Of a DNA stretch of 64,000 bases, positions 1 through 64,000 are shown piece by piece. Positions within the stretch are counted from its first letter, which is position 1; every line of letters begins with the position of its first letter. Source of the DNA: Anaerovorax odorimutans (GTDB taxonomy: Bacteria; Bacillota; Clostridia; Peptostreptococcales; JAAYPU01); NCBI GenBank assembly GCA_016841185.1, contig JAENZQ010000001.1, forward strand, positions 74,364 through 138,363, read 5' to 3'. The notes beneath the pieces are model-generated. The model worked only from the letters and a program-made list of their open reading frames with translations, did not search any database and was not told the origin of the DNA. The translations under genes were made by a program, and so were the position numbers.

Positions 1-59
1 ACACCAGGGAATGTTTTAACAATATCTTTCATTTCAAGAATATTTTTATTTTCGGTCAT
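1..59 (-). CDS. Sugar ABC transporter ATP-binding protein (5' fragment)
   Basis: Only the first 19 codons are in the window. They read MTENKNILEMKDIVKTFPG, the usual N-terminus of RbsA/MglA-type double-ATPase subunits of monosaccharide importers, and the frame runs off the left edge. An AGGGGCGA ribosome site lies just upstream. It is downstream of, and on the same strand as, the solute-binding lipoprotein, with a strong hairpin between them, so the two are probably one transport operon with a permease beyond the window. Identity rests on a short stretch plus context. Confidence 0.75.
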   Translation of the reverse strand, partial: MTENKNILEMKDIVKTFPG

Positions 60-82
60 TTCCATCGCCCCTATCTTTAGTT

Positions 83-114
83 ATATGGGGAAAGAGTAAA
101 CTCTTTCCCCATAT
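83..114 (-). terminator. Perfect hairpin between transporter lipoprotein and ATPase genes
   Basis: Positions 83-96 and 101-114 are exact 14-bp inverted repeats around the loop TAAA. There is no clear U-run after it in the direction of transcription. It is more likely an mRNA-stabilising or partly terminating structure that lets the binding protein be made in excess over the ATPase, as is common in binding-protein operons. The function is inferred. Confidence 0.6.
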
Positions 115-146
115 ATGTATGAATCAAAATCATAAACTAAATTGAT

Positions 147-1115
147 TTACTGGAAATCTGCTACATTTTCAGGCGTTACAAGAACGAAATCGATCCAGGT
201 TATCGGTTCAGGAGTATCTCCGGATAGAACTTTTGATACAACTTCTATACCGCCTGATCCCTGACCGTCAGCATCCTGCAGAACAGTAGCATCCAATGTG
301 CCTTCTGCTACCATATTAACCGCATCCGGGATTGCATCTACACCCATAACGATAACATCGTCTCTTCCTGCTGCATCCAGAGCCTGAGTAGCACCGATTG
401 CCATTCCGTCATTGTTGGCTAAAACCGCATTTAAATCGTCTCCATATGCTGTAATCCAGTTTTCTGTGATGGCCATGGCTTTATCATACTGCCAGTCACC
501 TGCTTCTTTTGCTAATATTTCAATTCCTTCATATTGACTTAGTATTTCCTCATTACCTTCAGTTCTTTTAACGGCACCTTCATTGGTCAAAAGGCCCATC
601 AAGATTCCAACGCCGCCTTCTTCTCCCATTAATTCAATGAGATATTCGCCTTGAAGTCTTCCGGCTACGATTTCCTGAGAACCTACATAATATACGCCTT
701 CAGGAGGAGTATCTGTTCCAAATGGATTTCTGTTAACATATACCAAAGGTATACCGGCTTCTGTAACAGCATCCGTAATAGGACCCATCGCACTTGTATC
801 TACGGGTACAACTACGATTGCGTCAACACCTTGAGAAATCATTGCATTAACCTGATCCTGCTGTTTAACAACATCTTCCTGAGCATCCTGAACATCAAGG
901 GTATAGCCAAGTTCTGTAGCTTTTGCAGTTGCTGCATCCACTATGTAAGTCTGAAAAGTATCATTCATGTTACAAGTAGCAAAACCAATAGTAACAGCTT
1001 CATCACCGGCATCACCGGCATCACCGGTATCTTCTCCGGCAGTATCACCGCCGCCACAACCAAACAAACCAATAGCCAGTACCAATACGAGCATCAAAGC
1101 AAGTATTTTTTTCAT
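147..1115 (-). CDS. Sugar (probably inositol) ABC transporter substrate-binding lipoprotein
   Basis: A 322-residue protein with a lipoprotein signal (Lys2-Lys3, hydrophobic stretch, Cys20 in LFGC), followed by a flexible Gly/Asp/Ala linker and a periplasmic-binding-protein type 1 fold (RbsB/IbpA family). Recognisable blocks include the QDAQED region, GVDAIVVVPVD, PLVYVNRNP and ANNDGMAIGATQAL. It would capture a sugar outside the membrane and deliver it to the permease/ATPase pair, whose ATPase gene starts just downstream. Because it is divergent from the iolN operon and shares its operator motif, myo-inositol or a close relative is the best guess; ribose- or galactose-type ligands cannot be excluded. 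The linker is encoded by a short 9-bp tandem repeat near 1008-1043. The start follows a GAGGGAG ribosome site. Confidence 0.88.
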   Translation of the reverse strand: MKKILALMLVLVLAIGLFGCGGGDTAGEDTGDAGDAGDEAVTIGFATCNMNDTFQTYIVDAATAKATELGYTLDVQDAQEDVVKQQDQVNAMISQGVDAIVVVPVDTSAMGPITDAVTEAGIPLVYVNRNPFGTDTPPEGVYYVGSQEIVAGRLQGEYLIELMGEEGGVGILMGLLTNEGAVKRTEGNEEILSQYEGIEILAKEAGDWQYDKAMAITENWITAYGDDLNAVLANNDGMAIGATQALDAAGRDDVIVMGVDAIPDAVNMVAEGTLDATVLQDADGQGSGGIEVVSKVLSGDTPEPITWIDFVLVTPENVADFQ

Positions 1116-1163
1116 TTTTCTCCCTCACTTTCTTAATATTGAAAGATTTTTTTCGCTTTTAAC

Positions 1164-1175
1164 GAAAACGTTTGC
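1164..1175. promoter_or_regulatory. LacI-family operator (transporter promoter)
   Basis: GAAAACGTTTGC, a 12-bp palindrome with one mismatched pair, located just downstream of the -10 box. It closely matches the perfect site GCAAACGTTTGC in the lacI-iolD promoter. A CcpA cre site has a similar core, so the cognate regulator is an inference from context. Confidence 0.65.
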
Positions 1176-1182
1176 TGAAATG

Positions 1183-1211
1183 ATACTATCATCCTATAAA
1201 ATTTTTGTCAA
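1183..1211 (-). promoter_or_regulatory. Promoter of the transporter operon
   Basis: Read on the minus strand this is TTGACA (1211-1206), a 17-bp spacer, then TAGTAT (1188-1183), a near-consensus vegetative promoter. It fires toward the solute-binding protein gene. The LacI-type palindrome at 1164-1175 lies at the expected start of transcription. Confidence 0.75.
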
Positions 1212-1438
1212 TAATAAATCCATAATGAATTCATGAATTTGAACCTCCTTCTGGCACATCTTTTTACCATTCTGATGTTTATTTTTTAACAATTTTTTGT
1301 ATAAAGCATTTATTTTTCTTAATTTTATGTTTATTAAAAAGAATAAAATATTAGTAATTATTGTTATATTATAAATTAATAAAAAATTTTTTTTATTTTC
1401 ACTTATATGCTCTTTAACAATATCTCAAAATAATTCTG

Positions 1439-1467
1439 TTGACAGAGTTAAAAACCGAGTATATACT
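1439..1467 (+). promoter_or_regulatory. Promoter of the iolN-iolM-uxaE-iolO-iolG operon
   Basis: TTGACA (1439-1444), a 17-bp spacer, then TATACT (1462-1467). This is close to the sigma-A consensus. The operator at 1478-1487 covers the predicted start of transcription, which is ideal for repression. Confidence 0.8.
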
Positions 1468-1477
1468 AAGGCTTAGA

Positions 1478-1487
1478 AAAACGTTTT
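1478..1487. promoter_or_regulatory. LacI-family operator (iolN promoter)
   Basis: AAAACGTTTT is a perfect 10-bp palindrome 10 bp after the -10 box of the iolN promoter. It shares the AAACGTTT core with the sites at 1164-1175 and 13525-13536. Confidence 0.65.
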
Positions 1488-1543
1488 ACAGCTTTAAAAT
1501 TCTGACTCTATGATTACTATTATGAACTTAGGAGGTTAACAAT

Positions 1544-2662
1544 ATGACTGTAGAAAAAAAATGGCTTCTTACTGAAGATCCAGCCATTCTATTTGAAGGA
1601 GACACAGCGGTAGGAAAGCTGAAAAAAGAAATATGGGACGCTTCTGAAAAAGAAATAGACAAAATCCTGGATGAATATGAAATACCTTCTCCATCAGAAC
1701 TTGGTATTGCCGGAACGTATATTCAAAATACACCGAGAGCAAAACAAATCGAAAAAAGGAGAAAAAACGACATCGTTTTCGTTCCTATTGGTTGTACGGA
1801 AAATCATGGTCTTCACGCCAATACCGGTCTGGACACTTTTATGGTCACACAAATTCTTGAAGGAGTCAGGCGATACACTGCCAAACAAGGAAGAGAAGTA
1901 AATCTTGCCTTTACACCTTTAAACTATGGCGGCCACCCCTACCATCATATCGGTATGCCGGGAACCGTCATTATGCCTGAGGAAGTCGTAAAAGAATCTC
2001 TTATATATACCATGCTTGGCCTTTGGAATGACGGTTACAGAAAAATTATCTTTGTAAACAACCATGGACATCTGTGGATGTTGGAATCTGCGATTCATGA
2101 ATTTTGCAAGCGCTATCAGCTTCCCGGCGTATTCCGTGTAATCGAATGGCATCGTGCGGTCAGAGAATTTTTCTATCCCGTTAACAGAAAAAACAGTCTT
2201 GAAACCAACTTCATTCATGCAGACGAAGCAGAGACAGCTGTTGCTTTATTGATGTTTAAAGAGATGATAGATATGAGTGTGGTTCAAGATGCTCAAGGAA
2301 AGAGTTTTCTTCCGGACGGCCATCTGGACAAATCTGTAGACCCATTCAGAAGACCCGGAAGGTGGTCTGAGGGTGAAGGACACAGTGCTATAGAAAGATC
2401 TGCAACTCCTGAAGGTGTTGTGGGTACACCTTCGATTGCAACAGAGGAAAAAGCTAAAAGACCTATTGCAGCCATTTTGAAATATCTTACTTTATTACAT
2501 GATGAAATTTTAGATGCATTTCCTGCAGGCACGGTACCTCCGGTAGAGGAAATGACCCTGCGTACGGCCGAAGAAATGGAACCGTTCCTGAGAGAGCCAC
2601 TAAGCGAAGGTTGGAAGTCTGTGGACGAACTGCCGCGAATCGGGATTTTTGAAAGACTTTAA
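1544..2662 (+). CDS. iolN: 3-dehydro-scyllo-inosose hydrolase IolN (creatininase family)
   Basis: A 372-residue creatininase-fold amidohydrolase. The family signature appears as VPIGCTENHGLHANTGLD, with Glu86, His88 and Asp97 as probable metal ligands; NNHGH and the HADEAETAV block follow. In the Thermotoga maritima inositol pathway the creatininase-family member IolN opens the ring of the diketo-inositol made by IolM to give 5-keto-L-gluconate. The family alone would not give this function. The assignment rests on the neighbours: a zinc dehydrogenase, a TIM-barrel epimerase, a tagaturonate epimerase and an inositol dehydrogenase, which match that pathway step for step. It is first in the operon, behind an AGGAGG ribosome site. 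Confidence 0.8.
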   Translation: MTVEKKWLLTEDPAILFEGDTAVGKLKKEIWDASEKEIDKILDEYEIPSPSELGIAGTYIQNTPRAKQIEKRRKNDIVFVPIGCTENHGLHANTGLDTFMVTQILEGVRRYTAKQGREVNLAFTPLNYGGHPYHHIGMPGTVIMPEEVVKESLIYTMLGLWNDGYRKIIFVNNHGHLWMLESAIHEFCKRYQLPGVFRVIEWHRAVREFFYPVNRKNSLETNFIHADEAETAVALLMFKEMIDMSVVQDAQGKSFLPDGHLDKSVDPFRRPGRWSEGEGHSAIERSATPEGVVGTPSIATEEKAKRPIAAILKYLTLLHDEILDAFPAGTVPPVEEMTLRTAEEMEPFLREPLSEGWKSVDELPRIGIFERL

Positions 2663-2721
2663 GAAAAAGGGACACACACACCTCTCGCTTTAGAGTCTAC
2701 CTTTCTGAGGAATGTCCCTAA

Positions 2722-2857
2722 AATTAGATAATAGATAAGAGATAACTGATAACAGTTAAGGAAGGATTTTGCGGCAGCAAAATCCGCATTACTAATCACC
2801 AATCACTAACTAACCACTAACCATTAATCACTAATCACTAACCTCTAACCTCTAATA
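2722..2857. repeat. Dispersed intergenic element: microrepeats plus ATTTTGC hairpin
   Basis: It has three parts. First is a run of GATAA-type units (about 2722-2755). Then comes a perfect hairpin with 9-bp arms GGATTTTGC/GCAAAATCC (2764-2772 and 2777-2785). Last are degenerate heptads of the CACTAAC/CTCTAAC type up to 2857, ending just before the iolM ribosome site. A related element lies in the same relative orientation before dnaE (20201-20280). Confidence 0.7.
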
Positions 2858-2874
2858 TAAAGGGAGATGAAAAA

Positions 2875-3933
2875 ATGAAAGCAAAAATAGCTTTTTTACA
2901 CAAACCTCATGATCTTCGAATAGAAGAAGTTAAACTGCCTGAATTAAAACCCGATCAGGTTCTCATTCAAGTGGGTGCGTGCGGTATCTGCGGCTCGGAT
3001 GTAGAATGTTATGAAGGACTTTCTGCAGAAGGAAGGTATGATCTTGGACCTTACACGCCCGGCCATGAGTGGGGCGGAAAAATAATAAAAATCGGAAGCT
3101 CTGTTACAACTCTTAAACCGGGCATGAAAGTTACCGGCGACTGTGTTATGGCCTGTGGTGTCTGTAAAAACTGTAAAGACGGCCTTATGCCTTCGGCATG
3201 CATGAACATGCGTGAAATCGGATTCAGGCCGGACTCTCCCGGCGGAATGGGCGAGTATATGATTGTTGAAGAGCAATATGTTCATCAGATACCGGATGGC
3301 TGGTCCTACTCGGACGGAGCATGGGTCGAAACTTTTTCCATCGGATACTTCGGTATTTGGGGAAACGGAGGATATATCGATGCTTCCGACACTGCCGTTA
3401 TTTTTGGATGCGGCCCGGTGGGCATTTCTGCAACAATGGTCGCAAAGACTTCAGGAGCAAAAGTAATTGTCGTTGACCCTATTGCTTCAAGACGTGAGCT
3501 TGCTCTGAAATACGGAGCCGATCATGTTGTAGACCCTTCAACAGGCGATCTTAAGGAACAGATTGATAAACTTACCGATGGCAACGGGCCTTCCGTTATA
3601 GCAGAATGCTCAGGTAATAACGATGCCATTGCTTCAATATTCGATATTGCAGGGCACAGCTGCCGTGTCAATCTCATTGGCCACTCCATTGGGCGGAAAG
3701 TGCCTGTCGAACTTGGCTGGACCATATGGAAAACTCTAAAAATAAAGGGTTCCGGCGGAACTAAGGATTTCGGACAAAGAACCATTCGATTCATGAGCGC
3801 CATTAAAGATAAATATGACTTTGAAGCACTTAACACTCATTATTTTAAATTTGAAGACCTTCAGGAAGCAATGGATACAGCTGTTCATGAAAAAGAAAAG
3901 GCATTCAAGGTTATGCTTAAATATGATATCTAA
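2875..3933 (+). CDS. iolM: Scyllo-inosose 3-dehydrogenase IolM (zinc alcohol dehydrogenase family)
   Basis: A 352-residue medium-chain zinc dehydrogenase. Visible features are the catalytic zinc loop GICGSD (Cys39), PGHEWGG, the structural-zinc lobe with the C-x2-C-x2-C-x7-C pattern (CGVCKNCKDGLMPSAC), and the Rossmann motif FGCGPVG for NAD. In the Thermotoga-type inositol pathway IolM oxidises 2-keto-myo-inositol a second time, giving the diketone that IolN hydrolyses. The chain could act on another polyol, as this superfamily is broad; the specific call comes from lying between iolN and uxaE/iolO/iolG. A GGGAGATG ribosome site precedes the ATG, and the 212-bp gap from iolN contains a repeat element. 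Confidence 0.78.
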   Translation: MKAKIAFLHKPHDLRIEEVKLPELKPDQVLIQVGACGICGSDVECYEGLSAEGRYDLGPYTPGHEWGGKIIKIGSSVTTLKPGMKVTGDCVMACGVCKNCKDGLMPSACMNMREIGFRPDSPGGMGEYMIVEEQYVHQIPDGWSYSDGAWVETFSIGYFGIWGNGGYIDASDTAVIFGCGPVGISATMVAKTSGAKVIVVDPIASRRELALKYGADHVVDPSTGDLKEQIDKLTDGNGPSVIAECSGNNDAIASIFDIAGHSCRVNLIGHSIGRKVPVELGWTIWKTLKIKGSGGTKDFGQRTIRFMSAIKDKYDFEALNTHYFKFEDLQEAMDTAVHEKEKAFKVMLKYDI

Positions 3934-3990
3934 ACTTGTGAAACTTAGGAGTTATAACAGACTGGTACGAATTGATTGTTCTACTAAACA

Positions 3991-4019
3991 AATAATGCCG
4001 GCGTAATGCCGGCGGTATT
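3991..4019 (+). terminator. GC-rich hairpin between iolM and uxaE
   Basis: Two GCCGGC arms (3997-4002 and 4008-4013) flank a GTAAT loop, with outer AATA/TATT pairing and a T-rich tail. It may be a leaky terminator or an RNA-processing site that grades expression along the operon. It is the most GC-rich spot nearby. Confidence 0.45.
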
Positions 4020-4047
4020 TCTTTAAATATGGAGGTAAGCAGCGATC

Positions 4048-5520
4048 ATGGATGGTTATTTATCTGGTATGATTTACAAAAAATTAATAACCGGAAGCGA
4101 AAATTTCAAGTTCTATCCACTATCCTTTACCCAAATAAATAATATAGAGCTTCAAATGGTTTCCGTAAATAAAATCAAATACATTGCAGTTTATGGGAAA
4201 AACTCCTGTTTTGATGACTTTGAAGGCAAGTATCTGAAGGAGCATCTGAAGCTTTGCCCTTTGACCCATTCCAACAGGCTGACACTCAATAAATATGCGG
4301 ATTATACAAACCCTCAGCCCTTTGGCAAAAATACACCTACTTTCGGAACCGGTGACAGATTGGGTCTTGCGTCTCCCGGACATATCAAAACGATCTCAAA
4401 AAGTATTGCGAAACCCATTCTTGCTCAGCAAAGTAAGCGGGAACTGGAATTGACAGGCCGCACTTATCAGGATGTTCTGGATAGCGCTTCTTACGCCGTA
4501 TTTCAGGAAGGTTATAAAAAGGGTTTCGGCGCCGACGGCGACCATCTAAAACTGGAATCCGATATTATAGAAGCTTTAAACTGCGGTTATACAATGATCA
4601 CTCTTGACTGTTCGGAAAAAATAGGCAAAGGGATTGAAACATTATCCGCTAAAGAAATAAACGGATTATATGCCAGTATTCCTTCTGATATTCAAATCAA
4701 ACTTGAGAAAAAGTATTTAGGGCATACTTTTAATATAAATGGATACCCGATCAGATATACAAAAGATGAACTGGTAAAAAATATTCTTATTTATTATGAG
4801 GCAATCCGGTATATCATTTACATCTATAACAAATATATCACTGCGTGCGGAAGGGATATCGACTTTGAAATATCAATAGATGAAACCGATTCCGTCACAT
4901 CCGGACAAGGCCATTTGTTCGTGGCTTCGGAGATAACGGATGCCGGAGTCAATGTTACCAGCATGGCCCCAAGATTTATCGGTGAATTCCAGAAGGGTAT
5001 TGATTATATAGGAGATATACGGGCCTTTGAAAAGCAATTGAAAATGCATGCTGCAATTGCTGATCACTTTGGTTATAAACTCAGTATCCATTCGGGAAGC
5101 GATAAGTTCAGCGTGTTCAGCCTCATAGGTACTCATACAAGAAAAAGGCTGCATATCAAAACATCCGGAACTAATTGGCTTGAAGCCATAGGGACCATAG
5201 CAGAATGCAACCCTTCACTATACAGAAAAATTCACAAATATGCTATAGAACATTTTAATGAAGCAAAAAATTATTACCATATATCTGCTGATATTTCAAA
5301 AGTTCCTGATATCGATACTGTTTCTGATGAATTTTTAAAACAATACCTGAATAATAATGATTCGCGTCAACTATTGCATATTACTTACGGATATGTTCTC
5401 AAAAATCCGGAGATAAAAACCTCTATATATGATACGCTTTCTCAAAATGAAGATGCCTATATCAACAGACTGGAAAGGCATATCGGCCGGCATTTGGAAC
5501 TGACAGGGCTAAAAGGCTGA
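4048..5520 (+). CDS. uxaE: Tagaturonate/fructuronate epimerase UxaE
   Basis: A 490-residue protein matching the UxaE family described in Thermotoga maritima, which interconverts D-tagaturonate and D-fructuronate. Characteristic blocks include KKGFGADGDHLK, the YTMITLDCSE region, and IHSGSDKFSVF near residue 350, with conserved Asp/His residues that fit a metal-dependent epimerase. It has no signal peptide and should be cytosolic. In this operon it would take the D-tagaturonate made by IolO into the hexuronate pathway. No uxuB, kdgK or kdgA is in the window, so those steps must lie elsewhere. A GGAGGT ribosome site precedes the ATG at a slightly long 11-bp spacing. Confidence 0.78.
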   Translation: MDGYLSGMIYKKLITGSENFKFYPLSFTQINNIELQMVSVNKIKYIAVYGKNSCFDDFEGKYLKEHLKLCPLTHSNRLTLNKYADYTNPQPFGKNTPTFGTGDRLGLASPGHIKTISKSIAKPILAQQSKRELELTGRTYQDVLDSASYAVFQEGYKKGFGADGDHLKLESDIIEALNCGYTMITLDCSEKIGKGIETLSAKEINGLYASIPSDIQIKLEKKYLGHTFNINGYPIRYTKDELVKNILIYYEAIRYIIYIYNKYITACGRDIDFEISIDETDSVTSGQGHLFVASEITDAGVNVTSMAPRFIGEFQKGIDYIGDIRAFEKQLKMHAAIADHFGYKLSIHSGSDKFSVFSLIGTHTRKRLHIKTSGTNWLEAIGTIAECNPSLYRKIHKYAIEHFNEAKNYYHISADISKVPDIDTVSDEFLKQYLNNNDSRQLLHITYGYVLKNPEIKTSIYDTLSQNEDAYINRLERHIGRHLELTGLKG

Positions 5521-5558
5521 GTCGGATTGAAAATAAAATTTTAATTTAGGAGAAATAA

Positions 5559-6404
5559 ATGAGTGAAAAAAATGGTATAAAAGGAAACATAAGATTATCG
5601 GCTACGATTACCTCTGAAATATCGGCAACTTCTCCTGTTGTTCTTGGAGGAAACCCGGCAGACAATATCCGGATTCTTTCAGATCTTGGCTATGACGGTA
5701 TAGAACTGCATTGGGGGAATCCTTCACAGATAGACTTTAAGAGAATAATCGAATCCTGTGATAAACATGATGTAGCGATATCTGCTCTGGCAACAGGCAA
5801 AGCTTATGTTGAGGAAGGTCTGTCATTAATCGATGATAATGAAAGTACGAGACAGTCGGCAGTAAAACGGCTTCTTGATTTTGTAGATGCGGCATCATCT
5901 TTTAAATCCACTGTTATCATTGGCTGTATTCGGGGAAATCTGGCTTCTTTTCAAAAATATGAAGATTATCTCAAGAGACTTGCAGAATCGACGCTTATTG
6001 TTTCCGAATATGCAGAAACTAAAAATGTCCAGATCGTATTTGAGGCCATCAACCGGTATGAAAACAATTATCTGAACAATGCAGACGAAACATTGGATTT
6101 TATTAATAAATACAGTTTACCCAATACAAAAATTCTTCTGGACACATTCCACATGAATATAGAGGATGCCAATATGGCAAAAGCCATAGAAAACTGTGGA
6201 AGCATGCTGGGATATATGCATTTTGCAGACAGCAACCGTTATTATGTCGGTGGCGGACACATAGACTACAGAGAAATCGTAACTGCTTTGAGAAATATAG
6301 GCTATGACGGCTATATCAGCGCAGAATGTCTTCCCCTACCTGATTCTGATACGGCAATCAGAAAATGGATTGAGGGTATAAAAACAGCTTTTCAAACAAT
6401 ATGA
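5559..6404 (+). CDS. iolO: 5-keto-L-gluconate epimerase IolO (TIM-barrel, AP endonuclease 2 family)
   Basis: A 281-residue xylose-isomerase-like TIM barrel. The usual metal ligands can be traced in order: Glu in IVFEAINRYENN, Asp in ILLDTFHMNIED, His in YVGGGHIDY and Glu in YISAECLP. These enzymes epimerise keto sugars. In the Thermotoga inositol pathway IolO turns 5-keto-L-gluconate into D-tagaturonate, the substrate of the adjacent UxaE. By sequence alone it could be another 3-epimerase of this large family. It follows uxaE by 38 bp with a GGAGAAA ribosome site, and its stop lies just before the iolG ribosome site. Confidence 0.75.
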   Translation: MSEKNGIKGNIRLSATITSEISATSPVVLGGNPADNIRILSDLGYDGIELHWGNPSQIDFKRIIESCDKHDVAISALATGKAYVEEGLSLIDDNESTRQSAVKRLLDFVDAASSFKSTVIIGCIRGNLASFQKYEDYLKRLAESTLIVSEYAETKNVQIVFEAINRYENNYLNNADETLDFINKYSLPNTKILLDTFHMNIEDANMAKAIENCGSMLGYMHFADSNRYYVGGGHIDYREIVTALRNIGYDGYISAECLPLPDSDTAIRKWIEGIKTAFQTI

Positions 6405-6421
6405 AAACGGAGGTTGAACTT

Positions 6422-7441
6422 ATGGAAAAAGTAAAACTTGGAATTGTAGGACTTGGCAGATTGGGAAGAAACCATGCAGAAAATATCCATTACAAGATCA
6501 CCAATGCTGAGCTGACTGCAGTGTGCAGTGCCGTTCAGGATGAAGTAGATTCCGTCATGGCTGAAATGCGGCCCAAATACGGAACAACAGATTATATGGA
6601 TCTGTTCAAAGATAAAGAGCTTGACGGCATCGTTATTGCCTCAAATTCTGCATTCCATTGTCAAATGGTTTGTGATGCGGCAGAAGCAGGTGTGAAGAAT
6701 ATCTATTGTGAAAAACCTCTGGGTATGACACTGGAAGAAATCGATTTAATGAAAAAAGCAGTAGAAACCAATGATATCAATATTTTTCAAATAGGTTATA
6801 ACCGGAGATTTGACAAGTCTTTGCAAGTCATGAAAAAGAAAATAGATGAAGGTTTTATCGGAAAGCCTGTATTGATTAAACTCATGAACAGAGATCCTTC
6901 CTGGGAGGCAGACCACATTATCAAATTCAGTCCTACAAGCGGCGGTTTGGTTTTTGATATGCTGACCCACGATTACGACTGTGCAAGATGGCTTATCGGC
7001 TCCGATGCAGAAACCGTATATGGTATGGGAGATGTTTTCGCCTACGATGGTTTAGCCGCTGTCAATGATATTGACAACTGTACGATTTCATTGGGATTTG
7101 AAAATGGTGTAATGGGATTTATGGAAACAACCAGAAACAGTGCTTATGGATATCACGTGGAGGTGGAAGTATTTGGAACAGAAGGCTCTGTCAGAATGGG
7201 AACAACCCCCAACAGAGACAGAGTGGTTTCCATGGACAAAAACGGTGTGAATACGGAATGTGTCCAGTGGTTTTTTGAATTCTGGGAACCTACATTTAAA
7301 GCAGAATTACAGCATTTTGCAGATTGTATCCAAAACAATACAAAGCCTGTAGTTGGATTTATAGATGGGTATAAGGCCGTAAAATGGGCCTTTGCAGCAA
7401 AAGAAGCCGTAGATAAAAGAAAAGTCGTGAAAATCAAATAG
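6422..7441 (+). CDS. iolG: Inositol 2-dehydrogenase-like oxidoreductase (Gfo/Idh/MocA), first copy
   Basis: A 339-residue NAD(P)-dependent oxidoreductase. The N-terminal Rossmann motif is GIVGLGRLGRNHA, the catalytic-lysine motif is YCEKPLG, and the Gfo/Idh C-terminal domain carries GYNRRFDKS and MLTHDYDCARWL (the conserved HD-x-D). In this operon it would do the first step, oxidising myo-inositol to scyllo-inosose (2-keto-myo-inositol). It is clearly diverged from the second copy at 8627-9643, which looks more like Bacillus IolG, so its true substrate could be a different inositol isomer. I chose the ATG at 6422 because CGGAGG sits 8 bp upstream; the ATG at 6401 overlaps the iolO stop and lacks a ribosome site. 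Confidence 0.8.
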   Translation: MEKVKLGIVGLGRLGRNHAENIHYKITNAELTAVCSAVQDEVDSVMAEMRPKYGTTDYMDLFKDKELDGIVIASNSAFHCQMVCDAAEAGVKNIYCEKPLGMTLEEIDLMKKAVETNDINIFQIGYNRRFDKSLQVMKKKIDEGFIGKPVLIKLMNRDPSWEADHIIKFSPTSGGLVFDMLTHDYDCARWLIGSDAETVYGMGDVFAYDGLAAVNDIDNCTISLGFENGVMGFMETTRNSAYGYHVEVEVFGTEGSVRMGTTPNRDRVVSMDKNGVNTECVQWFFEFWEPTFKAELQHFADCIQNNTKPVVGFIDGYKAVKWAFAAKEAVDKRKVVKIK

Positions 7442-7565
7442 TGAAACGGAAACGGAAGGGGCGGTTCTTTTTGAAACGGTAGGGACGGTTCTTTTTGTTA
7501 CCTTAAGCAATTGGGCAAACAAAAAGAACCGTCCCTTCCGTTTCAGAACCGTCCCTTCCGTTTCA
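7442..7565. repeat. Tandem and inverted repeat between convergent inositol operons
   Basis: The core unit GGAAGGGACGGTTC occurs twice on the minus strand with a 20-bp period (7525-7545 and 7545-7565), and two diverged copies lie on the plus strand (about 7442-7470 and 7472-7496). Opposite copies can fold into long stems ending in CTTTTTG. The repeat begins exactly at both stop codons (7439-7441 and 7563-7565), so it probably ends transcription in both directions. The same kind of GGGACGGTTCTTTTTG repeat is, to my knowledge, scattered in many clostridial genomes. Confidence 0.8.
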
Positions 7566-8618
7566 CCAGTTCAAGTTCCATCGGTTGTCACCGTCATGGC
7601 TTGTGGACTTTCTGACAACCAATTCCGTATCCAGAACAATAACAGATCTTTTTTCAGGCTCAGGCTCTGAAATTCTTTGAGATAATAATTCAATGGCTTT
7701 ATAACCCATATCAAATTTGGGGAAATTCACACTGGATAATGATGGTACCACTAAGGTAGAAGGAAAGTTATTATCCAGCCCGATCACGGCAACATCTTCC
7801 GGAATACTAATACCTTTATCCAGCAAAGCCCGCATAGCTCCAATGGCCATCTGATCGTTGGCAGCAAAAACAGCTGTAAAAGGAATACTCCTTTCCAGCA
7901 GGACTTTCATGCAGTTATACCCGCTTACAGGAGAAAAATCTCCTTCACAGACTTTGTCCGAATCAAACCGAATGCCTGCCTCTTCAAGGGCATTTTTATA
8001 ACCTTCCATCCTCAGCTTTCCGATATTGAATTTTTGCGGTGCCCCAATATGTAGGATCTCATTATGGCCTAAAGACAATAAATGCCCCATGGCGGTTTCA
8101 GCCGCTTTCTTATTCTCTACAATAACCGCATCAATACTGGGACCAAGAATGTTTTCCAGAGATACTACCGGTATTTTCTTTTTATCAGTTCCAATATCCG
8201 ATAAAGACCATATGTATTCCCGTTCCGATTTATTTTCTATATTGGCATAAGAAGCCAGAATGATACCATCCATCCATGAATTTTCAATGAATTTCACGTA
8301 CTTTTTCTCATTTTCCACATTTCCGTTGGTTTCATATACAGAAACTGTATATCCGTATTTCATTGCCGCTTCATGTATGCCCTGTAAAATTGCAGGAAAA
8401 TATACCTGGCTGAAAGAAGGCACAATAACACCAATCTGATTGGTTCGGTTGCTTTTAAGCCCTCTGCCCACCGGGTTTACTTCATAATTCAAATCTTGAA
8501 CTGCTTTCCAGACTTTTACTTCAAGCTCGGCACTTACAGGTTTTCTTTTATTCATTACATTGGATACGGTTGCAATAGATACTCCGGCCCTGCGTGCCAC
8601 ATCTTTAATACCTGCCAT
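7563..8618 (-). CDS. LacI-family transcriptional regulator (last gene of iolD operon)
   Basis: A 351-residue LacI/GalR repressor. The N-terminal helix-turn-helix and hinge read GIKDVARRAGVSIATVSNVM, followed by a periplasmic-binding-protein-like effector domain (VIVPSFSQVYFPAILQGIHE, AANDQMAIGAM, DVAVIGLDNN). It is cotranscribed behind the second iolG, whose stop lies just upstream. I chose the ATG at 8618, which has GAGGT five bases before it; an upstream TTG overlaps the iolG stop and is less likely. The C-terminal tail ends inside the repeat at 7563. Its ligand is probably inositol or an inosose, by context only. Confidence 0.85.
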   Translation of the reverse strand: MAGIKDVARRAGVSIATVSNVMNKRKPVSAELEVKVWKAVQDLNYEVNPVGRGLKSNRTNQIGVIVPSFSQVYFPAILQGIHEAAMKYGYTVSVYETNGNVENEKKYVKFIENSWMDGIILASYANIENKSEREYIWSLSDIGTDKKKIPVVSLENILGPSIDAVIVENKKAAETAMGHLLSLGHNEILHIGAPQKFNIGKLRMEGYKNALEEAGIRFDSDKVCEGDFSPVSGYNCMKVLLERSIPFTAVFAANDQMAIGAMRALLDKGISIPEDVAVIGLDNNFPSTLVVPSLSSVNFPKFDMGYKAIELLSQRISEPEPEKRSVIVLDTELVVRKSTSHDGDNRWNLNW

Positions 8619-8626
8619 AAAATACC

Positions 8627-9643
8627 TCAACCAATTTCACTGATTTTAACCGGTCTTCCAACTGATAATGATTTCTTCGCCGCAAGACCTATCAGGACTG
8701 CTTTGAGGCCGTCATCTGCATTTACAGCTGTTTGTGTGTCATTAAGTATGGATTCTACAAACTGTGACATTTCATCCACAAAAGAGCTCATGTATCTTTC
8801 AAGGAAGAAATACAGCGGTTTTTCAGATACAATACCTTCCTGGGTAGAAATCACTGCAGAAGATAATGTATCATTGGATACTGCAACAGACCCCTTTGAA
8901 CCGAAAACTTCAGCACGTTGATCATATCCGTATTCTGCCCGCCTGCTGTTATCGATCACTGCCATGGCACCATTTTCAAACTTCAATGTCACAATGGCAG
9001 TATCCACATCTCCCGCCTCTGCAATTTCCGGATTCACCAGGCAATTTCCAACAGCAAAGACTTCTGTTACCTCGCTGCCTGTCAGATATCGTGCCATATC
9101 GAAGTCATGAATTGTCATATCCAGAAAAATACCCCCAGATACTTTGACATATTCAATAGGAGGTTCCTGCGGGTCCCTTGATGTGATTTTTACGATATGG
9201 ACATCTCCGATTTTTTCTTCCTTTACAGCATTTCTTACAGCTTTGAAGTTATGGTCAAACCGTCTGTTAAATCCTACTTGGTATTTAATTTCTGCCTTCT
9301 CAACAGCCTCTAATACCATTTTAATCTTATTCAGATTATGGTCAATGGGTTTTTCACAAAAAATATGTTTGCCTGCCTGAGCTGCTTCAATGGAAATTGG
9401 AGAATGTGTATCCGTTGAAGAACAGATTAATACAGCCTGAATTTCCGAATCCTCCAATATTTTTTTATAATCTTGATAAACAAAAGGAATTCCATAGTTT
9501 TTTGCTACATCTTCGGCAGCTTTGAAATTTACATCTGAAATGGCCTTAATTTGAACTTGAGGCATATGATTCGATATGCTGGCAGCATGAACTTTGCCGA
9601 TTCTTCCGGCGCCGATAATTCCTACTATTAATTTATTATTCAT
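8627..9643 (-). CDS. iolG: Inositol 2-dehydrogenase IolG, second copy (Bacillus-type)
   Basis: A 338-residue Gfo/Idh/MocA oxidoreductase with GIIGAGRIGKVHA, FCEKPID, GFNRRFDHNF, VSGGIFLDMTIHDFDMARYL and an AGDVDTAIVTLKFENGA block. These strings are typical of Bacillus-type myo-inositol 2-dehydrogenase, which makes 2-keto-myo-inositol with NAD. It lies between iolE and lacI in an operon that starts with iolD, feeding the dehydratase IolE. It is a paralogue of the copy at 6422-7441 but shares little beyond family motifs. The start is the ATG at 9643. Confidence 0.88.
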   Translation of the reverse strand: MNNKLIVGIIGAGRIGKVHAASISNHMPQVQIKAISDVNFKAAEDVAKNYGIPFVYQDYKKILEDSEIQAVLICSSTDTHSPISIEAAQAGKHIFCEKPIDHNLNKIKMVLEAVEKAEIKYQVGFNRRFDHNFKAVRNAVKEEKIGDVHIVKITSRDPQEPPIEYVKVSGGIFLDMTIHDFDMARYLTGSEVTEVFAVGNCLVNPEIAEAGDVDTAIVTLKFENGAMAVIDNSRRAEYGYDQRAEVFGSKGSVAVSNDTLSSAVISTQEGIVSEKPLYFFLERYMSSFVDEMSQFVESILNDTQTAVNADDGLKAVLIGLAAKKSLSVGRPVKISEIG

Positions 9644-9654
9644 CCTTACTCTCC

Positions 9655-10551
9655 TTATAAACCAGTCTTTTCCCTGATATATTTTCTTGCTTTTAAAGCA
9701 TACTCCAGCGGGTTGGCTTTAGACGGATCCTGTTCTGCTTCTACTACCATCCATCCTTCGTAGTTATTTGTTTCTAAAATGTCAAATATGGGCTCGAACT
9801 GGATGGACCCATCTCCGGGAACCGTAAAAGTCCCCAGCCGAACGCCATCTAAAAAGCTCAGCTTTTCTTCCTTGACACGTTTTAATACTTCAGGTCTTAC
9901 ATCCTTTAAATGTACATGTGCCGTTCTGTGAATATACTTCTTAAGTATCCTCAGCCCGGCTTCTTCATTGCCTTCGGAATAAACAAAATGACCTGAATCA
10001 AAGAGCAGGCAGACATTGTCGTTGGTGTTTTCCATAAAGCGCTCTACTTCATCTTCTGTCTGTATTCCGGTTCCCATATGATGATGGCATGCTAATTTCA
10101 TTTCCTTTTCTTCGGCCAACTTTGCCATTTCATTGAATCCGTTTGTAACTGCGGCCCATTGTTTTTCAGTATATACCGGTTTAGCGTCAAAAATAGGAAC
10201 ATCCAGACCCTGGATACTGTTTCCTACTTCTGCAGCTCCTATTACTTTTGCACCCATTGCATGCAAAAAATCTCTGTGAGCAATTAACTCTTCCAATACC
10301 GCATCCATCGGTTCCGAAGTAAATTTTGCACTGAACCATGCATTACAAATGCACAATCCCCTTAAACCCAACGCTTTTTTTAATACCCCCGCATCTCTGG
10401 GATATTTATTTCCAACTTCACAGCCGGTAAACCCCGAAAGTGCCATTTCACTGATACATTGCTCAAAAGTATTTTCAGCCCCCAAATCAGGCAAATCATC
10501 ATTGGTCCATGCAATAGGAGCTATTCCTAATTTCACTTTATCCTGGTCCAT
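9655..10551 (-). CDS. iolE: Myo-inosose-2 dehydratase IolE
   Basis: A 298-residue xylose-isomerase-like TIM barrel. The N-terminus [18 protein letters not shown] is diagnostic for Iol[31 protein letters not shown] and the late [10 protein letters not shown] carry the expected metal-binding His, Asp and Glu residues. It dehydrates 2-keto-myo-inositol to 3D-(3,5/4)-trihydroxycyclohexane-1,2-dione, the substrate of IolD encoded next to it. I chose the ATG at 10551 (MDQDKVKLG), which gives GAGG a 6-bp spacing; the ATG three bases upstream is nearly as good. Confidence 0.92.
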
Positions 10552-10568
10552 CATACACCTCATATCAT

Positions 10569-12434
10569 TTAAAATTGTTTTGCTTTTGATGCTTCTTCTC
10601 TTATGGCCTCTGCTGCCTTTTCAACTTCTTTATACTTGGACTTCTGGGCCGTACCGACTCTCCACCATGAATTATATCCGTCAGACATGGTTCCAGGCAA
10701 AACCTTGATATCCAGGAGAGTTGACCTGTCGGAGTTCTGTATCTCGCTAAAAGCACGATAGATTTCTTCAATACTGCTTACTCTGAAGGAACGTACGCCA
10801 TACCCTTCGGCTACTTTTGCATAATCAACAGGAACATACTCCCCTGTCAACCTGCCTGTTTCCTCTTCCCTGTACCGAAATTCATTGGCGAAACTGGGTA
10901 TGCCCTGGCTCTTCTGGAGGTTATGAATACATTGGAACCCATGATTATCCATTAAAACCACATTGATCTTGATCCCTTCCTGAATACTGGTGACCAGTTC
11001 TGTATGGAGCATAAGAAAACCGCCGTCTCCTACAACTGCGTAAACTTCCTTATCCGGTTCTGCCAGCTTTGCTCCTATGGCACCTGCCACTTCATATCCC
11101 ATACAGGAGAATGCATATTCCGCATGGTAAGCATTGTGGCTTCTGGTTCTCCAAAGCCGCTGCGCATCACTTGGCAGACTTCCTGAAGCAGTAACAATAA
11201 TGGCATTGGCCTCTGTCAGTTTTTCATTTAACTCTCCAAGTACTCTTGTTTGAGAAAGCCCATTCTCTAATTCCATTTTATAAAGTCTATCCGCTTCATC
11301 TTTCCACTCTTCAATGGCTTCCTTTATATCAACGGTATATTTGCTTATATATCCTTTTTTTTCAAGCTCCCGGGTAATAGCAGCCAATGCCTTCTTTGCA
11401 TCGGCAATAACCGGAAAAGCATTCATTTTATAGGCATCATAGTCATTAAGATTAATGGTTATGAAATCTACATCTTCGTTTTGATAAGCCCATTTTGAAG
11501 ATGTAGTAAAATCATCAAGCCGGGTACCGACGCCTATTACCAAATCCGCTTCCCATGCTATTTTGTTGGCAGCCGATGTACCCGTTACACCGGCACCACC
11601 CAAATTATAAGGATGATCCCATAATACGGTTCCTTTCCCTGCTTGGGTCTCACCAAAAGGTATTTTAAATTTTTCACAAAATTTTTCCAATTCTCTGCCG
11701 GCTTCCGAATATTTAACACCTCCGCCGCATATCACATAAGGCTTCTGCTTTGAAGCAATCAACTCTACAGCCTTGGCCAATACATCGGAATCAATATCTC
11801 TTCTTTGAATATAGTGAACGCGTTTTTTGAAAAATTCAGCCGGATAGTCATATATTTCACCCTGAACATCCTGTGGCAGGCACAATGTAACAGCTCCGGT
11901 TTCCGCCGGATCTGTCAATACTCGCATGGCATTTATTGCTGCCGTCATCAGTTGTTCAGGCCTTGAAATCCTGTCCCAATATTTACTGACCGGTTTAAAA
12001 GCATCGTTGGCAGTGATGTTCGAATTATACGGCTGTTCGATCTGCTGCAGGACAGGGTCCGGCTGTCGGGTAGCATAGGTATCCGCAGGAAGAAACAGCA
12101 CAGGTATTCTGTTAGCAGTAGCTGTTCCGGCTGCTGTCACCATATTAAGCGCTCCAGGGCCAATTGAGCTGGTCACTGCCATAATCTTTTTCCTTTTCAT
12201 TTGTTTTGCAAAACCTATGGCAATATGTCCGATGCCCTGTTCATTTTTACCTTGTATGAATTTGAGGCCATGGTCCTTCTGTTCTAATGCTTCTCCAAGA
12301 CCTACCACGATTCCATGGCCGAAAATCCCCAATATACCTTCAACAAATTTACTTTCTTTACCATCAAAGCAGATATATTGGTTATCAAGAAATTTGACCA
12401 ATGCCTGAGCCATTGTCAGTCTTTCAGTTTTCAT
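10569..12434 (-). CDS. iolD: 3D-(3,5/4)-trihydroxycyclohexane-1,2-dione hydrolase IolD
   Basis: A 621-residue thiamine-diphosphate enzyme of the acetolactate-synthase superfamily, full length for IolD. It has an N-terminal pyrimidine-binding domain ([29 protein letters not shown]), a central domain (about 215-350) and a C-terminal diphosphate domain with [11 protein letters not shown]. The [18 protein letters not shown] stretch is typical of IolD. It hydrolyses the ring dione to 5-deoxy-D-glucuronate. It is first among the enzyme genes of the minus-strand operon, 52 bp behind a lacI gene, with a GGAGGAG ribosome site. The next enzymes of this route (IolB, IolC, IolJ, IolA) are absent from the window. 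Confidence 0.93.
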
Positions 12435-12486
12435 GTCATCTCCTCCTTACTCTTAAACACATCTTTTTCATTTATAGAATAGGTTT

Positions 12487-13488
12487 TTATACAGTTTTTT
12501 TAGTAGTCTTTCTAACGATCAAATCAGGTTCAAGGGTTATTCTTTTAATGATTCTATTTTCTTTTGCTCTTATCTCATCCACCAAGGTCTCTAAAACGAT
12601 TTTCCCGAGGGCATATTTGGGTTGGTGAATGGTTGTTAACTGTATCTGGGGAAGTCTTGCATAGGAAATATTATCAAATCCGATAACCCCAAGTTCGTCC
12701 GGAATTTTTATACCTAATTCGTTTGCACATTGTAAAACACCAAGGGCAATAATATCGTTTCCGGCAAAAATTGCATCTACTTTGTTCCTGCTGTTAAACA
12801 ATTTTCTTGCCAGTTCATATCCGCTGGACATTCCAAAGTTTCCAAAAAATACGCTGAAATTTTCCGGATCTTTATGACGCTCCTTAAAAGCTCTCTGGAA
12901 GCCTTCCAGCCTCTGCCGATTTGAATAAGATTCCTTCTTTCCTCCTATAAAAGCAATATTTTTATAGCCGCAATCCAGAAGATGTATAGCCGCCATATAC
13001 CCGCCTTTCTCATTATCAACTTCTATGTAGCTGCACTTGCTGTTGGTGGGCCAGCTTTCAAGCAAAATATACGGAACCTTTATGTCTTCGAAGCGTTCAT
13101 TTTTTTTATCTTTTGAGGATTTAAGAATAATACCGTCCACCCTTTTTTCCTGAAGTGTCTTTATATATTCCTTCTCTTTTTTTACCTCCCATCCGGTGAC
13201 GCAAAGAAGAATATCGTATCCAAAGTTATTTGCCGTTTCCATTATGCCTTTTGTTATTTCCGCAAAAAAAGGATTCAGTATATCCGGAATAATAACACCT
13301 AAGGTGTTGGATATCTTATTGACAAGTCCTCTGGCAAGTGAATTCGGCCGATAGCCCATTCTTTCAGCTGTTGCAAGTATTCTTTTTTTAGTTTTTTCAC
13401 TTACACCCGGCTTCTCATTAAGGGCACGGGAAACTGCCGAATAGGAAACATTCAATTCTTTTGCTATGTCTTTTATTGTAACAGTCAT
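12487..13488 (-). CDS. LacI-family transcriptional regulator heading the iolD operon
   Basis: A 333-residue LacI/GalR protein. The helix-turn-helix is TIKDIAKELNVSYSAVSRAL, followed by the hinge region YRPNSLARGL and an effector domain with GVIIPDILNPFFAEITKGI, AGNDIIALG and GVIGFDNISYARL. Its own promoter carries a perfect GCAAACGTTTGC palindrome between the -35 and -10 boxes, so self-repression is likely. The same palindrome family at the transporter and iolN promoters makes this the best candidate for the island's master repressor. It differs from the second LacI protein at 7563-8618 over most of its length. Confidence 0.88.
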   Translation of the reverse strand: MTVTIKDIAKELNVSYSAVSRALNEKPGVSEKTKKRILATAERMGYRPNSLARGLVNKISNTLGVIIPDILNPFFAEITKGIMETANNFGYDILLCVTGWEVKKEKEYIKTLQEKRVDGIILKSSKDKKNERFEDIKVPYILLESWPTNSKCSYIEVDNEKGGYMAAIHLLDCGYKNIAFIGGKKESYSNRQRLEGFQRAFKERHKDPENFSVFFGNFGMSSGYELARKLFNSRNKVDAIFAGNDIIALGVLQCANELGIKIPDELGVIGFDNISYARLPQIQLTTIHQPKYALGKIVLETLVDEIRAKENRIIKRITLEPDLIVRKTTKKTV

Positions 13489-13518
13489 TTCATCAGCTCC
13501 AAAAGATATAATAACATC

Positions 13519-13547
13519 ATTATAGCAAACGTTTGCGTTTGTGTAAA
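13519..13547 (-). promoter_or_regulatory. Promoter of lacI-iolD-iolE-iolG-lacI
   Basis: On the minus strand this is TTTACA (13547-13542), a 17-bp spacer, then TATAAT (13524-13519). The spacer contains the operator. The promoter region is also bracketed by a perfect 10-bp inverted repeat, ATAACATCAT at 13511-13520 and ATGATGTTAT at 13547-13556. Confidence 0.8.
13525..13536. promoter_or_regulatory. LacI-family operator (lacI-iolD promoter)
   Basis: GCAAACGTTTGC is a perfect 12-bp palindrome in the promoter spacer. It is the best copy of the motif also seen at 1164-1175 and 1478-1487. Confidence 0.75.
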
Positions 13548-13580
13548 TGATGTTATTAAATACTTTTTATATTTTATTTA

Positions 13581-15335
13581 TTAAAATACGGATGTTCTTC
13601 CGCTGTAAACCAGTCCTCTCAATGTATCCATGGTAATAAGCATACCGTCGTTAAGTTTCTCCGTGGCATTCTCCGCACCAACAATTGTTGGCTTATTTAA
13701 CGTAATCCCAACGATTGCGGCATGAGATGTCAATCCACCCTCTTCAGTAATAACACCGGAAGCTCTTTCCATATAAGCCACCATGTCCTTATCGGTAGAA
13801 GTCGTGACCAATATATTTCCATCTGTAAATTTCATCTCAGCCTCTTCCGCATTCAATGCAACACATACTCTGCCGACAGCAGAAGATACGCCCATGCTTG
13901 TACCACGAAGAAGTATCTGACTTACTATATGAACTTTCATCATATTGGTAGTCCCTGCAACGCCTACGGGAACGCCGGCAGTGATCACCACAAGATCGCC
14001 GCACCGGATATATCCTTTCTCCAGTGATTTTTCTATGGATTTTTCAAAAATCTCTTCCGTATCCTTTCCTTCTTCAATGACAATGACGGCTGTTCCCCAA
14101 ACAAGAGCCATCTTCCTTGCCACTTTTGGATTAGATGTAGAGACAATAATAGGTGCTTTAGGCCGAAACTTTGAAACCATCATGGAAGTATACCCGGATG
14201 CAGTAGCCGTCAATATAGCGGCAGCTCCCAGGTCCTGAGCACTTGTACAGGTGGCATGGCTGATAGCATCCGTAATGGTTTTATCTCTGCCCACACCTTT
14301 TTCCCTTAGAATCGCTCTGTAATCCAGTGCATCTTCAGCCTTCAGTGCAATATTGGCCATGGTTTTAACGGATTCCAAAGGGTACTTTCCGGCAGCTGTT
14401 TCACCGGACAGCATAACAGCATCTGTTCCGTCAATAATAGCGTTTGCCACATCCGTTACTTCCGCTCTCGTGGGCCTTGGGTTTCTCATCATGGAGTCCA
14501 ACATCTGTGTAGCTGTAATAACAGGCTTGCCAAAAGAATTACATTCTTTAATGATCCTTTTTTGGATAATGGGAATCTCTTCCGGCTGAATTTCTACTCC
14601 AAGATCTCCTCTTGCCACCATTACACCATCTGAAACATTGATGATTTCACTGACATTATCAACGCCTTCCTGGTTCTCAATCTTTGCGATGATACCAATA
14701 TCCAATATACCGTTATCCTCAAGAAGTTTTCTGATTTCCAATACATCGGATACTTTCCTTACAAATGAAGCAGCAATAAAATCTATATCATTTCTGATTC
14801 CAAATAAAATATCTTCTTTATCTTTATCCGTAATGGCCGGAAGGTTTATTTTTACGCCAGGAATATTGATGCCTTTATTATTCTTCACTGTGCCGGCATT
14901 CATAACTCGGCATCTGATATCCGTTCCTTCAACCTCCTCCACGGTCAATTCAATCAAACCATCGTCTATGAGTATTTTATCTCCGGGTCGCACATCATTT
15001 GCCATTTCCTTATAAGATACACTGCAAATTTTGTTATTCCCAACAACTTCTCTCACGGTTAAAGTAAACGGGTTTCCCTGGGTCAATTCAATTTCCTCTT
15101 TCTCAAATCTTCCTGTCCTGATTTCAGGTCCTTTCGTATCCAATAAAATTGCTACAGGAACTTTTAGTTCTTCCCTGATCTCTTTAATCAAATCAATTCT
15201 TCTTTGGTGTTCTTCATGAGATCCGTGGGAAAAATTAAGTCTCGCAACATTCATGCCTATTTTTATCATTTCCGTTAAAGTCGACCGGTCTTCACTTGCC
15301 GGGCCAATGGTACAGACGATTTTAGTTTTTTTCAT
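13581..15335 (-). CDS. pyk: Pyruvate kinase
   Basis: A 584-residue pyruvate kinase, converting PEP and ADP to pyruvate and ATP at the end of glycolysis. The start KTKIVCTIGPAS, NFSHGSHEEH, VARGDLGVEI and ITATQMLDSM are standard active-site blocks. It is about 110 residues longer than the minimal enzyme: the last ~100 residues form a PEP-utiliser-like phosphohistidine domain with GLTSHAAIVG, as in Bacillus and many Clostridia, whose role is uncertain. It follows pfkA by 18 bp, so the two irreversible glycolytic steps are coexpressed. A GGAGG ribosome site precedes the ATG. Confidence 0.97.
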   Translation of the reverse strand: MKKTKIVCTIGPASEDRSTLTEMIKIGMNVARLNFSHGSHEEHQRRIDLIKEIREELKVPVAILLDTKGPEIRTGRFEKEEIELTQGNPFTLTVREVVGNNKICSVSYKEMANDVRPGDKILIDDGLIELTVEEVEGTDIRCRVMNAGTVKNNKGINIPGVKINLPAITDKDKEDILFGIRNDIDFIAASFVRKVSDVLEIRKLLEDNGILDIGIIAKIENQEGVDNVSEIINVSDGVMVARGDLGVEIQPEEIPIIQKRIIKECNSFGKPVITATQMLDSMMRNPRPTRAEVTDVANAIIDGTDAVMLSGETAAGKYPLESVKTMANIALKAEDALDYRAILREKGVGRDKTITDAISHATCTSAQDLGAAAILTATASGYTSMMVSKFRPKAPIIVSTSNPKVARKMALVWGTAVIVIEEGKDTEEIFEKSIEKSLEKGYIRCGDLVVITAGVPVGVAGTTNMMKVHIVSQILLRGTSMGVSSAVGRVCVALNAEEAEMKFTDGNILVTTSTDKDMVAYMERASGVITEEGGLTSHAAIVGITLNKPTIVGAENATEKLNDGMLITMDTLRGLVYSGRTSVF

Positions 15336-15353
15336 TCATCTACCTCCTTTATC

Positions 15354-16313
15354 CTAAGATAACATCAAAGCCAGGTTGAACATATCGTGGTCTAATTCAT
15401 CTCTCATCTTAAGAGCTTCATCTATTTTATAATCCACAATATCGTAACCTTTTATGCCTACAGCTCTTCCGGCTTTGCCTTCCAGTAACAACTCCACTGC
15501 ACGGCACCCCAGTTTACTGGCCAGTATTCTGTCATTAGCCGTAGGTGTGCCACCTCTTTGTATGTAACCTAACACTGATATTCTGGATTCTATCCCTGTT
15601 TTTTCCTCAATCAGCTTGATCAGTTCTTTTGAAGTAATATTTGCGCCTTCAGATAAAAGAATAATGTTGTGTTGCTTCCCTCTGTTTTTTCCTTTGATCA
15701 GCCGTTCACACAAATAGTCTATATCCAGTTCCTCCTCAGGAACAATAATACCGTCCGCACCTCCTGCAAGTCCTGCATATAATGCAATATCTCCGCAGTT
15801 TCTGCCCATGACTTCGATGATCATTGCACGCTCATGGGAAGAAGAAGTATCCCGGATATTACCTATGGCATCCAAAACAGTATTTACAGCCGTATCAAAT
15901 CCAATTGTGAAATCCGTATATCCAAGATCATTGTCAATGGTCCCGGGAAGCCCAATGGCCGGAAATCCGGCTTGGCTGAGCTTCTCGGCACCTTTCATGG
16001 AACCGTCCCCTCCGATTACTACGAGCCCCTCAATCTTAAAAATATGTAATATATCCAATGCCTTTTTGAAACCTTCTTCCGTTTTGAAGTGTTCGCTCCT
16101 GGCTGTTCCCAGAATGGTGCCGCCTCTGTTTATGATCCCTCCGACAGACGAAATCGTCATATCTTCAATATCTCCGTTAATAAGTCCCTGATACCCTCTT
16201 TTAATTCCTGCCACTTCAAAGCCTTTAAAAATGGCCGTCCTAACAACAGACCTTATGGCCGCATTCATTCCCGGGGCATCTCCGCCGCTTGTCAAAACGC
16301 CTATTTTCTTCAT
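15354..16313 (-). CDS. pfkA: 6-phosphofructokinase (ATP-dependent)
   Basis: A 319-residue PfkA, phosphorylating fructose-6-phosphate with ATP. The N-terminus is [30 protein letters not shown] binds ATP, and [19 protein letters not shown] contains the catalytic Asp. Length and start match the standard bacterial enzyme. I chose the ATG at 16313, which has AAAGGAG eight bases upstream, rather than an in-frame start 22 codons earlier. It belongs to a dnaE-small protein-pfkA-pyk run, the usual clostridial order. Confidence 0.97.
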
Positions 16314-16381
16314 GCAACAAAACTCCTTTACTATAATATGTTTAAGGGGAAGCAAAAAACTTCCCCGAGACATAAACAAAT

Positions 16382-16570
16382 TTAATATACGACTTCATTC
16401 AATACTTCATGAGCATCTTCCACTTCTTCTTTGGGAACAAGGATCTCATATACCATATTGTCATCTCTCCCTATCCTTTTGACCTTTACAAGCAGACCTT
16501 CCTGTTCCAGAATATTCCGAATTTTATCGGCATCTACTTTACTGTGTCCCATGTAAATAACTGCCCACAT
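16382..16570 (-). CDS. Small conserved protein between dnaE and pfkA
   Basis: A 62-residue soluble protein beginning [20 protein letters not shown]. It is a predicted alpha/beta mini-domain resembling the DUF2007-like putative signal-transducing family, with a [10 protein letters not shown] strand and an acidic C-terminal helix. It has no Cys cluster or membrane segment. Similar small proteins sit at this dnaE-pfkA junction in other Clostridia, sometimes mislabelled as a decarboxylase; I do not assign a function. The ATG at 16570 has AAGGAGG upstream; a longer in-frame reading adds a hydrophobic stretch with no ribosome site and is rejected. Confidence 0.75.
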
Positions 16571-16699
16571 TATGGAAATCCTCCTTGCGAGGCTAAGATT
16601 TGAATATATTTTACAGAAAAAAACAAATAATATCAACTTACCAAATATCAGTGTTGCTAAGAATTTTACTGAACAAAATTTTCCTTCATTATTCATTGT

Positions 16700-19600
16700 T
16701 TATCTATATACCACGCAGCCATTTCCGAGAAGATTCTTTAATTTCGTAAACATGATGTCATTATTTATATTAACCCAATTTTCATTTCTTGCAACTATTT
16801 TTTTATTAGATTGTTCCAAAAAAATGACAACTGGCACATTCCCCTTATGCTGTGATAATATTTGATTGATATTCTCAATTGCATTTTCTTCATTCAAATG
16901 TTCCGATACCTTCAGATATAATTTGCTCTGATTTTTTCTGTAGCCGGATTGATTTATCTCATGACTGTTATTGATGGGAACGATTCTCTCTGCAATAATT
17001 TTAGGCATTTCTTCTTCTTTAATGCTTATTTTTCCTTTCAAGGCTATGATGCTGTCTTCTTTCAGAACAGCAATACTCTCTTCAAATACATTTGGAAACA
17101 CAATAACCTCAACACTCCCATAAAGGTCTTCCAATGTAATGAATGCCATCATCTTATTTTTTCTGGTAACCATATTTTTCTTTGAAGTAACAATACCTGC
17201 CAAAATTACTTTCGTCTCATCCCTGATTTGCTGTTCATCATGCAAAAGGATTTCCGTATTAACAGTAGAAATTTTGCTTATTTCATCTTCATATTCAGAA
17301 AGCGGATGTCCGCTGATATAGAGTCCTAACATTTCTTTCTCCATTGACAATAGAATTTTGTTAGGGAATTCCGTTATATCAGGAAGTACTTCTCCTCTAA
17401 GAGAATCTGAAAAATCATCCATCGTCTGAAATAGTGAAAGTTGTCCGTCTATATTATTGCGGGCCGTATTCTGGGAGCCTTCCATAAGCTTTTCATAAAC
17501 ACCTATCATCTGAGCCCGGTTGGCACCTATTCCGTCAAAAGCACCTGCTTTTATCAAACTCTCAACCGCTTTTTTGTTTATCTCATGTATATTGATCCTG
17601 TCAAAAAAATCAAAAATACTCTTAAACTTGCCTCTTCTGTCCCTTTCGCTTATGATGGCTTCAATAATGTTTTGTCCTACATTTTTAACGGCATAAAGAC
17701 CAAAATGTATTTCCTTATTCTTAACTGTAAATTTTAAATCACTCTCATTAATATGAGGCGGCATTATCTTTATACCCATTTCCCTGCTGTTTCGGATATA
17801 TAATGCAATCTTTGACGCATCTCCCATCACACTGGTTAAAAGAGCCGCCATAAATTCTACCGGGTAATATGTTTTAAGGTATGCAGTCTCATATGCTAAT
17901 ACGGCATATGCCGCAGCATGGGATTTATTAAAAGCATATTTCGCAAAATCGATCATTTCATCATATATTTTATTGGCAACAGATTCAGGAATTCCATTTT
18001 TGATGCATCCCTGAATTTCCATTTCGCCCTGTTCATTTGTTTTACCATGAATAAAATACTCGCGCTCTTTTTCCATAACGCTCATTTTCTTCTTGCCCAT
18101 AGCACGTCTGACCAGATCGCTTCTGCCATAGGAATAACCCGCCAAATCTCTCACGATCTGCATGACCTGTTCCTGATAGACCATACAACCATATGTCACA
18201 TTTAAAATGGGTTCAAGGCTTTCATGATCGTATTGAATTTTTTCAGGTGACTTTTTATTCTGGATATATTTTGGGATGGAATCCATGGGGCCCGGCCTGT
18301 ATAAAGAAATACCCGCTATGATATCTTCAAAATTGTCCGGTTTCAATTCCTTCATGAATTGCCGCATACCCTGGCTTTCAAGCTGAAAAACTCCGAATGT
18401 ATTACCATTACTGATCAATTCGTAAACTTTAGGGTCATTGTACTCCAATTGTGAAAATTCTATATGGACACCATGATTTTTTTCTATTAGCTCTAAAGCA
18501 TCTCTGATGACGGTCAGATTCCTGAGACCTAAGAAATCCATTTTTAAAAGTCCCAATTCTTCCAGAGTCCCCATGGTGAATTGAGTGGATATTCCTTTGT
18601 CCTGTAAATATAATGGGACATATTCATCAATTGATTTCTTTGAAATAACCACTCCGGCTGCATGAGTAGAAGCATGCCGTGCCAACCCTTCCAAAGCTTT
18701 TGCAGCATTGATCAGGTATCTCACTCTTTCATCCTTATTGTATTCTGTTTTTAACTCAGCATTGACATCCAATGCCAAATCTATAGTCATCCCAAGGTCC
18801 ATTGGAATTTTTTTAGCAATGGCATCCACCTCTGCATATGACATATTAATGGCACGCCCCACATCTCTTAAAGCCGCTCTTGCTTTCATGGTTCCAAAAG
18901 TTATAATCTGTGCAACTTTATCTTTGCCGTATTTCTCTACCACATAATTGATGACTTCCTGACGCCTCTCGTAACAGAAGTCAATATCAATATCCGGCAT
19001 GGTGACCCTCTCAGGATTTAGAAACCGCTCGAAAATCAGATTATATTTAATAGGATCGATATCTGTTATTTTCAACGTATACGCCACAAGGCTCCCTGCA
19101 GCGGAACCTCTTCCCGGACCTACCATAATACCGTTTATCTTTGCATAATGAATGAAATCCCAAACAATCAAAAAATATTCCACGTATCCCATCTTTTCAA
19201 TCGTTTGTAATTCATATTCCAAACGGTCTTCAAGTGTTTTATCTACACGGTTGTATCTGTTTTCAAGCCCTTCATAACATAATTTTCTGAGATATTGTTC
19301 ATTTGTGTAGCCATCCGGTACCTGATAATTTGGAAGATGGATTTCATTGAAAGCAAATTTTACATCACACATATCTGCAATTTTAAACGTGTTCTCTATT
19401 GCAGAAGGCATGTCGGAAAATATATTTTTCATTTCTTCAGGTGATTTTAAATAGAATTGATCATTAGGAAATTTTAACCGGTCCTGATCCTCAATGGTTT
19501 TCCCCGTCTGTATACAAAGGAGTATATCGTGAAATTCCGCATCTTCCTTTCTGACATAATGGATGTCATTGGTTGCCACCAATGGAATACCTGTCTCTTT

Positions 19601-20179
19601 GCTCAGCTTCTTGAGCAGGCCGTTGATTTTCAGCTCTTCCTCAAGGCCCTGGTTCTGGACTTCAAGATAAAAATGCTCCGGTCCGAAAATTTTCTCTAAT
19701 TCTTTGGCTTCCGCCCTGGCTCCCTCATAATCATCCTGAAGAAGCTTCCTCTGTATGTTTCCTGCGAGGCATCCGCTTAGTGCAATCAGACCCTTATTAT
19801 ACTTCCTCAGCACAGAATAATCAATTCTGGGTTTATAGTAAAACCCTTCGGTAAAGCCCAGAGAAACAATTTTAATGAGATTTTTATAACCGGTATTATT
19901 TTTAGCCAGTAAAACCAAATGTCCGGGATTTTTATCTTTTTCCGTATCCTTATCATACATGGTTCTGGGTGCAGTATATACCTCACAGCCAATAATCGGC
20001 TTGATCCCTTCCTTTAAGGCCGCTTTATAAAAATCTATAACGCCAAACATCGTTCCATGATCCGTAATAGCAAGAGCAGGCATTTCCAGTTCCTTTGCTC
20101 TTTTAACGATATCTTCGATCCTGGCGGAGCCATCCAGAAGGCTATATTCCGTATGTGTATGAAGATGTACAAAACTCAT
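16700..20179 (-). CDS. dnaE: DNA polymerase III alpha subunit DnaE
   Basis: A 1159-residue replicative polymerase of the DnaE1 type. The PHP domain starts at once (FVHLHTHTEYSLLDGSARI). The polymerase palm shows GPGRGSAAGSLV and the catalytic PDIDIDF motif near residue 400. A helix-hairpin-helix region follows around residues 800-900, and an OB fold (VILAGIVTSKKNMVTRKNKM) lies near residue 1010. A C-terminal part of about 80 residues ends in GNGCVVYR. It is the first gene before the small protein, pfkA and pyk. A repeat element fills the leader directly upstream. Confidence 0.97.
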   Translation of the reverse strand: MSFVHLHTHTEYSLLDGSARIEDIVKRAKELEMPALAITDHGTMFGVIDFYKAALKEGIKPIIGCEVYTAPRTMYDKDTEKDKNPGHLVLLAKNNTGYKNLIKIVSLGFTEGFYYKPRIDYSVLRKYNKGLIALSGCLAGNIQRKLLQDDYEGARAEAKELEKIFGPEHFYLEVQNQGLEEELKINGLLKKLSKETGIPLVATNDIHYVRKEDAEFHDILLCIQTGKTIEDQDRLKFPNDQFYLKSPEEMKNIFSDMPSAIENTFKIADMCDVKFAFNEIHLPNYQVPDGYTNEQYLRKLCYEGLENRYNRVDKTLEDRLEYELQTIEKMGYVEYFLIVWDFIHYAKINGIMVGPGRGSAAGSLVAYTLKITDIDPIKYNLIFERFLNPERVTMPDIDIDFCYERRQEVINYVVEKYGKDKVAQIITFGTMKARAALRDVGRAINMSYAEVDAIAKKIPMDLGMTIDLALDVNAELKTEYNKDERVRYLINAAKALEGLARHASTHAAGVVISKKSIDEYVPLYLQDKGISTQFTMGTLEELGLLKMDFLGLRNLTVIRDALELIEKNHGVHIEFSQLEYNDPKVYELISNGNTFGVFQLESQGMRQFMKELKPDNFEDIIAGISLYRPGPMDSIPKYIQNKKSPEKIQYDHESLEPILNVTYGCMVYQEQVMQIVRDLAGYSYGRSDLVRRAMGKKKMSVMEKEREYFIHGKTNEQGEMEIQGCIKNGIPESVANKIYDEMIDFAKYAFNKSHAAAYAVLAYETAYLKTYYPVEFMAALLTSVMGDASKIALYIRNSREMGIKIMPPHINESDLKFTVKNKEIHFGLYAVKNVGQNIIEAIISERDRRGKFKSIFDFFDRINIHEINKKAVESLIKAGAFDGIGANRAQMIGVYEKLMEGSQNTARNNIDGQLSLFQTMDDFSDSLRGEVLPDITEFPNKILLSMEKEMLGLYISGHPLSEYEDEISKISTVNTEILLHDEQQIRDETKVILAGIVTSKKNMVTRKNKMMAFITLEDLYGSVEVIVFPNVFEESIAVLKEDSIIALKGKISIKEEEMPKIIAERIVPINNSHEINQSGYRKNQSKLYLKVSEHLNEENAIENINQILSQHKGNVPVVIFLEQSNKKIVARNENWVNINNDIMFTKLKNLLGNGCVVYR

Positions 20180-20200
20180 AGCAATTCCCCGCTTTATTTA

Positions 20201-20280
20201 TTAGTGATTAGTAGTTAGAGGTTAGGGGTTAGAGATTAGTGAATGTAGAAATTTTACAGAAGCAAAATTGTCCTTAATTG
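20201..20280. repeat. Dispersed intergenic element upstream of dnaE
   Basis: On the dnaE sense strand it reads TTAAGGACAATTTTGC, a short imperfect hairpin, then CATTCACTAATC and a run of CTCTAAC-type heptads ending just before the dnaE ribosome site. This is the same order of parts as the element upstream of iolM (2722-2857), in the same orientation relative to the gene. The rest of the dnaE-whiA gap (about 20281-20464) holds only A/T-rich sequence. Confidence 0.65.
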
Positions 20281-20464
20281 TCAACCCAGCTTCAGCCACT
20301 TAGAATCATATTCTATGTATTAAAATTTAAGTAACCTGGAGATGTTCAATATATTTATTAGCAGTTTTGTAACTGTTTTTGCAATAATTACATTTAATAA
20401 ATACGAATTAAATTATCAATTTTTCATTGTCAATTAATTAAGGTTGTTCAACTTTCATCTTATC

Positions 20465-21418
20465 TTATATTTCTCCTTTGCGGATCTTTTCTGCAATTTT
20501 TTCTATTTTTTTCAACCTGTGATTGACGCCGGATTTTCCTATAGGCGGATTCAGCATTTCTCCAAGCTCTTGCAGGCTGGCATCACTGTTATTCAGCCTG
20601 AGTTCAGCAATTCCCCTTAATTTTTCAGGTAAAATTTTCAGCCCTCTTTCTTTCTCTATCAGCTCAATATCCTTAATTTGCCTGACGGCGGTATCTACTA
20701 TTTTATTAAGATTAGCTGTTTCACAGTTAACAAGTCGATTTACCTTATTTCGCATATCCTTTACAATCCGGATATTCTCCAAATCCAATAAGGTATTATA
20801 AGCACCAATAATATTTAAAAAATCGACAATCTGTTCGCCTTCCTTAAGGTAAATAACATAATTCTTTTTTCTTGTCACTATTTTAGCATTTAATCCAAAT
20901 TTATTTAACAGGTTTTTGATATCTTCGCTTAGAATGTTGTTATTGGTTACAATCTCAAGATGATAAGCTTTTCCGGGATCCGTAACAGAACCGGAACCAA
21001 GAAAGGCACCTCTTAAATAAGCCCTTTTGCAGCATCTTTTTTTAACGAGTTTTTCCGGAATGGAATAATCTATATCGCTCCAACCGTCTCTTTCAATAAG
21101 TATCCCTGTTTTTCTAAGTATTTCTTCTGCTTTCATTTCATAAAGAATAATCAATTCATAATAATGATGCTTCTTTAACATTTTGCTCTGACTGATAATA
21201 AGGTCCGTATGAATATCAAAATATAATTTCAGAAGTTTGATTATTTTTCGTGCTGCAGCCGGATTCTCTGTTATAAGTTTAATATTCATTTTTCTTTTAC
21301 CTGAAATCTGTATGGTCCCGCACATTCTGATAAATCCGGCTATTTCAGCTAATTGACAGCATTTGCTATCAGGTATGATTCGGGATAATTCATTTTTTGT
21401 TGTTGCTGAAAAAGACAT
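20465..21418 (-). CDS. whiA: WhiA-family DNA-binding regulator
   Basis: A 317-residue WhiA protein. It has an N-terminal LAGLIDADG-like domain (AEIAGFIRMCGTIQI and AYLRGAFLGSGSV are its two characteristic repeats) and a C-terminal helix-turn-helix (SLQELGEMLNPPIGKSGVNHRL). WhiA is linked to sporulation in actinomycetes and to cell division or chromosome segregation in Firmicutes, and is usually encoded next to yvcK and rapZ. Here about 2.7 kb holding three other genes separates it from yvcK. The start at 21418 (MSFSATTKNELSR) has AGGGTGA upstream; the longer reading is not conserved in the family. Confidence 0.94.
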   Translation of the reverse strand: MSFSATTKNELSRIIPDSKCCQLAEIAGFIRMCGTIQISGKRKMNIKLITENPAAARKIIKLLKLYFDIHTDLIISQSKMLKKHHYYELIILYEMKAEEILRKTGILIERDGWSDIDYSIPEKLVKKRCCKRAYLRGAFLGSGSVTDPGKAYHLEIVTNNNILSEDIKNLLNKFGLNAKIVTRKKNYVIYLKEGEQIVDFLNIIGAYNTLLDLENIRIVKDMRNKVNRLVNCETANLNKIVDTAVRQIKDIELIEKERGLKILPEKLRGIAELRLNNSDASLQELGEMLNPPIGKSGVNHRLKKIEKIAEKIRKGEI

Positions 21419-21627
21419 TCTTTTCACCCTTTTTCCAAAACAATATAAGTTAAAAAACGGATTATTGGTGTAGCTGTCAGTTGAATCCAAAACGTATAAT
21501 GTTCAGGTTTTATTGGCAGACTAATTGATAGATTCTTAGTTTATTCATTCCAACTAAGAATCATGTCTCACTGAAGCTTCTTTTAAAAGAACTTTCAGAA
21601 ATGATTCTAAATTGTGGAGGTGAATAC

Positions 21628-21792
21628 ATGAACAAAAACCAGGATATCCGATGCAGTGTCAAAAATTGTATTTATTACAAAGATAATTATTGTACTGCTG
21701 AACGAATTCAGGTTGATAACCAGTATGGAAGTTTGTCAAACACCAGCGACGAAACAATATGTGTAACCTTTCGACCAAAGGATGATCGCTAA
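21628..21792 (+). CDS. DUF1540 small cysteine protein
   Basis: A 54-residue protein with four cysteines in the DUF1540 pattern (CSVKNCIYYKDNYCTAERI, then TICVTF). The spacing suggests a metal-binding knuckle. Members are common in spore-forming Firmicutes and their function is unknown. It is a single plus-strand gene in a minus-strand neighbourhood, with a GGAGGTG ribosome site and its own long hairpin terminator immediately after the stop. Confidence 0.85.
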   Translation: MNKNQDIRCSVKNCIYYKDNYCTAERIQVDNQYGSLSNTSDETICVTFRPKDDR

Positions 21793-21834
21793 GCTTTAAA
21801 AGACCTTACTTGAAAGTAAGGTCTTTTAAAGCTT
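21791..21834. terminator. Perfect 20-bp bidirectional terminator
   Basis: Positions 21791-21810 and 21815-21834 are exact inverted repeats around a TGAA loop. A- and T-rich outer arms provide a U-run in either direction. The stem overlaps the stop codon of the DUF1540 gene and the last nine codons of the convergent Nudix gene. Confidence 0.9.
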
Positions 21835-22237
21835 CCAATTCTACTTCAGCTCGCTTGATTACTTTTTTTTCATCTTCATACCTTGCCATTTCAGGAGCCC
21901 TTTTAAAATGAATATATTTAGCTTCAATAAATCCTTCTTTTTTGAGAGGAATACAATCCATATTTTGTGATTTCATCAAAAACCAGTGTACTGTTTTTAC
22001 AACTTTTTCTCTGTCAACCCATCCGTATTCAAAATGATATTTAATTTGGCCGATATATTTTACCGGTTCCGCTTTAACTCCGCTTTCTTCATGGACTTCA
22101 CGGACCGCAGCATGGTAAAGATCTTCATTTTTCTCAACTCTTCCCTTAGGAAGAACCCAATCTCCATTATACTTCTTTAACAGCAATATGGTATTCCCGA
22201 AAACGACTACTCCACCGGCACTGGTTTCCCGTTTCAT
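21806..22237 (-). CDS. Nudix hydrolase
   Basis: A 143-residue Nudix protein. The Nudix box (consensus GX5EX7REUXEEXGU) is present as GRVEKNEDLYHAAVREVHEE followed by SG, with all catalytic Glu residues. It starts KRETSAGGVVVFGNTILLLKK, like diadenosine-polyphosphate or nucleotide hydrolases; the substrate cannot be told. The ATG at 22237 is preferred because it gives GGAGAGG a 6-bp spacing. Its last codons lie within the terminator stem shared with the DUF1540 gene. Confidence 0.9.
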   Translation of the reverse strand: MKRETSAGGVVVFGNTILLLKKYNGDWVLPKGRVEKNEDLYHAAVREVHEESGVKAEPVKYIGQIKYHFEYGWVDREKVVKTVHWFLMKSQNMDCIPLKKEGFIEAKYIHFKRAPEMARYEDEKKVIKRAEVELEALKDLTFK

Positions 22238-22309
22238 ATACATCCTCTCCACTATAATAATCAATCTCGATTACATCTTATCACAAAATATTACAAAAAT
22301 AGGTTTTAT

Positions 22310-23905
22310 CTATTTAAAATTTTGTAACTCCTTTCTGAAAATGTTGATAAGATACGGGCTTTCATCCAATCTGTAAATCCTTGCAGCTCTTCCTTGGGAA
22401 TCATAATCACAGCCATTCCACCATATTGCCGCTTTAATTCTTTCATACTTGGAAATATTTTCAAACATTTCCATTACCCACTTTTCCTTACTTCCTCCCA
22501 CACTGTTTGAAGAAAATTCTGTTATCATAAAGGGCTTGTTAAAGACTCTGTCATATTCGAGGTATAATGGATCATAAATTTCCTGAAAGCCCCGCCAAAC
22601 CTCACCGGGGTAATAATTCCCCGTATTATATCCGGTCATCCCCACAATATCTACAAATGAATCCCCCGGATAATAAGCTAAAGCATGATTCCATTTAAAA
22701 TTAGGAAAAGATTTATCGTGGGGATTCCATATCCATATGACATTTTCCACGCCGTTATTCTGAAAAGTATTATAAATATATCGGTAAAGTTCCTTATAAA
22801 TCAAAGGATCTTTAGAAGTATGATAGGAAGAATAAAGACACCAATCACCATTCATTTCATTATTCAATCGAAACATGACCGGATGTCCAAAGGATTTTAA
22901 CATCTCAGAATACTCCTTGAAAAATGCATCGTATTCCCCGTTTAATATATCATATACCATATTCCCTTCTTCATTCTGGCGCGATGTTTGCAATGTAAGC
23001 TCCACATATCTGTTTTCCTCATAGGCCTTCTTCAGCGATTCTTTGATTAATTCAAGATCATTATCTGCCGGAAGGTTCTGGTATTTTACAAGAAAATCAA
23101 ATTCAAAACCCAATAAATCTTCTGTCTTTCTGTAATGATCAAAAAAATCCGGTGCGTAATTATCAAATATCCCCCACGTCAGCTTTTCCGATTTCAAAAA
23201 GTAATTTTTATAAAAAGCCTGTGTTTCTTCATTCCAGATACGGGCACAATCACCTTCAGGCAATTTATCCATATGCGTTTTACCTGTTTTTTCTATAATA
23301 TTGAAACTTTTAATGATTTCCAAGCATAATGTGTCATCCAGGGCCTCGGATGATTTAAAAAATAAGCTGTAGACTTCTTTATGATTTTTTATGATCTCGG
23401 CGCTCAAGTAATGATTCTTGTCATTTTCTATTTTAGAGAGCTTGCTGCGGCTCCATTTTAAAATATGTATTAGATAACCGTTATGATTGAAGACCTTTTC
23501 ATCTCCCATAAAATGATCTGCTTGATTGGATAAAAACCCATTTGAATAGAAAATATAATTCCAGGCATCTGCCATTGTATTGTTCAAGTCATCGTAATAT
23601 ATTTCTATTTGCATGGTTTCATTGAAGAGTATATTCATAACAGGGGAAATATGAACATCTACAAACATATCATTTGGATAATTCACACTGTAACCATTAG
23701 GGTAATCTGTTAATTTATTGAATTGATTTGTGACAGGTGTTATGGTTTTTACATCATCATCAGGATTTGAGCTTCTATTTTCTACTGTTTTCCCGTTGAC
23801 AATGATAATTTCATCTGTGGTTATAACATTATTTGCATAGGTCACCTGTGTCATAATAATAACGACCAATGATATAAATAGAGTTGAAATTCCTGCTGTT
23901 TTCAA
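22310..23905 (-). CDS. Secreted GH26 beta-mannanase-like glycoside hydrolase
   Basis: A 531-residue protein with an N-terminal signal peptide (hydrophobic stretch, likely cut after VTYA near residue 24). Residues 50-210 form a domain I do not recognise. Residues about 240-531 form a TIM barrel of the GH26 type. Glu350 in RLNNEMNGDW fits the acid/base, and Glu463 in MITEFSSN fits the nucleophile; WIWNP, VDIVGMTGYN and AIWWNG are further family blocks. GH26 enzymes cut beta-mannans and related beta-glucans. No mannan cluster surrounds it; it sits alone between whiA and yvcK, which are usually adjacent. Confidence 0.85.
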   Translation of the reverse strand: MKTAGISTLFISLVVIIMTQVTYANNVITTDEIIIVNGKTVENRSSNPDDDVKTITPVTNQFNKLTDYPNGYSVNYPNDMFVDVHISPVMNILFNETMQIEIYYDDLNNTMADAWNYIFYSNGFLSNQADHFMGDEKVFNHNGYLIHILKWSRSKLSKIENDKNHYLSAEIIKNHKEVYSLFFKSSEALDDTLCLEIIKSFNIIEKTGKTHMDKLPEGDCARIWNEETQAFYKNYFLKSEKLTWGIFDNYAPDFFDHYRKTEDLLGFEFDFLVKYQNLPADNDLELIKESLKKAYEENRYVELTLQTSRQNEEGNMVYDILNGEYDAFFKEYSEMLKSFGHPVMFRLNNEMNGDWCLYSSYHTSKDPLIYKELYRYIYNTFQNNGVENVIWIWNPHDKSFPNFKWNHALAYYPGDSFVDIVGMTGYNTGNYYPGEVWRGFQEIYDPLYLEYDRVFNKPFMITEFSSNSVGGSKEKWVMEMFENISKYERIKAAIWWNGCDYDSQGRAARIYRLDESPYLINIFRKELQNFK

Positions 23906-24093
23906 TACTGAACCCCCTAAAATAATATTATAATAAATTTAGGATTTAAGATTTAAAATTGAATTTTTCAATGTAAATATCTTTTTATATATAAAATCAT
24001 ACTGCCATTTTAATAGAATACCCACGCCCAGGTCTTATATATAGCATTTTGCATGCATATTAACCCCTTAATTCTTAAATCTTAACACTTAAA

Positions 24094-25347
24094 TTATTTC
24101 TGGTTATATGCAATCTCTTTTATAACAGCTGCAATTTTATCAGCATCATGTCGAATATACCCTTGCTTTACGTCAACATAAGCACCCTCGATAATTTTAA
24201 TACCCTCCCTTTTCAGCTTTCTTGATTCTTTTCTATTTAAATATACCGGTTTTGCACCATCCTCTTCATATTTTACCAGATTATCTGTCGAAATTCTTTC
24301 ATTATTGACAAGAATGTAATCAATAATTTTTGTACCCATATGTTGATTCACTGCTTTTAAATGATCCATAACGCTATAACCGTCCGTTTCACCCGGCTGG
24401 GTCATAATATTGGTAATAAATACCTTTTTAGCTTTGGCTTGTGAAATGGCTTCAATGATTCCCTCAACAAGAAAATTAGGTATAATGCTGGTATACAGGC
24501 TTCCCGGACCCAAAACAATAACATCCGCTTCGTTGATTGCAGTGATCGTTTCTTTTATAGGTTTAGGGTGAGGCGGTTCCAGAAAAATCTGCCTGATTCG
24601 GCTCCCAGACTCCAAAACCGCAGGGGGTATTTGAGATTCCCCTGAGATTCTATCCCCATTTTCCAGCTCTGCACAAAGTTTGGCATCCTCTGCCGTTACA
24701 GGCAATACCCTTCCTTTCACAGCAAGGATCTCATGAACTTTTGTAACCGCTTCCTCAAAGTTATCATAAACTCCGGTCAGAGCTGCAATCAGTAAATTCC
24801 CAAAACTTTGCCCTGACAACCGACCTTCTTTAAACCGATACCGGAAAAGCTCCTGCATATCTTCCTCCGTATCTGCCAAAGCAAGAATGCAGCTTCGAAT
24901 ATCTCCAGGAGGAAGCATCCCTAAATCTTCTCTGAGAACACCGGATCCGCCTCCATCGTCCATTGTAGTTACAATGGCTGTGATATTGGAAGTGATTTTC
25001 TTAAAGCCTCTGAGAATGACAGACAGTCCGGTTCCTCCGCCAACAACTACGATCCTGCAGCCTTTGTCAAGATAATGTTTTTCATAAATTTTATACTTAA
25101 GAAGTTCCGTTAAATCTGAAATGCCCAGGATCAAAAGCAGTGATCTGACCGCTTTGCGAACTGAAATAATAATCAAGGCAATTCCTATGAAAAATGCAGC
25201 AATATGAAAAAAATTTTTGCCTCGATCTATGAATTGATAAAGATATGGGCAGACACCTGCAATAACAAGAAAAATTCCGATACTTCCGGCAAATATCCAT
25301 CTTTTTATATGAATACCTGGTTTTAGCCAGTTAAAATATTTCATCAT
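24094..25347 (-). CDS. yvcK: YvcK / gluconeogenesis factor family protein
   Basis: A 417-residue YvcK protein of the CofD-like fold. Two N-terminal membrane segments (about residues 16-36 and 43-63) anchor it, and the nucleotide-binding loop VVVGGGTGLSVILRG is followed by VTTMDDGGGSGVLR and LPPGDIRSCI. GPGSLYTSIIPNFLV is another family hallmark. YvcK binds UDP-sugars and supports growth on gluconeogenic carbon and cell-wall synthesis in Bacillus. It is 278 bp downstream of rapZ. Either of the first two Met codons could be the start; the ribosome site GGGGGA slightly favours the second. Confidence 0.94.
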   Translation of the reverse strand: MMKYFNWLKPGIHIKRWIFAGSIGIFLVIAGVCPYLYQFIDRGKNFFHIAAFFIGIALIIISVRKAVRSLLLILGISDLTELLKYKIYEKHYLDKGCRIVVVGGGTGLSVILRGFKKITSNITAIVTTMDDGGGSGVLREDLGMLPPGDIRSCILALADTEEDMQELFRYRFKEGRLSGQSFGNLLIAALTGVYDNFEEAVTKVHEILAVKGRVLPVTAEDAKLCAELENGDRISGESQIPPAVLESGSRIRQIFLEPPHPKPIKETITAINEADVIVLGPGSLYTSIIPNFLVEGIIEAISQAKAKKVFITNIMTQPGETDGYSVMDHLKAVNQHMGTKIIDYILVNNERISTDNLVKYEEDGAKPVYLNRKESRKLKREGIKIIEGAYVDVKQGYIRHDADKIAAVIKEIAYNQK

Positions 25348-25625
25348 TTCCCCCTTTATGACCTAACACCGAATCTTTGATTCGGATGGCAGTAGAAATC
25401 CACAAATCAAAGATTTTCGATTTCCTTGCATAAGTTCGCTTAACAATGTTATACAAATTGAGCGAGCTAATATAGGTCAAACGCAACGAGACAGGAATTT
25501 TAATTCTGTCGTCGAGACTGTGATATGACCTAACACCGAATCTTTGACTATTGGTACAAAACTCTTCCTTAATTATTATCTCGTAGTTCTTATCTCTTAT
25601 CTTGCAATTTATCTGTCCCCTCATA
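25348..25625. repeat. Intergenic region with a 24-bp direct repeat
   Basis: Between yvcK and rapZ an identical 24-bp sequence occurs at 25357-25380 and 25524-25547, containing GACCTAACACCGAATCTTTG. The 143 bp between the copies include further A/T-rich inverted pieces such as AGGAATTTTAATTCTG. A short ORF reading through it is judged not to be a gene. This looks like a small repeat element or an imperfect duplication. Confidence 0.7.
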
Positions 25626-26465
25626 TTATATGTCTCTATGTGACACAATCACTCTTTTCCCCTCTTTTGACAGAATATCATAAAATTCATTTGCAAGAAC
25701 CACAGACCTGTGCTGTCCGCCTGTGCATCCAAAAGCAATAACCAATTGTGCCTTTCCTTCCCTCACATAATAGGGAAGAAGGAATTGTATCAAGTCATAT
25801 ACCTTATCTACAAAAGTTTTACTTTCCGGCCACTTCAGAACATACTCCTTAACTTTTCTATTATTTCCGGTCAAATGTTTCATACTGCTGAGATAAAAGG
25901 GATTGGGCAGAAATCTCACATCCATGACAATATCTGAATCTAAAGGAATACCATTTTTATATCCGAAGGACAATACAGTTATTGAAAGATTCTCAACTTT
26001 TTCCTGAGAATCAAATATTTTTTTCATTTCTGCTTTCAGCTGTGCGTTTGTCATATTAGAAGTGTCAATGATGTAGTCTGCAATTTTACGAATTTCAGAA
26101 AGCTTGTCCCTCTCTATTGTGATGCCGTCCTGAATACTACCATCCTTACTGACCGGATGAATCCTTCTTGATTCCTTGTATCTCCGTATAAGAACCTCAT
26201 CTGATGCTTCTAAAAAGACAATTTTATGCTTGCCTCCGACACGCTTCATATCTTCTAAAGCTTTCTTCAAATCATCAAAAAACTCCCCGCCTCTGATATC
26301 CATTACAAAAGCAGCTTTTCTGATGTCTTTACCACCTAATGCAACAAAATCATTTATCAATTTAGGAGGCAGATTATCAATACAATAATACCCTAAGTCC
26401 TCCATGCAGTCTACCGCTTGAGTTTTTCCAGCTCCCGAAAGTCCGGTAATAATCGCAATGTTCAT
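25626..26465 (-). CDS. rapZ: RNase adapter / nucleotide-binding protein RapZ
   Basis: A 279-residue RapZ-family P-loop protein. The Walker A motif is GLSGAGKT at residues 8-15, followed by the family's DNLPPKL and FLEASDEVLIRRYKESRR, and the C-terminal GCTGGQHRSVVLAN. In Escherichia coli RapZ guides small RNAs to RNase E; in Gram-positives the homologue YvcJ hydrolyses nucleotides and its wider role is unclear. It follows the PHP gene by 9 bp in the conserved murB-PHP-rapZ-yvcK order. Confidence 0.95.
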   Translation of the reverse strand: MNIAIITGLSGAGKTQAVDCMEDLGYYCIDNLPPKLINDFVALGGKDIRKAAFVMDIRGGEFFDDLKKALEDMKRVGGKHKIVFLEASDEVLIRRYKESRRIHPVSKDGSIQDGITIERDKLSEIRKIADYIIDTSNMTNAQLKAEMKKIFDSQEKVENLSITVLSFGYKNGIPLDSDIVMDVRFLPNPFYLSSMKHLTGNNRKVKEYVLKWPESKTFVDKVYDLIQFLLPYYVREGKAQLVIAFGCTGGQHRSVVLANEFYDILSKEGKRVIVSHRDI

Positions 26466-26474
26466 TTTATCCTC

Positions 26475-27209
26475 CTATTCCACCTTTATATTGACAATTC
26501 TGCTGACAGGGAGTCCTGCTGCCTCAACTCTTTTTAGGCTGTTGTGAAATTCTCCAACTTTATCGGGACTATGCGCATCACTGCCTATTACAAATTGAAC
26601 ATCCGTCTTGGATGCCTCTATTATTTCATCCACTGTTAAATGTCCGTGGCTGTTATTGATTTCCATCAATGTATGAGCTTTGGCACATGCATCTGCAATC
26701 TCCCCAATATATACAAATCCCTTGGAACCCGGGTGGGTAAGTATATTTATATCATTTAACCGGACAGCCTTTATGATCACTTCGGTATTCATTTCTTTTA
26801 AGCGCTTTATGGTGATTCCTGTAAGAGCACTCACATAATTCCCCAGGTGGATCAATCCGGAAAGGATTGGATTCCTTCCGAAAATACCATAATGATAACC
26901 TGCAAGAATAATATCGAACTGCTGCTTATCTTCTTCTGTGATATCCAGCTCTCCATTGGAATGAATAATATTTGCTTCTACGCCAAGCTTGATATCTATT
27001 TCCGGATATTTTTTGTTTAAGTCTGTAATTTCCTGGCGCATTTTTTTTATTTTTTCTCTTTTTATCCCATAAGTCACATGTCCCGGACCATGGTCAGTAA
27101 TTGCAACAGACTCCAATTTTTTTTTCACAGCCTCTTGTACATTATCCTTTATGGTACCTTTTCCATGAGAATATATGGTATGTGTATGATAATCAAATAA
27201 TAGATTCAT
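26475..27209 (-). CDS. PHP-domain phosphoesterase
   Basis: A 244-residue PHP-fold hydrolase beginning MNLLFDYHTHTIYSHGKG, with the metal-binding motifs YHTHT, ITDHGP, LTHPGSKG and GSDAHSP. It resembles the YcdX-like phosphatase group; the substrate is not evident. It is encoded between murB and rapZ, the usual clostridial place. I chose the ATG at 27209 with AGAGG six bases upstream over a GTG eight codons earlier that overlaps the murB stop. Confidence 0.9.
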   Translation of the reverse strand: MNLLFDYHTHTIYSHGKGTIKDNVQEAVKKKLESVAITDHGPGHVTYGIKREKIKKMRQEITDLNKKYPEIDIKLGVEANIIHSNGELDITEEDKQQFDIILAGYHYGIFGRNPILSGLIHLGNYVSALTGITIKRLKEMNTEVIIKAVRLNDINILTHPGSKGFVYIGEIADACAKAHTLMEINNSHGHLTVDEIIEASKTDVQFVIGSDAHSPDKVGEFHNSLKRVEAAGLPVSRIVNIKVE

Positions 27210-27222
27210 TTTTTTCCTCTTT

Positions 27223-28137
27223 TCATTCGTCACCGATTATCTTTACTTCCGTCTCCAATAAAATATCAAATTTATCATGAACCGTACTTTGGATAATCGC
27301 AATGAGATCCAATACATCCTGCGATGTGGCGCTCCCCTCGTTAATAATAAATCCGGCATGCAAAGGAGATACTCTTGCACCTCCTATAGATAGTCCTTTT
27401 AACCCGGCTTCTTCTATAAGCTTGCCGGCATAATTCCCATGCGGCCTTTTGAAAATACTTCCTGCACTTGGATAATCCAAGGGTTGTTTGCTGTTACGCC
27501 GATGGGATAATTCTTTCATTTTATCTCTGATTACTTTCTGATTTCCTTTTACTAGTTTTAAATAGACTTCCAGGATCACATAAGGATGATGATGAAAAAT
27601 GCTGTCTCTATAGCCAAAATTCAATTCTCCGCCCGAAATTTCAACTTCGGTAACAAAGCTGTCCAGAGCTTTGACCTTATAAGTAATCTGACTCATTTCA
27701 CCGCCGTAAGCTCCTGCATTCATGACCACAGCTCCACCAACAGTGCCCGGTATGCCGCTTGCAAATTCTGCTCCGGACAAAGCATGCCGCATTGCCTTTG
27801 CCGCAACAGAGGACATCAGAGCACCTGCCTGAGCTGTAATGAGTTCGTCCCGAACAGATATCTTATTATAATAATCACCTATTTTTATAATAACACCATC
27901 ATATCCCTTTTCTTTTACTATGAGATTGGAACCTTTTCCCATAATATACCACTTTAATTGATGCTCTTTGCATACGGATATGGCATGGACCAACTCCTCC
28001 TTCGTCTCAGGAAGGACAAGAAGTTTTGCTGCACCTCCTAATTTAAAGGATGTATGCTCTTTCATAGGTGCATTTATTAAAAGGCGCTGTTCATCTATGT
28101 GTTCCTTAAACTTCTGATAGATCCTAGTTGTATCCAA
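27223..28137 (-). CDS. murB: UDP-N-acetylenolpyruvoylglucosamine reductase MurB
   Basis: A 304-residue FAD enzyme that reduces UDP-GlcNAc-enolpyruvate to UDP-MurNAc in peptidoglycan synthesis. The FAD domain shows YIMGKGSNLIVKEKG and SGIPGTVGGAVVMNAGAYG; the catalytic Ser/Glu region includes the PSAGSIFKRP block and GFIINEGSAT. Length fits the type II enzyme of Gram-positives. The start is probably the TTG at 28137, seven bases after GGGGGAG; an ATG 11 codons upstream would place the ribosome site inside the gene. Confidence 0.94.
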   Translation of the reverse strand: MDTTRIYQKFKEHIDEQRLLINAPMKEHTSFKLGGAAKLLVLPETKEELVHAISVCKEHQLKWYIMGKGSNLIVKEKGYDGVIIKIGDYYNKISVRDELITAQAGALMSSVAAKAMRHALSGAEFASGIPGTVGGAVVMNAGAYGGEMSQITYKVKALDSFVTEVEISGGELNFGYRDSIFHHHPYVILEVYLKLVKGNQKVIRDKMKELSHRRNSKQPLDYPSAGSIFKRPHGNYAGKLIEEAGLKGLSIGGARVSPLHAGFIINEGSATSQDVLDLIAIIQSTVHDKFDILLETEVKIIGDE

Positions 28138-28261
28138 TTTATTTACTCCCCCAATAATATAAAATATCATTGTTTTTCATTATTATACCATGTTTGAATG
28201 TCTTTTTATTCAGGAAACTGTTAATCCACCATAATTCTTTTTGTAATTTCGATCACAAATA

Positions 28262-29395
28262 TCAATGCTCATACTTATTCATCAGATCAACTCTATCCTG
28301 GTGTTCCAAGTTATTGATAAAGGATTTATTGCTATTATCCAGCAGATTCTCAAGTTTACCCATGTCGCTGTCTTCGCTGTATAACGGACTTATATCGCTT
28401 AATACCGAAAAAGCATTGTATTTCCATAAATCCATCTGTTCACTGCTGTCTGTAAGGTGTTGAATCAATTTAAGACATATTTCTAATTTTTTCTTATCCT
28501 TTTGCTTAAACACGCCATAAGCAATGCAATTTCCGGCCAGCCCATGACCATCACTTTCATTATACAAAGTAATGAGTCTCATTTCAGCAATATTCCCCAG
28601 GCTATATTCGACTTTTGAGAGGTCCATCGTGCTGCACGCAACAGCGGAAAAGTTTCCGCTTTTAAACTGAGAAAGAATATTATTATTTTTTCTGAAGCCG
28701 TTAATTTTTTTCAGATCAATGAATTCCTGACGATCCAATATGCATTGGATGATATTATATATCGTTTTCTCATTGGCTATAAAAGGTGTTCCCGTATTTT
28801 GATACAATATTTCCGATACATCTAAAAATTCCTTTACGTTCCAATCAATTTCTTGGGGAACATCTGCACTGCAATTTTCCAATTCATATCTGTTTAATGC
28901 GATAATATGTAGATCAACCAATCTGGGAATTCCGTATATAGATCCCCGGTATGTGGCCGAATTTATAACACCATTGATATATCGTCTCCTTGTATCTTCA
29001 GGGATAAAGTCATTCAGAGGCTCTAATAGGCCGGATTGCTGGATATCTCTTTCACATCCTATCGGCGCAATATCAGGCAGAGAATTTGTTTTGGATGCAG
29101 TTTCGATTTCCACAAGAAAATTATCCGGATTTACCGGCTTGAAGTCAATGAAAACACCTCTGTTCTCTTTTTCAAATTGCTTTATTTTATTCGTAATCCA
29201 TTCATATCGTGTTCCATTCTCTTTATTGAAGCTGGGATAGTCCCATAATACAATTATTCCCTGCCACTTATCTTCTTTTTCTTCAGTTATTTCCTTACAG
29301 TGTTCTTTATATTCTTCAAAAATAACAGGCCCTAATATCACAAAAATCAGGACAGCCAGCGTCACTATTGCCTTCATAATTTTCAATGCATTCAT
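28262..29395 (-). CDS. Membrane-anchored extracellular solute-binding-like protein
   Basis: A 377-residue protein with one N-terminal hydrophobic segment (about residues 9-25) and no lipobox Cys, so it is probably an anchored or secreted protein. The rest resembles family 1 extracellular solute-binding proteins: LWDYPSFNKENGT, ITNKIKQFEKENRGVFIDF, the LEPLNDFIPEDTRRRY region and GSIYGIPRLVDLHIIALNR. No permease or ATPase is nearby, so it may act as an orphan binding or sensing protein. It lies upstream of murB on the same strand and diverges from argG. Confidence 0.7.
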   Translation of the reverse strand: MNALKIMKAIVTLAVLIFVILGPVIFEEYKEHCKEITEEKEDKWQGIIVLWDYPSFNKENGTRYEWITNKIKQFEKENRGVFIDFKPVNPDNFLVEIETASKTNSLPDIAPIGCERDIQQSGLLEPLNDFIPEDTRRRYINGVINSATYRGSIYGIPRLVDLHIIALNRYELENCSADVPQEIDWNVKEFLDVSEILYQNTGTPFIANEKTIYNIIQCILDRQEFIDLKKINGFRKNNNILSQFKSGNFSAVACSTMDLSKVEYSLGNIAEMRLITLYNESDGHGLAGNCIAYGVFKQKDKKKLEICLKLIQHLTDSSEQMDLWKYNAFSVLSDISPLYSEDSDMGKLENLLDNSNKSFINNLEHQDRVDLMNKYEH

Positions 29396-29460
29396 ATCGT
29401 TTCTCTCCCATAGTAATTGTTAAGTGTAAGTATAAAAGCTTCCGATTTTTATACAATTAA

Positions 29461-29480
29461 TATGCATTAATTTTTGCATA
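29461..29480. promoter_or_regulatory. ArgR-box-like palindrome upstream of argG
   Basis: TATGCATTAATTTTTGCATA has perfect 6-bp arms around an A/T core, resembling ARG boxes. It lies about 80 bp before the argG -10 box and could be the distal site of an ArgR/AhrC operator. Without a known local ArgR motif this is an inference. Confidence 0.4.
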
Positions 29481-29522
29481 TTCAGTAAAATACTTATTAT
29501 TATTTGCATATTTATTAATTTT

Positions 29523-29540
29523 TATGAATATTTATATTGA
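29523..29540. promoter_or_regulatory. ArgR-box-like site overlapping the argG -35 box
   Basis: TATGAATATTTATATTGA resembles the Bacillus ARG-box consensus (CATGAATAAAAATTCAAG-like) and overlaps the -35 element, so arginine-dependent repression by ArgR is plausible. Confidence 0.45.
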
Positions 29541-29565
29541 TTCTTGTTTTTCCATCTGTTATAAT
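29537..29565 (+). promoter_or_regulatory. Promoter of argGHF
   Basis: TTGATT (29537-29542), a 17-bp spacer, then TATAAT (29560-29565), about 97 bp before the argG start. Confidence 0.7.
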
Positions 29566-29661
29566 TCTATTAAATTGGATAGCAAATAATGTATTAACTC
29601 AATTAAGTATAAAAATAATAATATTATATGGCTGTTGATGCCATTTTTAGGAGGTAAAATT

Positions 29662-30870
29662 ATGAATAAAGAAAAGGTGGTCCTTGCATATTCAGGCGGC
29701 TTGGATACTTCTGTCATTTTGACATGGCTTAAAGAAGAATTGGGGTATGAAGTAATCGCTGTTTGTGTGGATGTAGGGCAAGAAGATGATTTCGAAGCTG
29801 TTGAAAAAAAAGCATACGAAACAGGTGCTTCAAAAGCATACATAGTGGATGTGAAAAAAGAATTCATTACAGATTATATTTTCCCTACATTAAAAGCCGG
29901 TGCCGTATATGAAAATGATTATTTATTAGGCACTTCTTTCGCTCGTCCCCTTATTTCGAAAAAGCTTGTAGAAATTGCCGAAAAAGAAAATGCAACTGCT
30001 ATTGCACATGGCGCTACAGGAAAAGGAAATGATCAGGTTCGATTTGAAGCAACCATTTATGCACTTAATCCTGTTCTGAAAATAATTGCACCCTGGCGCA
30101 TCTGGAACTTAAAATCAAGGGAAGACTGCATTGATTATGCTCAAAAACATAATATCCCAATTGCACAGACTAAAGAAAAAATATACAGCAGGGACCAGAA
30201 CATCTGGCACATCAGCCATGAAGGCGGAAATCTGGAGGATCCATGGAATGAATACAAAGATGATATTCATGTTATGAGTCTCCCTGCAGAAAAGGCAAAA
30301 GATAACCCGACTTTTATCGAAATCGGTTTTGAAAAAGGCGTACCTGTCACAATTGACGGCCGTAAAATCGGTCCTCTTTTGATGCTGAAGCTCCTTAATG
30401 AGGTTGCAGGTGAAAATGGCGTTGGCACCATAGATATTGTAGAAAACAGGTTGGTGGGCATGAAGTCCAGAGGCGTTTATGAAACACCGGGCGGAACAGT
30501 CTTATTCAATGCACATAAAGCTTTGGAAAAATTGGTCCTTGACAGGGATACCCTATCTTATAAAAATACCATCGCTTTAAAATATGCACAACTTGTCTAC
30601 GATGGCTTATGGTTCACACCTCTTAGAGAAGCCTTGGATGCATTTGTTAATGTCACACAGGAAAATGTAACAGGCGTGGTTAGAATGAAACTATATAAAG
30701 GAAATTGCTCAGCCGTAGCATCAAAATCACCATATTCTTTATATAATGAAGAATTCGTTACATTTGGTGCTGATGAAGTCTATAACCAAAAAGATGCTGA
30801 GGGTTTTATTAACCTCTTTACACTTCCTCTTACCATTCGTGCAATCATGAAGAAAAAACAAGAGGGTTAG
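29662..30870 (+). CDS. argG: Argininosuccinate synthase
   Basis: A 402-residue enzyme joining citrulline and aspartate with ATP. The ATP-binding PP-loop AYSGGLDTS is at residues 9-17. [28 protein letters not shown] and [14 protein letters not shown] are characteristic. It is first of argGHF and has an AGGAGG ribosome site six bases before the chosen ATG; an earlier in-frame ATG lacks one. Confidence 0.97.
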
Positions 30871-30936
30871 AAGATTGGAAGGTTGGAAGTTAAACCGTAT
30901 TTCTGCTAATAACACTGAAGAACGGAGGACAAAATA

Positions 30937-32310
30937 ATGAAATTATGGGGTGGAAGGTTTTCAAAAGAGACAGCTTCTTCAGTTGATGAATTCAATGCCT
31001 CTATCGACTTTGACCAGAAACTTTATAAGCAAGATATTCAGGGGAGTATTGCACATGCTAAAATGCTGGCTAAACAAGGAATTTTATCTGCAACAGAGGC
31101 AGAACTTATTATAGAAAACCTGGATGCAATTCACAAGGAAATAGAAGCAGGAAAGGTAGAATTTAAAATTGAATTTGAGGATATCCACATGAATATAGAA
31201 AAGCTCCTCATTGATCGAATCGGAGATACAGGCAAAAAACTGCATACTGCAAGGAGCAGGAATGATCAGGTAGCTGTGGATATTCGTTTATATGTTAAAG
31301 AATCTATAACCGAAATTACAAATCTCCTTAAGAAGATGCAGAAAACCATCATCTCCATTGCTGAAGGTCATATGGATACCATTCTTCCGGGTTATACACA
31401 TTTGCAGAGAGCTCAGCCGGTTACTTTTGCTTATCACATCATGGCTTATTTTCAGATGTTTTCAAGAGATATCGAAAGATTGGATGACTGTTACAAAAGA
31501 ACGGATTCTCTGCCTTTAGGGTCTGGCGCTTTAGCCGGTACAACTTATAACACGGATCGGGAATTTTTAGCTAAAGAACTTGGTTTTTCAGTTATTTGCA
31601 ATAATGCAATGGACGCTGTAAGCGACAGGGATTTCATTATAGAATTTATCAGCGATGCTTCCACAATTATGATGCATTTAAGCAGGTTTTGTGAAGAATT
31701 GATTCTCTGGAGTTCATCAGAATTTGACTTTATTGAAATGGACGATGCCTACAGTACCGGCAGCAGCATTATGCCCCAGAAAAAGAACCCCGATTTAGCA
31801 GAACTCATAAGAGGAAAAACCGGAAGGATTTATGGGAATTTAATAAATATTTTGACCATAATGAAGTCCTTGCCGATGGCCTACAATAAGGATATGCAGG
31901 AGGATAAACCGCCATTGTTTGATACGGTTGAAACCCTGAAAAGCTCTTTATACGTTTTTAACGAAATGATACAAACTATGAAAATCAAGAAAGACAATAT
32001 GAATCATGCAGCAAAAACAGGTTTCCTGAATGCAACAGACGCTGCAGACTACCTGGTAGAGAAAGGCATCCCTTTTCGGGAATGTCATAGTATTATAGGC
32101 AGGCTTGTCCTTTACTGTGTTGAAAATAATCATTCTATCGAATCACTTTCTTTGGATAAGCTCAAAATGTTCTCAGATAAATTTGAAGATGATATTTTTG
32201 AAAAAATCGATATCAAAAATTGTATAGAATCAAAAAAATCATCCGGCTCCACTTCCAAAAAAAGTGTGACCATCATGATTGAAAATGCAAAAAGAAAGTT
32301 AAATATTTAA
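30937..32310 (+). CDS. argH: Argininosuccinate lyase
   Basis: A 457-residue lyase of the fumarase/aspartase superfamily that splits argininosuccinate into arginine and fumarate. It starts KLWGGRFSKET; GKKLHTARSRNDQVA, LPGYTHLQRAQP and the superfamily signature GSSIMPQKKNPD are intact. It follows argG by 66 bp with a CGGAGG ribosome site. Confidence 0.97.
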   Translation: MKLWGGRFSKETASSVDEFNASIDFDQKLYKQDIQGSIAHAKMLAKQGILSATEAELIIENLDAIHKEIEAGKVEFKIEFEDIHMNIEKLLIDRIGDTGKKLHTARSRNDQVAVDIRLYVKESITEITNLLKKMQKTIISIAEGHMDTILPGYTHLQRAQPVTFAYHIMAYFQMFSRDIERLDDCYKRTDSLPLGSGALAGTTYNTDREFLAKELGFSVICNNAMDAVSDRDFIIEFISDASTIMMHLSRFCEELILWSSSEFDFIEMDDAYSTGSSIMPQKKNPDLAELIRGKTGRIYGNLINILTIMKSLPMAYNKDMQEDKPPLFDTVETLKSSLYVFNEMIQTMKIKKDNMNHAAKTGFLNATDAADYLVEKGIPFRECHSIIGRLVLYCVENNHSIESLSLDKLKMFSDKFEDDIFEKIDIKNCIESKKSSGSTSKKSVTIMIENAKRKLNI

Positions 32311-32328
32311 TATGGAGGAGGAAAATAC

Positions 32329-33342
32329 ATGACAGTCAATCTCCTTGGGCGAAGTTTTCTGACCCTTTTGGATTTTACATCGGAGGAAATACAGTTTTTA
32401 ATTGATACTGCGAAAGAACTGAAGAAAAAAAAGAAAAGCGGCATAAAAGATAATCTACTAAAAGGTAAAAATATTGTATTATTATTTGAAAAAACTTCCA
32501 CACGAACGCGATGTGCTTTTGAAGTCGGTGCCATGGATGAAGGTGCCGGTGTTACTTTCCTGGGAATGAACGACAGCCAGATAGGTAAAAAAGAATCCTT
32601 TGAGGATACCGCACAGGTATTGGGCCGAATGTACGACGGTATTGAATTCCGTGGTTATAAACAGGAAACTGTTGAAACCCTTGCACAATACTCCGGCGTT
32701 CCTGTGTTTAACGGGCTGACAGATGCCTATCATCCTACCCAAATATTAGCTGATTTTCTGACAATATCGGAACATGTGAAAAAACCTTTTAATGAAATTA
32801 ATTTTGTTTTTGTAGGAGATGCCCGAAATAATATGGGTAATTCTTTAATGATTGGATGTGCCAAAACAGGTGCAAACTTTACCTCTTTGGCACCTGAAGC
32901 ATTATTTCCTGATCCGGTTCTGGTGAAAAATGTACAGGATATTGCCAAAAAAACAGGTTCTACCATTCGGTTTACTGAAAATGTAACAAAAGCCGTAAAA
33001 GATGCCGATGTTATTTATACAGATGCTTGGGTCTCCATGGGGGAAGAGCATTTAGTAGAAGAAAGAGTCCGGCTTCTCTCTCCTTATAAAGTCACCATGG
33101 ATATGCTCAGCAAAACTGAAAACCCCAACGTTATTTTTATGCATTGTCTTCCGGCATTCCATAATCATGAAACAAGCTTTGTTCAAGAAATATTAAAAGA
33201 GCATAACCTGGATATTTGCGAGGTAGAAGATGAAGTATTCAGGAGCAAACATTCCGTAGTTTTTGACGAAGCAGAAAATCGTCTGCACACCATCAAAGCC
33301 ATTATGGTGGCTCTGCTTTCGGAAAAATTCTACAAAACATGA
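32329..33342 (+). CDS. argF: Ornithine carbamoyltransferase
   Basis: A 337-residue enzyme making citrulline from ornithine and carbamoyl phosphate. The carbamoyl-phosphate motif STRT is at residues 57-60; HPTQILADF, GDARNNMGNS and FMHCLPAFH are the other active-site blocks, the last typical of ornithine rather than aspartate carbamoyltransferase. It is the last gene of argGHF, so the operon covers ornithine to arginine; no arcA or arcC (deiminase pathway) is nearby, supporting a biosynthetic role. A TATGGAGGAGG ribosome site precedes it. Confidence 0.95.
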   Translation: MTVNLLGRSFLTLLDFTSEEIQFLIDTAKELKKKKKSGIKDNLLKGKNIVLLFEKTSTRTRCAFEVGAMDEGAGVTFLGMNDSQIGKKESFEDTAQVLGRMYDGIEFRGYKQETVETLAQYSGVPVFNGLTDAYHPTQILADFLTISEHVKKPFNEINFVFVGDARNNMGNSLMIGCAKTGANFTSLAPEALFPDPVLVKNVQDIAKKTGSTIRFTENVTKAVKDADVIYTDAWVSMGEEHLVEERVRLLSPYKVTMDMLSKTENPNVIFMHCLPAFHNHETSFVQEILKEHNLDICEVEDEVFRSKHSVVFDEAENRLHTIKAIMVALLSEKFYKT

Positions 33343-33366
33343 TATTTATGCATATCGATAGAATTT

Positions 33367-33410
33367 AAAGAAAGATTTTGCAAAATTTTCATTGCAAAAT
33401 CTTCTTTCTT
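33367..33410 (+). terminator. Terminator hairpin after argF (ATTTTGC-type)
   Basis: Arms AGATTTTGCAA (33373-33383) and TTGCAAAATCT (33392-33402) pair perfectly, with an A-rich upstream and T-rich downstream extension. It probably ends argGHF. Its arms match the hairpin core of the dispersed elements at 2764-2785 and 53268-53291. Confidence 0.7.
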
Positions 33411-33496
33411 ATCCGGATAATTCATTTTATTTTTCATATCTCATCTTTTAGACCTGAAACCTATTCTCTGTCTCCTGTTTCTTGTTGCCTGTTAGA

Positions 33497-34216
33497 TCAC
33501 CGCATCGCGGTCAGCCTGAGAAATAATTCGAGCCGGGAATGTAGTATATTTGACAGGAGTTCATAAAATTCCGTTGTCTCCTGTTTTGCTACATATTTTG
33601 AAACCAACTGGTGATATGTTTTATTAGGCATTCTGAAGTCTATAGGAGGAAACCCTCCTCTTAATAACTCATAATTCAATAAAGCTCTGGCAGTCTTTTC
33701 ATTATCCGTTTCATATGGATATATCTCAATCAATTTGTTATGTAACAATATGCCACGCAGAATACAATTCATATCCTGTGCTTTCGAATAATACCAAGTA
33801 AATAATTTTTCCATCAAAATTGAAATTTCTTTAAAATGGGCAGGAATATGATGAATGCTCTGAACGACCGGATTATTCTGTCTGAAGCCGGATGAATGAT
33901 CTGCTGACAGAAATGAATGGATCCTGTCCGCTTCTTTTTCAAAAAGATTGTTCTTTTCTCCTGCCATTTTCTCTATGAATCCTATTGCCTCTTCGTGGCT
34001 TCTTACCGTCATATGATCTTCTATTGTTTTATCCATGATACACCGGCCCTTCAGGATCATTAATGTTTCATCAAGGCTTAAATTGCATCCGTCCAGTTTA
34101 TTAGATGAATATATCCATTCGGACAGCCATATTTCCCTGAGATAAGCCGCCGTTTCCGGTGCATAAGGCTTTCTGTTTTCAAGTATGTACTTCTTCTTAT
34201 TGATTTCCCTTATCAC
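33497..34216 (-). CDS. Fic-fold protein with degenerate active site
   Basis: A 239-residue protein with the Fic-family helical layout. The inhibitory-helix-like stretch is SSNKLDGCNL (residues 37-46), where the usual Glu is Asp42. The core region LLHNKLIEIYPYETDNEKTA aligns with the Fic motif HPFxDGNGRxxR, but the catalytic His is Tyr166, the two Gly are Asp171 and Glu173, and the first Arg is Lys174; only Arg177 remains. AMP transfer by the normal mechanism seems impossible. The flanking fold (ARALLNYELLRGGFPP) is well kept, so it is not simply decaying. It is a single gene with no antitoxin partner. It could be a binding or scaffold protein. Confidence 0.7.
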   Translation of the reverse strand: MIREINKKKYILENRKPYAPETAAYLREIWLSEWIYSSNKLDGCNLSLDETLMILKGRCIMDKTIEDHMTVRSHEEAIGFIEKMAGEKNNLFEKEADRIHSFLSADHSSGFRQNNPVVQSIHHIPAHFKEISILMEKLFTWYYSKAQDMNCILRGILLHNKLIEIYPYETDNEKTARALLNYELLRGGFPPIDFRMPNKTYHQLVSKYVAKQETTEFYELLSNILHSRLELFLRLTAMR

Positions 34217-34239
34217 TTTAATTCACCTGCTTTAACTGT

Positions 34240-34257
34240 ATGGTACTTATACCATAT
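34240..34257. promoter_or_regulatory. Palindrome upstream of the Fic-fold gene
   Basis: Arms TATGGTA and TACCATA flank a 4-base loop in the 92-bp gap upstream of the gene at 33497-34216. It could be an operator or a small RNA hairpin. Confidence 0.35.
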
Positions 34258-34262
34258 ATAAA

Positions 34263-34294
34263 ACAGATGGGAACAAGTCATCATTCCCATCTGT
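34263..34294 (-). terminator. Terminator after the Met-rich lipoprotein gene
   Basis: Perfect 11-bp arms ACAGATGGGAA (34263-34273) and TTCCCATCTGT (34284-34294), followed on the minus strand by a T-rich stretch. Confidence 0.85.
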
Positions 34295-34308
34295 CAGTCA
34301 TCCTCTGT

Positions 34309-35181
34309 TTAATTCATAAAGGGCAGTTCTTCGGCGTCCATTGCTTCCTGTGGGATTTCAAAATCCTCGACTCCATTTTGATTATAGACTTCCATGGTCA
34401 TTTCCATCTTGATATCTTTATAGATGTCCGAAAGTTCAGGTAGCGCATCATCTTGATCCGCCATGGCTTCACCAATTTTCTGCATAGCTTCGCTTAGATC
34501 CATATAATATTTTACAATCTCCATGCTTGTTTTATCCACCCAAACTGTATATGTCAGATCTCCTGCATCGGATAGGGACTCCATAATTCCTGACCCTAAA
34601 ATGCCGCCTACATCCATTGAAGAATTCTTTTCAAGGAACTCCTTATACATGTCAAATGATACAGTTAAATCTATTTTGACGGCATCTCTTTCTTTGATAA
34701 CCTCCTCACCAACAACTTCGGCACTTTTTAGGTATTCCATAAACAGCGAAATATTTTCCATCGGATCCATTGACATCATTTCAACAAGAGAAGGATCGCT
34801 GATACTCATCTTATACCATTTACCTTCTATGTTCTGATAGATTGTGAATCCATCCTCTTCCTGTATCATATACTGTTCCATGGTTTGAGGCTGTTCCATT
34901 TCAGGCATTTCCATGTCAAGGGTCATATGCATTTTCATCGGATCCATGATAACAGCCCCTGATCCTGTCATATTCATTTCCATAAGCCCTTCTTCCGGAA
35001 CATCCATCTTCATATGTGTTGAGATATCCATTTCATAACTTTTCCATTCTGCGGATTTTGTTATAGATTCCTGTAATATTTCCTTTGCAGATTTATCAGC
35101 AGTTAAATCTTTATCACCACATGCAGCCATACTCATTATTAACACCATGACCAGTGTTATTGAGACAAAAAATCGTTTCAT
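34309..35181 (-). CDS. Methionine-rich lipoprotein (DUF6612-like)
   Basis: A 290-residue lipoprotein with signal sequence KRFFVSITLVMVLIMSMAAC (lipobox Cys21). The exported part looks like the beta-sheet LolA/LppX-type fold of DUF6612-like clostridial lipoproteins (SAEWKSYEMDISTHMKM, YTVWVDKTSMEIVKYYM). By my count it has about 33 methionines outside the signal peptide, roughly one in eight, densest between residues 50 and 130 in spaced M-x-M patterns. Such patterns can bind copper(I) or act as oxidation sinks, but neither is shown here. The ATG at 35181 has AGGAGG six bases upstream. Confidence 0.75.
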   Translation of the reverse strand: MKRFFVSITLVMVLIMSMAACGDKDLTADKSAKEILQESITKSAEWKSYEMDISTHMKMDVPEEGLMEMNMTGSGAVIMDPMKMHMTLDMEMPEMEQPQTMEQYMIQEEDGFTIYQNIEGKWYKMSISDPSLVEMMSMDPMENISLFMEYLKSAEVVGEEVIKERDAVKIDLTVSFDMYKEFLEKNSSMDVGGILGSGIMESLSDAGDLTYTVWVDKTSMEIVKYYMDLSEAMQKIGEAMADQDDALPELSDIYKDIKMEMTMEVYNQNGVEDFEIPQEAMDAEELPFMN

Positions 35182-35460
35182 TCTCTTCCTCCTAAATAAT
35201 TGATTCATTATTAATATAACATATTTTAAAAGCATATGGAATCTGATAATTTTTACATATTTTTCTCCTTCCTCTTTTCTCCATCCTAATAAATTTTAAA
35301 ACATCATAAATTCGTATTTTAAATTAGTGTATATATTAATTATATACACTATAAACAGTTCAGTCAATACATGCACCGATAGGAAATATTATATTTAAAA
35401 TGTATAATTTTCCTTAAATGAAGTAATATAGTGTTAAGTTGTAATCCCGGGAGGTGATTT

Positions 35461-35913
35461 ATTATATTCGGATTTAATTTATCATACCCACATATATGGA
35501 TTGCTTTAGCAGTTATTTTTGCAGCTATAGAAGCCTTTACTTTAGGTCTTACAACCATCTGGTTTGCAGCAGGCGCTTTAATAGCTATGCTTACCGCTTT
35601 AATGGGTCTGTCTATAACCTCTCAGATTTTTGTTTTTTTGGTTTCATCTTTATTCTTAATCTATTTTACAAGACCTTTTGCCGTGAATTTTCTAAAAGTA
35701 GGAAAAGAAAAAACAAATTCTCAGTCTCTTATAGGAAATGTCGGTTTGGTCATTGAGGAAATAAGGCCGTTTGAAACCGGACTCGTCAAGATTTCCGGAC
35801 AAATATGGACTGCCAGATCTCCGAATAAAGAAGTGATTAAGAGAAAAGAAAAAGTACGGGTAATAGCCATTGAAGGAGTTAAGCTTATTGTTGAAAAACT
35901 AAAAAAAGAATAA
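35461..35913 (+). CDS. NfeD-family membrane protein with probable non-AUG start
   Basis: A protein of about 150 residues. The N-terminal half is hydrophobic (HIWIALAVIFAAIEAFTLGL, then TIWFAAGALIAMLTALMG and a third segment), followed by an NfeD OB-fold domain (GNVGLVIEEIRPFETGLVKI). NfeD proteins partner with stomatin/flotillin-like SPFH proteins, and one is encoded 26 bp downstream. The first in-frame ATG (35587) would remove the first membrane segment. In-frame stop TGA (35455-35457) lies inside the ribosome site GGGAGGTGA, and only ATT (35461) or ATA (35464) fit its spacing. I therefore annotate the ATT start; a sequencing error is the alternative. Confidence 0.7.
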   Translation: MIFGFNLSYPHIWIALAVIFAAIEAFTLGLTTIWFAAGALIAMLTALMGLSITSQIFVFLVSSLFLIYFTRPFAVNFLKVGKEKTNSQSLIGNVGLVIEEIRPFETGLVKISGQIWTARSPNKEVIKRKEKVRVIAIEGVKLIVEKLKKE

Positions 35914-35939
35914 ATAAAAAAGAAAGGATAAAAAATAAA

Positions 35940-36836
35940 ATGAACAATATCGTTTCTATCCTTATTTTGCTTTTAATCATATTGATTGTCACCAGTATCA
36001 GAATCGTTCCCCAGGCAAACGCTTATGTTGTTGAAAGATTAGGCACTTTCAGGGAAACATGGGATGTGGGGCTGCATTTTAAAATTCCGCTCATCGATAA
36101 AATCGCAAGTAAAGTGTCTTTAAAAGAAAGAGTAATCGATTTTGACCCCCAGCCGGTAATTACAAAAGATAATGTAACCATGCAGATCGATACCGTTGTA
36201 TATTATCAAATTACTGATCCGAAACTGTATGCATATGGTGTCGAAAACCCTCTTTCAGCCATTGAAAATTTAACCGCAACAACGCTGAGAAATATTATCG
36301 GTGATCTTGAACTGGATGAAACCTTAACCAGCAGAGATGTTATAAATACTAAAATGCGCAGCATACTTGATGAAGCCACCGATAAATGGGGTATTAAAGT
36401 CAATCGTGTGGAAGTGAAAAATATCCTTCCCCCTGAAGATATCCAGGAAGCAATGGAAAAGCAAATGCGTGCCGAAAGGGAAAGAAGAGAATCCATCTTA
36501 CGGGCTGAAGGAGAAAAAAGAGCTGCCATTCTTATTGCGGAAGGCAAAAAAGAGGCTGTTATTCTTGAGGCTGAAGCCCAGAAGGAATCCGCCGTTAAAG
36601 AAGCGGAAGGCCAAGCAGAAGCAATACTGAAAGTGCAGCAGGCAACTGCAGAAGGCTTGAAGATGCTTAAAGGGGCCGCTCCGGATGAAGCCGTTATTTC
36701 GCTGAAAAGCTTGGAAGCTTTCGCTAAAATTGCCGACGGGAAAGCCACTAAAATCATTATCCCTTCGGAAATACAGGGGCTCGCAGGCTTAGCCACTTCC
36801 ATATCGGAAATACTCAAGAGAAACGTGGAAGTGTAA
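35940..36836 (+). CDS. SPFH/Band 7 (stomatin-like) membrane protein
   Basis: A 298-residue stomatin/QmcA-type protein. One N-terminal membrane helix (residues 4-21) is followed by the Band 7 domain (IRIVPQANAYVVERLGTFRE, TLRNIIGDLELDETLTSRD) and a long Ala/Glu-rich coiled coil (about 170-235). These proteins form membrane microdomain assemblies and pair with NfeD, which is encoded just upstream in the same operon. A second helix-rich C-terminal part ends after the coiled coil. Confidence 0.93.
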   Translation: MNNIVSILILLLIILIVTSIRIVPQANAYVVERLGTFRETWDVGLHFKIPLIDKIASKVSLKERVIDFDPQPVITKDNVTMQIDTVVYYQITDPKLYAYGVENPLSAIENLTATTLRNIIGDLELDETLTSRDVINTKMRSILDEATDKWGIKVNRVEVKNILPPEDIQEAMEKQMRAERERRESILRAEGEKRAAILIAEGKKEAVILEAEAQKESAVKEAEGQAEAILKVQQATAEGLKMLKGAAPDEAVISLKSLEAFAKIADGKATKIIIPSEIQGLAGLATSISEILKRNVEV

Positions 36837-36867
36837 GTATAAGTATAAGTAAAAGTATAAGTATAAA
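36832..36867. repeat. AAGTAT-type hexamer microrepeat
   Basis: Five to six imperfect copies of AGTATA/AGTAAA units follow the Band 7 stop codon, in the short gap to the convergent response-regulator gene. Similar units occur at about 41100-41230. Confidence 0.7.
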
Positions 36868-36899
36868 TCAGTATATAGTTTATATGTATTGATTTATAC

Positions 36900-37496
36900 C
36901 TATTTATCATTATCTTCTTCCTGCAGCAAAGATTGATAAATTTTTCTGAATTTACTTTCTTCTTCATGCATCTTCATGTCTCCATAAGCTTTGGACATTA
37001 ATAGATAGGGAACCGGGTCCAATGGTTTCTCGGAAATAATCTTTCTTAGAATTTGAATGGCCTCTGTTAAATGTAAATTATTAATGCAATCCTCCACATG
37101 CTTCATTAATTTTTCTGATTTCATCTTCTCATTCCGCTCTTTTTCCTGAACCTCTTGTAATACGGAACGAACTCTTTCCGCAGTGAAGGGTTTCTGCATA
37201 TATGCAACTGCCCCCATTTGGGTACACTCAACAGCGTTTTTAATAGAAGGATAAGCTGTAATTACTATAACAGAGGTTTCCACTCCCATATTTCTAATTT
37301 GCCTTAAAACCTCAGTACCGCTAAAATTTGGCATCTTAATATCCAAAAAAATTATGTCGAATTTCTCATTTCTACACAATTCAATAGCTTCATAGCCGTT
37401 AACGGTACACCTAACTTCATATCCCTCTTTTTCAAGGCATTTTGACAATAAAGTACGGATATTTTTCGTGTCATCAACTACAAGAACCTTGCTCAA
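36900..37496 (-). CDS. Response regulator with receiver plus helical C-terminal region
   Basis: A 198-residue protein. Residues 1-120 are a CheY-like receiver: acidic pair Asp8-Asp9, phosphoacceptor Asp52 in FLDIKMP, Thr80, and Lys102 in MQKPF. The last ~75 residues are helical and TPR-like (LHLTEAIQILRKII, PVPYLLMSKAYGDM), not a known DNA-binding domain. It should act by protein contacts instead. Its start overlaps the stop of the upstream histidine kinase by 4 bp, so the two are translationally coupled. Confidence 0.88.
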   Translation of the reverse strand: MSKVLVVDDTKNIRTLLSKCLEKEGYEVRCTVNGYEAIELCRNEKFDIIFLDIKMPNFSGTEVLRQIRNMGVETSVIVITAYPSIKNAVECTQMGAVAYMQKPFTAERVRSVLQEVQEKERNEKMKSEKLMKHVEDCINNLHLTEAIQILRKIISEKPLDPVPYLLMSKAYGDMKMHEEESKFRKIYQSLLQEEDNDK

Positions 37497-39337
37497 TTTA
37501 ACGCCTCCTTTGGATACAATGGAAGTGCAATAGTAAAAGTGCTTCCTGAATCGAGCTTACTCTCGCACCATACCTCTCCTTTATGAGCCTTGATGATTTC
37601 TTTTACAACAGACAGCCCTAATCCTATTCCTTTGATTTCAATACCTTGTCCTTTTATTTGAACAAATCTGTCGAATATTTCTTCAACATATTCTTCAGGA
37701 ATACCAGGTCCGCTGTCTTTTACAGATATAAGCATTCTTTCATTTTTTGCTGTAACCGTTACTACAATCGAATCCCCTTCATCCGTATATTTCAAAGAAT
37801 TCGCTATAAGATTATTGATTGCCCAAATTATCTTATCCGCATCTCCAAACATTAAAGGCAATCCTTCATCTATTTCTTTCTCAAGGAGCACACCTTTTCT
37901 TACAGCATATTCTCCAAACTGATTAACAGAGGACTCAATAGCCTTATAAATCGAGTAAAAATTCTTCTTGAACACGGCTTTCCCGGATTCAAGTCTCGAT
38001 AATTCAAGTAATTCATTAACCAATTGATCTAAATGCTCAGCGTCTTCTTTTATAGTATCTACAATATCCCTTTCATCTTTACCAATTATGCCTTCATTTG
38101 TTTCCGAAAGAATACTTACGCCCATTAGAATAGAGGTAAGAGGTGTTCTAAGTTCATGTGATATGTTCGCCACAAAATCGGTCTTAACTTTCTCCAATTC
38201 TTTTAATTCGCTTATATTCTGCATCAATACAATAATATTTGAAATGCTGCTATCTGATTTTTTTACAACCGTTACAATAACATTAAAATAAAATTCCCTG
38301 TCCTTATTAAAACAGATGATCTTTTCTCTCTGATCCTCTCCGCTTCCTACGACATATGAAATATGGTCAAATACCTCCCCGCTCCCAACGGCTTCAAGAA
38401 TGTGCTTGTTTATATATTTCTCTTCTTTAATATTAAAAAAGTTTTCACAGGCATCGTTGATCAATGTGATTCGATAGTTTACGTCTAAAACCAATAACGG
38501 ATCCGCAATGCTTTTTACAATCGCCAGAGATTTATTTTTCTCGGTCATCAGGACTCCGATCCGGCTTTGCTCGAATTGATATAACCGCTGTAACATATTG
38601 TTAAATTCCTTTGCAAGTTCTTCTACTTCATCCCCTGTATTGATTTCAATATACTGATTCAATTCACCGGATTTAACTTTGCGAATACCGTCAGATAACT
38701 GCTTAACAGGTGCAAGAAATCGATATACAAAAAATCTTGAAGCAGCAAATCCGCCTAATACAGATATAAATGAAAGAATTAGAATAGAATACATAGATTC
38801 TCGTGAACTGTCAGAGGTTCTTTCATTATTTTTATACATTGCTTCCTCATTGATCGTAAACAATGCATTCAGAGTTTCTTTAATATTATCAAATACAGTT
38901 ATTATTTCTTCGTTATAATATTTTTTTGCTTCTTCCAATCCGCTGTAACTTTTAATTTCCTGTAGTGTCAGGAACAACTTTGTATAAGACTGATATTGCA
39001 GTGCCAGATCCTCCACCAGTTCCGCTTCAGAAACTTCTGTGATGTTGTTTTTTTCAACAGTAAACCATTGCATGAACATCTGATTATTTTCTGTAAATAA
39101 ATCTATTCCTTTTTCTTTATCGATATTCAAATACATCAGAACAGCGCTATCTTGTCGCTCTATTGTTTCCATCATATGAGAAATCGCTTTTATACTCTTA
39201 TAGTTGTCAGACATAAGCCCATCCACTGACTTTTCGAGTCTTAGAAGGTTAAAAGTTGAAGCTAACCCAATAACCGCTATAAGACCTACAAGACCTATAT
39301 AAACAATTGATATTCTACTGATTAATGATTTAAACAT
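37493..39337 (-). CDS. Sensor histidine kinase (4HB sensor, HAMP, PAS, HisKA, HATPase)
   Basis: A 614-residue membrane kinase. A first membrane segment near residues 9-29, an extracellular four-helix-bundle-like sensor (about 30-180), a second segment near 182-206, HAMP (about 207-260), a PAS domain (about 268-380), HisKA with phosphoacceptor His in NISHELRTPLTSI, and HATPase motifs NNLIANSLKY, DSGPGIPEE and GIGLGLSVVKEI. It should phosphorylate the coupled response regulator. It diverges from trkH across a 250-bp gap, which raises the possibility of sensing osmotic or ion stress; that link is inferred. Confidence 0.92.
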   Translation of the reverse strand: MFKSLISRISIVYIGLVGLIAVIGLASTFNLLRLEKSVDGLMSDNYKSIKAISHMMETIERQDSAVLMYLNIDKEKGIDLFTENNQMFMQWFTVEKNNITEVSEAELVEDLALQYQSYTKLFLTLQEIKSYSGLEEAKKYYNEEIITVFDNIKETLNALFTINEEAMYKNNERTSDSSRESMYSILILSFISVLGGFAASRFFVYRFLAPVKQLSDGIRKVKSGELNQYIEINTGDEVEELAKEFNNMLQRLYQFEQSRIGVLMTEKNKSLAIVKSIADPLLVLDVNYRITLINDACENFFNIKEEKYINKHILEAVGSGEVFDHISYVVGSGEDQREKIICFNKDREFYFNVIVTVVKKSDSSISNIIVLMQNISELKELEKVKTDFVANISHELRTPLTSILMGVSILSETNEGIIGKDERDIVDTIKEDAEHLDQLVNELLELSRLESGKAVFKKNFYSIYKAIESSVNQFGEYAVRKGVLLEKEIDEGLPLMFGDADKIIWAINNLIANSLKYTDEGDSIVVTVTAKNERMLISVKDSGPGIPEEYVEEIFDRFVQIKGQGIEIKGIGLGLSVVKEIIKAHKGEVWCESKLDSGSTFTIALPLYPKEALN

Positions 39338-39543
39338 TTTTATCCCTCATTATGCAAAATGCTATTATCCATTTATATCTTAACGGAACATTTTTTAACA
39401 AATTCATTGCAGCAGACAGTAAATCGAAATAAATAGGCAAAAAAGTACGTATTCATGAGAATACTAAATATAACTCATCATAACATGTATGGCAGTTTTC
39501 TTAAATCTTTATCTGAAAGCTTTTGATTGCAACCTTAAAGAAC

Positions 39544-39549
39544 TATAAT
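39544..39549 (+). promoter_or_regulatory. Probable -10 box of trkH
   Basis: A TATAAT at 39 bp before the trkH start; the -35 region (TTTGAT around 39522-39527) is weak. I looked for a c-di-AMP (ydaO) riboswitch in this leader and saw no match to its conserved blocks. Confidence 0.4.
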
Positions 39550-39587
39550 GTTTACAAAACCACAGCAGCTTTGAGGAGGCAATTATT

Positions 39588-41042
39588 ATGAATTTGAATT
39601 ATAGAATTATTATAAAGGTCAATGGGATTATATTAATTATCTTAGGAATTAGTATGATTCCCTCTTTTATTGTATCACTTATTTACGAAGAACAATCATA
39701 CTTATCTATTATTTTTGCTTCTTTGATTTCTCTGGTTTTTGGATTCATACTCAGACAAATTGATGTGAAATCAGATAAATTTTCTTACAGTGAAGGTATA
39801 GGTATTGTTGCTATAGGCTGGTTTCTTTCATCTGTTATTGGGGCGCTTCCATTTATTTTTTCAGGATATATCATAAATCCTATTGATGCTTTTTTTGAAA
39901 CGGTTTCAGGTTTTACAACTACAGGTGCCTCTATTCTTACAGATATTGAAGCACTTCCTAAAGGTATACTATTCTGGAGATCTTTCACGCATTGGTTAGG
40001 CGGCGTCGGGATACTTGTCTTTGCCGTGGCTTTATTACCATCAATAGGTGTCGGAAGTATTCAGATCATTAAGGCGGAAAGCTCCGGTCCTAAAGTAGAT
40101 AAAATTACACATAAAATATCAGATAATGCAAAGATTTTATATATCATTTATACCATAATGACCTTTGCAGAAATCATACTGCTCCTTTTTGGCGGTTTAA
40201 ACTTTTATGATGCTTTTGTTCATACCTTTGCAACAGTCGGAACAGGAGGTTTTTCTGTATACAATCAAAGTATTGCCCATTTTGACAGTACTTATATCGA
40301 TTTAGTAATTTCATTTTTCATGTTTCTTTCCGGATCTAATTTTGCATTATACTTTTCATTATACAAAGGAAAGTGGCGGTCTGTTGTTAAGGATGATGAA
40401 TACAGGTTCTATTTTGTAATGGTTTTTGCATCCACAACCATCATTGCCTTAAACTTATTATCAAATGGCGCTTATGAAAGTATCGGTACGGCTTTAAGGT
40501 ATTCTTTCTTCCAAGTGTGTTCCATAACAACAGAAACAGGCTTTGCCACAGCCAACTTTGACCAATGGCCGGTTTTAAGTAAATTAATTTTATTTATCCT
40601 GATATTCATTGGTGGATGTACAGGCTCCACCAGCGGAGGCATTAAGAGCCTCAGAATAGTTGTCGCATTACGTATTATTAAAAGAGAATTTACAAAAAAA
40701 CTTCATCCGCGTGCTATGATACCTATTAGAATAAATAACAGGCCTATTTCAACTGATAGTGTTTCGGATATCTTAAGCTTTATCGTTCTTTATTTAACAA
40801 CTTTTATCGTTGGTACTTTCTTATTAGCTTTTGATGATATAAGTTTGATGACGGCTGCCAGTTCAGTAGCAGCCTGTATTGGAAATACAGGCCCTGGATT
40901 TGATGTTGTCGGGCCGGCAGGAAATTACAGCAGTTTAAGCAACTTTTCAACTGCAGTTTTATCTGTTATTATGCTTATCGGGCGGCTTGAGTTGTACTCA
41001 GTATATATATTATTTATTCCTGCATTCTGGAAACAGGACTAA
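39588..41042 (+). CDS. trkH: TrkH/KtrB-family potassium uptake channel subunit
   Basis: A 484-residue multi-spanning membrane protein with four pore loops of the Trk/Ktr superfamily: SGFTTTGAS, ATVGTGGFS, TTETGFATANFDQWP and CIGNTGPGFDVVGP. The Gly in each filter-like stretch is kept. It moves potassium (or sodium) across the membrane together with a cytosolic TrkA-type subunit, which is not next to it and must be elsewhere. It stands divergent from the histidine kinase gene. A GGAGG ribosome site precedes the ATG. Confidence 0.93.
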   Translation: MNLNYRIIIKVNGIILIILGISMIPSFIVSLIYEEQSYLSIIFASLISLVFGFILRQIDVKSDKFSYSEGIGIVAIGWFLSSVIGALPFIFSGYIINPIDAFFETVSGFTTTGASILTDIEALPKGILFWRSFTHWLGGVGILVFAVALLPSIGVGSIQIIKAESSGPKVDKITHKISDNAKILYIIYTIMTFAEIILLLFGGLNFYDAFVHTFATVGTGGFSVYNQSIAHFDSTYIDLVISFFMFLSGSNFALYFSLYKGKWRSVVKDDEYRFYFVMVFASTTIIALNLLSNGAYESIGTALRYSFFQVCSITTETGFATANFDQWPVLSKLILFILIFIGGCTGSTSGGIKSLRIVVALRIIKREFTKKLHPRAMIPIRINNRPISTDSVSDILSFIVLYLTTFIVGTFLLAFDDISLMTAASSVAACIGNTGPGFDVVGPAGNYSSLSNFSTAVLSVIMLIGRLELYSVYILFIPAFWKQD

Positions 41043-41094
41043 AGTCAATTTTTTAATAGGTTAGATTTGCAGTCTGAAACCTGAAGTCCAGAAT

Positions 41095-41281
41095 CCTGAG
41101 TTGTTATAGTATAAGTGAAAGAGAGGTTGGAGGTTAGGTCAAGCACAGATAATAGGTAGCAGTTTGTGTATAAGTTTAAGTAAAAGTGGAAATGTAAGTT
41201 TAAATTTAAATTTAGGTTTAAGTTTTAAATAATGTTTTGGAACAAAATCATTCTTAAATCATAAATCTTCAATCTTAAATC
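41095..41281. repeat. Low-complexity convergent intergenic region
   Basis: The gap between trkH and the convergent FlhB-like gene contains runs of AGTATAAGT, GTTTAAGT and TTTAAAT-type units, similar in kind to those at 36832-36867. I see no gene or clear terminator in it. Confidence 0.55.
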
Positions 41282-41611
41282 TTATCCTTTTTCTCCTGCT
41301 CCCTCTGACTTTGATTCCAGTTCATCGGAGGTTTTCAGAATGTGCGCAAATATTTCTGCCGCAACCTGATAGAGTTCCGGAGGAATCTCCTGCCCCAGTT
41401 CAAGCTGAGACAACAGCCCTGTAGCGGTTTCATCACGATAAACAGGTATTCCGGCCTTGTCAGCTACTTCAATGATACGGTCGGCAACATATCCTGCTCC
41501 GGAAGCAACGATAACCGGAGAAGTATTCTTTTCCTGATCGTAAGAAAGAGCTACGGCATTCTTTCTTTCTTTGCTGTTATAAGAAAATCTTTTATACTTA
41601 TACTCTGACAT
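41282..41611 (-). CDS. FlhB C-terminal-like protein (YlqH type)
   Basis: A 109-residue protein related to the cytoplasmic domain of flagellar/type III export component FlhB, without its membrane part: residues about 18-90 carry AVALSYDQEKNTSPVIVASGAGYVADRI (a divided family block) and AGIPVYRDETATGLLSQLELGQEIP. The autocleavage motif NPTH of true FlhB is replaced by KNTSP. Bacillus YlqH is the known analogue; its function is unclear. Its start overlaps the stop of the FliK-like gene by 14 bp. The ATG at 41611 has GGAGGAG upstream. Confidence 0.82.
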   Translation of the reverse strand: MSEYKYKRFSYNSKERKNAVALSYDQEKNTSPVIVASGAGYVADRIIEVADKAGIPVYRDETATGLLSQLELGQEIPPELYQVAAEIFAHILKTSDELESKSEGAGEKG

Positions 41612-42737
41612 TAATCCCGCTCCTCCTCTCCAGTAGCTTTCCAAACACTTTGCCTAATGCACGGGGACGGTTTAAAGCTATGACTTCCACTCTGCCCGCC
41701 TGCAGTCCTGAGTCCGTTATGGCTTTACCGATAATCGTTTTTAATCCCAAGAAATTTTCGGCTATCAAAGAAGGGCAATAAATCGTTACATTTAATTTTC
41801 TGCCTTCTAATAGAAAATCTGCTTCGAAATGTCCTGTTCCAACAATATCAACGGCCAATAACATTCGAATGCCTTTTCTTCTTTGTCCAGTTATGTTCTC
41901 ATTTCTGCCATCATCAGGATCCACCCACAGCTCTCCAAAAGCAGCGGTATTCCCATACTTGACCGGAAGTACAAAATGCAGCATGGGTGATTTCAGATTC
42001 TGATTCATCAACAAGCCTCTGAGTATTTGTTCACACACAGATTTATGGGTTTTGCTGATAGATATTTCGTCAATATTGGATTCAATAAAAGATAAAATTT
42101 TTTCCAGAACAGCACTCCGGTTTTCTTTTTCCAGTTCGGCACCCTTGTTCCCAAATAGATACGCGTCAAGCTGCCGGGTAAACTCCTTCAATTGCAGCGC
42201 AGTTTGATGTTCATCAAATTTCAGCAGCACCTGTACAAATTGATCAACCAGAAGCTCAAGGCTTTTTACTGAAGGATCCTTTGTCCAACAGGATACGCAG
42301 GCCCTCAGTATTTCCGTCACGCCATTCCGGATCACATCATTATCAGGGTGCTTTAAAAGAATACTTCTCAAAAGGTTAAAAAAATCGTTTTTAAAAAGGG
42401 TTGCTGCTTGATTCTGGTTTTGGATTTCTGAAAATATGGATTCTGGCAGTATCATTAGCCCTGAAAGGCTGTCCTGAGAAGAGAGAGAAGACTGGAACAG
42501 CATTTTTATTGTTCTCGTCAATGATGTGCATTTTTTTAAATTCAATGCACTTTCGGTCCCTTTTTCCGGCTGATGCATGAAATCCGTTTTGCCGGAAAAT
42601 GCTTTTACTAAAGAAGATTGTCTTTTTCCGATGCTTAAAGTTCTTTTTCCCAATAAATCCATAAGATTTTGCCGGGATGCATCCTTAAGTCTTGAAAAAT
42701 TTCCTGTATCGTCAATTTTTAAAAAGAAATCTGACAT
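41598..42737 (-). CDS. Hypothetical protein with FliK-like C-terminal region
   Basis: A 379-residue soluble protein. The first ~240 residues are mostly helical with low similarity to anything I know. The last ~130 residues (FGELWVDPDD, FEADFLLEGRKLNVTIYCPS, LQAGRVEVIALNRP) look like the Flg_hook fold of hook-length protein FliK. It lies directly before the FlhB-C-terminal-like gene, as in the Bacillus ylqG-ylqH pair, suggesting the two work together. No flagellar genes are in the window. Confidence 0.6.
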   Translation of the reverse strand: MSDFFLKIDDTGNFSRLKDASRQNLMDLLGKRTLSIGKRQSSLVKAFSGKTDFMHQPEKGTESALNLKKCTSLTRTIKMLFQSSLSSQDSLSGLMILPESIFSEIQNQNQAATLFKNDFFNLLRSILLKHPDNDVIRNGVTEILRACVSCWTKDPSVKSLELLVDQFVQVLLKFDEHQTALQLKEFTRQLDAYLFGNKGAELEKENRSAVLEKILSFIESNIDEISISKTHKSVCEQILRGLLMNQNLKSPMLHFVLPVKYGNTAAFGELWVDPDDGRNENITGQRRKGIRMLLAVDIVGTGHFEADFLLEGRKLNVTIYCPSLIAENFLGLKTIIGKAITDSGLQAGRVEVIALNRPRALGKVFGKLLERRSGINVRV

Positions 42738-42748
42738 GACCCATTCTC

Positions 42749-43951
42749 CTATTCATGGGCACTTTTGAACCGAGATCCCTCTGAATCCTGCTGATCCAAT
42801 TCTACATTAGCAGTTAAACAGGCTTTATAGAAAGTTTCAATTTCATCTCTGCCCGTATGCTCACTGAGACCGTGCCGAATAAATACTTCAAGACCGTAAT
42901 AGTTAAGGAAATTATCATTGATCTTCCTGATGATATTGCGTACAGCCGTCTGAGCCTGATTATAGGAAGTTTCGGTGAAAATAACGGCGAATACTCCGGG
43001 GTTAATATATGCAGGGATATCCGTATTTCGAATACAGCTGATCATTGAATAAGCCGCATATTTCATATAATCATTATAAATATCCTCCTCTTTGTTATCG
43101 ATTGCTTTTATTTCGAAAATTCCAATACAAAAAGGATTTACATACCTTAAAAACCTATTCTTCTCTTTTTCCAATTCAGCCAGAAATCCTTTTTTGCTCA
43201 AGAGCCCTGTGGTTTCATCTTGCATTAGCTGCATGTCTGCGTATATCTGTGCGGCAGATGCTTTAGTGTTGGAATGATATAGATACTGAAATTTATGAGC
43301 GAGAGCTTTTAGATCACGATACTCTAAAAACACCTTCCATTCTTTATTTTCCATCCCAATCATTTTTGTAAACCTATATTCTGTTACTTTCCCCGTATGC
43401 AGGTTCTTTTCCGATATATTAATGTCAAACTCTAATATTTTTTCACAATTAGCATCTTTGAGGATCGTATGGTCATATGTATTAAAGATTTTAGATTCAA
43501 AGTTTCCGATTGCATACATCTTAGAAACAGCTTCCCGCCACTGTACAAATTCATCGAGACTGATATTTTTTTTATTCCAATCGCTCAGCAAGTGATAAGC
43601 TTTTTCAAATTTTTTTTCTGAAAGAGCTGTCAGATATACATTTAAAACATTTCGTGCTTTTTCATTACCAACAGAGTCGAAGCCTTTTTTCCATTGGTGT
43701 CCATTGACGGATTGTTTGTTCGACCGTTCATTTTTACTAAGCCATAATTTATGATATTCTTTCCTTTTGTCCGGATCTTTTAAAATTTCATATGCCGTAT
43801 TGATTTTTTTTATTTTTTCCTCGGAACTCTCACTCCTGTTGACATCCGGATGGTATTTCTTGCACAGTCTGCGATATGCGCCTTCAATGACTTCCTGCTC
43901 CGCATCATGGTGCACCTGAAGAATGTGGTAATAATCTTCCCATATTTTCAT
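42749..43951 (-). CDS. J-domain protein fused to a degenerate GGDEF-like domain
   Basis: A 400-residue protein. Residues 4-70 are a DnaJ J-domain with His34-Pro35-Asp36 intact, so it should engage a DnaK. Residues about 85-225 form an unassigned region. Residues about 245-385 follow the GGDEF-domain plan (DETTGLLSKKGFLAELEKEK; FCIGIFEIKAIDN), but the signature loop is INPGVFAVIF, so cyclase activity is unlikely. It lacks the G/F and zinc-finger parts of DnaJ. It heads an operon with the FliK-like and FlhB-like genes and diverges from an EAL-GGDEF gene. The ATG at 43951 has AAGGAA upstream. Confidence 0.75.
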   Translation of the reverse strand: MKIWEDYYHILQVHHDAEQEVIEGAYRRLCKKYHPDVNRSESSEEKIKKINTAYEILKDPDKRKEYHKLWLSKNERSNKQSVNGHQWKKGFDSVGNEKARNVLNVYLTALSEKKFEKAYHLLSDWNKKNISLDEFVQWREAVSKMYAIGNFESKIFNTYDHTILKDANCEKILEFDINISEKNLHTGKVTEYRFTKMIGMENKEWKVFLEYRDLKALAHKFQYLYHSNTKASAAQIYADMQLMQDETTGLLSKKGFLAELEKEKNRFLRYVNPFCIGIFEIKAIDNKEEDIYNDYMKYAAYSMISCIRNTDIPAYINPGVFAVIFTETSYNQAQTAVRNIIRKINDNFLNYYGLEVFIRHGLSEHTGRDEIETFYKACLTANVELDQQDSEGSRFKSAHE

Positions 43952-44092
43952 TACAGTAATTCCTTTCAGCCGCAATATTGATCGTTCTATTTTTCAACTG
44001 TTTTGCCAGTTAATCTTTTTTCTTGATTTTACCACATTTTATGGCAACAGTAAAATTGCATTAATTATTTTTTACAGAAAGATAATAATCAT

Positions 44093-44120
44093 TTAACAAT
44101 TTTTCTGTATCATATATATT
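44093..44120 (+). promoter_or_regulatory. Candidate promoter of the EAL-CBS-GGDEF gene
   Basis: TTAACA (44093-44098), a 16-bp spacer and TATATT (44115-44120), about 27 bp before the start codon. The elements are plausible but lie in very A/T-rich sequence. Confidence 0.4.
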
Positions 44121-44146
44121 ACCAAATATTTCAAAAGGAGACGTCC

Positions 44147-45916
44147 ATGGATACATCGGAATTATTAAATAATATTATCTGTTCAGAAAATATCCAAACC
44201 TTATTCCAGCCTATTGTAAGTTTAAAAACCGGAGATATTCTGGGATATGAAGCATTAAGCAGAGGCCCCCAAAATAGTTCTCTGTATTCTCCCCTTTCTC
44301 TTATTGAAGCAGCCCTTAAGGAAGAAAAACTCTGGGAACTGGAAACTCTATTCAGAAAAAATGCCATCAGGGAAGCACACCGGCTCGGTTTAGATTCTCT
44401 ATTATTCTTAAATGTTGAGCCAAACATCATCCATGATCCCAAATTCCAGGAAGGCTTTACAAAAAATTATATGTCTGATTATCAACTAAAGCCTGAACAA
44501 ATTATTTTTGAAATTACCGAACGTTCTGCTGTTTCTAATTTTGATAATTTTAAAACCATCATTGAACATTATAGAAGCCAGGGGTATCAAATCGCCATTG
44601 ACGATACCGGTGCAGGCTATTCAAATCTTGCAGCTCTGTGCAAAATAAAACCTTATTATATAAAAATAGATATGGAAATTGTCAGAAATATTCACAAGGA
44701 TTCCTTTAAGCAGGCCCTTTTAAATTCATTTGTCATTATGTCAAATCTCACCAATACGAGATTGATTGCCGAAGGAATAGAAAGCTATGAAGAGCTTGTT
44801 ACAATTACTCAACTGGGCATCCACGCTGCACAGGGTTTTCTTATTGGACAACCTTCCGAAGGCCTGAGTTCCATTGACCCCGATATTCTTGAAATCATAA
44901 AGGGGAAAAATTCTTGTAGTTTTTCTACTCCAATTAGTAATAAAAAAAACATAGGTGAAATTTCAGAACCCATTCCTTCTTTTGACGCTTCTGTAAAATG
45001 TGCCGACCTTAAAGATTTTTTTAAGAACAATCATGGGAATATAGAGGGAATTTGTATCTTGGAGAAAGGTGAAGTTGCAGGCTTAATCATGAAAAATGAC
45101 ATCAATGCTATTCTATCCGGACAATACGGCTACTCTCTTTATGCAAAGAAACCGGTCCGGAAGATCATGGACGCTACTTGTTTAACAGTAGATTATTCTA
45201 CACCTATCAATGTTGTAGCGGAATTAGCCATGTCCCGAACACAAGAAAAAATATACGACAATATTATCGTTACCAAAGGGCTGAAATACTGGGGCATAGT
45301 TTCTGTTATAAAGCTCTTGAAACAATTTCTTATGATGGAAAAAAGCACTGCATTGGAACTGAATCCGCTTACAGGGCTGCCCGGAAATACACTGATCAAT
45401 AAAGCTTTGGAGGATGCTATTCAATTAAAAAACCCTATAGTCGTTTTATATATTGATCTGGACAATTTTAAAATCTATAATGATATTTATGGTTTTGAAA
45501 AAGGAGATAATGTTATAAAAATGACCCGGGATGCGATTACTGCCTGCATAAATCAAGATTTTTACCATAAAAGTTTTATAGGACATATCGGCGGCGATGA
45601 CTTCGTTGCCATTATTCAATGTGATTATGAAAGCAGTCTGCACTTATGCAAGCAAATCATAGAATACTTTGATGAAAATGTGCTTGATAATTTTTCAGAA
45701 GAAGATAAGGAAAAAGGATATATGTACGGAAAAGACAGGAATGATATCTTTCGTGAGTTTCCTCTAACCTCAGTTTCCATAGGCGGAATATACGGCATCC
45801 TCAACTGCTTTCAATCTCCCAAAGAACTTGCTATGTATATGAGTGAAGTAAAAAAAAAAGCTAAAAGGATAAAGAAAAGCAGTTATATTATAGAATCTTT
45901 AACTTCACCTCTTTAA
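44147..45916 (+). CDS. Cyclic-di-GMP protein: EAL, CBS pair, GGDEF
   Basis: A 589-residue soluble protein. The EAL phosphodiesterase domain (about 1-255) looks active: Glu35 in YEALSR, LNVEP, EITERS, IDDTGAGYSN, YIKIDMEIV, IAEGIE and QGFLIGQP. A CBS-pair region (about 285-405) may bind a nucleotide. The C-terminal GGDEF domain (about 410-585) begins NPLTGLPGN and carries GHIGGDDF, with Asp for the Glu of GGDEF, so synthase activity is possible but uncertain. There is no membrane segment. It would set c-di-GMP levels in response to a ligand at the CBS pair. It diverges from the J-domain/GGDEF-like gene. Confidence 0.9.
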   Translation: MDTSELLNNIICSENIQTLFQPIVSLKTGDILGYEALSRGPQNSSLYSPLSLIEAALKEEKLWELETLFRKNAIREAHRLGLDSLLFLNVEPNIIHDPKFQEGFTKNYMSDYQLKPEQIIFEITERSAVSNFDNFKTIIEHYRSQGYQIAIDDTGAGYSNLAALCKIKPYYIKIDMEIVRNIHKDSFKQALLNSFVIMSNLTNTRLIAEGIESYEELVTITQLGIHAAQGFLIGQPSEGLSSIDPDILEIIKGKNSCSFSTPISNKKNIGEISEPIPSFDASVKCADLKDFFKNNHGNIEGICILEKGEVAGLIMKNDINAILSGQYGYSLYAKKPVRKIMDATCLTVDYSTPINVVAELAMSRTQEKIYDNIIVTKGLKYWGIVSVIKLLKQFLMMEKSTALELNPLTGLPGNTLINKALEDAIQLKNPIVVLYIDLDNFKIYNDIYGFEKGDNVIKMTRDAITACINQDFYHKSFIGHIGGDDFVAIIQCDYESSLHLCKQIIEYFDENVLDNFSEEDKEKGYMYGKDRNDIFREFPLTSVSIGGIYGILNCFQSPKELAMYMSEVKKKAKRIKKSSYIIESLTSPL

Positions 45917-45928
45917 TGCCATTCTTAA

Positions 45929-48301
45929 TCAATTAATACTGTTGATTTTCCAAATAATATCGGCGTATTCACGAACTGATCTGTCACTGCTAAATTTCCC
46001 GCTATTGCACATATTCATCCAACATTTTTTTGCCCAGCTCATTCGGTCGGCATAAGCTTCAATGATATTTTCATGTGCCTCTGCATAGCTCTCGAAATCC
46101 TTTAACAGAAAATAATGGTCTGCCTTATGCCAATGCCTTCCATAAATAAGAGCATCATATAGCTCCCTGAACATACCTGTGCCACGATCATCGAAGGTTC
46201 CGTCAATGAGTGTATCGACAACACGTTTAAGTCCGGAAATACTCTCATAATAGTATTTCGGATCGTAGCTGGAATATATTTTCTCCAGTTCCTCCACATT
46301 GGCTCCGAAAATAAAATTATTATCCCACCCGGCTTCTTCAACGATCTCGACATTTGCACCGTCAAAAGTTCCGATAGTTGGTGTTCCGTTAAGCATCAAT
46401 TTCATATTGCCTGTGCCGGATGCTTCTTTTCCCGCCATAGAAATCTGCTCAGAAACATCCGCAGCAGGAAAAAGTTTTTCAGCGTAAGTGACATTATAAT
46501 TTTGAATAAATACCACTTTCATTTTATCATTCACTTCTTTGTCGTTATTCACTAAATCCGCAATTTCATTGATATATTTAATGATAGCTTTTGCTCTGAA
46601 ATATCCTGGAGCAGCTTTTCCCCCTATGATATATGTGACGGGAATGACATCTGTGCGAGGATTTTCCTTAATCTTATAATACTTGTATAAGATATGGAAA
46701 GCATTTAAAAGCTGACGCTTATATTCGTGGATCCTTTTAGCCTGAATATCAAAGATAGAATCAGGATTTATATCAATATTCTCCTTTGATTTAATATAAT
46801 CTGCAAGCTGCTCTTTCTTTTTATGTTTTATGTTCAAAAATCGTTTTAAAACCTCTTCGTTATCTTTGTATTTTTCTATTTTTTTTAACAATACCAGATT
46901 CGTAATCCATTCTTTACTTCCTGTTAATTCTGTTATAAGTGAAGAAAGTTCATCATTACACAAAACCATCCATCTTCTTGGCGTAATTCCGTTGGTCACA
47001 CTATGAAATTTTTCGGGATATAAGGCATACCAGTTCTTCAATTCCCGTCTCTTAAGAATTTCTGTATGCAGATAAGCAACACCGTTGATAGAAAAACTAC
47101 CATATATGGCAAGCCACGCCATATGTACATGATGATTGGATATGATCTTCATGGATTCGGTTTGCTCAAAACTCAAATTACTGGAAGCCAACACGCCATG
47201 AAAGTTTCTGTCAATTTGCTCAATGATCTCATATGTCCGGGGAAGCAGTTCTTTAAAAATTCCAACATCCCATTTTTCCAGTGCTTCAGCCAGTATCGTG
47301 TGGTTCGTATAGGCAAAGGTTCTCGTTGTTATATGCCATGCCTCATCCCATGCTAAACCTTCCTCATCCATTAATATTCTCATAAGTTCCGGAATTGCCA
47401 CAACAGGGTGTGTATCATTAAGCTGAATAACATAATAATCGGGAAACTCTGATAATTTACATCCATGTTTGTTTTTAAATTTTCTCAGCATATCCTTTAA
47501 AGAAGCTGCTACGAAAAAATACTGTTGCCTTAGTCGTAAAAGCTTTCCTTCTCTATGAGAATCGTTAGGATATAAAACTCTTGAGATATCCTCTGCACGA
47601 TTCTTTTCCAGCACGGCCAAATCGTATTTCTGATTATTAAAAGCATTGAAGTCAAAATCTTCAAGGGCTTCACTTTTCCATAATCTTAACCTGTTTATTG
47701 TCCTTGTACCATAACCGATTATTGGCATGTCATAAGGAACAGCCTTTACACTCCTGTCTGCAAATTTTACAATAACCGAATCTTCTCTTTTTAACACTGA
47801 CCACGGATCACCGTATTCCAGCCAGTCATCCGTTTTCTCTATTTGAAAGCCGTTGAGAATTTCTTGTCTGAAAAGGCCGTTTTCATACCGTATACCGTAG
47901 CCTGTCATAGGGAGATTACAGGTTGCACTGGAATCGAGGAATCCGGCTGCAAGCCGTCCAAGACCTCCATTCCCTAACCCTGCATCTGTTTCCTCATTTT
48001 CAATATCTTCCAAAGAAATATTCTCTTCTTGTAAAATCTCTTTGAGTTCATTATACATATTAAGATTTATCAGGTTATTTCCTAAAGCTCTCCCCATTAA
48101 ATACTCGGAAGAAAAATAACAAGCCTGTTTCACATCTTCATATTTTTTTTGAGTTTCTATCCAATCCTCAGCAATTGATTCCATAATCGCCTTTCCTATG
48201 GCCTGGTATTTTTGAAAAATTTCTGCATTCTTTAATGCTTTGGCATAATTTGATTTTAAATATTTTTCTATATTTTCAATAAAAAAATTTTTTGTTATCA
48301 T
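45929..48301 (-). CDS. glgP: Glycogen (alpha-glucan) phosphorylase
   Basis: A 790-residue phosphorylase releasing glucose-1-phosphate from alpha-1,4-glucans. YFSSEYLMGRAL, GNGGLGRLAAGFLDS, AIPELMRILMDEEGLAW and the pyridoxal-phosphate site EASGTGNMKLMLNGT are all present. Length is typical. It is directly downstream of malQ (stop at 48306), so breakdown and chain rearrangement are coexpressed. The ATG at 48301 has GAGGT just before it; another in-frame ATG at 48319 overlaps the malQ end. Confidence 0.96.
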   Translation of the reverse strand: MITKNFFIENIEKYLKSNYAKALKNAEIFQKYQAIGKAIMESIAEDWIETQKKYEDVKQACYFSSEYLMGRALGNNLINLNMYNELKEILQEENISLEDIENEETDAGLGNGGLGRLAAGFLDSSATCNLPMTGYGIRYENGLFRQEILNGFQIEKTDDWLEYGDPWSVLKREDSVIVKFADRSVKAVPYDMPIIGYGTRTINRLRLWKSEALEDFDFNAFNNQKYDLAVLEKNRAEDISRVLYPNDSHREGKLLRLRQQYFFVAASLKDMLRKFKNKHGCKLSEFPDYYVIQLNDTHPVVAIPELMRILMDEEGLAWDEAWHITTRTFAYTNHTILAEALEKWDVGIFKELLPRTYEIIEQIDRNFHGVLASSNLSFEQTESMKIISNHHVHMAWLAIYGSFSINGVAYLHTEILKRRELKNWYALYPEKFHSVTNGITPRRWMVLCNDELSSLITELTGSKEWITNLVLLKKIEKYKDNEEVLKRFLNIKHKKKEQLADYIKSKENIDINPDSIFDIQAKRIHEYKRQLLNAFHILYKYYKIKENPRTDVIPVTYIIGGKAAPGYFRAKAIIKYINEIADLVNNDKEVNDKMKVVFIQNYNVTYAEKLFPAADVSEQISMAGKEASGTGNMKLMLNGTPTIGTFDGANVEIVEEAGWDNNFIFGANVEELEKIYSSYDPKYYYESISGLKRVVDTLIDGTFDDRGTGMFRELYDALIYGRHWHKADHYFLLKDFESYAEAHENIIEAYADRMSWAKKCWMNMCNSGKFSSDRSVREYADIIWKINSIN

Positions 48302-48305
48302 TACC

Positions 48306-49805
48306 TCACAGCCTCTCATATAAATCAGTTATTTCGTATATTTTTTTAGCCAGCCTGTCTGTTATCTGTTCTTCCGTGACCCTCCATCTCCAGTTCAGGC
48401 CCAATGTTGAAGGCGTATTCATCCTTGCCGAACATCCCAACCCAAGAAAATCCTGCATCGGTGCAATAGCGATCCGTGCTGCCGAACCCCATACACTTCG
48501 GATAAATCCCCAATGATATCCCTCTTTTCTTGATAATTTTAAATATTTTTTTGCATAAGCCTTATAGGGCTTCTTTGTAGTCTTTAGCCAACACATTACC
48601 GTTTCATTATCGTGTGTTCCTGTATAGGCTGCACAGTTTTCTTTATAATGATGGGGTAAATACATACTCTTTTTCCTGCTATCAAATGCAAACAGTAAAA
48701 CTTTCATTCCCGGAAAGCCAGTTATATCCAGAAGTGCTTTCACATCCGGAGTCAAGAGCCCTAAATCCTCAGCAATAATCTGCAAACCCGGGTATTTCTT
48801 TTTTACTATTTTAAAGAAATGAACCCCCGGGCCTTTGACCCATCTTCCATTTATCGAAGTATGCTCTCCAAAGGGTACTTCCCAAAAAGATTCAAACCCT
48901 CTAAAATGGTCCAACCTTATAATGTCATAAAGATTCTTGTTGGCTTCTATTCTTCTCATCCACCAATCATAATCTTCTTTTTCAAGGAGTCGCCAGTTAT
49001 AGATGGGATTTCCCCATAATTGACCCGTTCTTGAAAAGGAATCCGGCGGGCAGCCGGAAACACTGATAGGCACCATATGGTCATCCAGTAAAAATATATC
49101 GCTATGCGTCCATGTATCTGAACTGTCATAAGCGGTATAAATCGGAATATCTCCAATGATTTTGATCCCTCTTTCATTGGCATATTGTTTAAGGTTTTCC
49201 CATTGTTGAAAAAATATATATTGAAGAAATACCCAGAAGTATATTTCATCTTCTAATTCTTTCCTATATTTTTTCAGGCATTTATGCTCTCTGTTCTTCA
49301 GGCCGGTTTCCCATTTAAACCACGGTCTGTTTCTAAATTTTGATTTAAGAGCCATGAATAATGCATAATCTGGAAGCCAATAATTATGCTCTTTTTCAAA
49401 TTCATATAATTCATCCCGACCATCTCTTCTTGATCTTTTATATGCTAATCGGAGAACCGCCATTTTGCTTTCGGATATTTTCTGATAATCCACCCTCTTT
49501 TTATTTCTTCCAAAATTGATATCTTTATATTCTTCTTGTTTCAAAAATCCTTTTTTTCTTAATGAATCAAAACAAATAAAGTAAGGGTTTCCGGCAAAAG
49601 ATGAGAAAGTCTGGTAAGGCGAATCCCCATAACCGGTAGGTCCTAAAGGCAGTATCTGCCAGTATTTCTGTCCGGCTTTTTCCAGAAAGTTCACAAAATC
49701 ATATGCTTCTTCTCCAAAAGTCCCTATTCCAAATTCTCCCGGCAGAGATGATATATGCATCAGGATACCGCTACCTCTTTGATTTTTTCTGATATCTGCT
49801 TTCAT
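48306..49805 (-). CDS. malQ: 4-alpha-glucanotransferase (amylomaltase)
   Basis: A 499-residue GH77 enzyme that moves maltodextrin segments between chains. The start has RGSGILMHISSLPGEFGIG; IIGDIPIYTAYDSSDTW, LDHFRGFESFWEVP, IIAEDLGLLTPDV and YTGTHDNETVMCWL contain the catalytic Asp, Glu and Asp. It feeds linear chains to the phosphorylase encoded just after it. No signal peptide, so cytosolic. Confidence 0.96.
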   Translation of the reverse strand: MKADIRKNQRGSGILMHISSLPGEFGIGTFGEEAYDFVNFLEKAGQKYWQILPLGPTGYGDSPYQTFSSFAGNPYFICFDSLRKKGFLKQEEYKDINFGRNKKRVDYQKISESKMAVLRLAYKRSRRDGRDELYEFEKEHNYWLPDYALFMALKSKFRNRPWFKWETGLKNREHKCLKKYRKELEDEIYFWVFLQYIFFQQWENLKQYANERGIKIIGDIPIYTAYDSSDTWTHSDIFLLDDHMVPISVSGCPPDSFSRTGQLWGNPIYNWRLLEKEDYDWWMRRIEANKNLYDIIRLDHFRGFESFWEVPFGEHTSINGRWVKGPGVHFFKIVKKKYPGLQIIAEDLGLLTPDVKALLDITGFPGMKVLLFAFDSRKKSMYLPHHYKENCAAYTGTHDNETVMCWLKTTKKPYKAYAKKYLKLSRKEGYHWGFIRSVWGSAARIAIAPMQDFLGLGCSARMNTPSTLGLNWRWRVTEEQITDRLAKKIYEITDLYERL

Positions 49806-49916
49806 TATCCACTCAACTTTCTCACATCATTACCTTAGTATTTTGCTTCTTTAACCTTTGAGTTATTCTTTTCATGGATATGAAATATAAGAATTTCATT
49901 AAAGATTTGATTATTT

Positions 49917-49945
49917 AAAAAAGGGGCTGAAACTTTCAGCCTCTT
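49917..49945 (-). terminator. Terminator after the 72-residue protein gene
   Basis: Arms around GAGGCTGA and TCAGCCCC pair with a short loop and are followed on the minus strand by a run of T residues. Confidence 0.8.
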
Positions 49946-49947
49946 TG

Positions 49948-50166
49948 TCACTCTCCGCTTGAATCATAACATGAGCAGCAATCCTGACGGTCATGGCATT
50001 TTAAATTTATTTTTATACCGTCATGCGTTTCCCTGATATATATTTTTCCTCCATCGCAGCAGTATATGTTTATATTGATATCTTTTTGAAAATCCCGGCG
50101 GTACTCCGGCTTCTCGCCAACATATTCATCCTTTTCATTCCAAAAATTCACGGTGCTTTCAGACAA
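49948..50166 (-). CDS. Small acidic/cysteine-containing protein of unknown function
   Basis: A 72-residue protein with no recognised family. It has paired cysteines in the middle (IYCCDGGKIYI) and at the end (CHDRQDCCSCYDSSGE), six in all, which suggests metal binding. It has a GGAGGTGAG ribosome site and its own terminator, which supports a real gene. It is transcribed alone between malQ and the EcsC gene. Confidence 0.65.
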   Translation of the reverse strand: MSESTVNFWNEKDEYVGEKPEYRRDFQKDININIYCCDGGKIYIRETHDGIKINLKCHDRQDCCSCYDSSGE

Positions 50167-50273
50167 CTCCTCACCTCCTGATATTTTCAGTATATGCAGG
50201 AAGAAATAAAATTGAGAAAGATTCTCCTCAAAGCAAAATCTTTTCCTTCATTATTGTTACTATAAACTTTCAT

Positions 50274-51095
50274 CTATTCTTTAGACTTTACTTCCATCAT
50301 TTTATAAAGATATCTTTTTTTATACTTCACATTTGCTATTTTAGAAAGGTTTCCCATAAACCCGAAATTGTTCAAGCCTCCGAAAATAAAACCGGCAACG
50401 GGAATACTTTGCATCAGGATGGCGGAAGACATGTATTCCGCAAGAGATTCTGATGTAGATCCAATCACTTCTTCCAGTTCCATACCCGGGTAATCTCCCA
50501 GATCGATTCCATATCCGATTTTATCGATTTCCTTGGAATACTTTTGCTTCATTTCACTTTGAGCAATACTCATGGAAATAAGCTTCAGCATATATATTTT
50601 TTCATTCTCCGAATCATAGTCGAATCCATAATGAAGAGATATTTCATTCAGATTTTTTATCAAAACAGAGATAAAAACAGGTACATCGGCCAGAGCTGTC
50701 ATAATGCCCATGAAACCGACTATAGAGCCTTCAGCAGCTGATATCCCACGATTCAGCAATATCTTTTTTTTAACTCTTCTCTCTGCAGTTTTTAAATTTC
50801 TTTTTTTTACCGAGGTTCTGAACTTTTTACTGTCTTCGGTAAAAACTCTTATAAGTTTTTGTTTATCATAAGTTTTCTCAATGACTCCGATCCCTTTCGT
50901 AAAAACCAGTAAAAAGCTTTTCGAAAAAGCTTCTTCAAACTTCTTTTTTAAATCAAAAGGTAGTTTTTTATTAATTTTTTCCTTTACATCTCCCACACGG
51001 TCTTCAAGAAAACGCTGACTCTTTTGCTTCATTATTCTCTCTTCCTGCTTTATGGTCTTTTCCAGTTCCTTTTTGATCAATTTTTTCTCATCCAT
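50274..51095 (-). CDS. EcsC-family protein
   Basis: A 273-residue protein of the EcsC family. The first ~75 residues are a charged, probably coiled-coil helix. The hydrophobic hallmark region AAEGSIVGFMGIMTALADVP follows at about residues 140-160, and a second hydrophobic stretch (ILMQSIPVAGFIFGGLNNFG) near 230-250. In Bacillus EcsC accompanies an ABC exporter, but here no such genes are adjacent. Function unknown. Confidence 0.85.
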   Translation of the reverse strand: MDEKKLIKKELEKTIKQEERIMKQKSQRFLEDRVGDVKEKINKKLPFDLKKKFEEAFSKSFLLVFTKGIGVIEKTYDKQKLIRVFTEDSKKFRTSVKKRNLKTAERRVKKKILLNRGISAAEGSIVGFMGIMTALADVPVFISVLIKNLNEISLHYGFDYDSENEKIYMLKLISMSIAQSEMKQKYSKEIDKIGYGIDLGDYPGMELEEVIGSTSESLAEYMSSAILMQSIPVAGFIFGGLNNFGFMGNLSKIANVKYKKRYLYKMMEVKSKE

Positions 51096-51120
51096 CCAAA
51101 GTCCTCCTATAATCGTTTGA

Positions 51121-51160
51121 GATAATAGATAAGGATGAAGATTCTGTGAAAAAAATCTTC
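51121..51160. repeat. Dispersed intergenic element (GATAA units plus hairpin)
   Basis: GATAATAGATAAGG units lead into a hairpin with arms GAAGATT (51137-51143) and AATCTTC (51154-51160), followed by CTTAACTTTTTTTT. It repeats the parts list of the elements at 2722-2857 and 20201-20280 with a diverged hairpin. Confidence 0.5.
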
Positions 51161-51197
51161 CTTAACTTTTTTTTATCTATAATCTTTTATCTTTGCT

Positions 51198-52046
51198 TTA
51201 CTTTTTGGAAATAGTTGTTTTCGAAAGCAGTTCCTTATCACAGGCATCTATGGTTTTCTTATCCTTACTAATGACATACAAACATATGGTTATCTGATAT
51301 TCTTCAAAATATCGGACATACATTCTTCCATAAAACCATTCAGGAGAGAAGTCCTCCGTTGTTTTTTCAGATGGCTCTAAAGGCATACCGTACTGTAAGT
51401 AACCTCTATGAAATCCTGCCCTTTTGTGGGCCGGTCCATTGGTTTTAATTTTACTGTCTATCCTTATCCATTCTTCATATCCGGCATAGTTGACATTTTC
51501 TCTGATTTTGTGATCCCGGGTCAAGAAGACTTTATTCTGATGACATCCAAGAGCAGGCAACACCAGATACTTTTGATCGTAAAGAGGAATGCTTTCGATT
51601 TCACTTGCTATGATCATGCCATTTGAATCAAAACCAAAAGGAGTTGACGGTTCTCTCATATCCCTGACGGCATACCCGCCATAAAAAGCACCATAGAAAG
51701 GAGACCGGTCATTAAAGTAACAGGATGTCCCAAAAAAAGAATCGAAAGTTCCATAAGAATATAATACGGTCATGTCCAGATCTCTATTCATATATTCGGA
51801 AAATCCGCCCGAGTCATGAAACCATATCACTTGATGGTACCAATCCTTTTTTTTAGTGTCTTTTCCTGAAGGAATATCAAAGACAATGTCTTCTTTAGTT
51901 AAAATACTGTTTCGTTTATTAATCTCCTTATATATTTTTGTAACCATCAGGCTTCTGGTATAAGGAATCATCATACTCATAGAAAATAATATTAATAAAG
52001 CGATTATTAATTTGAAAACATTTTTCTTTGTCTGGTAATTTTCCAT
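51198..52046 (-). CDS. Membrane-anchored protein of unknown function
   Basis: A 282-residue protein with one N-terminal membrane segment (about residues 12-31) and a large, probably extracellular domain rich in aromatic residues (YNFNDRSPFYGAFYGGYAV-like stretch near 110-130). I recognise no family. Its start overlaps the end of the DUF1461 gene by 40 bp, so the two are translationally coupled and may form one membrane complex. Confidence 0.7.
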   Translation of the reverse strand: MENYQTKKNVFKLIIALLILFSMSMMIPYTRSLMVTKIYKEINKRNSILTKEDIVFDIPSGKDTKKKDWYHQVIWFHDSGGFSEYMNRDLDMTVLYSYGTFDSFFGTSCYFNDRSPFYGAFYGGYAVRDMREPSTPFGFDSNGMIIASEIESIPLYDQKYLVLPALGCHQNKVFLTRDHKIRENVNYAGYEEWIRIDSKIKTNGPAHKRAGFHRGYLQYGMPLEPSEKTTEDFSPEWFYGRMYVRYFEEYQITICLYVISKDKKTIDACDKELLSKTTISKK

Positions 52047-52675
52047 GTTACCACTCCAAGAATCAAAATCCCTCCTGTTACGATCACCATTGAAAAAATA
52101 AATGCATCTATAAAAAATTGCAAGGGCATAAGCATAAGAAGAATATCTTTAGAAGGGTTCAATATCCATAAATCATTTGTAAAAAGCACTTCGTGGAAAA
52201 CATTAAAACCGGCATTAAAATCTATTATGCAGATTAATAATGAAGCAACTACACATGCAGTGAAAATACCTGCTGATATTTTATACATTTTCCATAAAGC
52301 TGATTTATCTTTTTTATAAAGCCAGAGATAGAGCAGACAAAGCATCAGTGAACCTGCAACAGAAATAAAATTGCCATTGCCAATTAGCTTTTTTACATCC
52401 TTCATATGCCGCTGCTCCTTGACATTGAATACATACTGTTCTTTGCCGTTTACATCAGCATATATCTGAAATTCTGTTCTTTCTCCTCTAATATAATCCA
52501 CCATTATGTCCGATACTTCCTGAGAAGATATGTTTAAATTGGCCTTTTCAATGGTATCCAGTTTATCAAACTCATAAGAATAAAAAGAAGGTATCTGACT
52601 TAATATGGTGATTGTTCCGACAAATAAAACAAAAGGAATCATAAGCGCCAATAGTACAATGATTAATTTTTTCAT
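52007..52675 (-). CDS. DUF1461 integral membrane protein
   Basis: A 222-residue membrane protein of the TIGR01906/DUF1461 family, marked by EQRHMKDVKKL and FHEVLFTNDLWILNP. It has four membrane segments (about 4-24, 103-119, 133-151 and 180-207) and an extracellular loop between the first two. Function unknown. It is cotranscribed with the overlapping gene downstream. Confidence 0.85.
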   Translation of the reverse strand: MKKLIIVLLALMIPFVLFVGTITILSQIPSFYSYEFDKLDTIEKANLNISSQEVSDIMVDYIRGERTEFQIYADVNGKEQYVFNVKEQRHMKDVKKLIGNGNFISVAGSLMLCLLYLWLYKKDKSALWKMYKISAGIFTACVVASLLICIIDFNAGFNVFHEVLFTNDLWILNPSKDILLMLMPLQFFIDAFIFSMVIVTGGILILGVVTWKITRQRKMFSN

Positions 52676-52753
52676 TATTCCTCCCTGAAAACAGTTCTAT
52701 AATGATATTTTAATCTTATTCTATATCATTATTAAAAAAGATGAAAGTTAAGG

Positions 52754-52790
52754 TAAAAAAAGATTCTTCAGAGTTGAAGAATCTTTTTGT
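52754..52790 (-). terminator. Terminator after the paaK-ACT operon
   Basis: Arms AGATTCTTCA and TGAAGAATCT (52761-52770 and 52775-52784) with A/T extensions giving a strong U-run on the minus strand, directly after the ACT-protein stop. Confidence 0.9.
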
Positions 52791-53219
52791 TTATCCATAT
52801 ACTTCTTCCTTTGAGACAACGATAATGCCTGCATCCTCCAATACTTCAACTGCTTCCGGCTGTCGATTCACCTTCAGGATGATCAGAGGCATTTCTCTTT
52901 TTCTAAGAACAAATGAATAGATGTATTCAATATCGATATCATTTTCATCCAATAATTTAAATATTTCACAGAGGCTCCCCGGCTTATCCTCAGGTTCGAC
53001 AGCAAGCACATCACTTATTTTCGCGGTAAATCCCTCTTCTTCTAATACCTTCAGTGCTTTATCCGGCCGGTCCACCACCATACGCAGTATTCCGAATTCT
53101 GAAGTATCAAAAACTGAAATAGCACGGATATCAATATTTTCACGTTTCAGGACATCTGTTAATGCAGCAAGATGTCCTTTTTGATTTTCAATAAATACAG
53201 AAAGCTGCTTTATACCCAT
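52791..53219 (-). CDS. ACT-domain protein
   Basis: A 142-residue protein made of two ACT domains (IKQLSVFIENQKGHLAALTD and VLAVEPEDKPGSLCEIFKLL). ACT domains bind amino acids, and this type is often encoded next to phenylacetate-CoA ligase, as here. It probably senses an aromatic or branched amino acid or its breakdown product. The ATG at 53219 has GAGGAGGG upstream. Confidence 0.9.
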   Translation of the reverse strand: MGIKQLSVFIENQKGHLAALTDVLKRENIDIRAISVFDTSEFGILRMVVDRPDKALKVLEEEGFTAKISDVLAVEPEDKPGSLCEIFKLLDENDIDIEYIYSFVLRKREMPLIILKVNRQPEAVEVLEDAGIIVVSKEEVYG

Positions 53220-53239
53220 AATACCCTCCTCATAATTAA

Positions 53240-53291
53240 TGAACAATGAATAACGAATAACCATGATAAGATTTTGATTAAGCAAAATCTT
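53240..53291. repeat. Dispersed intergenic element between ACT gene and paaK
   Basis: GAACAATGAATAACGAATAA-type microrepeats precede a hairpin with perfect 9-bp arms AAGATTTTG (53268-53276) and CAAAATCTT (53283-53291). It belongs with the elements at 2722-2857 and 33367-33410. Confidence 0.6.
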
Positions 53292-53315
53292 CTTTTGTAC
53301 TCTCTCTTCACTTTT

Positions 53316-54611
53316 TTATTTTCTCATATCGATCACACGTTTTGCTTTGCCTTCATATCTGGTAAGGCTTCGGGGTTCTACCAAGTGTATTTTTGCATCT
53401 ATCCCTAAAATTGTCCGAAGATTTGATTTGATTCTGTTGTTTAAAGATTCCAGCAAAGAAAAAGATTCCAGTAAATTCGCATCCATAAGCTCTACGTCTA
53501 TCTCTATTTTATCAAGATATCCTTTTTTGAAAACCTTTATTTGATAATGAGGCCCTATTTCTTCAATATTTAAAAGTACTTCTTCGATTTGAGAAGGAAA
53601 AACATTCACGCCCCCTATAATCAGCATATCATCTGTTCGGCCTTCAATTTTTGACATTCTGACTGTTGTCCTTCCGCAATCGCATTTTTCATACATTAAA
53701 CGGGTAATATCTTTCGTCCTGTATCTTATAAGGGGAAGTGCTTCCTTTGTGATCGTGGTAATCACCAATTCTCCTTTTTCTCCGGGAGGAAGTGTTCTAC
53801 CGGACTCAGGATCAATGATTTCGGGAATAAAATGGTCCTCTGATATATGCATTCCGGCCAGTTGCTCACACTCTCCCGACACACCGGGACCTATTAGTTC
53901 GCTCATTCCGTAGTTTTCTGTTGCAAACAATCCCCACGCTTGATTGAGTTCCTTTCTCATTGCTTCCGTTGAACCTTCACCACCAAACAGTCCCCATTTT
54001 ACCTTCAGATCTTTTTTGGGGTCTATTCCTTCTTCTTTTGCGATTTCAGCCATATGGAGTGCATAGGACGGTGTACAAATCAGGGCAGTAGTTCCAAAAT
54101 CCTTCATAATCATAATCTGTTTCTTGGTGTTTCCGCTGGAAGTAGGAATAACAGAAGCTCCTACCTTTTCAAGTCCCTGATGAAGGCCGAAAGCTCCGGT
54201 AAACAACCCGTATCCAAAGGCCACCTGTGCAATGTCCTGGTCGCTAACGCCTGCCATCGTAACAATTCGGGCAATCAACTGAGCCCAAACTTCCATGTCA
54301 TTCTTCGTATAACCTACTACCGTTGGTTTCCCGGTTGTGCCTGACGATGCATGAAACCTGACAATATCTCTGTTGGAAACTGCAAAAAGACCAAATGGAT
54401 AGCTGTCCCTCAGATCATCCTTCACAGTAAAGGGCAGCTTCTGTAGATCCTTTAAACATTTGATGTCCTCAGGCATCAAACCCATTTCGTCAAACTTGTG
54501 ACGATAAAACGGAACCCGTTCATATACTCTTTTAACCGTATTTTTAAGCCTTTTCAGCTGTATTTCTTCAAACTGCTCCCTCTTCAGGGTTTCTTCCTTT
54601 GCCCAAATCAT
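53316..54611 (-). CDS. paaK: Phenylacetate-CoA ligase
   Basis: A 431-residue adenylate-forming ligase that activates phenylacetate or a related aryl acid to its CoA thioester. [16 protein letters not shown] is the ATP loop; [20 protein letters not shown] and [11 protein letters not shown] are typical of PaaK. The C-terminal lid ([15 protein letters not shown]) is complete. In anaerobes this often serves amino-acid fermentation alongside ACT and indolepyruvate oxidoreductase genes. The chosen ATG (54611) has AAGGAGG upstream; the reading extended upstream crosses a terminator-like hairpin. Confidence 0.93.
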
Positions 54612-54663
54612 TTTAAAACCTCCTTGCTCTACCATATGCCTCAGTATTTTCTGTGCAAACATT

Positions 54664-54700
54664 AAAAAGCCCGTCTGGCAGAAAACAAAACGGACTTTTT
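54664..54700 (-). terminator. Terminator-like hairpin in the paaK leader
   Basis: On the minus strand, arms AAAAAGTCCGT and ACGGGCTTTTT (one G-U pair) flank a 15-base loop and end in a U-run, 53 bp before paaK. A candidate promoter (TTGCAT at 54789-54784, TATATT at 54765-54760, 18-bp spacer) starts a leader of about 140 bases. This suggests attenuation; I could not match the leader to a T-box or known riboswitch. Confidence 0.5.
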
Positions 54701-54792
54701 TCATAAGTTCAATTACTTCTATTCCCACCAACCTGCAAAAGTATTTAACCTCATGAAACAATATATCATATTATCAGTGAAAAATGCAACAG

Positions 54793-55764
54793 TTAATGCT
54801 TTTCATGGTCAATTGTAATGTTTGCTGCTGCAGCATTTAAATAGAGCTCCACCACCTCATCGGCTTCATCATAATTGGGACTAACCAATTCTGATCCTTT
54901 TTCCTCCAGTCCGATTTTATCTGTAAAATGCATCAAAGTTCCTTCTTTTTTTACTTTAATACCGCTATCCTCGGGAATATGAATAGATATGTTGGACACG
55001 CCTCCATCCACATAAGCTTTGATATGAGGATTTTCCGATCCCAGATACAAATCAATGTTTCCGGCCCCTATATTAAGTGTAAAGGTGTTCACTTTTAATT
55101 CTGACATATCCAGCTCCGCATCCAAAGCACCTAAATCAGCATCAATATCCCATAGTAAATCTTCATTCAACTTTAAATCTACATATCGGCTTTTTATCTT
55201 TTCTGAAATTTTTTCTTCCCATATCTCAATTTTCTCCGTTTTGCTTTTTTCGTCATAATCATTCCTGTGAGATAATTCCTTAATATTGCTTTTAACTTCA
55301 AACACATTGTCATGAGTATCCTTCAGATCAAATTTACATGCACCTAACTCAATGAAAATCTCTCCTTTTTCAGCATCTTCATTTTTATGGACCATAGAAT
55401 TCCTGGAGAAGCCTTCTCCATCCCAATCCGATCTTATTTCACCATTCTCTATGAAGAAATGGAAATCCTCAAAACTATTAAAACCGCCAAACCCGTTAAA
55501 TCTCTCCCCAAACGAAGAATAAAATAAAATAAAGATTAAAAAAGAGCCCCATAAAATTACTTTAATGATGGTGTGTTTATTAAAAAGGATGCTGATTCCG
55601 ATAATAATCAATGTTATGGGCCACATGCTTATTAAAGCACCAATAAATCCAAGAATGGAAAAAGAAAATTCAAATATTTCAAGCTTGGATATTAAAAACA
55701 ATGCACCTATCAGAATAAGGAATAATCCCAATCTGCTTCCATGATCAACTTTACTTTTCATCAT
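54793..55764 (-). CDS. LiaF-like membrane protein
   Basis: A 323-residue protein. Three or four membrane helices lie in the first ~90 residues (LGLFLILIGALFLISKL, MWPITLIIIGISILF, VILWGSFLIFILFY). The rest is a repetitive beta domain (DIDADLGALDAELDMSELKV, LNIGAGNIDLYLG, AYVDGGVSNISIHIPEDSG) of the LiaF/toast-rack type. LiaF-like proteins damp cell-envelope stress signalling. It overlaps the end of the second PspC gene by 14 bp, so the three form one operon. No liaRS genes are adjacent. Confidence 0.82.
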   Translation of the reverse strand: MMKSKVDHGSRLGLFLILIGALFLISKLEIFEFSFSILGFIGALISMWPITLIIIGISILFNKHTIIKVILWGSFLIFILFYSSFGERFNGFGGFNSFEDFHFFIENGEIRSDWDGEGFSRNSMVHKNEDAEKGEIFIELGACKFDLKDTHDNVFEVKSNIKELSHRNDYDEKSKTEKIEIWEEKISEKIKSRYVDLKLNEDLLWDIDADLGALDAELDMSELKVNTFTLNIGAGNIDLYLGSENPHIKAYVDGGVSNISIHIPEDSGIKVKKEGTLMHFTDKIGLEEKGSELVSPNYDEADEVVELYLNAAAANITIDHEKH

Positions 55765-56143
55765 TGCCCCCTCTGCTTCTTAGAAATAAAAATACCCCTA
55801 TGCAGATAAAAGCTGCTGCAACAAGCATTTCGCCATCCACCCAATGGAAATACTTTTTTGAGATGACCAGTATCCCAAATCCGACTAAAGCAGCGCCTAA
55901 AATCATTTTCCCTTTTTCCGAGTCATAATTCTCCTCTTTGTAAACTCTTCCTGTTTCTGAGGTATCCCTTGGCATAATGATAGCAGCAATAATATAAAAT
56001 ATAAGACCGGCACCATAGGCAAGTGTTGCAAGCACCCAAATCAGCCGGACAATGACAGGGTCAATATTAAAATATTCCGCTACGCCCCCGCAAACTCCTG
56101 CAAATACTTTATCTCTTGAAGATTTATAGATCTTCTGATTCAT
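55751..56143 (-). CDS. PspC-domain protein (second copy)
   Basis: A 130-residue membrane protein. The PspC domain is in the first ~60 residues (KIYKSSRDKVFAGVCGGVAE, VRLIWVLATLAYGAGLIFYI), followed by two more membrane helices (residues about 80-98 and 103-120). PspC proteins take part in envelope-stress responses. It overlaps both neighbours (20 bp upstream, 14 bp downstream). The ATG at 56143 is the homologous start. Confidence 0.88.
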   Translation of the reverse strand: MNQKIYKSSRDKVFAGVCGGVAEYFNIDPVIVRLIWVLATLAYGAGLIFYIIAAIIMPRDTSETGRVYKEENYDSEKGKMILGAALVGFGILVISKKYFHWVDGEMLVAAAFICIGVFLFLRSRGGNDEK

Positions 56144-56420
56144 GATGCTCCTCCTGTGATACGTCACTTTCCTCTTCTTGGACTTTTTCTTCTTTAAGTA
56201 TATCTTTCTCTGTTTCTTCTATTACTTCTGCCAAAGGCTCTTCCGGTATAATTAGTGCTGCCACAATATATAGAATTAAACCTGTACCCCATGACAATAT
56301 CGTGAGAAATGCCCATACCAATCTAATAATGGTTGAGTCGATATTGAGCTGCTCTGCAATGCCCCCACATACGCCTGCCAATTTCTTATCTGTCGATGAA
56401 CGATATAATTTGCTTTTCAT
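56124..56420 (-). CDS. PspC-domain protein (first copy)
   Basis: A 98-residue protein that is one PspC domain (KLYRSSTDKKLAGVCGGIAE; IIRLVWAFLTILSWGTGLIL) with an acidic tail of about 35 residues. It is a clear tandem paralogue of the gene downstream and is first in the PspC-PspC-LiaF operon. Confidence 0.9.
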   Translation of the reverse strand: MKSKLYRSSTDKKLAGVCGGIAEQLNIDSTIIRLVWAFLTILSWGTGLILYIVAALIIPEEPLAEVIEETEKDILKEEKVQEEESDVSQEEHHESEDL

Positions 56421-56482
56421 CTATATGACCTCCATTGTTTATAAGTACATTACTTCTTACTGTATTTATTATATAATATATA

Positions 56483-56510
56483 ATAAAAAAAAACAGCCAA
56501 AAGGCTGTTA
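56483..56510 (-). terminator. Terminator after the DUF1292 gene
   Basis: Arms AACAGCC (56492-56498) and GGCTGTT (56503-56509) with an AAAA loop, followed on the minus strand by nine T residues. Confidence 0.9.
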
Positions 56511-56549
56511 GAATTCTGTTAGAGATTCATTAGAAATATACGCAAGAAT

Positions 56550-56882
56550 TTATTCTTTGTCTTTTTCGGTATCCTCCTTGCCTTCTTCTTCATAAGCAAG
56601 TTTCTCAAAAGCATCTGCTACTCTGTTAAATTCGTCTTCATCCGTAATATCCATAAGCTCGAATTCTTCATCATCTAATTCTTTATACCCGTAAATATAT
56701 ACATCATCTGATCCGTCTCCAGGCAGAAGTGCAATATATTCTTTTCCTTCAAATTCAAATACCCCAATCACTTCACACTCGACAGACTCACCATCGTCAA
56801 ATTCCAAGGTAATAACTTCCACACCTTCTTCTTCATCATAACAACCACAACCGCAATCGGTATTCTCTAATTTTTTATCCAT
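56550..56882 (-). CDS. DUF1292 protein
   Basis: A 110-residue acidic protein. A short Cys-rich N-terminus (CGCGCYDEE) precedes the DUF1292 core (ITLEFDDGESVECEVIGVFE; EYIALLPGDGSDDVYIYGY). This family is common in Firmicutes, often near replication or recombination genes; its function is unknown. The ATG at 56882 has AAAGGACG upstream. It is a single gene with its own terminator. Confidence 0.9.
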   Translation of the reverse strand: MDKKLENTDCGCGCYDEEEGVEVITLEFDDGESVECEVIGVFEFEGKEYIALLPGDGSDDVYIYGYKELDDEEFELMDITDEDEFNRVADAFEKLAYEEEGKEDTEKDKE

Positions 56883-56958
56883 GTTATTTCGTCCTTTCAT
56901 TTAAAAAATTTATCGTCTCCACTATACATTATATATATCCATAAATCAAATAGTTTAG

Positions 56959-58374
56959 TCAACAATTGTGAATCTCTTCATATGCTTTAATATATTCCGT
57001 AACCGACATGCTCCAGCTTAAATCCGTATGAACAGCATTATTAAAAACCAACTCCCATTTATCTTTTTGATTATAGATTTTTACAGCTCTTATAATCGTA
57101 TCCAGCATTTCTGTTCCTTCATAATGATCAAAAGTGAATCCCGTACCCTGTTCGCTCTTTTCAAATGAAACCACAGAATCTTTAAGGCCGCCGGTTGCTC
57201 TTACTATAGGAACAGCGCCATATCTCATGGCAATCATCTGTGTAAGGCCGCACGGCTCAAATTTAGACGGCATAAGAACCATATCGGCTGCACCATATAT
57301 TTGGCGTGACAAACCTTCGTCAAATTGGATGAATGCATAAAGCTTTTTAGGGTAACGGGGGATCATATCCTTAAAGAATTGCTCATATCTGCGCTCCCCT
57401 ACACCTAAGATGACAAGCTGTAAATTTAAACGTAATATATGGTCAATCTGCTCTTTGATCAGGTCAATTCCTTTCTGCTCCGTAAGCCTCGATATAACAG
57501 CAATCATTGGAATATCTTCACCTTCTTTTAAGCCATATCGTTTTTGGAATTCAATTTTATTCAGAACCTTTTCAGAATAAGAATCTTTATACTTTCGATA
57601 CAAATTTTTATCGGTTTCGGGATTGTAAAGATTATAATCGATTCCATTAAGTATTCCCCTGATCTTTCGATGGTTTGCCTTTAAAACCGATTCCAATCCC
57701 TCTCCCAAATATTCATTCTGGATTTCTCTGGCATAAGCCGGGCTTACGGTTGTTATCAAATCTGCTGATATGATACCCCCCTTTAATAAATTGGCATACC
57801 CGTTAAATTCCATATTTGAAATACAATTTTCAATTTTTAACAAATTGTTAAGCAACTCTTTTGGCAGAATTCCTTGATATTTTAAATTATGAATGGTAAG
57901 AATCGACCTTATTCCCTGATAGAAAGCATCCTTATATATTTCCCTTATAAGAAAAGGGACCAGAGCAGTATGCCAATCATGGCAATGAATGATATCAGGG
58001 CAAAAATTTATTTCCTTTAAGCCGTCAAGGATGGCTTTGGAAAAATAAATGAATTTTTCCGCTTCATCGGAATACCCGTAATAGCTTGACTGCTTAAAGT
58101 AATATTCGTTATCAACAAAATAGTACAATATTTCATTGTAACTCAACGTTTCAATCCTGCAATACCGTTTTTCCCGGTTTAATTCAACACTGAACTCAGC
58201 TACTGGAGTCATTTTATTTCTGAATTCATCTGATATTTGATGGTATTTCGGCATTATAACACGAACGTCCAACCCCTTATTTTTTAATTCTACAGGCAGA
58301 GACCCGATTACATCGCCTAATCCCCCGGTTTTAGCAAAAGGGTATCCTTCTGAAGCAGCATATAATACTTTCAC
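56959..58374 (-). CDS. glgA: Glycogen synthase
   Basis: A 471-residue GT5 glycogen/starch synthase that adds glucose from ADP-glucose to alpha-1,4-glucan. The N-terminus YAASEGYPFAKTGGLGDVIG carries the K-x-G-G-L ADP-glucose site; IHCHDWHTALVP, TVSPAYAREI and SKFEPCGLTQMIAMRYG are further family blocks. It is last in the glgB-GH13-glgC-glgA operon, 15 bp after glgC. Confidence 0.97.
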   Translation of the reverse strand: MKVLYAASEGYPFAKTGGLGDVIGSLPVELKNKGLDVRVIMPKYHQISDEFRNKMTPVAEFSVELNREKRYCRIETLSYNEILYYFVDNEYYFKQSSYYGYSDEAEKFIYFSKAILDGLKEINFCPDIIHCHDWHTALVPFLIREIYKDAFYQGIRSILTIHNLKYQGILPKELLNNLLKIENCISNMEFNGYANLLKGGIISADLITTVSPAYAREIQNEYLGEGLESVLKANHRKIRGILNGIDYNLYNPETDKNLYRKYKDSYSEKVLNKIEFQKRYGLKEGEDIPMIAVISRLTEQKGIDLIKEQIDHILRLNLQLVILGVGERRYEQFFKDMIPRYPKKLYAFIQFDEGLSRQIYGAADMVLMPSKFEPCGLTQMIAMRYGAVPIVRATGGLKDSVVSFEKSEQGTGFTFDHYEGTEMLDTIIRAVKIYNQKDKWELVFNNAVHTDLSWSMSVTEYIKAYEEIHNC

Positions 58375-58389
58375 GCTTGGCCTCCTTAT

Positions 58390-59535
58390 TTATGAAATTA
58401 TTTTAATCATACTATTTTTAATTCCCGTAATACTTGGGATAAGCTCATCTGAAAATTCCATGGAGTAATTCTCATCAATTTTGGCTTTTTCACTTATAAT
58501 ACTTTTGTATATATTAATATTTCCGGAAATTTCCGAACCGCTTAATACAATAGAATCCTTTATTTTTGTACGCTCATCGATAAAAACATCAGAAAAAATA
58601 ATGGAGTTTACAACTTCTCCTAAAATGGTACATCCATCTGATATCAACGAATTTTTTACTTGAGCATTCACGCCTATATACTGTGGTCTCGATAAAAGCT
58701 GGTGCGTATATATGTTATTCATATCTTTCCATATATTAAATCCGGAATCTTTTCTCAATAAATCCATATTTGCCTCGTAATAGCTTTCTATGGTTCCTAC
58801 ATCCCGCCAATATCCATTGAACAAATATGAATAGACATCTTTCTTTTCTTCCAGAATCATAGGAATAATATTCTTCCCAAAGTCATTTTTTGAATTCTTG
58901 TTTTTATTATCATCAATTAAGGCATTTTTTAATACATTCCAATTAAAAATATAAATTCCCATAGAAGCCAAATTACATTGCGGGAATTGAGGTTTTTCCC
59001 AGAATTCAGTTATCAGGTCATTTTCACCGGTTTTTAATATTCCGAATCTATGGGCTTCTGTCATAGGTACATGTGTTACAGCAATTGTCACTTCAGCATT
59101 TTTATTAATGTGAAATTTCAGCATATCTTTATAATTCATTTTATAGATATGGTCTCCTGATAGAATCAAAACATATTTGGGATTATATAAATCAATGAAT
59201 TCTATATTTTGAAATACTGCATCAGATGTACCCTGATACCATTTTTTATCATTCCTCGTTTCATATGGCGACAATATACTGACTTCGCCATTGGGTTTAT
59301 TTAACCCCCAGGCCTCACCGGTACCAATATAGGAGTTAAGAAACTGTGGCCTGTATTGAGTGAGTACCCCGATAATATTTATTCCTGAATTTCTACAGTT
59401 ACTCAGGCTGAAATCAATCAGTTTATATTTTCCACCATATGCAACTGCAGGTTTTGCTGTATTGTCCGTAAGATTCCCTAATCTTTCGCCTCTTCCACCT
59501 GCAAGAAGCATTGCGATACAATCCTTATTGAGCAT
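58390..59535 (-). CDS. glgC: Glucose-1-phosphate adenylyltransferase
   Basis: A 381-residue ADP-glucose pyrophosphorylase. MLLAGGRGERLGNLT is the nucleotide loop, QYRPQFLNSYIG and GTSDAVFQNIEF bind ATP and glucose-1-phosphate, and WRDVGTIESYYEANM leads into a left-handed beta-helix (ISDGCTILGEVVNSII). Many Firmicutes encode a GlgC-GlgD pair; here glgC is alone in the operon. It supplies ADP-glucose to glgA just downstream. Confidence 0.95.
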   Translation of the reverse strand: MLNKDCIAMLLAGGRGERLGNLTDNTAKPAVAYGGKYKLIDFSLSNCRNSGINIIGVLTQYRPQFLNSYIGTGEAWGLNKPNGEVSILSPYETRNDKKWYQGTSDAVFQNIEFIDLYNPKYVLILSGDHIYKMNYKDMLKFHINKNAEVTIAVTHVPMTEAHRFGILKTGENDLITEFWEKPQFPQCNLASMGIYIFNWNVLKNALIDDNKNKNSKNDFGKNIIPMILEEKKDVYSYLFNGYWRDVGTIESYYEANMDLLRKDSGFNIWKDMNNIYTHQLLSRPQYIGVNAQVKNSLISDGCTILGEVVNSIIFSDVFIDERTKIKDSIVLSGSEISGNINIYKSIISEKAKIDENYSMEFSDELIPSITGIKNSMIKIIS

Positions 59536-59585
59536 TTAATACTCTCCTTTTCTGACAGGTCTTTTTTAATACTTTCAGTTAATTC

Positions 59586-61499
59586 TCAGTCATTAGATAA
59601 AAATATTCTTCCCTCCAAAGGCTTTAAAGATACTTTTTCTGCAACAATTGATTCTTCTTTATGAACCAAATCAATCAAAGATTTTTTTTCAAAAGTATTT
59701 TTCGGCAATATGAAACTGTACTCCTTATCCAAGCTGCGGTTAAAAAGACATATCGCCTGCTCATTGCTTAAGGTTCTTATATATCCAAAAATATCGTTAT
59801 GGCATGAAAACCCTTTCCAGGCACCTGAGACAAAAACTTCATGGTTTTTTCTGATATTAATAGCCTTTTTATACCAGGCAAGCAAACCTTTATCCTCCCT
59901 GCCCCAGGGATAAGGGCCTCTGTTGTAGGGATCTGCATATCCTTCCATACCCGCTTCATCTCCGTAGTAGATGCAGGGTATTCCAGGAAAAGTCATTTGA
60001 ATAAGTACTAAAAGCTTCAGTCTTCTGATTCCTGTCTGCCTTTTTTTTTCCGGCAGCCGATATTTTTCTTTTTCCACATCACTCATGTTATGGGGATTCC
60101 GGGCTTCTCCCAATAAAGTCAGAATCCTCTCTACATCATGGGTTCCAATAAGGTTGATATTTGAATAAAAGATTTCCTGAGGATAATTCTCATACAGACT
60201 CATCAATTTTTTTTCAGCATCGTCTCCGTCGATATGTCCTAATATATAATCTATAAGGATGGATCTGAAAGGATAATTCATTACGGAATCCAGTTCATCT
60301 CCCCATAAATACTGACGTAATTGATCATAACTCACTTTATTTGAGGCATCTTCCCATACTTCTCCAATTAAAACGGAACTGTCGTCAGCCTCCCTTGCAG
60401 ACCTTTTCAGACCCTTGATAAACTCATCCGGCAGCTCATCTGCCACATCCAGCCGCCATCCTTTGACGCCCTTTTGAATCCAATACTTTATGACACTATC
60501 CTTATTTCGGTAAATGTAATCCTGATAGGAACTTTCCATCTCATTTACATTGGGTAATGTCCCTACACCCCACCATGATTCATATTCCTCAGGATAGTTA
60601 CTGAACTTATACCAGCTAAAATGAGGGGATTCTTTTGATTGGTAAGCGCCTGTTCCCGGATAAGTGCCGCTCTTATTGAAATAGAGGCTATCGCTTCCCG
60701 TATGACTGAAAACGCCATCTAATATAAATCGTATCCCATACTGCTCACCTGTTTTAATAAGGCTTTCAAAGTCTGTAAGACTTCCAAACATAGGATCTAT
60801 TTTTTTATAATCTCCGGTATCATATTTATGATTGCTGATGGCCTCGAAAATGGGATTCAGGTAAATTACACCTATTCCCAATTCCTTCAGATAGGGAAGT
60901 TTCTTTTCAACACCTTTCACATTTCCTCCAAAAAAATCCCACCGTACGACCCGGCCTTCACGGTCTTTGATGTAATAAGGTGTGTCATCCCAGTTACCAT
61001 GAATCAAACTTCCTCTGTTGGGCGCATTTACTTTTTTGTCTTCATTCCCATTACAGAAGCGGTCCACAAATATCTGATACATTATAGATTTTTTATACCA
61101 TTCGGGAACACTGAGCTTTTTATCATCATATACTGTGATCTGGTATGAAGGTGTATTATCACCATCTGTTATGACACCTTTTCCTCCGCTCCTTCCCCAG
61201 TTGTTTCCATAATACAGGATTTTTTCATGATACCTGATCACAAAATAATACCATACAAGCCCAGGATGATCAGGTGTCTTGTAACGGGCAGTATAAGTAG
61301 TTTTTTGAAGCTCCGCTTTCTCCGGACTCATCTCAATCCGGATCGGGTCAAACCCCTCATATATCTGAAGATAGCAATTAATGTCATCTGCTTCTTTTAC
61401 AAACAGGTCTATTCTTAATTCAATATCCGTTTTACAGGGAACTGCTCCAAAGGGCGTTCTGTAAAAGCGGTCATGCGAATCATGAAGGATTTCTAACAT
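59586..61499 (-). CDS. GH13 alpha-amylase/neopullulanase-type enzyme
   Basis: A 637-residue cytosolic glycoside hydrolase (no signal peptide). The first ~120 residues are a beta-sandwich N-domain of the CBM34 type. The catalytic barrel shows ILDGVFSHTGSDS, the nucleophile Asp in GWRLDVADELP, the acid/base Glu in LIGEVWEDA and LIGTHDVERIL. Such enzymes cut alpha-1,4 and sometimes alpha-1,6 bonds of maltodextrin, pullulan or cyclodextrin. In a glg operon it likely trims or debranches glycogen. Its start lies 20 bp inside the end of glgB. Confidence 0.92.
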   Translation of the reverse strand: MLEILHDSHDRFYRTPFGAVPCKTDIELRIDLFVKEADDINCYLQIYEGFDPIRIEMSPEKAELQKTTYTARYKTPDHPGLVWYYFVIRYHEKILYYGNNWGRSGGKGVITDGDNTPSYQITVYDDKKLSVPEWYKKSIMYQIFVDRFCNGNEDKKVNAPNRGSLIHGNWDDTPYYIKDREGRVVRWDFFGGNVKGVEKKLPYLKELGIGVIYLNPIFEAISNHKYDTGDYKKIDPMFGSLTDFESLIKTGEQYGIRFILDGVFSHTGSDSLYFNKSGTYPGTGAYQSKESPHFSWYKFSNYPEEYESWWGVGTLPNVNEMESSYQDYIYRNKDSVIKYWIQKGVKGWRLDVADELPDEFIKGLKRSAREADDSSVLIGEVWEDASNKVSYDQLRQYLWGDELDSVMNYPFRSILIDYILGHIDGDDAEKKLMSLYENYPQEIFYSNINLIGTHDVERILTLLGEARNPHNMSDVEKEKYRLPEKKRQTGIRRLKLLVLIQMTFPGIPCIYYGDEAGMEGYADPYNRGPYPWGREDKGLLAWYKKAINIRKNHEVFVSGAWKGFSCHNDIFGYIRTLSNEQAICLFNRSLDKEYSFILPKNTFEKKSLIDLVHKEESIVAEKVSLKPLEGRIFLSND

Positions 61500-63378
61500 A
61501 AGCTTCAGCCTCTTTCTTGATAATCAATCCTGTATAAGATGGTAATTGCAGTTCTATTGAAAATGCCTGCCCATGACAGGCCTGGTTTTCTGATGTATAT
61601 TCCTTCTTAATAATATTACCTGTGCCTCCGTATTCTTTCTGATCTGTATTGAATACAATTTGATACTTCCCGGAATCAGGAACACCTACTCTGAAATAAT
61701 CATAGCTTACCGGTGTAAAACTAATGAGTACAATTACCTCTTCCTGGTTTCTTCCTTTCCGAATAAATGAAATGATACTTTGTTCGTTATTATTTACATC
61801 GATCCATTGAAAACCATCCCATGAATGATCATTCGCCCATAGCGGCTCCTCTTTAAGATAGAAATGATTTATTTCCTGAACAAACAGATGGAATCTTTTG
61901 TGCATATCAAAATCCAGTATGCCCCAATCCAGAGAGCAATAGTATCGCCACTCAATAAACTGAGCAAATTCTGTTCCCATAAAAATCAATTTTTTTCCCG
62001 GATGTGTCATTAGAAAGCAAAAAAAAGCCCTTAAGTTTGCAAACTTTTGCCAATAATCTCCCGGCATCTTTTCAATAACTGATTTTTTCCCATGTACCAC
62101 TTCATCATGTGAAATTGCTAAAATAAAGTTTTCAGAAAAAGCATACATAAGAGAAAAAGTTATTAGATTATGGTGGTACTTTCTATAAATTGGCTGCAAC
62201 TCCATATATCTTAAAATGTCATTCATCCAACCCATATTCCATTTATAGTTATAACCCAAGCCTCCCTCGGAAACCGGCCATGTGACCATGGGCCAGGCAG
62301 TCGCTTCTTCTGCTGCCATTATTACATCCGGATAGTATTTAAATATCACTGTATTGAGATGCCTCATAAATTCAATTGCTTCTAAATCCTCAGCACCGCC
62401 ATACCGGTTAGGTGCCCATTCTCCATCCTCTTTTCCATGATTCAGCAAAAGCATGCTGGATACACCATCTACCCTCATGCCGTCTATATGGTATTTCTCA
62501 AACCAGAAAACAGCATTTGAAATAAGAAAACTGGAAACTTCACTTCTTGAAAAATCAAATTTATAGGTCCCCCACTCTCTATGCTGTTCTTTTTCAAAAA
62601 GTCCTGTGCCGTCAAAATTGGCCAGGTATTCCTCGTTAGGGCAAAAATGTCCCGGTACCCAGTCCAGAATAATACCGATATCATTGACATGGCATTTGTC
62701 AATTAAATACATGAAATCCTCCGGTTTTCCATATCGGCTGGTCACAGAAAAATAACCCGAGCATTGGTATCCCCAAGATCCGTCAAATGGATGTTCCATA
62801 ATAGGAAGTACCTCAATATGCGTGTATCCCATACCTTTCACGTAGGGTATCAATTGCTCAGCAATTTCTCTGTACGAAAAAAGAGTCTCATCATTATGCC
62901 TTTTCCATGAACCTAAATGAACTTCATAAATATTGACAGGTCTATTAAATATTTTGCTCTCCCTGCGTTTTTTCATCCATTCTTTATCTTTCCATGTATA
63001 TCCATCGAGGGAATATACAACAGAAGCCGTAGCAGGTCTTACCTCAGAATAGAATGCATATGGATCTGTTTTAATTGCCATATCACCTTGGGATGGTTTA
63101 ATAGAATACTTATAAAGATAACCTGCTTTAACACCCGGTATGAATATGCTCCAAATACCACCCTGACTTATCCTTTTCATCAGGTGTCTTCTTCTGTCCC
63201 AATCATTGAAATCTCCTATCACGGAAACCTCTTTTGCATAAGGTGCCCATAATGAAAATCGTACGCCATCGGTTTCATTTTCATTTGTAATATGTGCGCC
63301 TAACATTTCATAGCTGTGATAGTATTTACCTGTATGGAACAAATAGATATTTTCGTTATTGAAAAAATTGTTGCTCAT
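61480..63378 (-). CDS. glgB: 1,4-alpha-glucan branching enzyme
   Basis: A 632-residue GH13 branching enzyme that makes alpha-1,6 branches. An N-terminal CBM48 domain (SLWAPYAKEVSVIGDFNDWD) is followed by the GH13 barrel with the YEVHLGSWKR block, the nucleophile Asp in DGMRVDGVSSMLL, the acid/base Glu in AAEEATAWP, and SHDEVVHGK. It is the first gene of the glycogen-synthesis operon, with a GGAGG ribosome site. Confidence 0.96.
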   Translation of the reverse strand: MSNNFFNNENIYLFHTGKYYHSYEMLGAHITNENETDGVRFSLWAPYAKEVSVIGDFNDWDRRRHLMKRISQGGIWSIFIPGVKAGYLYKYSIKPSQGDMAIKTDPYAFYSEVRPATASVVYSLDGYTWKDKEWMKKRRESKIFNRPVNIYEVHLGSWKRHNDETLFSYREIAEQLIPYVKGMGYTHIEVLPIMEHPFDGSWGYQCSGYFSVTSRYGKPEDFMYLIDKCHVNDIGIILDWVPGHFCPNEEYLANFDGTGLFEKEQHREWGTYKFDFSRSEVSSFLISNAVFWFEKYHIDGMRVDGVSSMLLLNHGKEDGEWAPNRYGGAEDLEAIEFMRHLNTVIFKYYPDVIMAAEEATAWPMVTWPVSEGGLGYNYKWNMGWMNDILRYMELQPIYRKYHHNLITFSLMYAFSENFILAISHDEVVHGKKSVIEKMPGDYWQKFANLRAFFCFLMTHPGKKLIFMGTEFAQFIEWRYYCSLDWGILDFDMHKRFHLFVQEINHFYLKEEPLWANDHSWDGFQWIDVNNNEQSIISFIRKGRNQEEVIVLISFTPVSYDYFRVGVPDSGKYQIVFNTDQKEYGGTGNIIKKEYTSENQACHGQAFSIELQLPSYTGLIIKKEAEAYVRNPS

Positions 63379-63733
63379 ATGTCCTCCATGCTGCTTTCAG
63401 AAATCATACCAATATAAACATTATTCATACAATGGATGATTCATTCTTGATAATGAAGGTATTTTCTAAAAAATAGTTACAAAGGTTATCATTCTATTTT
63501 AAGGACTTTTTTATAAGCATTTTTTAAAACTTTTTGTTTTTATTAACGAAACTTTAGGATTTGAAGATGAAGGGACAAAAAATTACGAAAGATAAAAGAT
63601 AACATGTAACAGATAGGAATTGAGGTAGAAACTATGGGTATAACATAGTTTCAGATTGCAGACAATTGAATACTGTTGTATAAATATTCTTTAAACTGTG
63701 CCATAGTTTTCGACATCAACCAACCTTTAATCC
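63379..63733. other. Intergenic region between uvrC and glgB
   Basis: This 355-bp gap holds the candidate glgB promoter, A/T-rich runs, a stretch of GATAA-like microrepeats (about 63580-63620), and a perfect hairpin with arms GAAACTATG (63628-63636) and CATAGTTTC (63644-63652). The half-site CATAGTTT occurs again near 63703. I see no gene in it. Confidence 0.6.
63403..63432 (-). promoter_or_regulatory. Candidate promoter of the glgB operon
   Basis: On the minus strand TTGTAT (63432-63427), an 18-bp spacer and TATGAT (63408-63403), about 25 bp before the glgB start. The elements are moderate matches to consensus. Confidence 0.5.
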
Positions 63734-64000
63734 TTAATATTCTTTATTTTTAAAAAATGCCAGAATATTTCGGGCTGCGGTTTTATTCATGCCTTCTGCT
63801 TGACATAATTCTTCCAGAGATGTATTTTTGATTTTTTCAACAGATCCAAAATGTTTTAATAGCGCATTTTTTCTTGCAGGACCAATGCCTTCTATTTCAT
63901 CAAGAACCGAATGAACCATAGACTTGCCTCTCAGGCTTTTATGATAAGAAATTGCAAAGCGATGTGCCTCTTCCTGAATCTCTGAAATAAAAACAAAGAC
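63734..64000 (-). CDS. uvrC: Excinuclease ABC subunit C (C-terminal fragment)
   Basis: The last 88 codons of a gene that continues past the right edge. They include IQEEAHRFAISYHKSLRGKS, the conserved end of the UvrC nuclease region, then the helix-hairpin-helix tandem IEGIGPARKNALLKHFGSV ending FFKNKEY. UvrC makes the incisions in nucleotide excision repair. In many Clostridia uvrC precedes the murB-PHP-rapZ-yvcK block; here more than 35 kb lie between them. Confidence 0.95.
   Translation of the reverse strand, partial: VFVFISEIQEEAHRFAISYHKSLRGKSMVHSVLDEIEGIGPARKNALLKHFGSVEKIKNTSLEELCQAEGMNKTAARNILAFFKNKEY

Follow-up and report, generated by a model that had tools for sequence, protein, structure and literature searches.

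PopA and SgmT are degenerate GGDEF proteins that serve as c-di-GMP receptors, and both bind the nucleotide through the I-site. We know of no J-domain in either of them, nor in PelD. The latter is likewise a degenerate GGDEF receptor that binds c-di-GMP through its I-site (PMC7288161). Joining a c-di-GMP-type domain to an Hsp70 component has a precedent in CsdK1 and CsdK2 of Myxococcus xanthus, which are PilZ-DnaK chaperones (PMC10313047), and DnaK/DnaJ-PilZ proteins have been noted in Myxococcus as well (PMC8316039). Many forms of c-di-GMP receptor are known, but our search of the open-access literature found no report of one that feeds the Hsp70 system via a J-domain, nor of a J-domain/GGDEF protein.

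The gene described here encodes such a protein, with a J-domain, a probably NTF2-like middle part and a degenerate GGDEF domain. It lies in a window of 64,000 nt from the Anaerovorax odorimutans contig JAENZQ010000001.1, and all positions below are those of this window unless a locus is named (Table 1). Like PelD, PopA and SgmT, the J-protein has the GGDEF fold, has lost the signature and has kept RxxD; unlike them, its output would be the DnaK system. It shares with CsdK1/CsdK2 and the DnaK/DnaJ-PilZ proteins the fusion of a c-di-GMP-type domain to a component of the Hsp70 system. However, CsdK1 and CsdK2 combine PilZ with DnaK itself and are linked to chromosome organisation and cell death, whereas our protein combines GGDEF with a J-domain and is linked to flagella. 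DnaJ and CbpA have the HPD-containing J-domain in common with it, but they differ in that the J-protein carries the NTF2-like and GGDEF parts and gives no match to DnaJ_C. Since the J-domain is intact, the GGDEF fold lacks its signature, the I-site is invariant and the genomic link to motility genes is strong, we suppose that the protein could be a c-di-GMP-controlled, DnaK-recruiting co-chaperone of the flagellar/chemosensory machinery, a reading to which we give about an even chance.

Table 1. Features of the J-protein gene and of the two genes downstream of it (window positions).
Feature	Position	Strand	Basis
J-protein gene, 400 aa (J-domain, NTF2-like middle, degenerate GGDEF domain)	42749..43951	-	
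J-domain, residues 5-68	43748..43939	-	PF00226, 8.9e-22 (Pfam)
HPD, residues 34-36	43852..43844	-	intact in the window J-protein
Middle part, residues about 88-208, probably NTF2-like	43328..43690	-	weak MecA_N match
Degenerate GGDEF domain, residues 236-384	42800..43246	-	model, fold and profile matches
R266 codon, equivalent of PleD R313 (I-site partner arginine)	43154..43156	-	profile-to-PleD register
RxxD I-site motif, R308-N-T-D311	43019..43030	-	alignment with DgcR R206/D209
NPGVF, residues 317-321, replacing the GGDEF signature	42989..43003	-	sequence
FliK-like gene, 379 aa	41598..42737	-	position beside the FlhB-like gene in other genomes, and low-confidence fold model
Stand-alone FlhB C-terminal-domain protein, 109 aa	41282..41611	-	PF01312

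The original prediction of an intact HPD J-domain joined to a signature-less GGDEF-like domain is borne out by both motifs. Residues 4-68 are matched by solved DnaJ chains (4.3e-17), residues 4-76 are 53% identical to another J-protein of the same genome, and the PF00226 J-domain is present in 22/22 family members. The assignment of the middle part is more tentative. MecA_N, an NTF2-like Pfam family, matches the window protein at 1.3e-3, which is below the cut-off, and weakly matches five of the 22 members (best 3.7e-5); the corresponding part of the AlphaFold2 model is predicted to consist of helices followed by four strands. A group of phage proteins of unknown function, phrog_20642, matches residues 97-253 (43663-43193, minus strand; 1.2e-8), a stretch that runs from the middle part into the beginning of the GGDEF domain. 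A plasmid origin was considered and rejected, the non-J part being without a plasmid match. A chance or mis-called gene is ruled out by the families, the conservation and the neighbours.

Pfam GGDEF scores only 0.009 on the window protein, below the cut-off. The fold itself is predicted by structural modelling. The AlphaFold2 model, built on a 22-member alignment, has a pLDDT of 84.6, and the helix/strand order of its C-terminal third is that of GGDEF. Residues 236-384 of the model match solved GGDEF domains, PleD, WspR and DgcR among them, with Z of about 17-19, and the GGDEF part fills the match list of the structure comparison. A sequence search of the PDB with the family profile minus the J-domain likewise retrieves GGDEF chains (best E 2.7e-20). 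A GGDEF fold had been placed in residues 245-385 on first inspection, and the modelled domain with Z of about 19 agrees with that placement.

The family scan was seeded with two relatives, and relatives covering both the middle part and the GGDEF domain were counted. Most of the family falls within a part of a single clostridial order, and it is rare elsewhere: it was found in 24 of 394 genomes of the order, in four bacterial families (f1, the window's own, f2, f5 and f10), with three more members outside the order among 361 genomes of the class and two more in a phylum-level scan of 378 genomes. Among 28 compared members, the median identity over the non-J part is 24%, and yet HPD, E263, R266, R269, R308 and D311 are invariant in 28/28. 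The GGDEF signature appears in none of the 28, and an active cyclase is rejected on this ground.

The conserved residues fall on both halves of the I-site. R308 and D311 coincide in the PDB alignment with DgcR R206 and D209, the positions mutated in 6zxb and 6zxc, and the family profile scores the DgcR AxxA mutant, which has alanine at both positions (PMC8041772), at 62 versus 74 bits; the PleD counterparts of R308 and D311 are R359 and D362. R266 falls on PleD R313, as judged by the equal spacing of profile positions 154-260 and chain positions 289-395 and by a manual count to the following proline. In PleD, the adjacent domain contributes R313, and R359, D362 and R390 complete the I-site (PMC7288161). 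Residue R390 has no conserved counterpart in the J-protein family, and DgcR likewise does without an equivalent of this residue (PMC8041772). In a control set drawn from the same genome, made up of 12 ordinary GGDEF domains, RxxD occurs in five, the arginine at the R266 position in two and both in one, implying that the GGDEF fold does not require these residues. From this pattern we infer that the J-protein is probably a c-di-GMP receptor of the degenerate-GGDEF I-site class. The initial idea of a chaperone adaptor that reads c-di-GMP has thus gained ground at the sequence level, as the catalytic motif is gone and both I-site halves are invariant throughout the 28 members.

Some variation lies outside these positions. 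Most f10 members (L071-L079) end in a conserved tail, roughly GKYxLSDILxFNxxxKNHF, which may be a docking peptide, and the window protein is without it. In two members (L115, 373-1965, plus strand; L117, 1834-3528, minus strand), long low-complexity inserts separate the J-domain from the middle part, and L117 has a second insert inside the GGDEF domain.

It might be argued that the degenerate domain is instead a module for protein-protein contact or dimerisation, or a binder of another nucleotide such as GTP or (p)ppGpp, and that the J-protein acts in motility as a co-chaperone that is either unregulated or under some other control than c-di-GMP. Some degenerate GGDEF domains do bind GTP (PMC7288161), and the best fold matches include PleD structures with c-di-GMP and with (p)ppGpp. 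However, the invariant residues belong to the I-site and not to the GTP site, and the fold can do without them, so that we regard this alternative as rather unlikely. Retention of both I-site halves would also allow cross-linking to another GGDEF domain. The dead domain could then act as a decoy that pairs with active cyclases through (c-di-GMP)2 cross-links, either restraining them or bringing them to DnaK, and its client would be these cyclases instead of flagellar components. Cyclases are present in the genome, but the neighbours of the family are far more often flagellar/chemotaxis genes and phosphodiesterases than cyclases, and the decoy seems to us highly improbable.

For the co-chaperone reading, a possible mechanism can be outlined, on which our confidence falls a little short of even: c-di-GMP dimers would lock two protomers via their dead GGDEF domains and thereby switch the action of DnaK on a motility protein. 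As in PleD and DgcR, a c-di-GMP dimer would bridge two protomers at their I-sites, and the bridging would alter dimerisation and so the presentation or access of the J-domain. The NTF2-like part would hold a client to which the J-domain recruits DnaK, and this client would presumably be a flagellar or chemosensory protein. The ligand is probably made in the host, because its genome has 13 GGDEF matches above the cut-off, of which 12 show the signature in the control alignment. If the proposal is true, a layer of protein folding or turnover would be added to the c-di-GMP control of clostridial motility, and c-di-GMP would gain a protein-quality-control route to stopping swimming in Clostridia. 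The conserved I-site offers a sharp handle for point mutations, and the gene neighbourhoods point to the process of interest.

The link to motility is seen at the level of both genomes and loci. Of the order's 24 carrier genomes, 23 have FlhA, versus 169 of 394 genomes overall (Fisher 2e-8, relatedness ignored). The single exception, G310, is a 91% complete genome in which fliD and fliS adjoin the J gene (L075). Most flagellated genomes of the order are without the J gene, indicating that it is accessory. A flagellar or chemotaxis gene lies within about 2 kb at 17 of 26 J-protein loci, or 16 of 26 if an FlgN-like gene without a Pfam name is left out, as compared with none of 26 control loci around ordinary J-proteins (DnaJ/CbpA) of the same order (Fisher 2.8e-7); the carrier genomes are related, and the p-values therefore overstate independence. 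At seven of the 26 loci, the stretch covered contains no neighbour of this kind, and some of these are on very short contigs. The Pfam names of the sampled neighbours comprise FliS, FliD, CheR, CheA, CheB, CheD, CheW, MCP and HD-domain proteins. At L116, for example, the J gene closes a run of an HD-domain protein, flagellin, a FlaG-like protein, FliD, FliS and one small gene.

These neighbours also bear on the simplest alternative, namely that the protein is an ordinary J-protein whose extra domain has decayed and which plays no particular part in motility. The GGDEF score below the Pfam cut-off speaks for decay, but decay would not keep E263, R266, R269, R308 and D311 in 28/28 members, and the motility neighbours of 17/26 loci against 0/26 controls are hard to reconcile with it. 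This reading is already disfavoured, and we give it only a very slim chance. Returning to the co-chaperone, genes of HD-GYP or EAL type, i.e. c-di-GMP phosphodiesterase types, often adjoin the J gene.

Other features of the neighbourhoods are recorded here. In the window, a gene for an EAL-CBS-GGDEF protein (44147-45916, plus strand) is divergent from the J gene, and at L006 an EAL-HDOD gene is directly upstream of it; enzymes of c-di-GMP recur near the family. At two f2 loci (L086, 7269-9899, minus strand; L088, 3659-6131, minus strand), a receiver-domain gene and a larger gene immediately precede the J gene; the larger one is a hybrid histidine kinase in L086, and the reading of L088 was by eye only. 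A scan of promoter-like sites and terminators was uninformative (12 sites versus 10.3 expected, and no terminators).

The window was at first described as a region with no flagellar genes. This fits the window ORFs scanned, but the organism is motile: flagellin, full-length FlhB and FlhA are encoded on another contig of the same genome. In addition, flagellar/chemotaxis clusters harbour relatives of the J gene. The arrangement of the two downstream genes was correctly called, the FliK-like gene being 11 bp from the J gene and overlapping the FlhB-C-like gene. The FliK-like ATG lies 11 nt past the J-gene stop, which is overlapped by an AGGAG. The FlhB-C-like gene has its ATG at 41611, downstream of an AGGAGG, and shares 14 nt with the end of the FliK-like gene.

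The two downstream proteins differ in how firmly they can be assigned. The FlhB-C-like protein matches PF01312 at 1.4e-18 (67.7 bits, cut-off 24.4), over profile positions 262-335 of 335, so only the C-terminal part of the profile is covered. Its best-matching NCBIfam model is TIGR00789 flhB_rel, and since 93.4 bits is lower than the cut-off of 117.35, we do not file it there. No other short copy was found in the genome, where the full FlhB and flagellins are also present. For the FliK-like protein, Pfam gives no match, including to Flg_hook (PF02120), a profile search of the PDB gives nothing firm, and hhalign against the genome's own FliK, which is encoded elsewhere (L120, Flg_hook 1.3e-19), also gives nothing firm (probability 1.6%, E 0.03, C-terminal 66 columns). 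The two highest-probability folds for its low-confidence model are PscP T3S4 (0.97, E 0.04) and the FliK C-terminal domain (0.91, E 0.26). The designation FliK-like therefore follows from position and from this low-confidence model, and the fold search only hints at T3S4.

Whether the three genes form one system was examined through their co-occurrence, on which the original prediction had staked itself. The contiguous triple does recur in the two further genomes sampled from the window's family, i.e. in 3/3 genomes of f1, and was found only there. In seven f10 genomes (G128, G159, G274, G275, G279, G287 and G363), about 4-9 kb separate the J gene from the FlhB-like gene, within flagellar/chemotaxis clusters. 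In the remaining carriers, the two genes are not on the same contig or are distant from each other, or no short FlhB-like gene was found. A single dedicated three-gene system is weakly supported: the strict triple is confined to f1, the J family associates with flagellar/chemotaxis genes generally, and co-transcription with the pair looks like a local arrangement over a wider motility link.

The strict form of this idea is a three-protein module in which the J-protein acts on the FliK-like/FlhB-C-like pair and tunes the export-specificity switch via c-di-GMP. In Salmonella, the switch is reportedly flipped when FliK removes the C-terminal domain of FlhB (PMC13344023), and a stand-alone FlhB-C could be a spare or competing lock handled by the chaperone. 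The f1 triple and the 4-9 kb spacing in f10 are in line with such a module. However, the J gene keeps company with chemotaxis or filament genes, away from the pair, in f2, f5 and the majority of other carriers, and the pair occurs in many flagellated genomes without the J gene, making the module unlikely in our view. For the broader co-chaperone reading, the export switch would be one candidate client only, suggested by the tight f1 cluster that the J gene leads. By analogy with the Salmonella ejection of the FlhB C-terminal domain (PMC13344023), it may be a reasonable candidate in the window's family.

The description of the pair as relics of the export-switch machinery finds no support. At loci L121 and L122, which belong to other families of the order, the pair lies between rnhB-like and yraN-like genes and is followed by comM-, dprA-, topA- and codY-like genes and flgB/flgC, the gene names being read from the sequence by eye; it is therefore a conserved pair of flagellated Clostridia and not a relic, and the organism of the window is motile. 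A remnant of a lost flagellum is likewise rejected, as the genome encodes flagellin, FlhA and a full FlhB. We take the place between rnhB and yraN to be that of ylqG/ylqH in Bacillus subtilis, and the pair is presumably of the YlqG/YlqH type of Firmicutes. A comparable flhX-fliK pair is found in Campylobacterota (PMC9321776). YlqG/YlqH and flhX-fliK resemble the window pair in having a soluble FlhB-C domain beside a FliK-like gene in a motile genome. The window pair differs from those of L121 and L122 in its location, downstream of the J gene rather than between rnhB and yraN. At L121, the FliK-like gene at this place (13161-14798, minus strand) matches DUF6240 (1.4e-4) and Flg_hook (0.01), both below the cut-off, and DUF6240 may be a FliK-like family.
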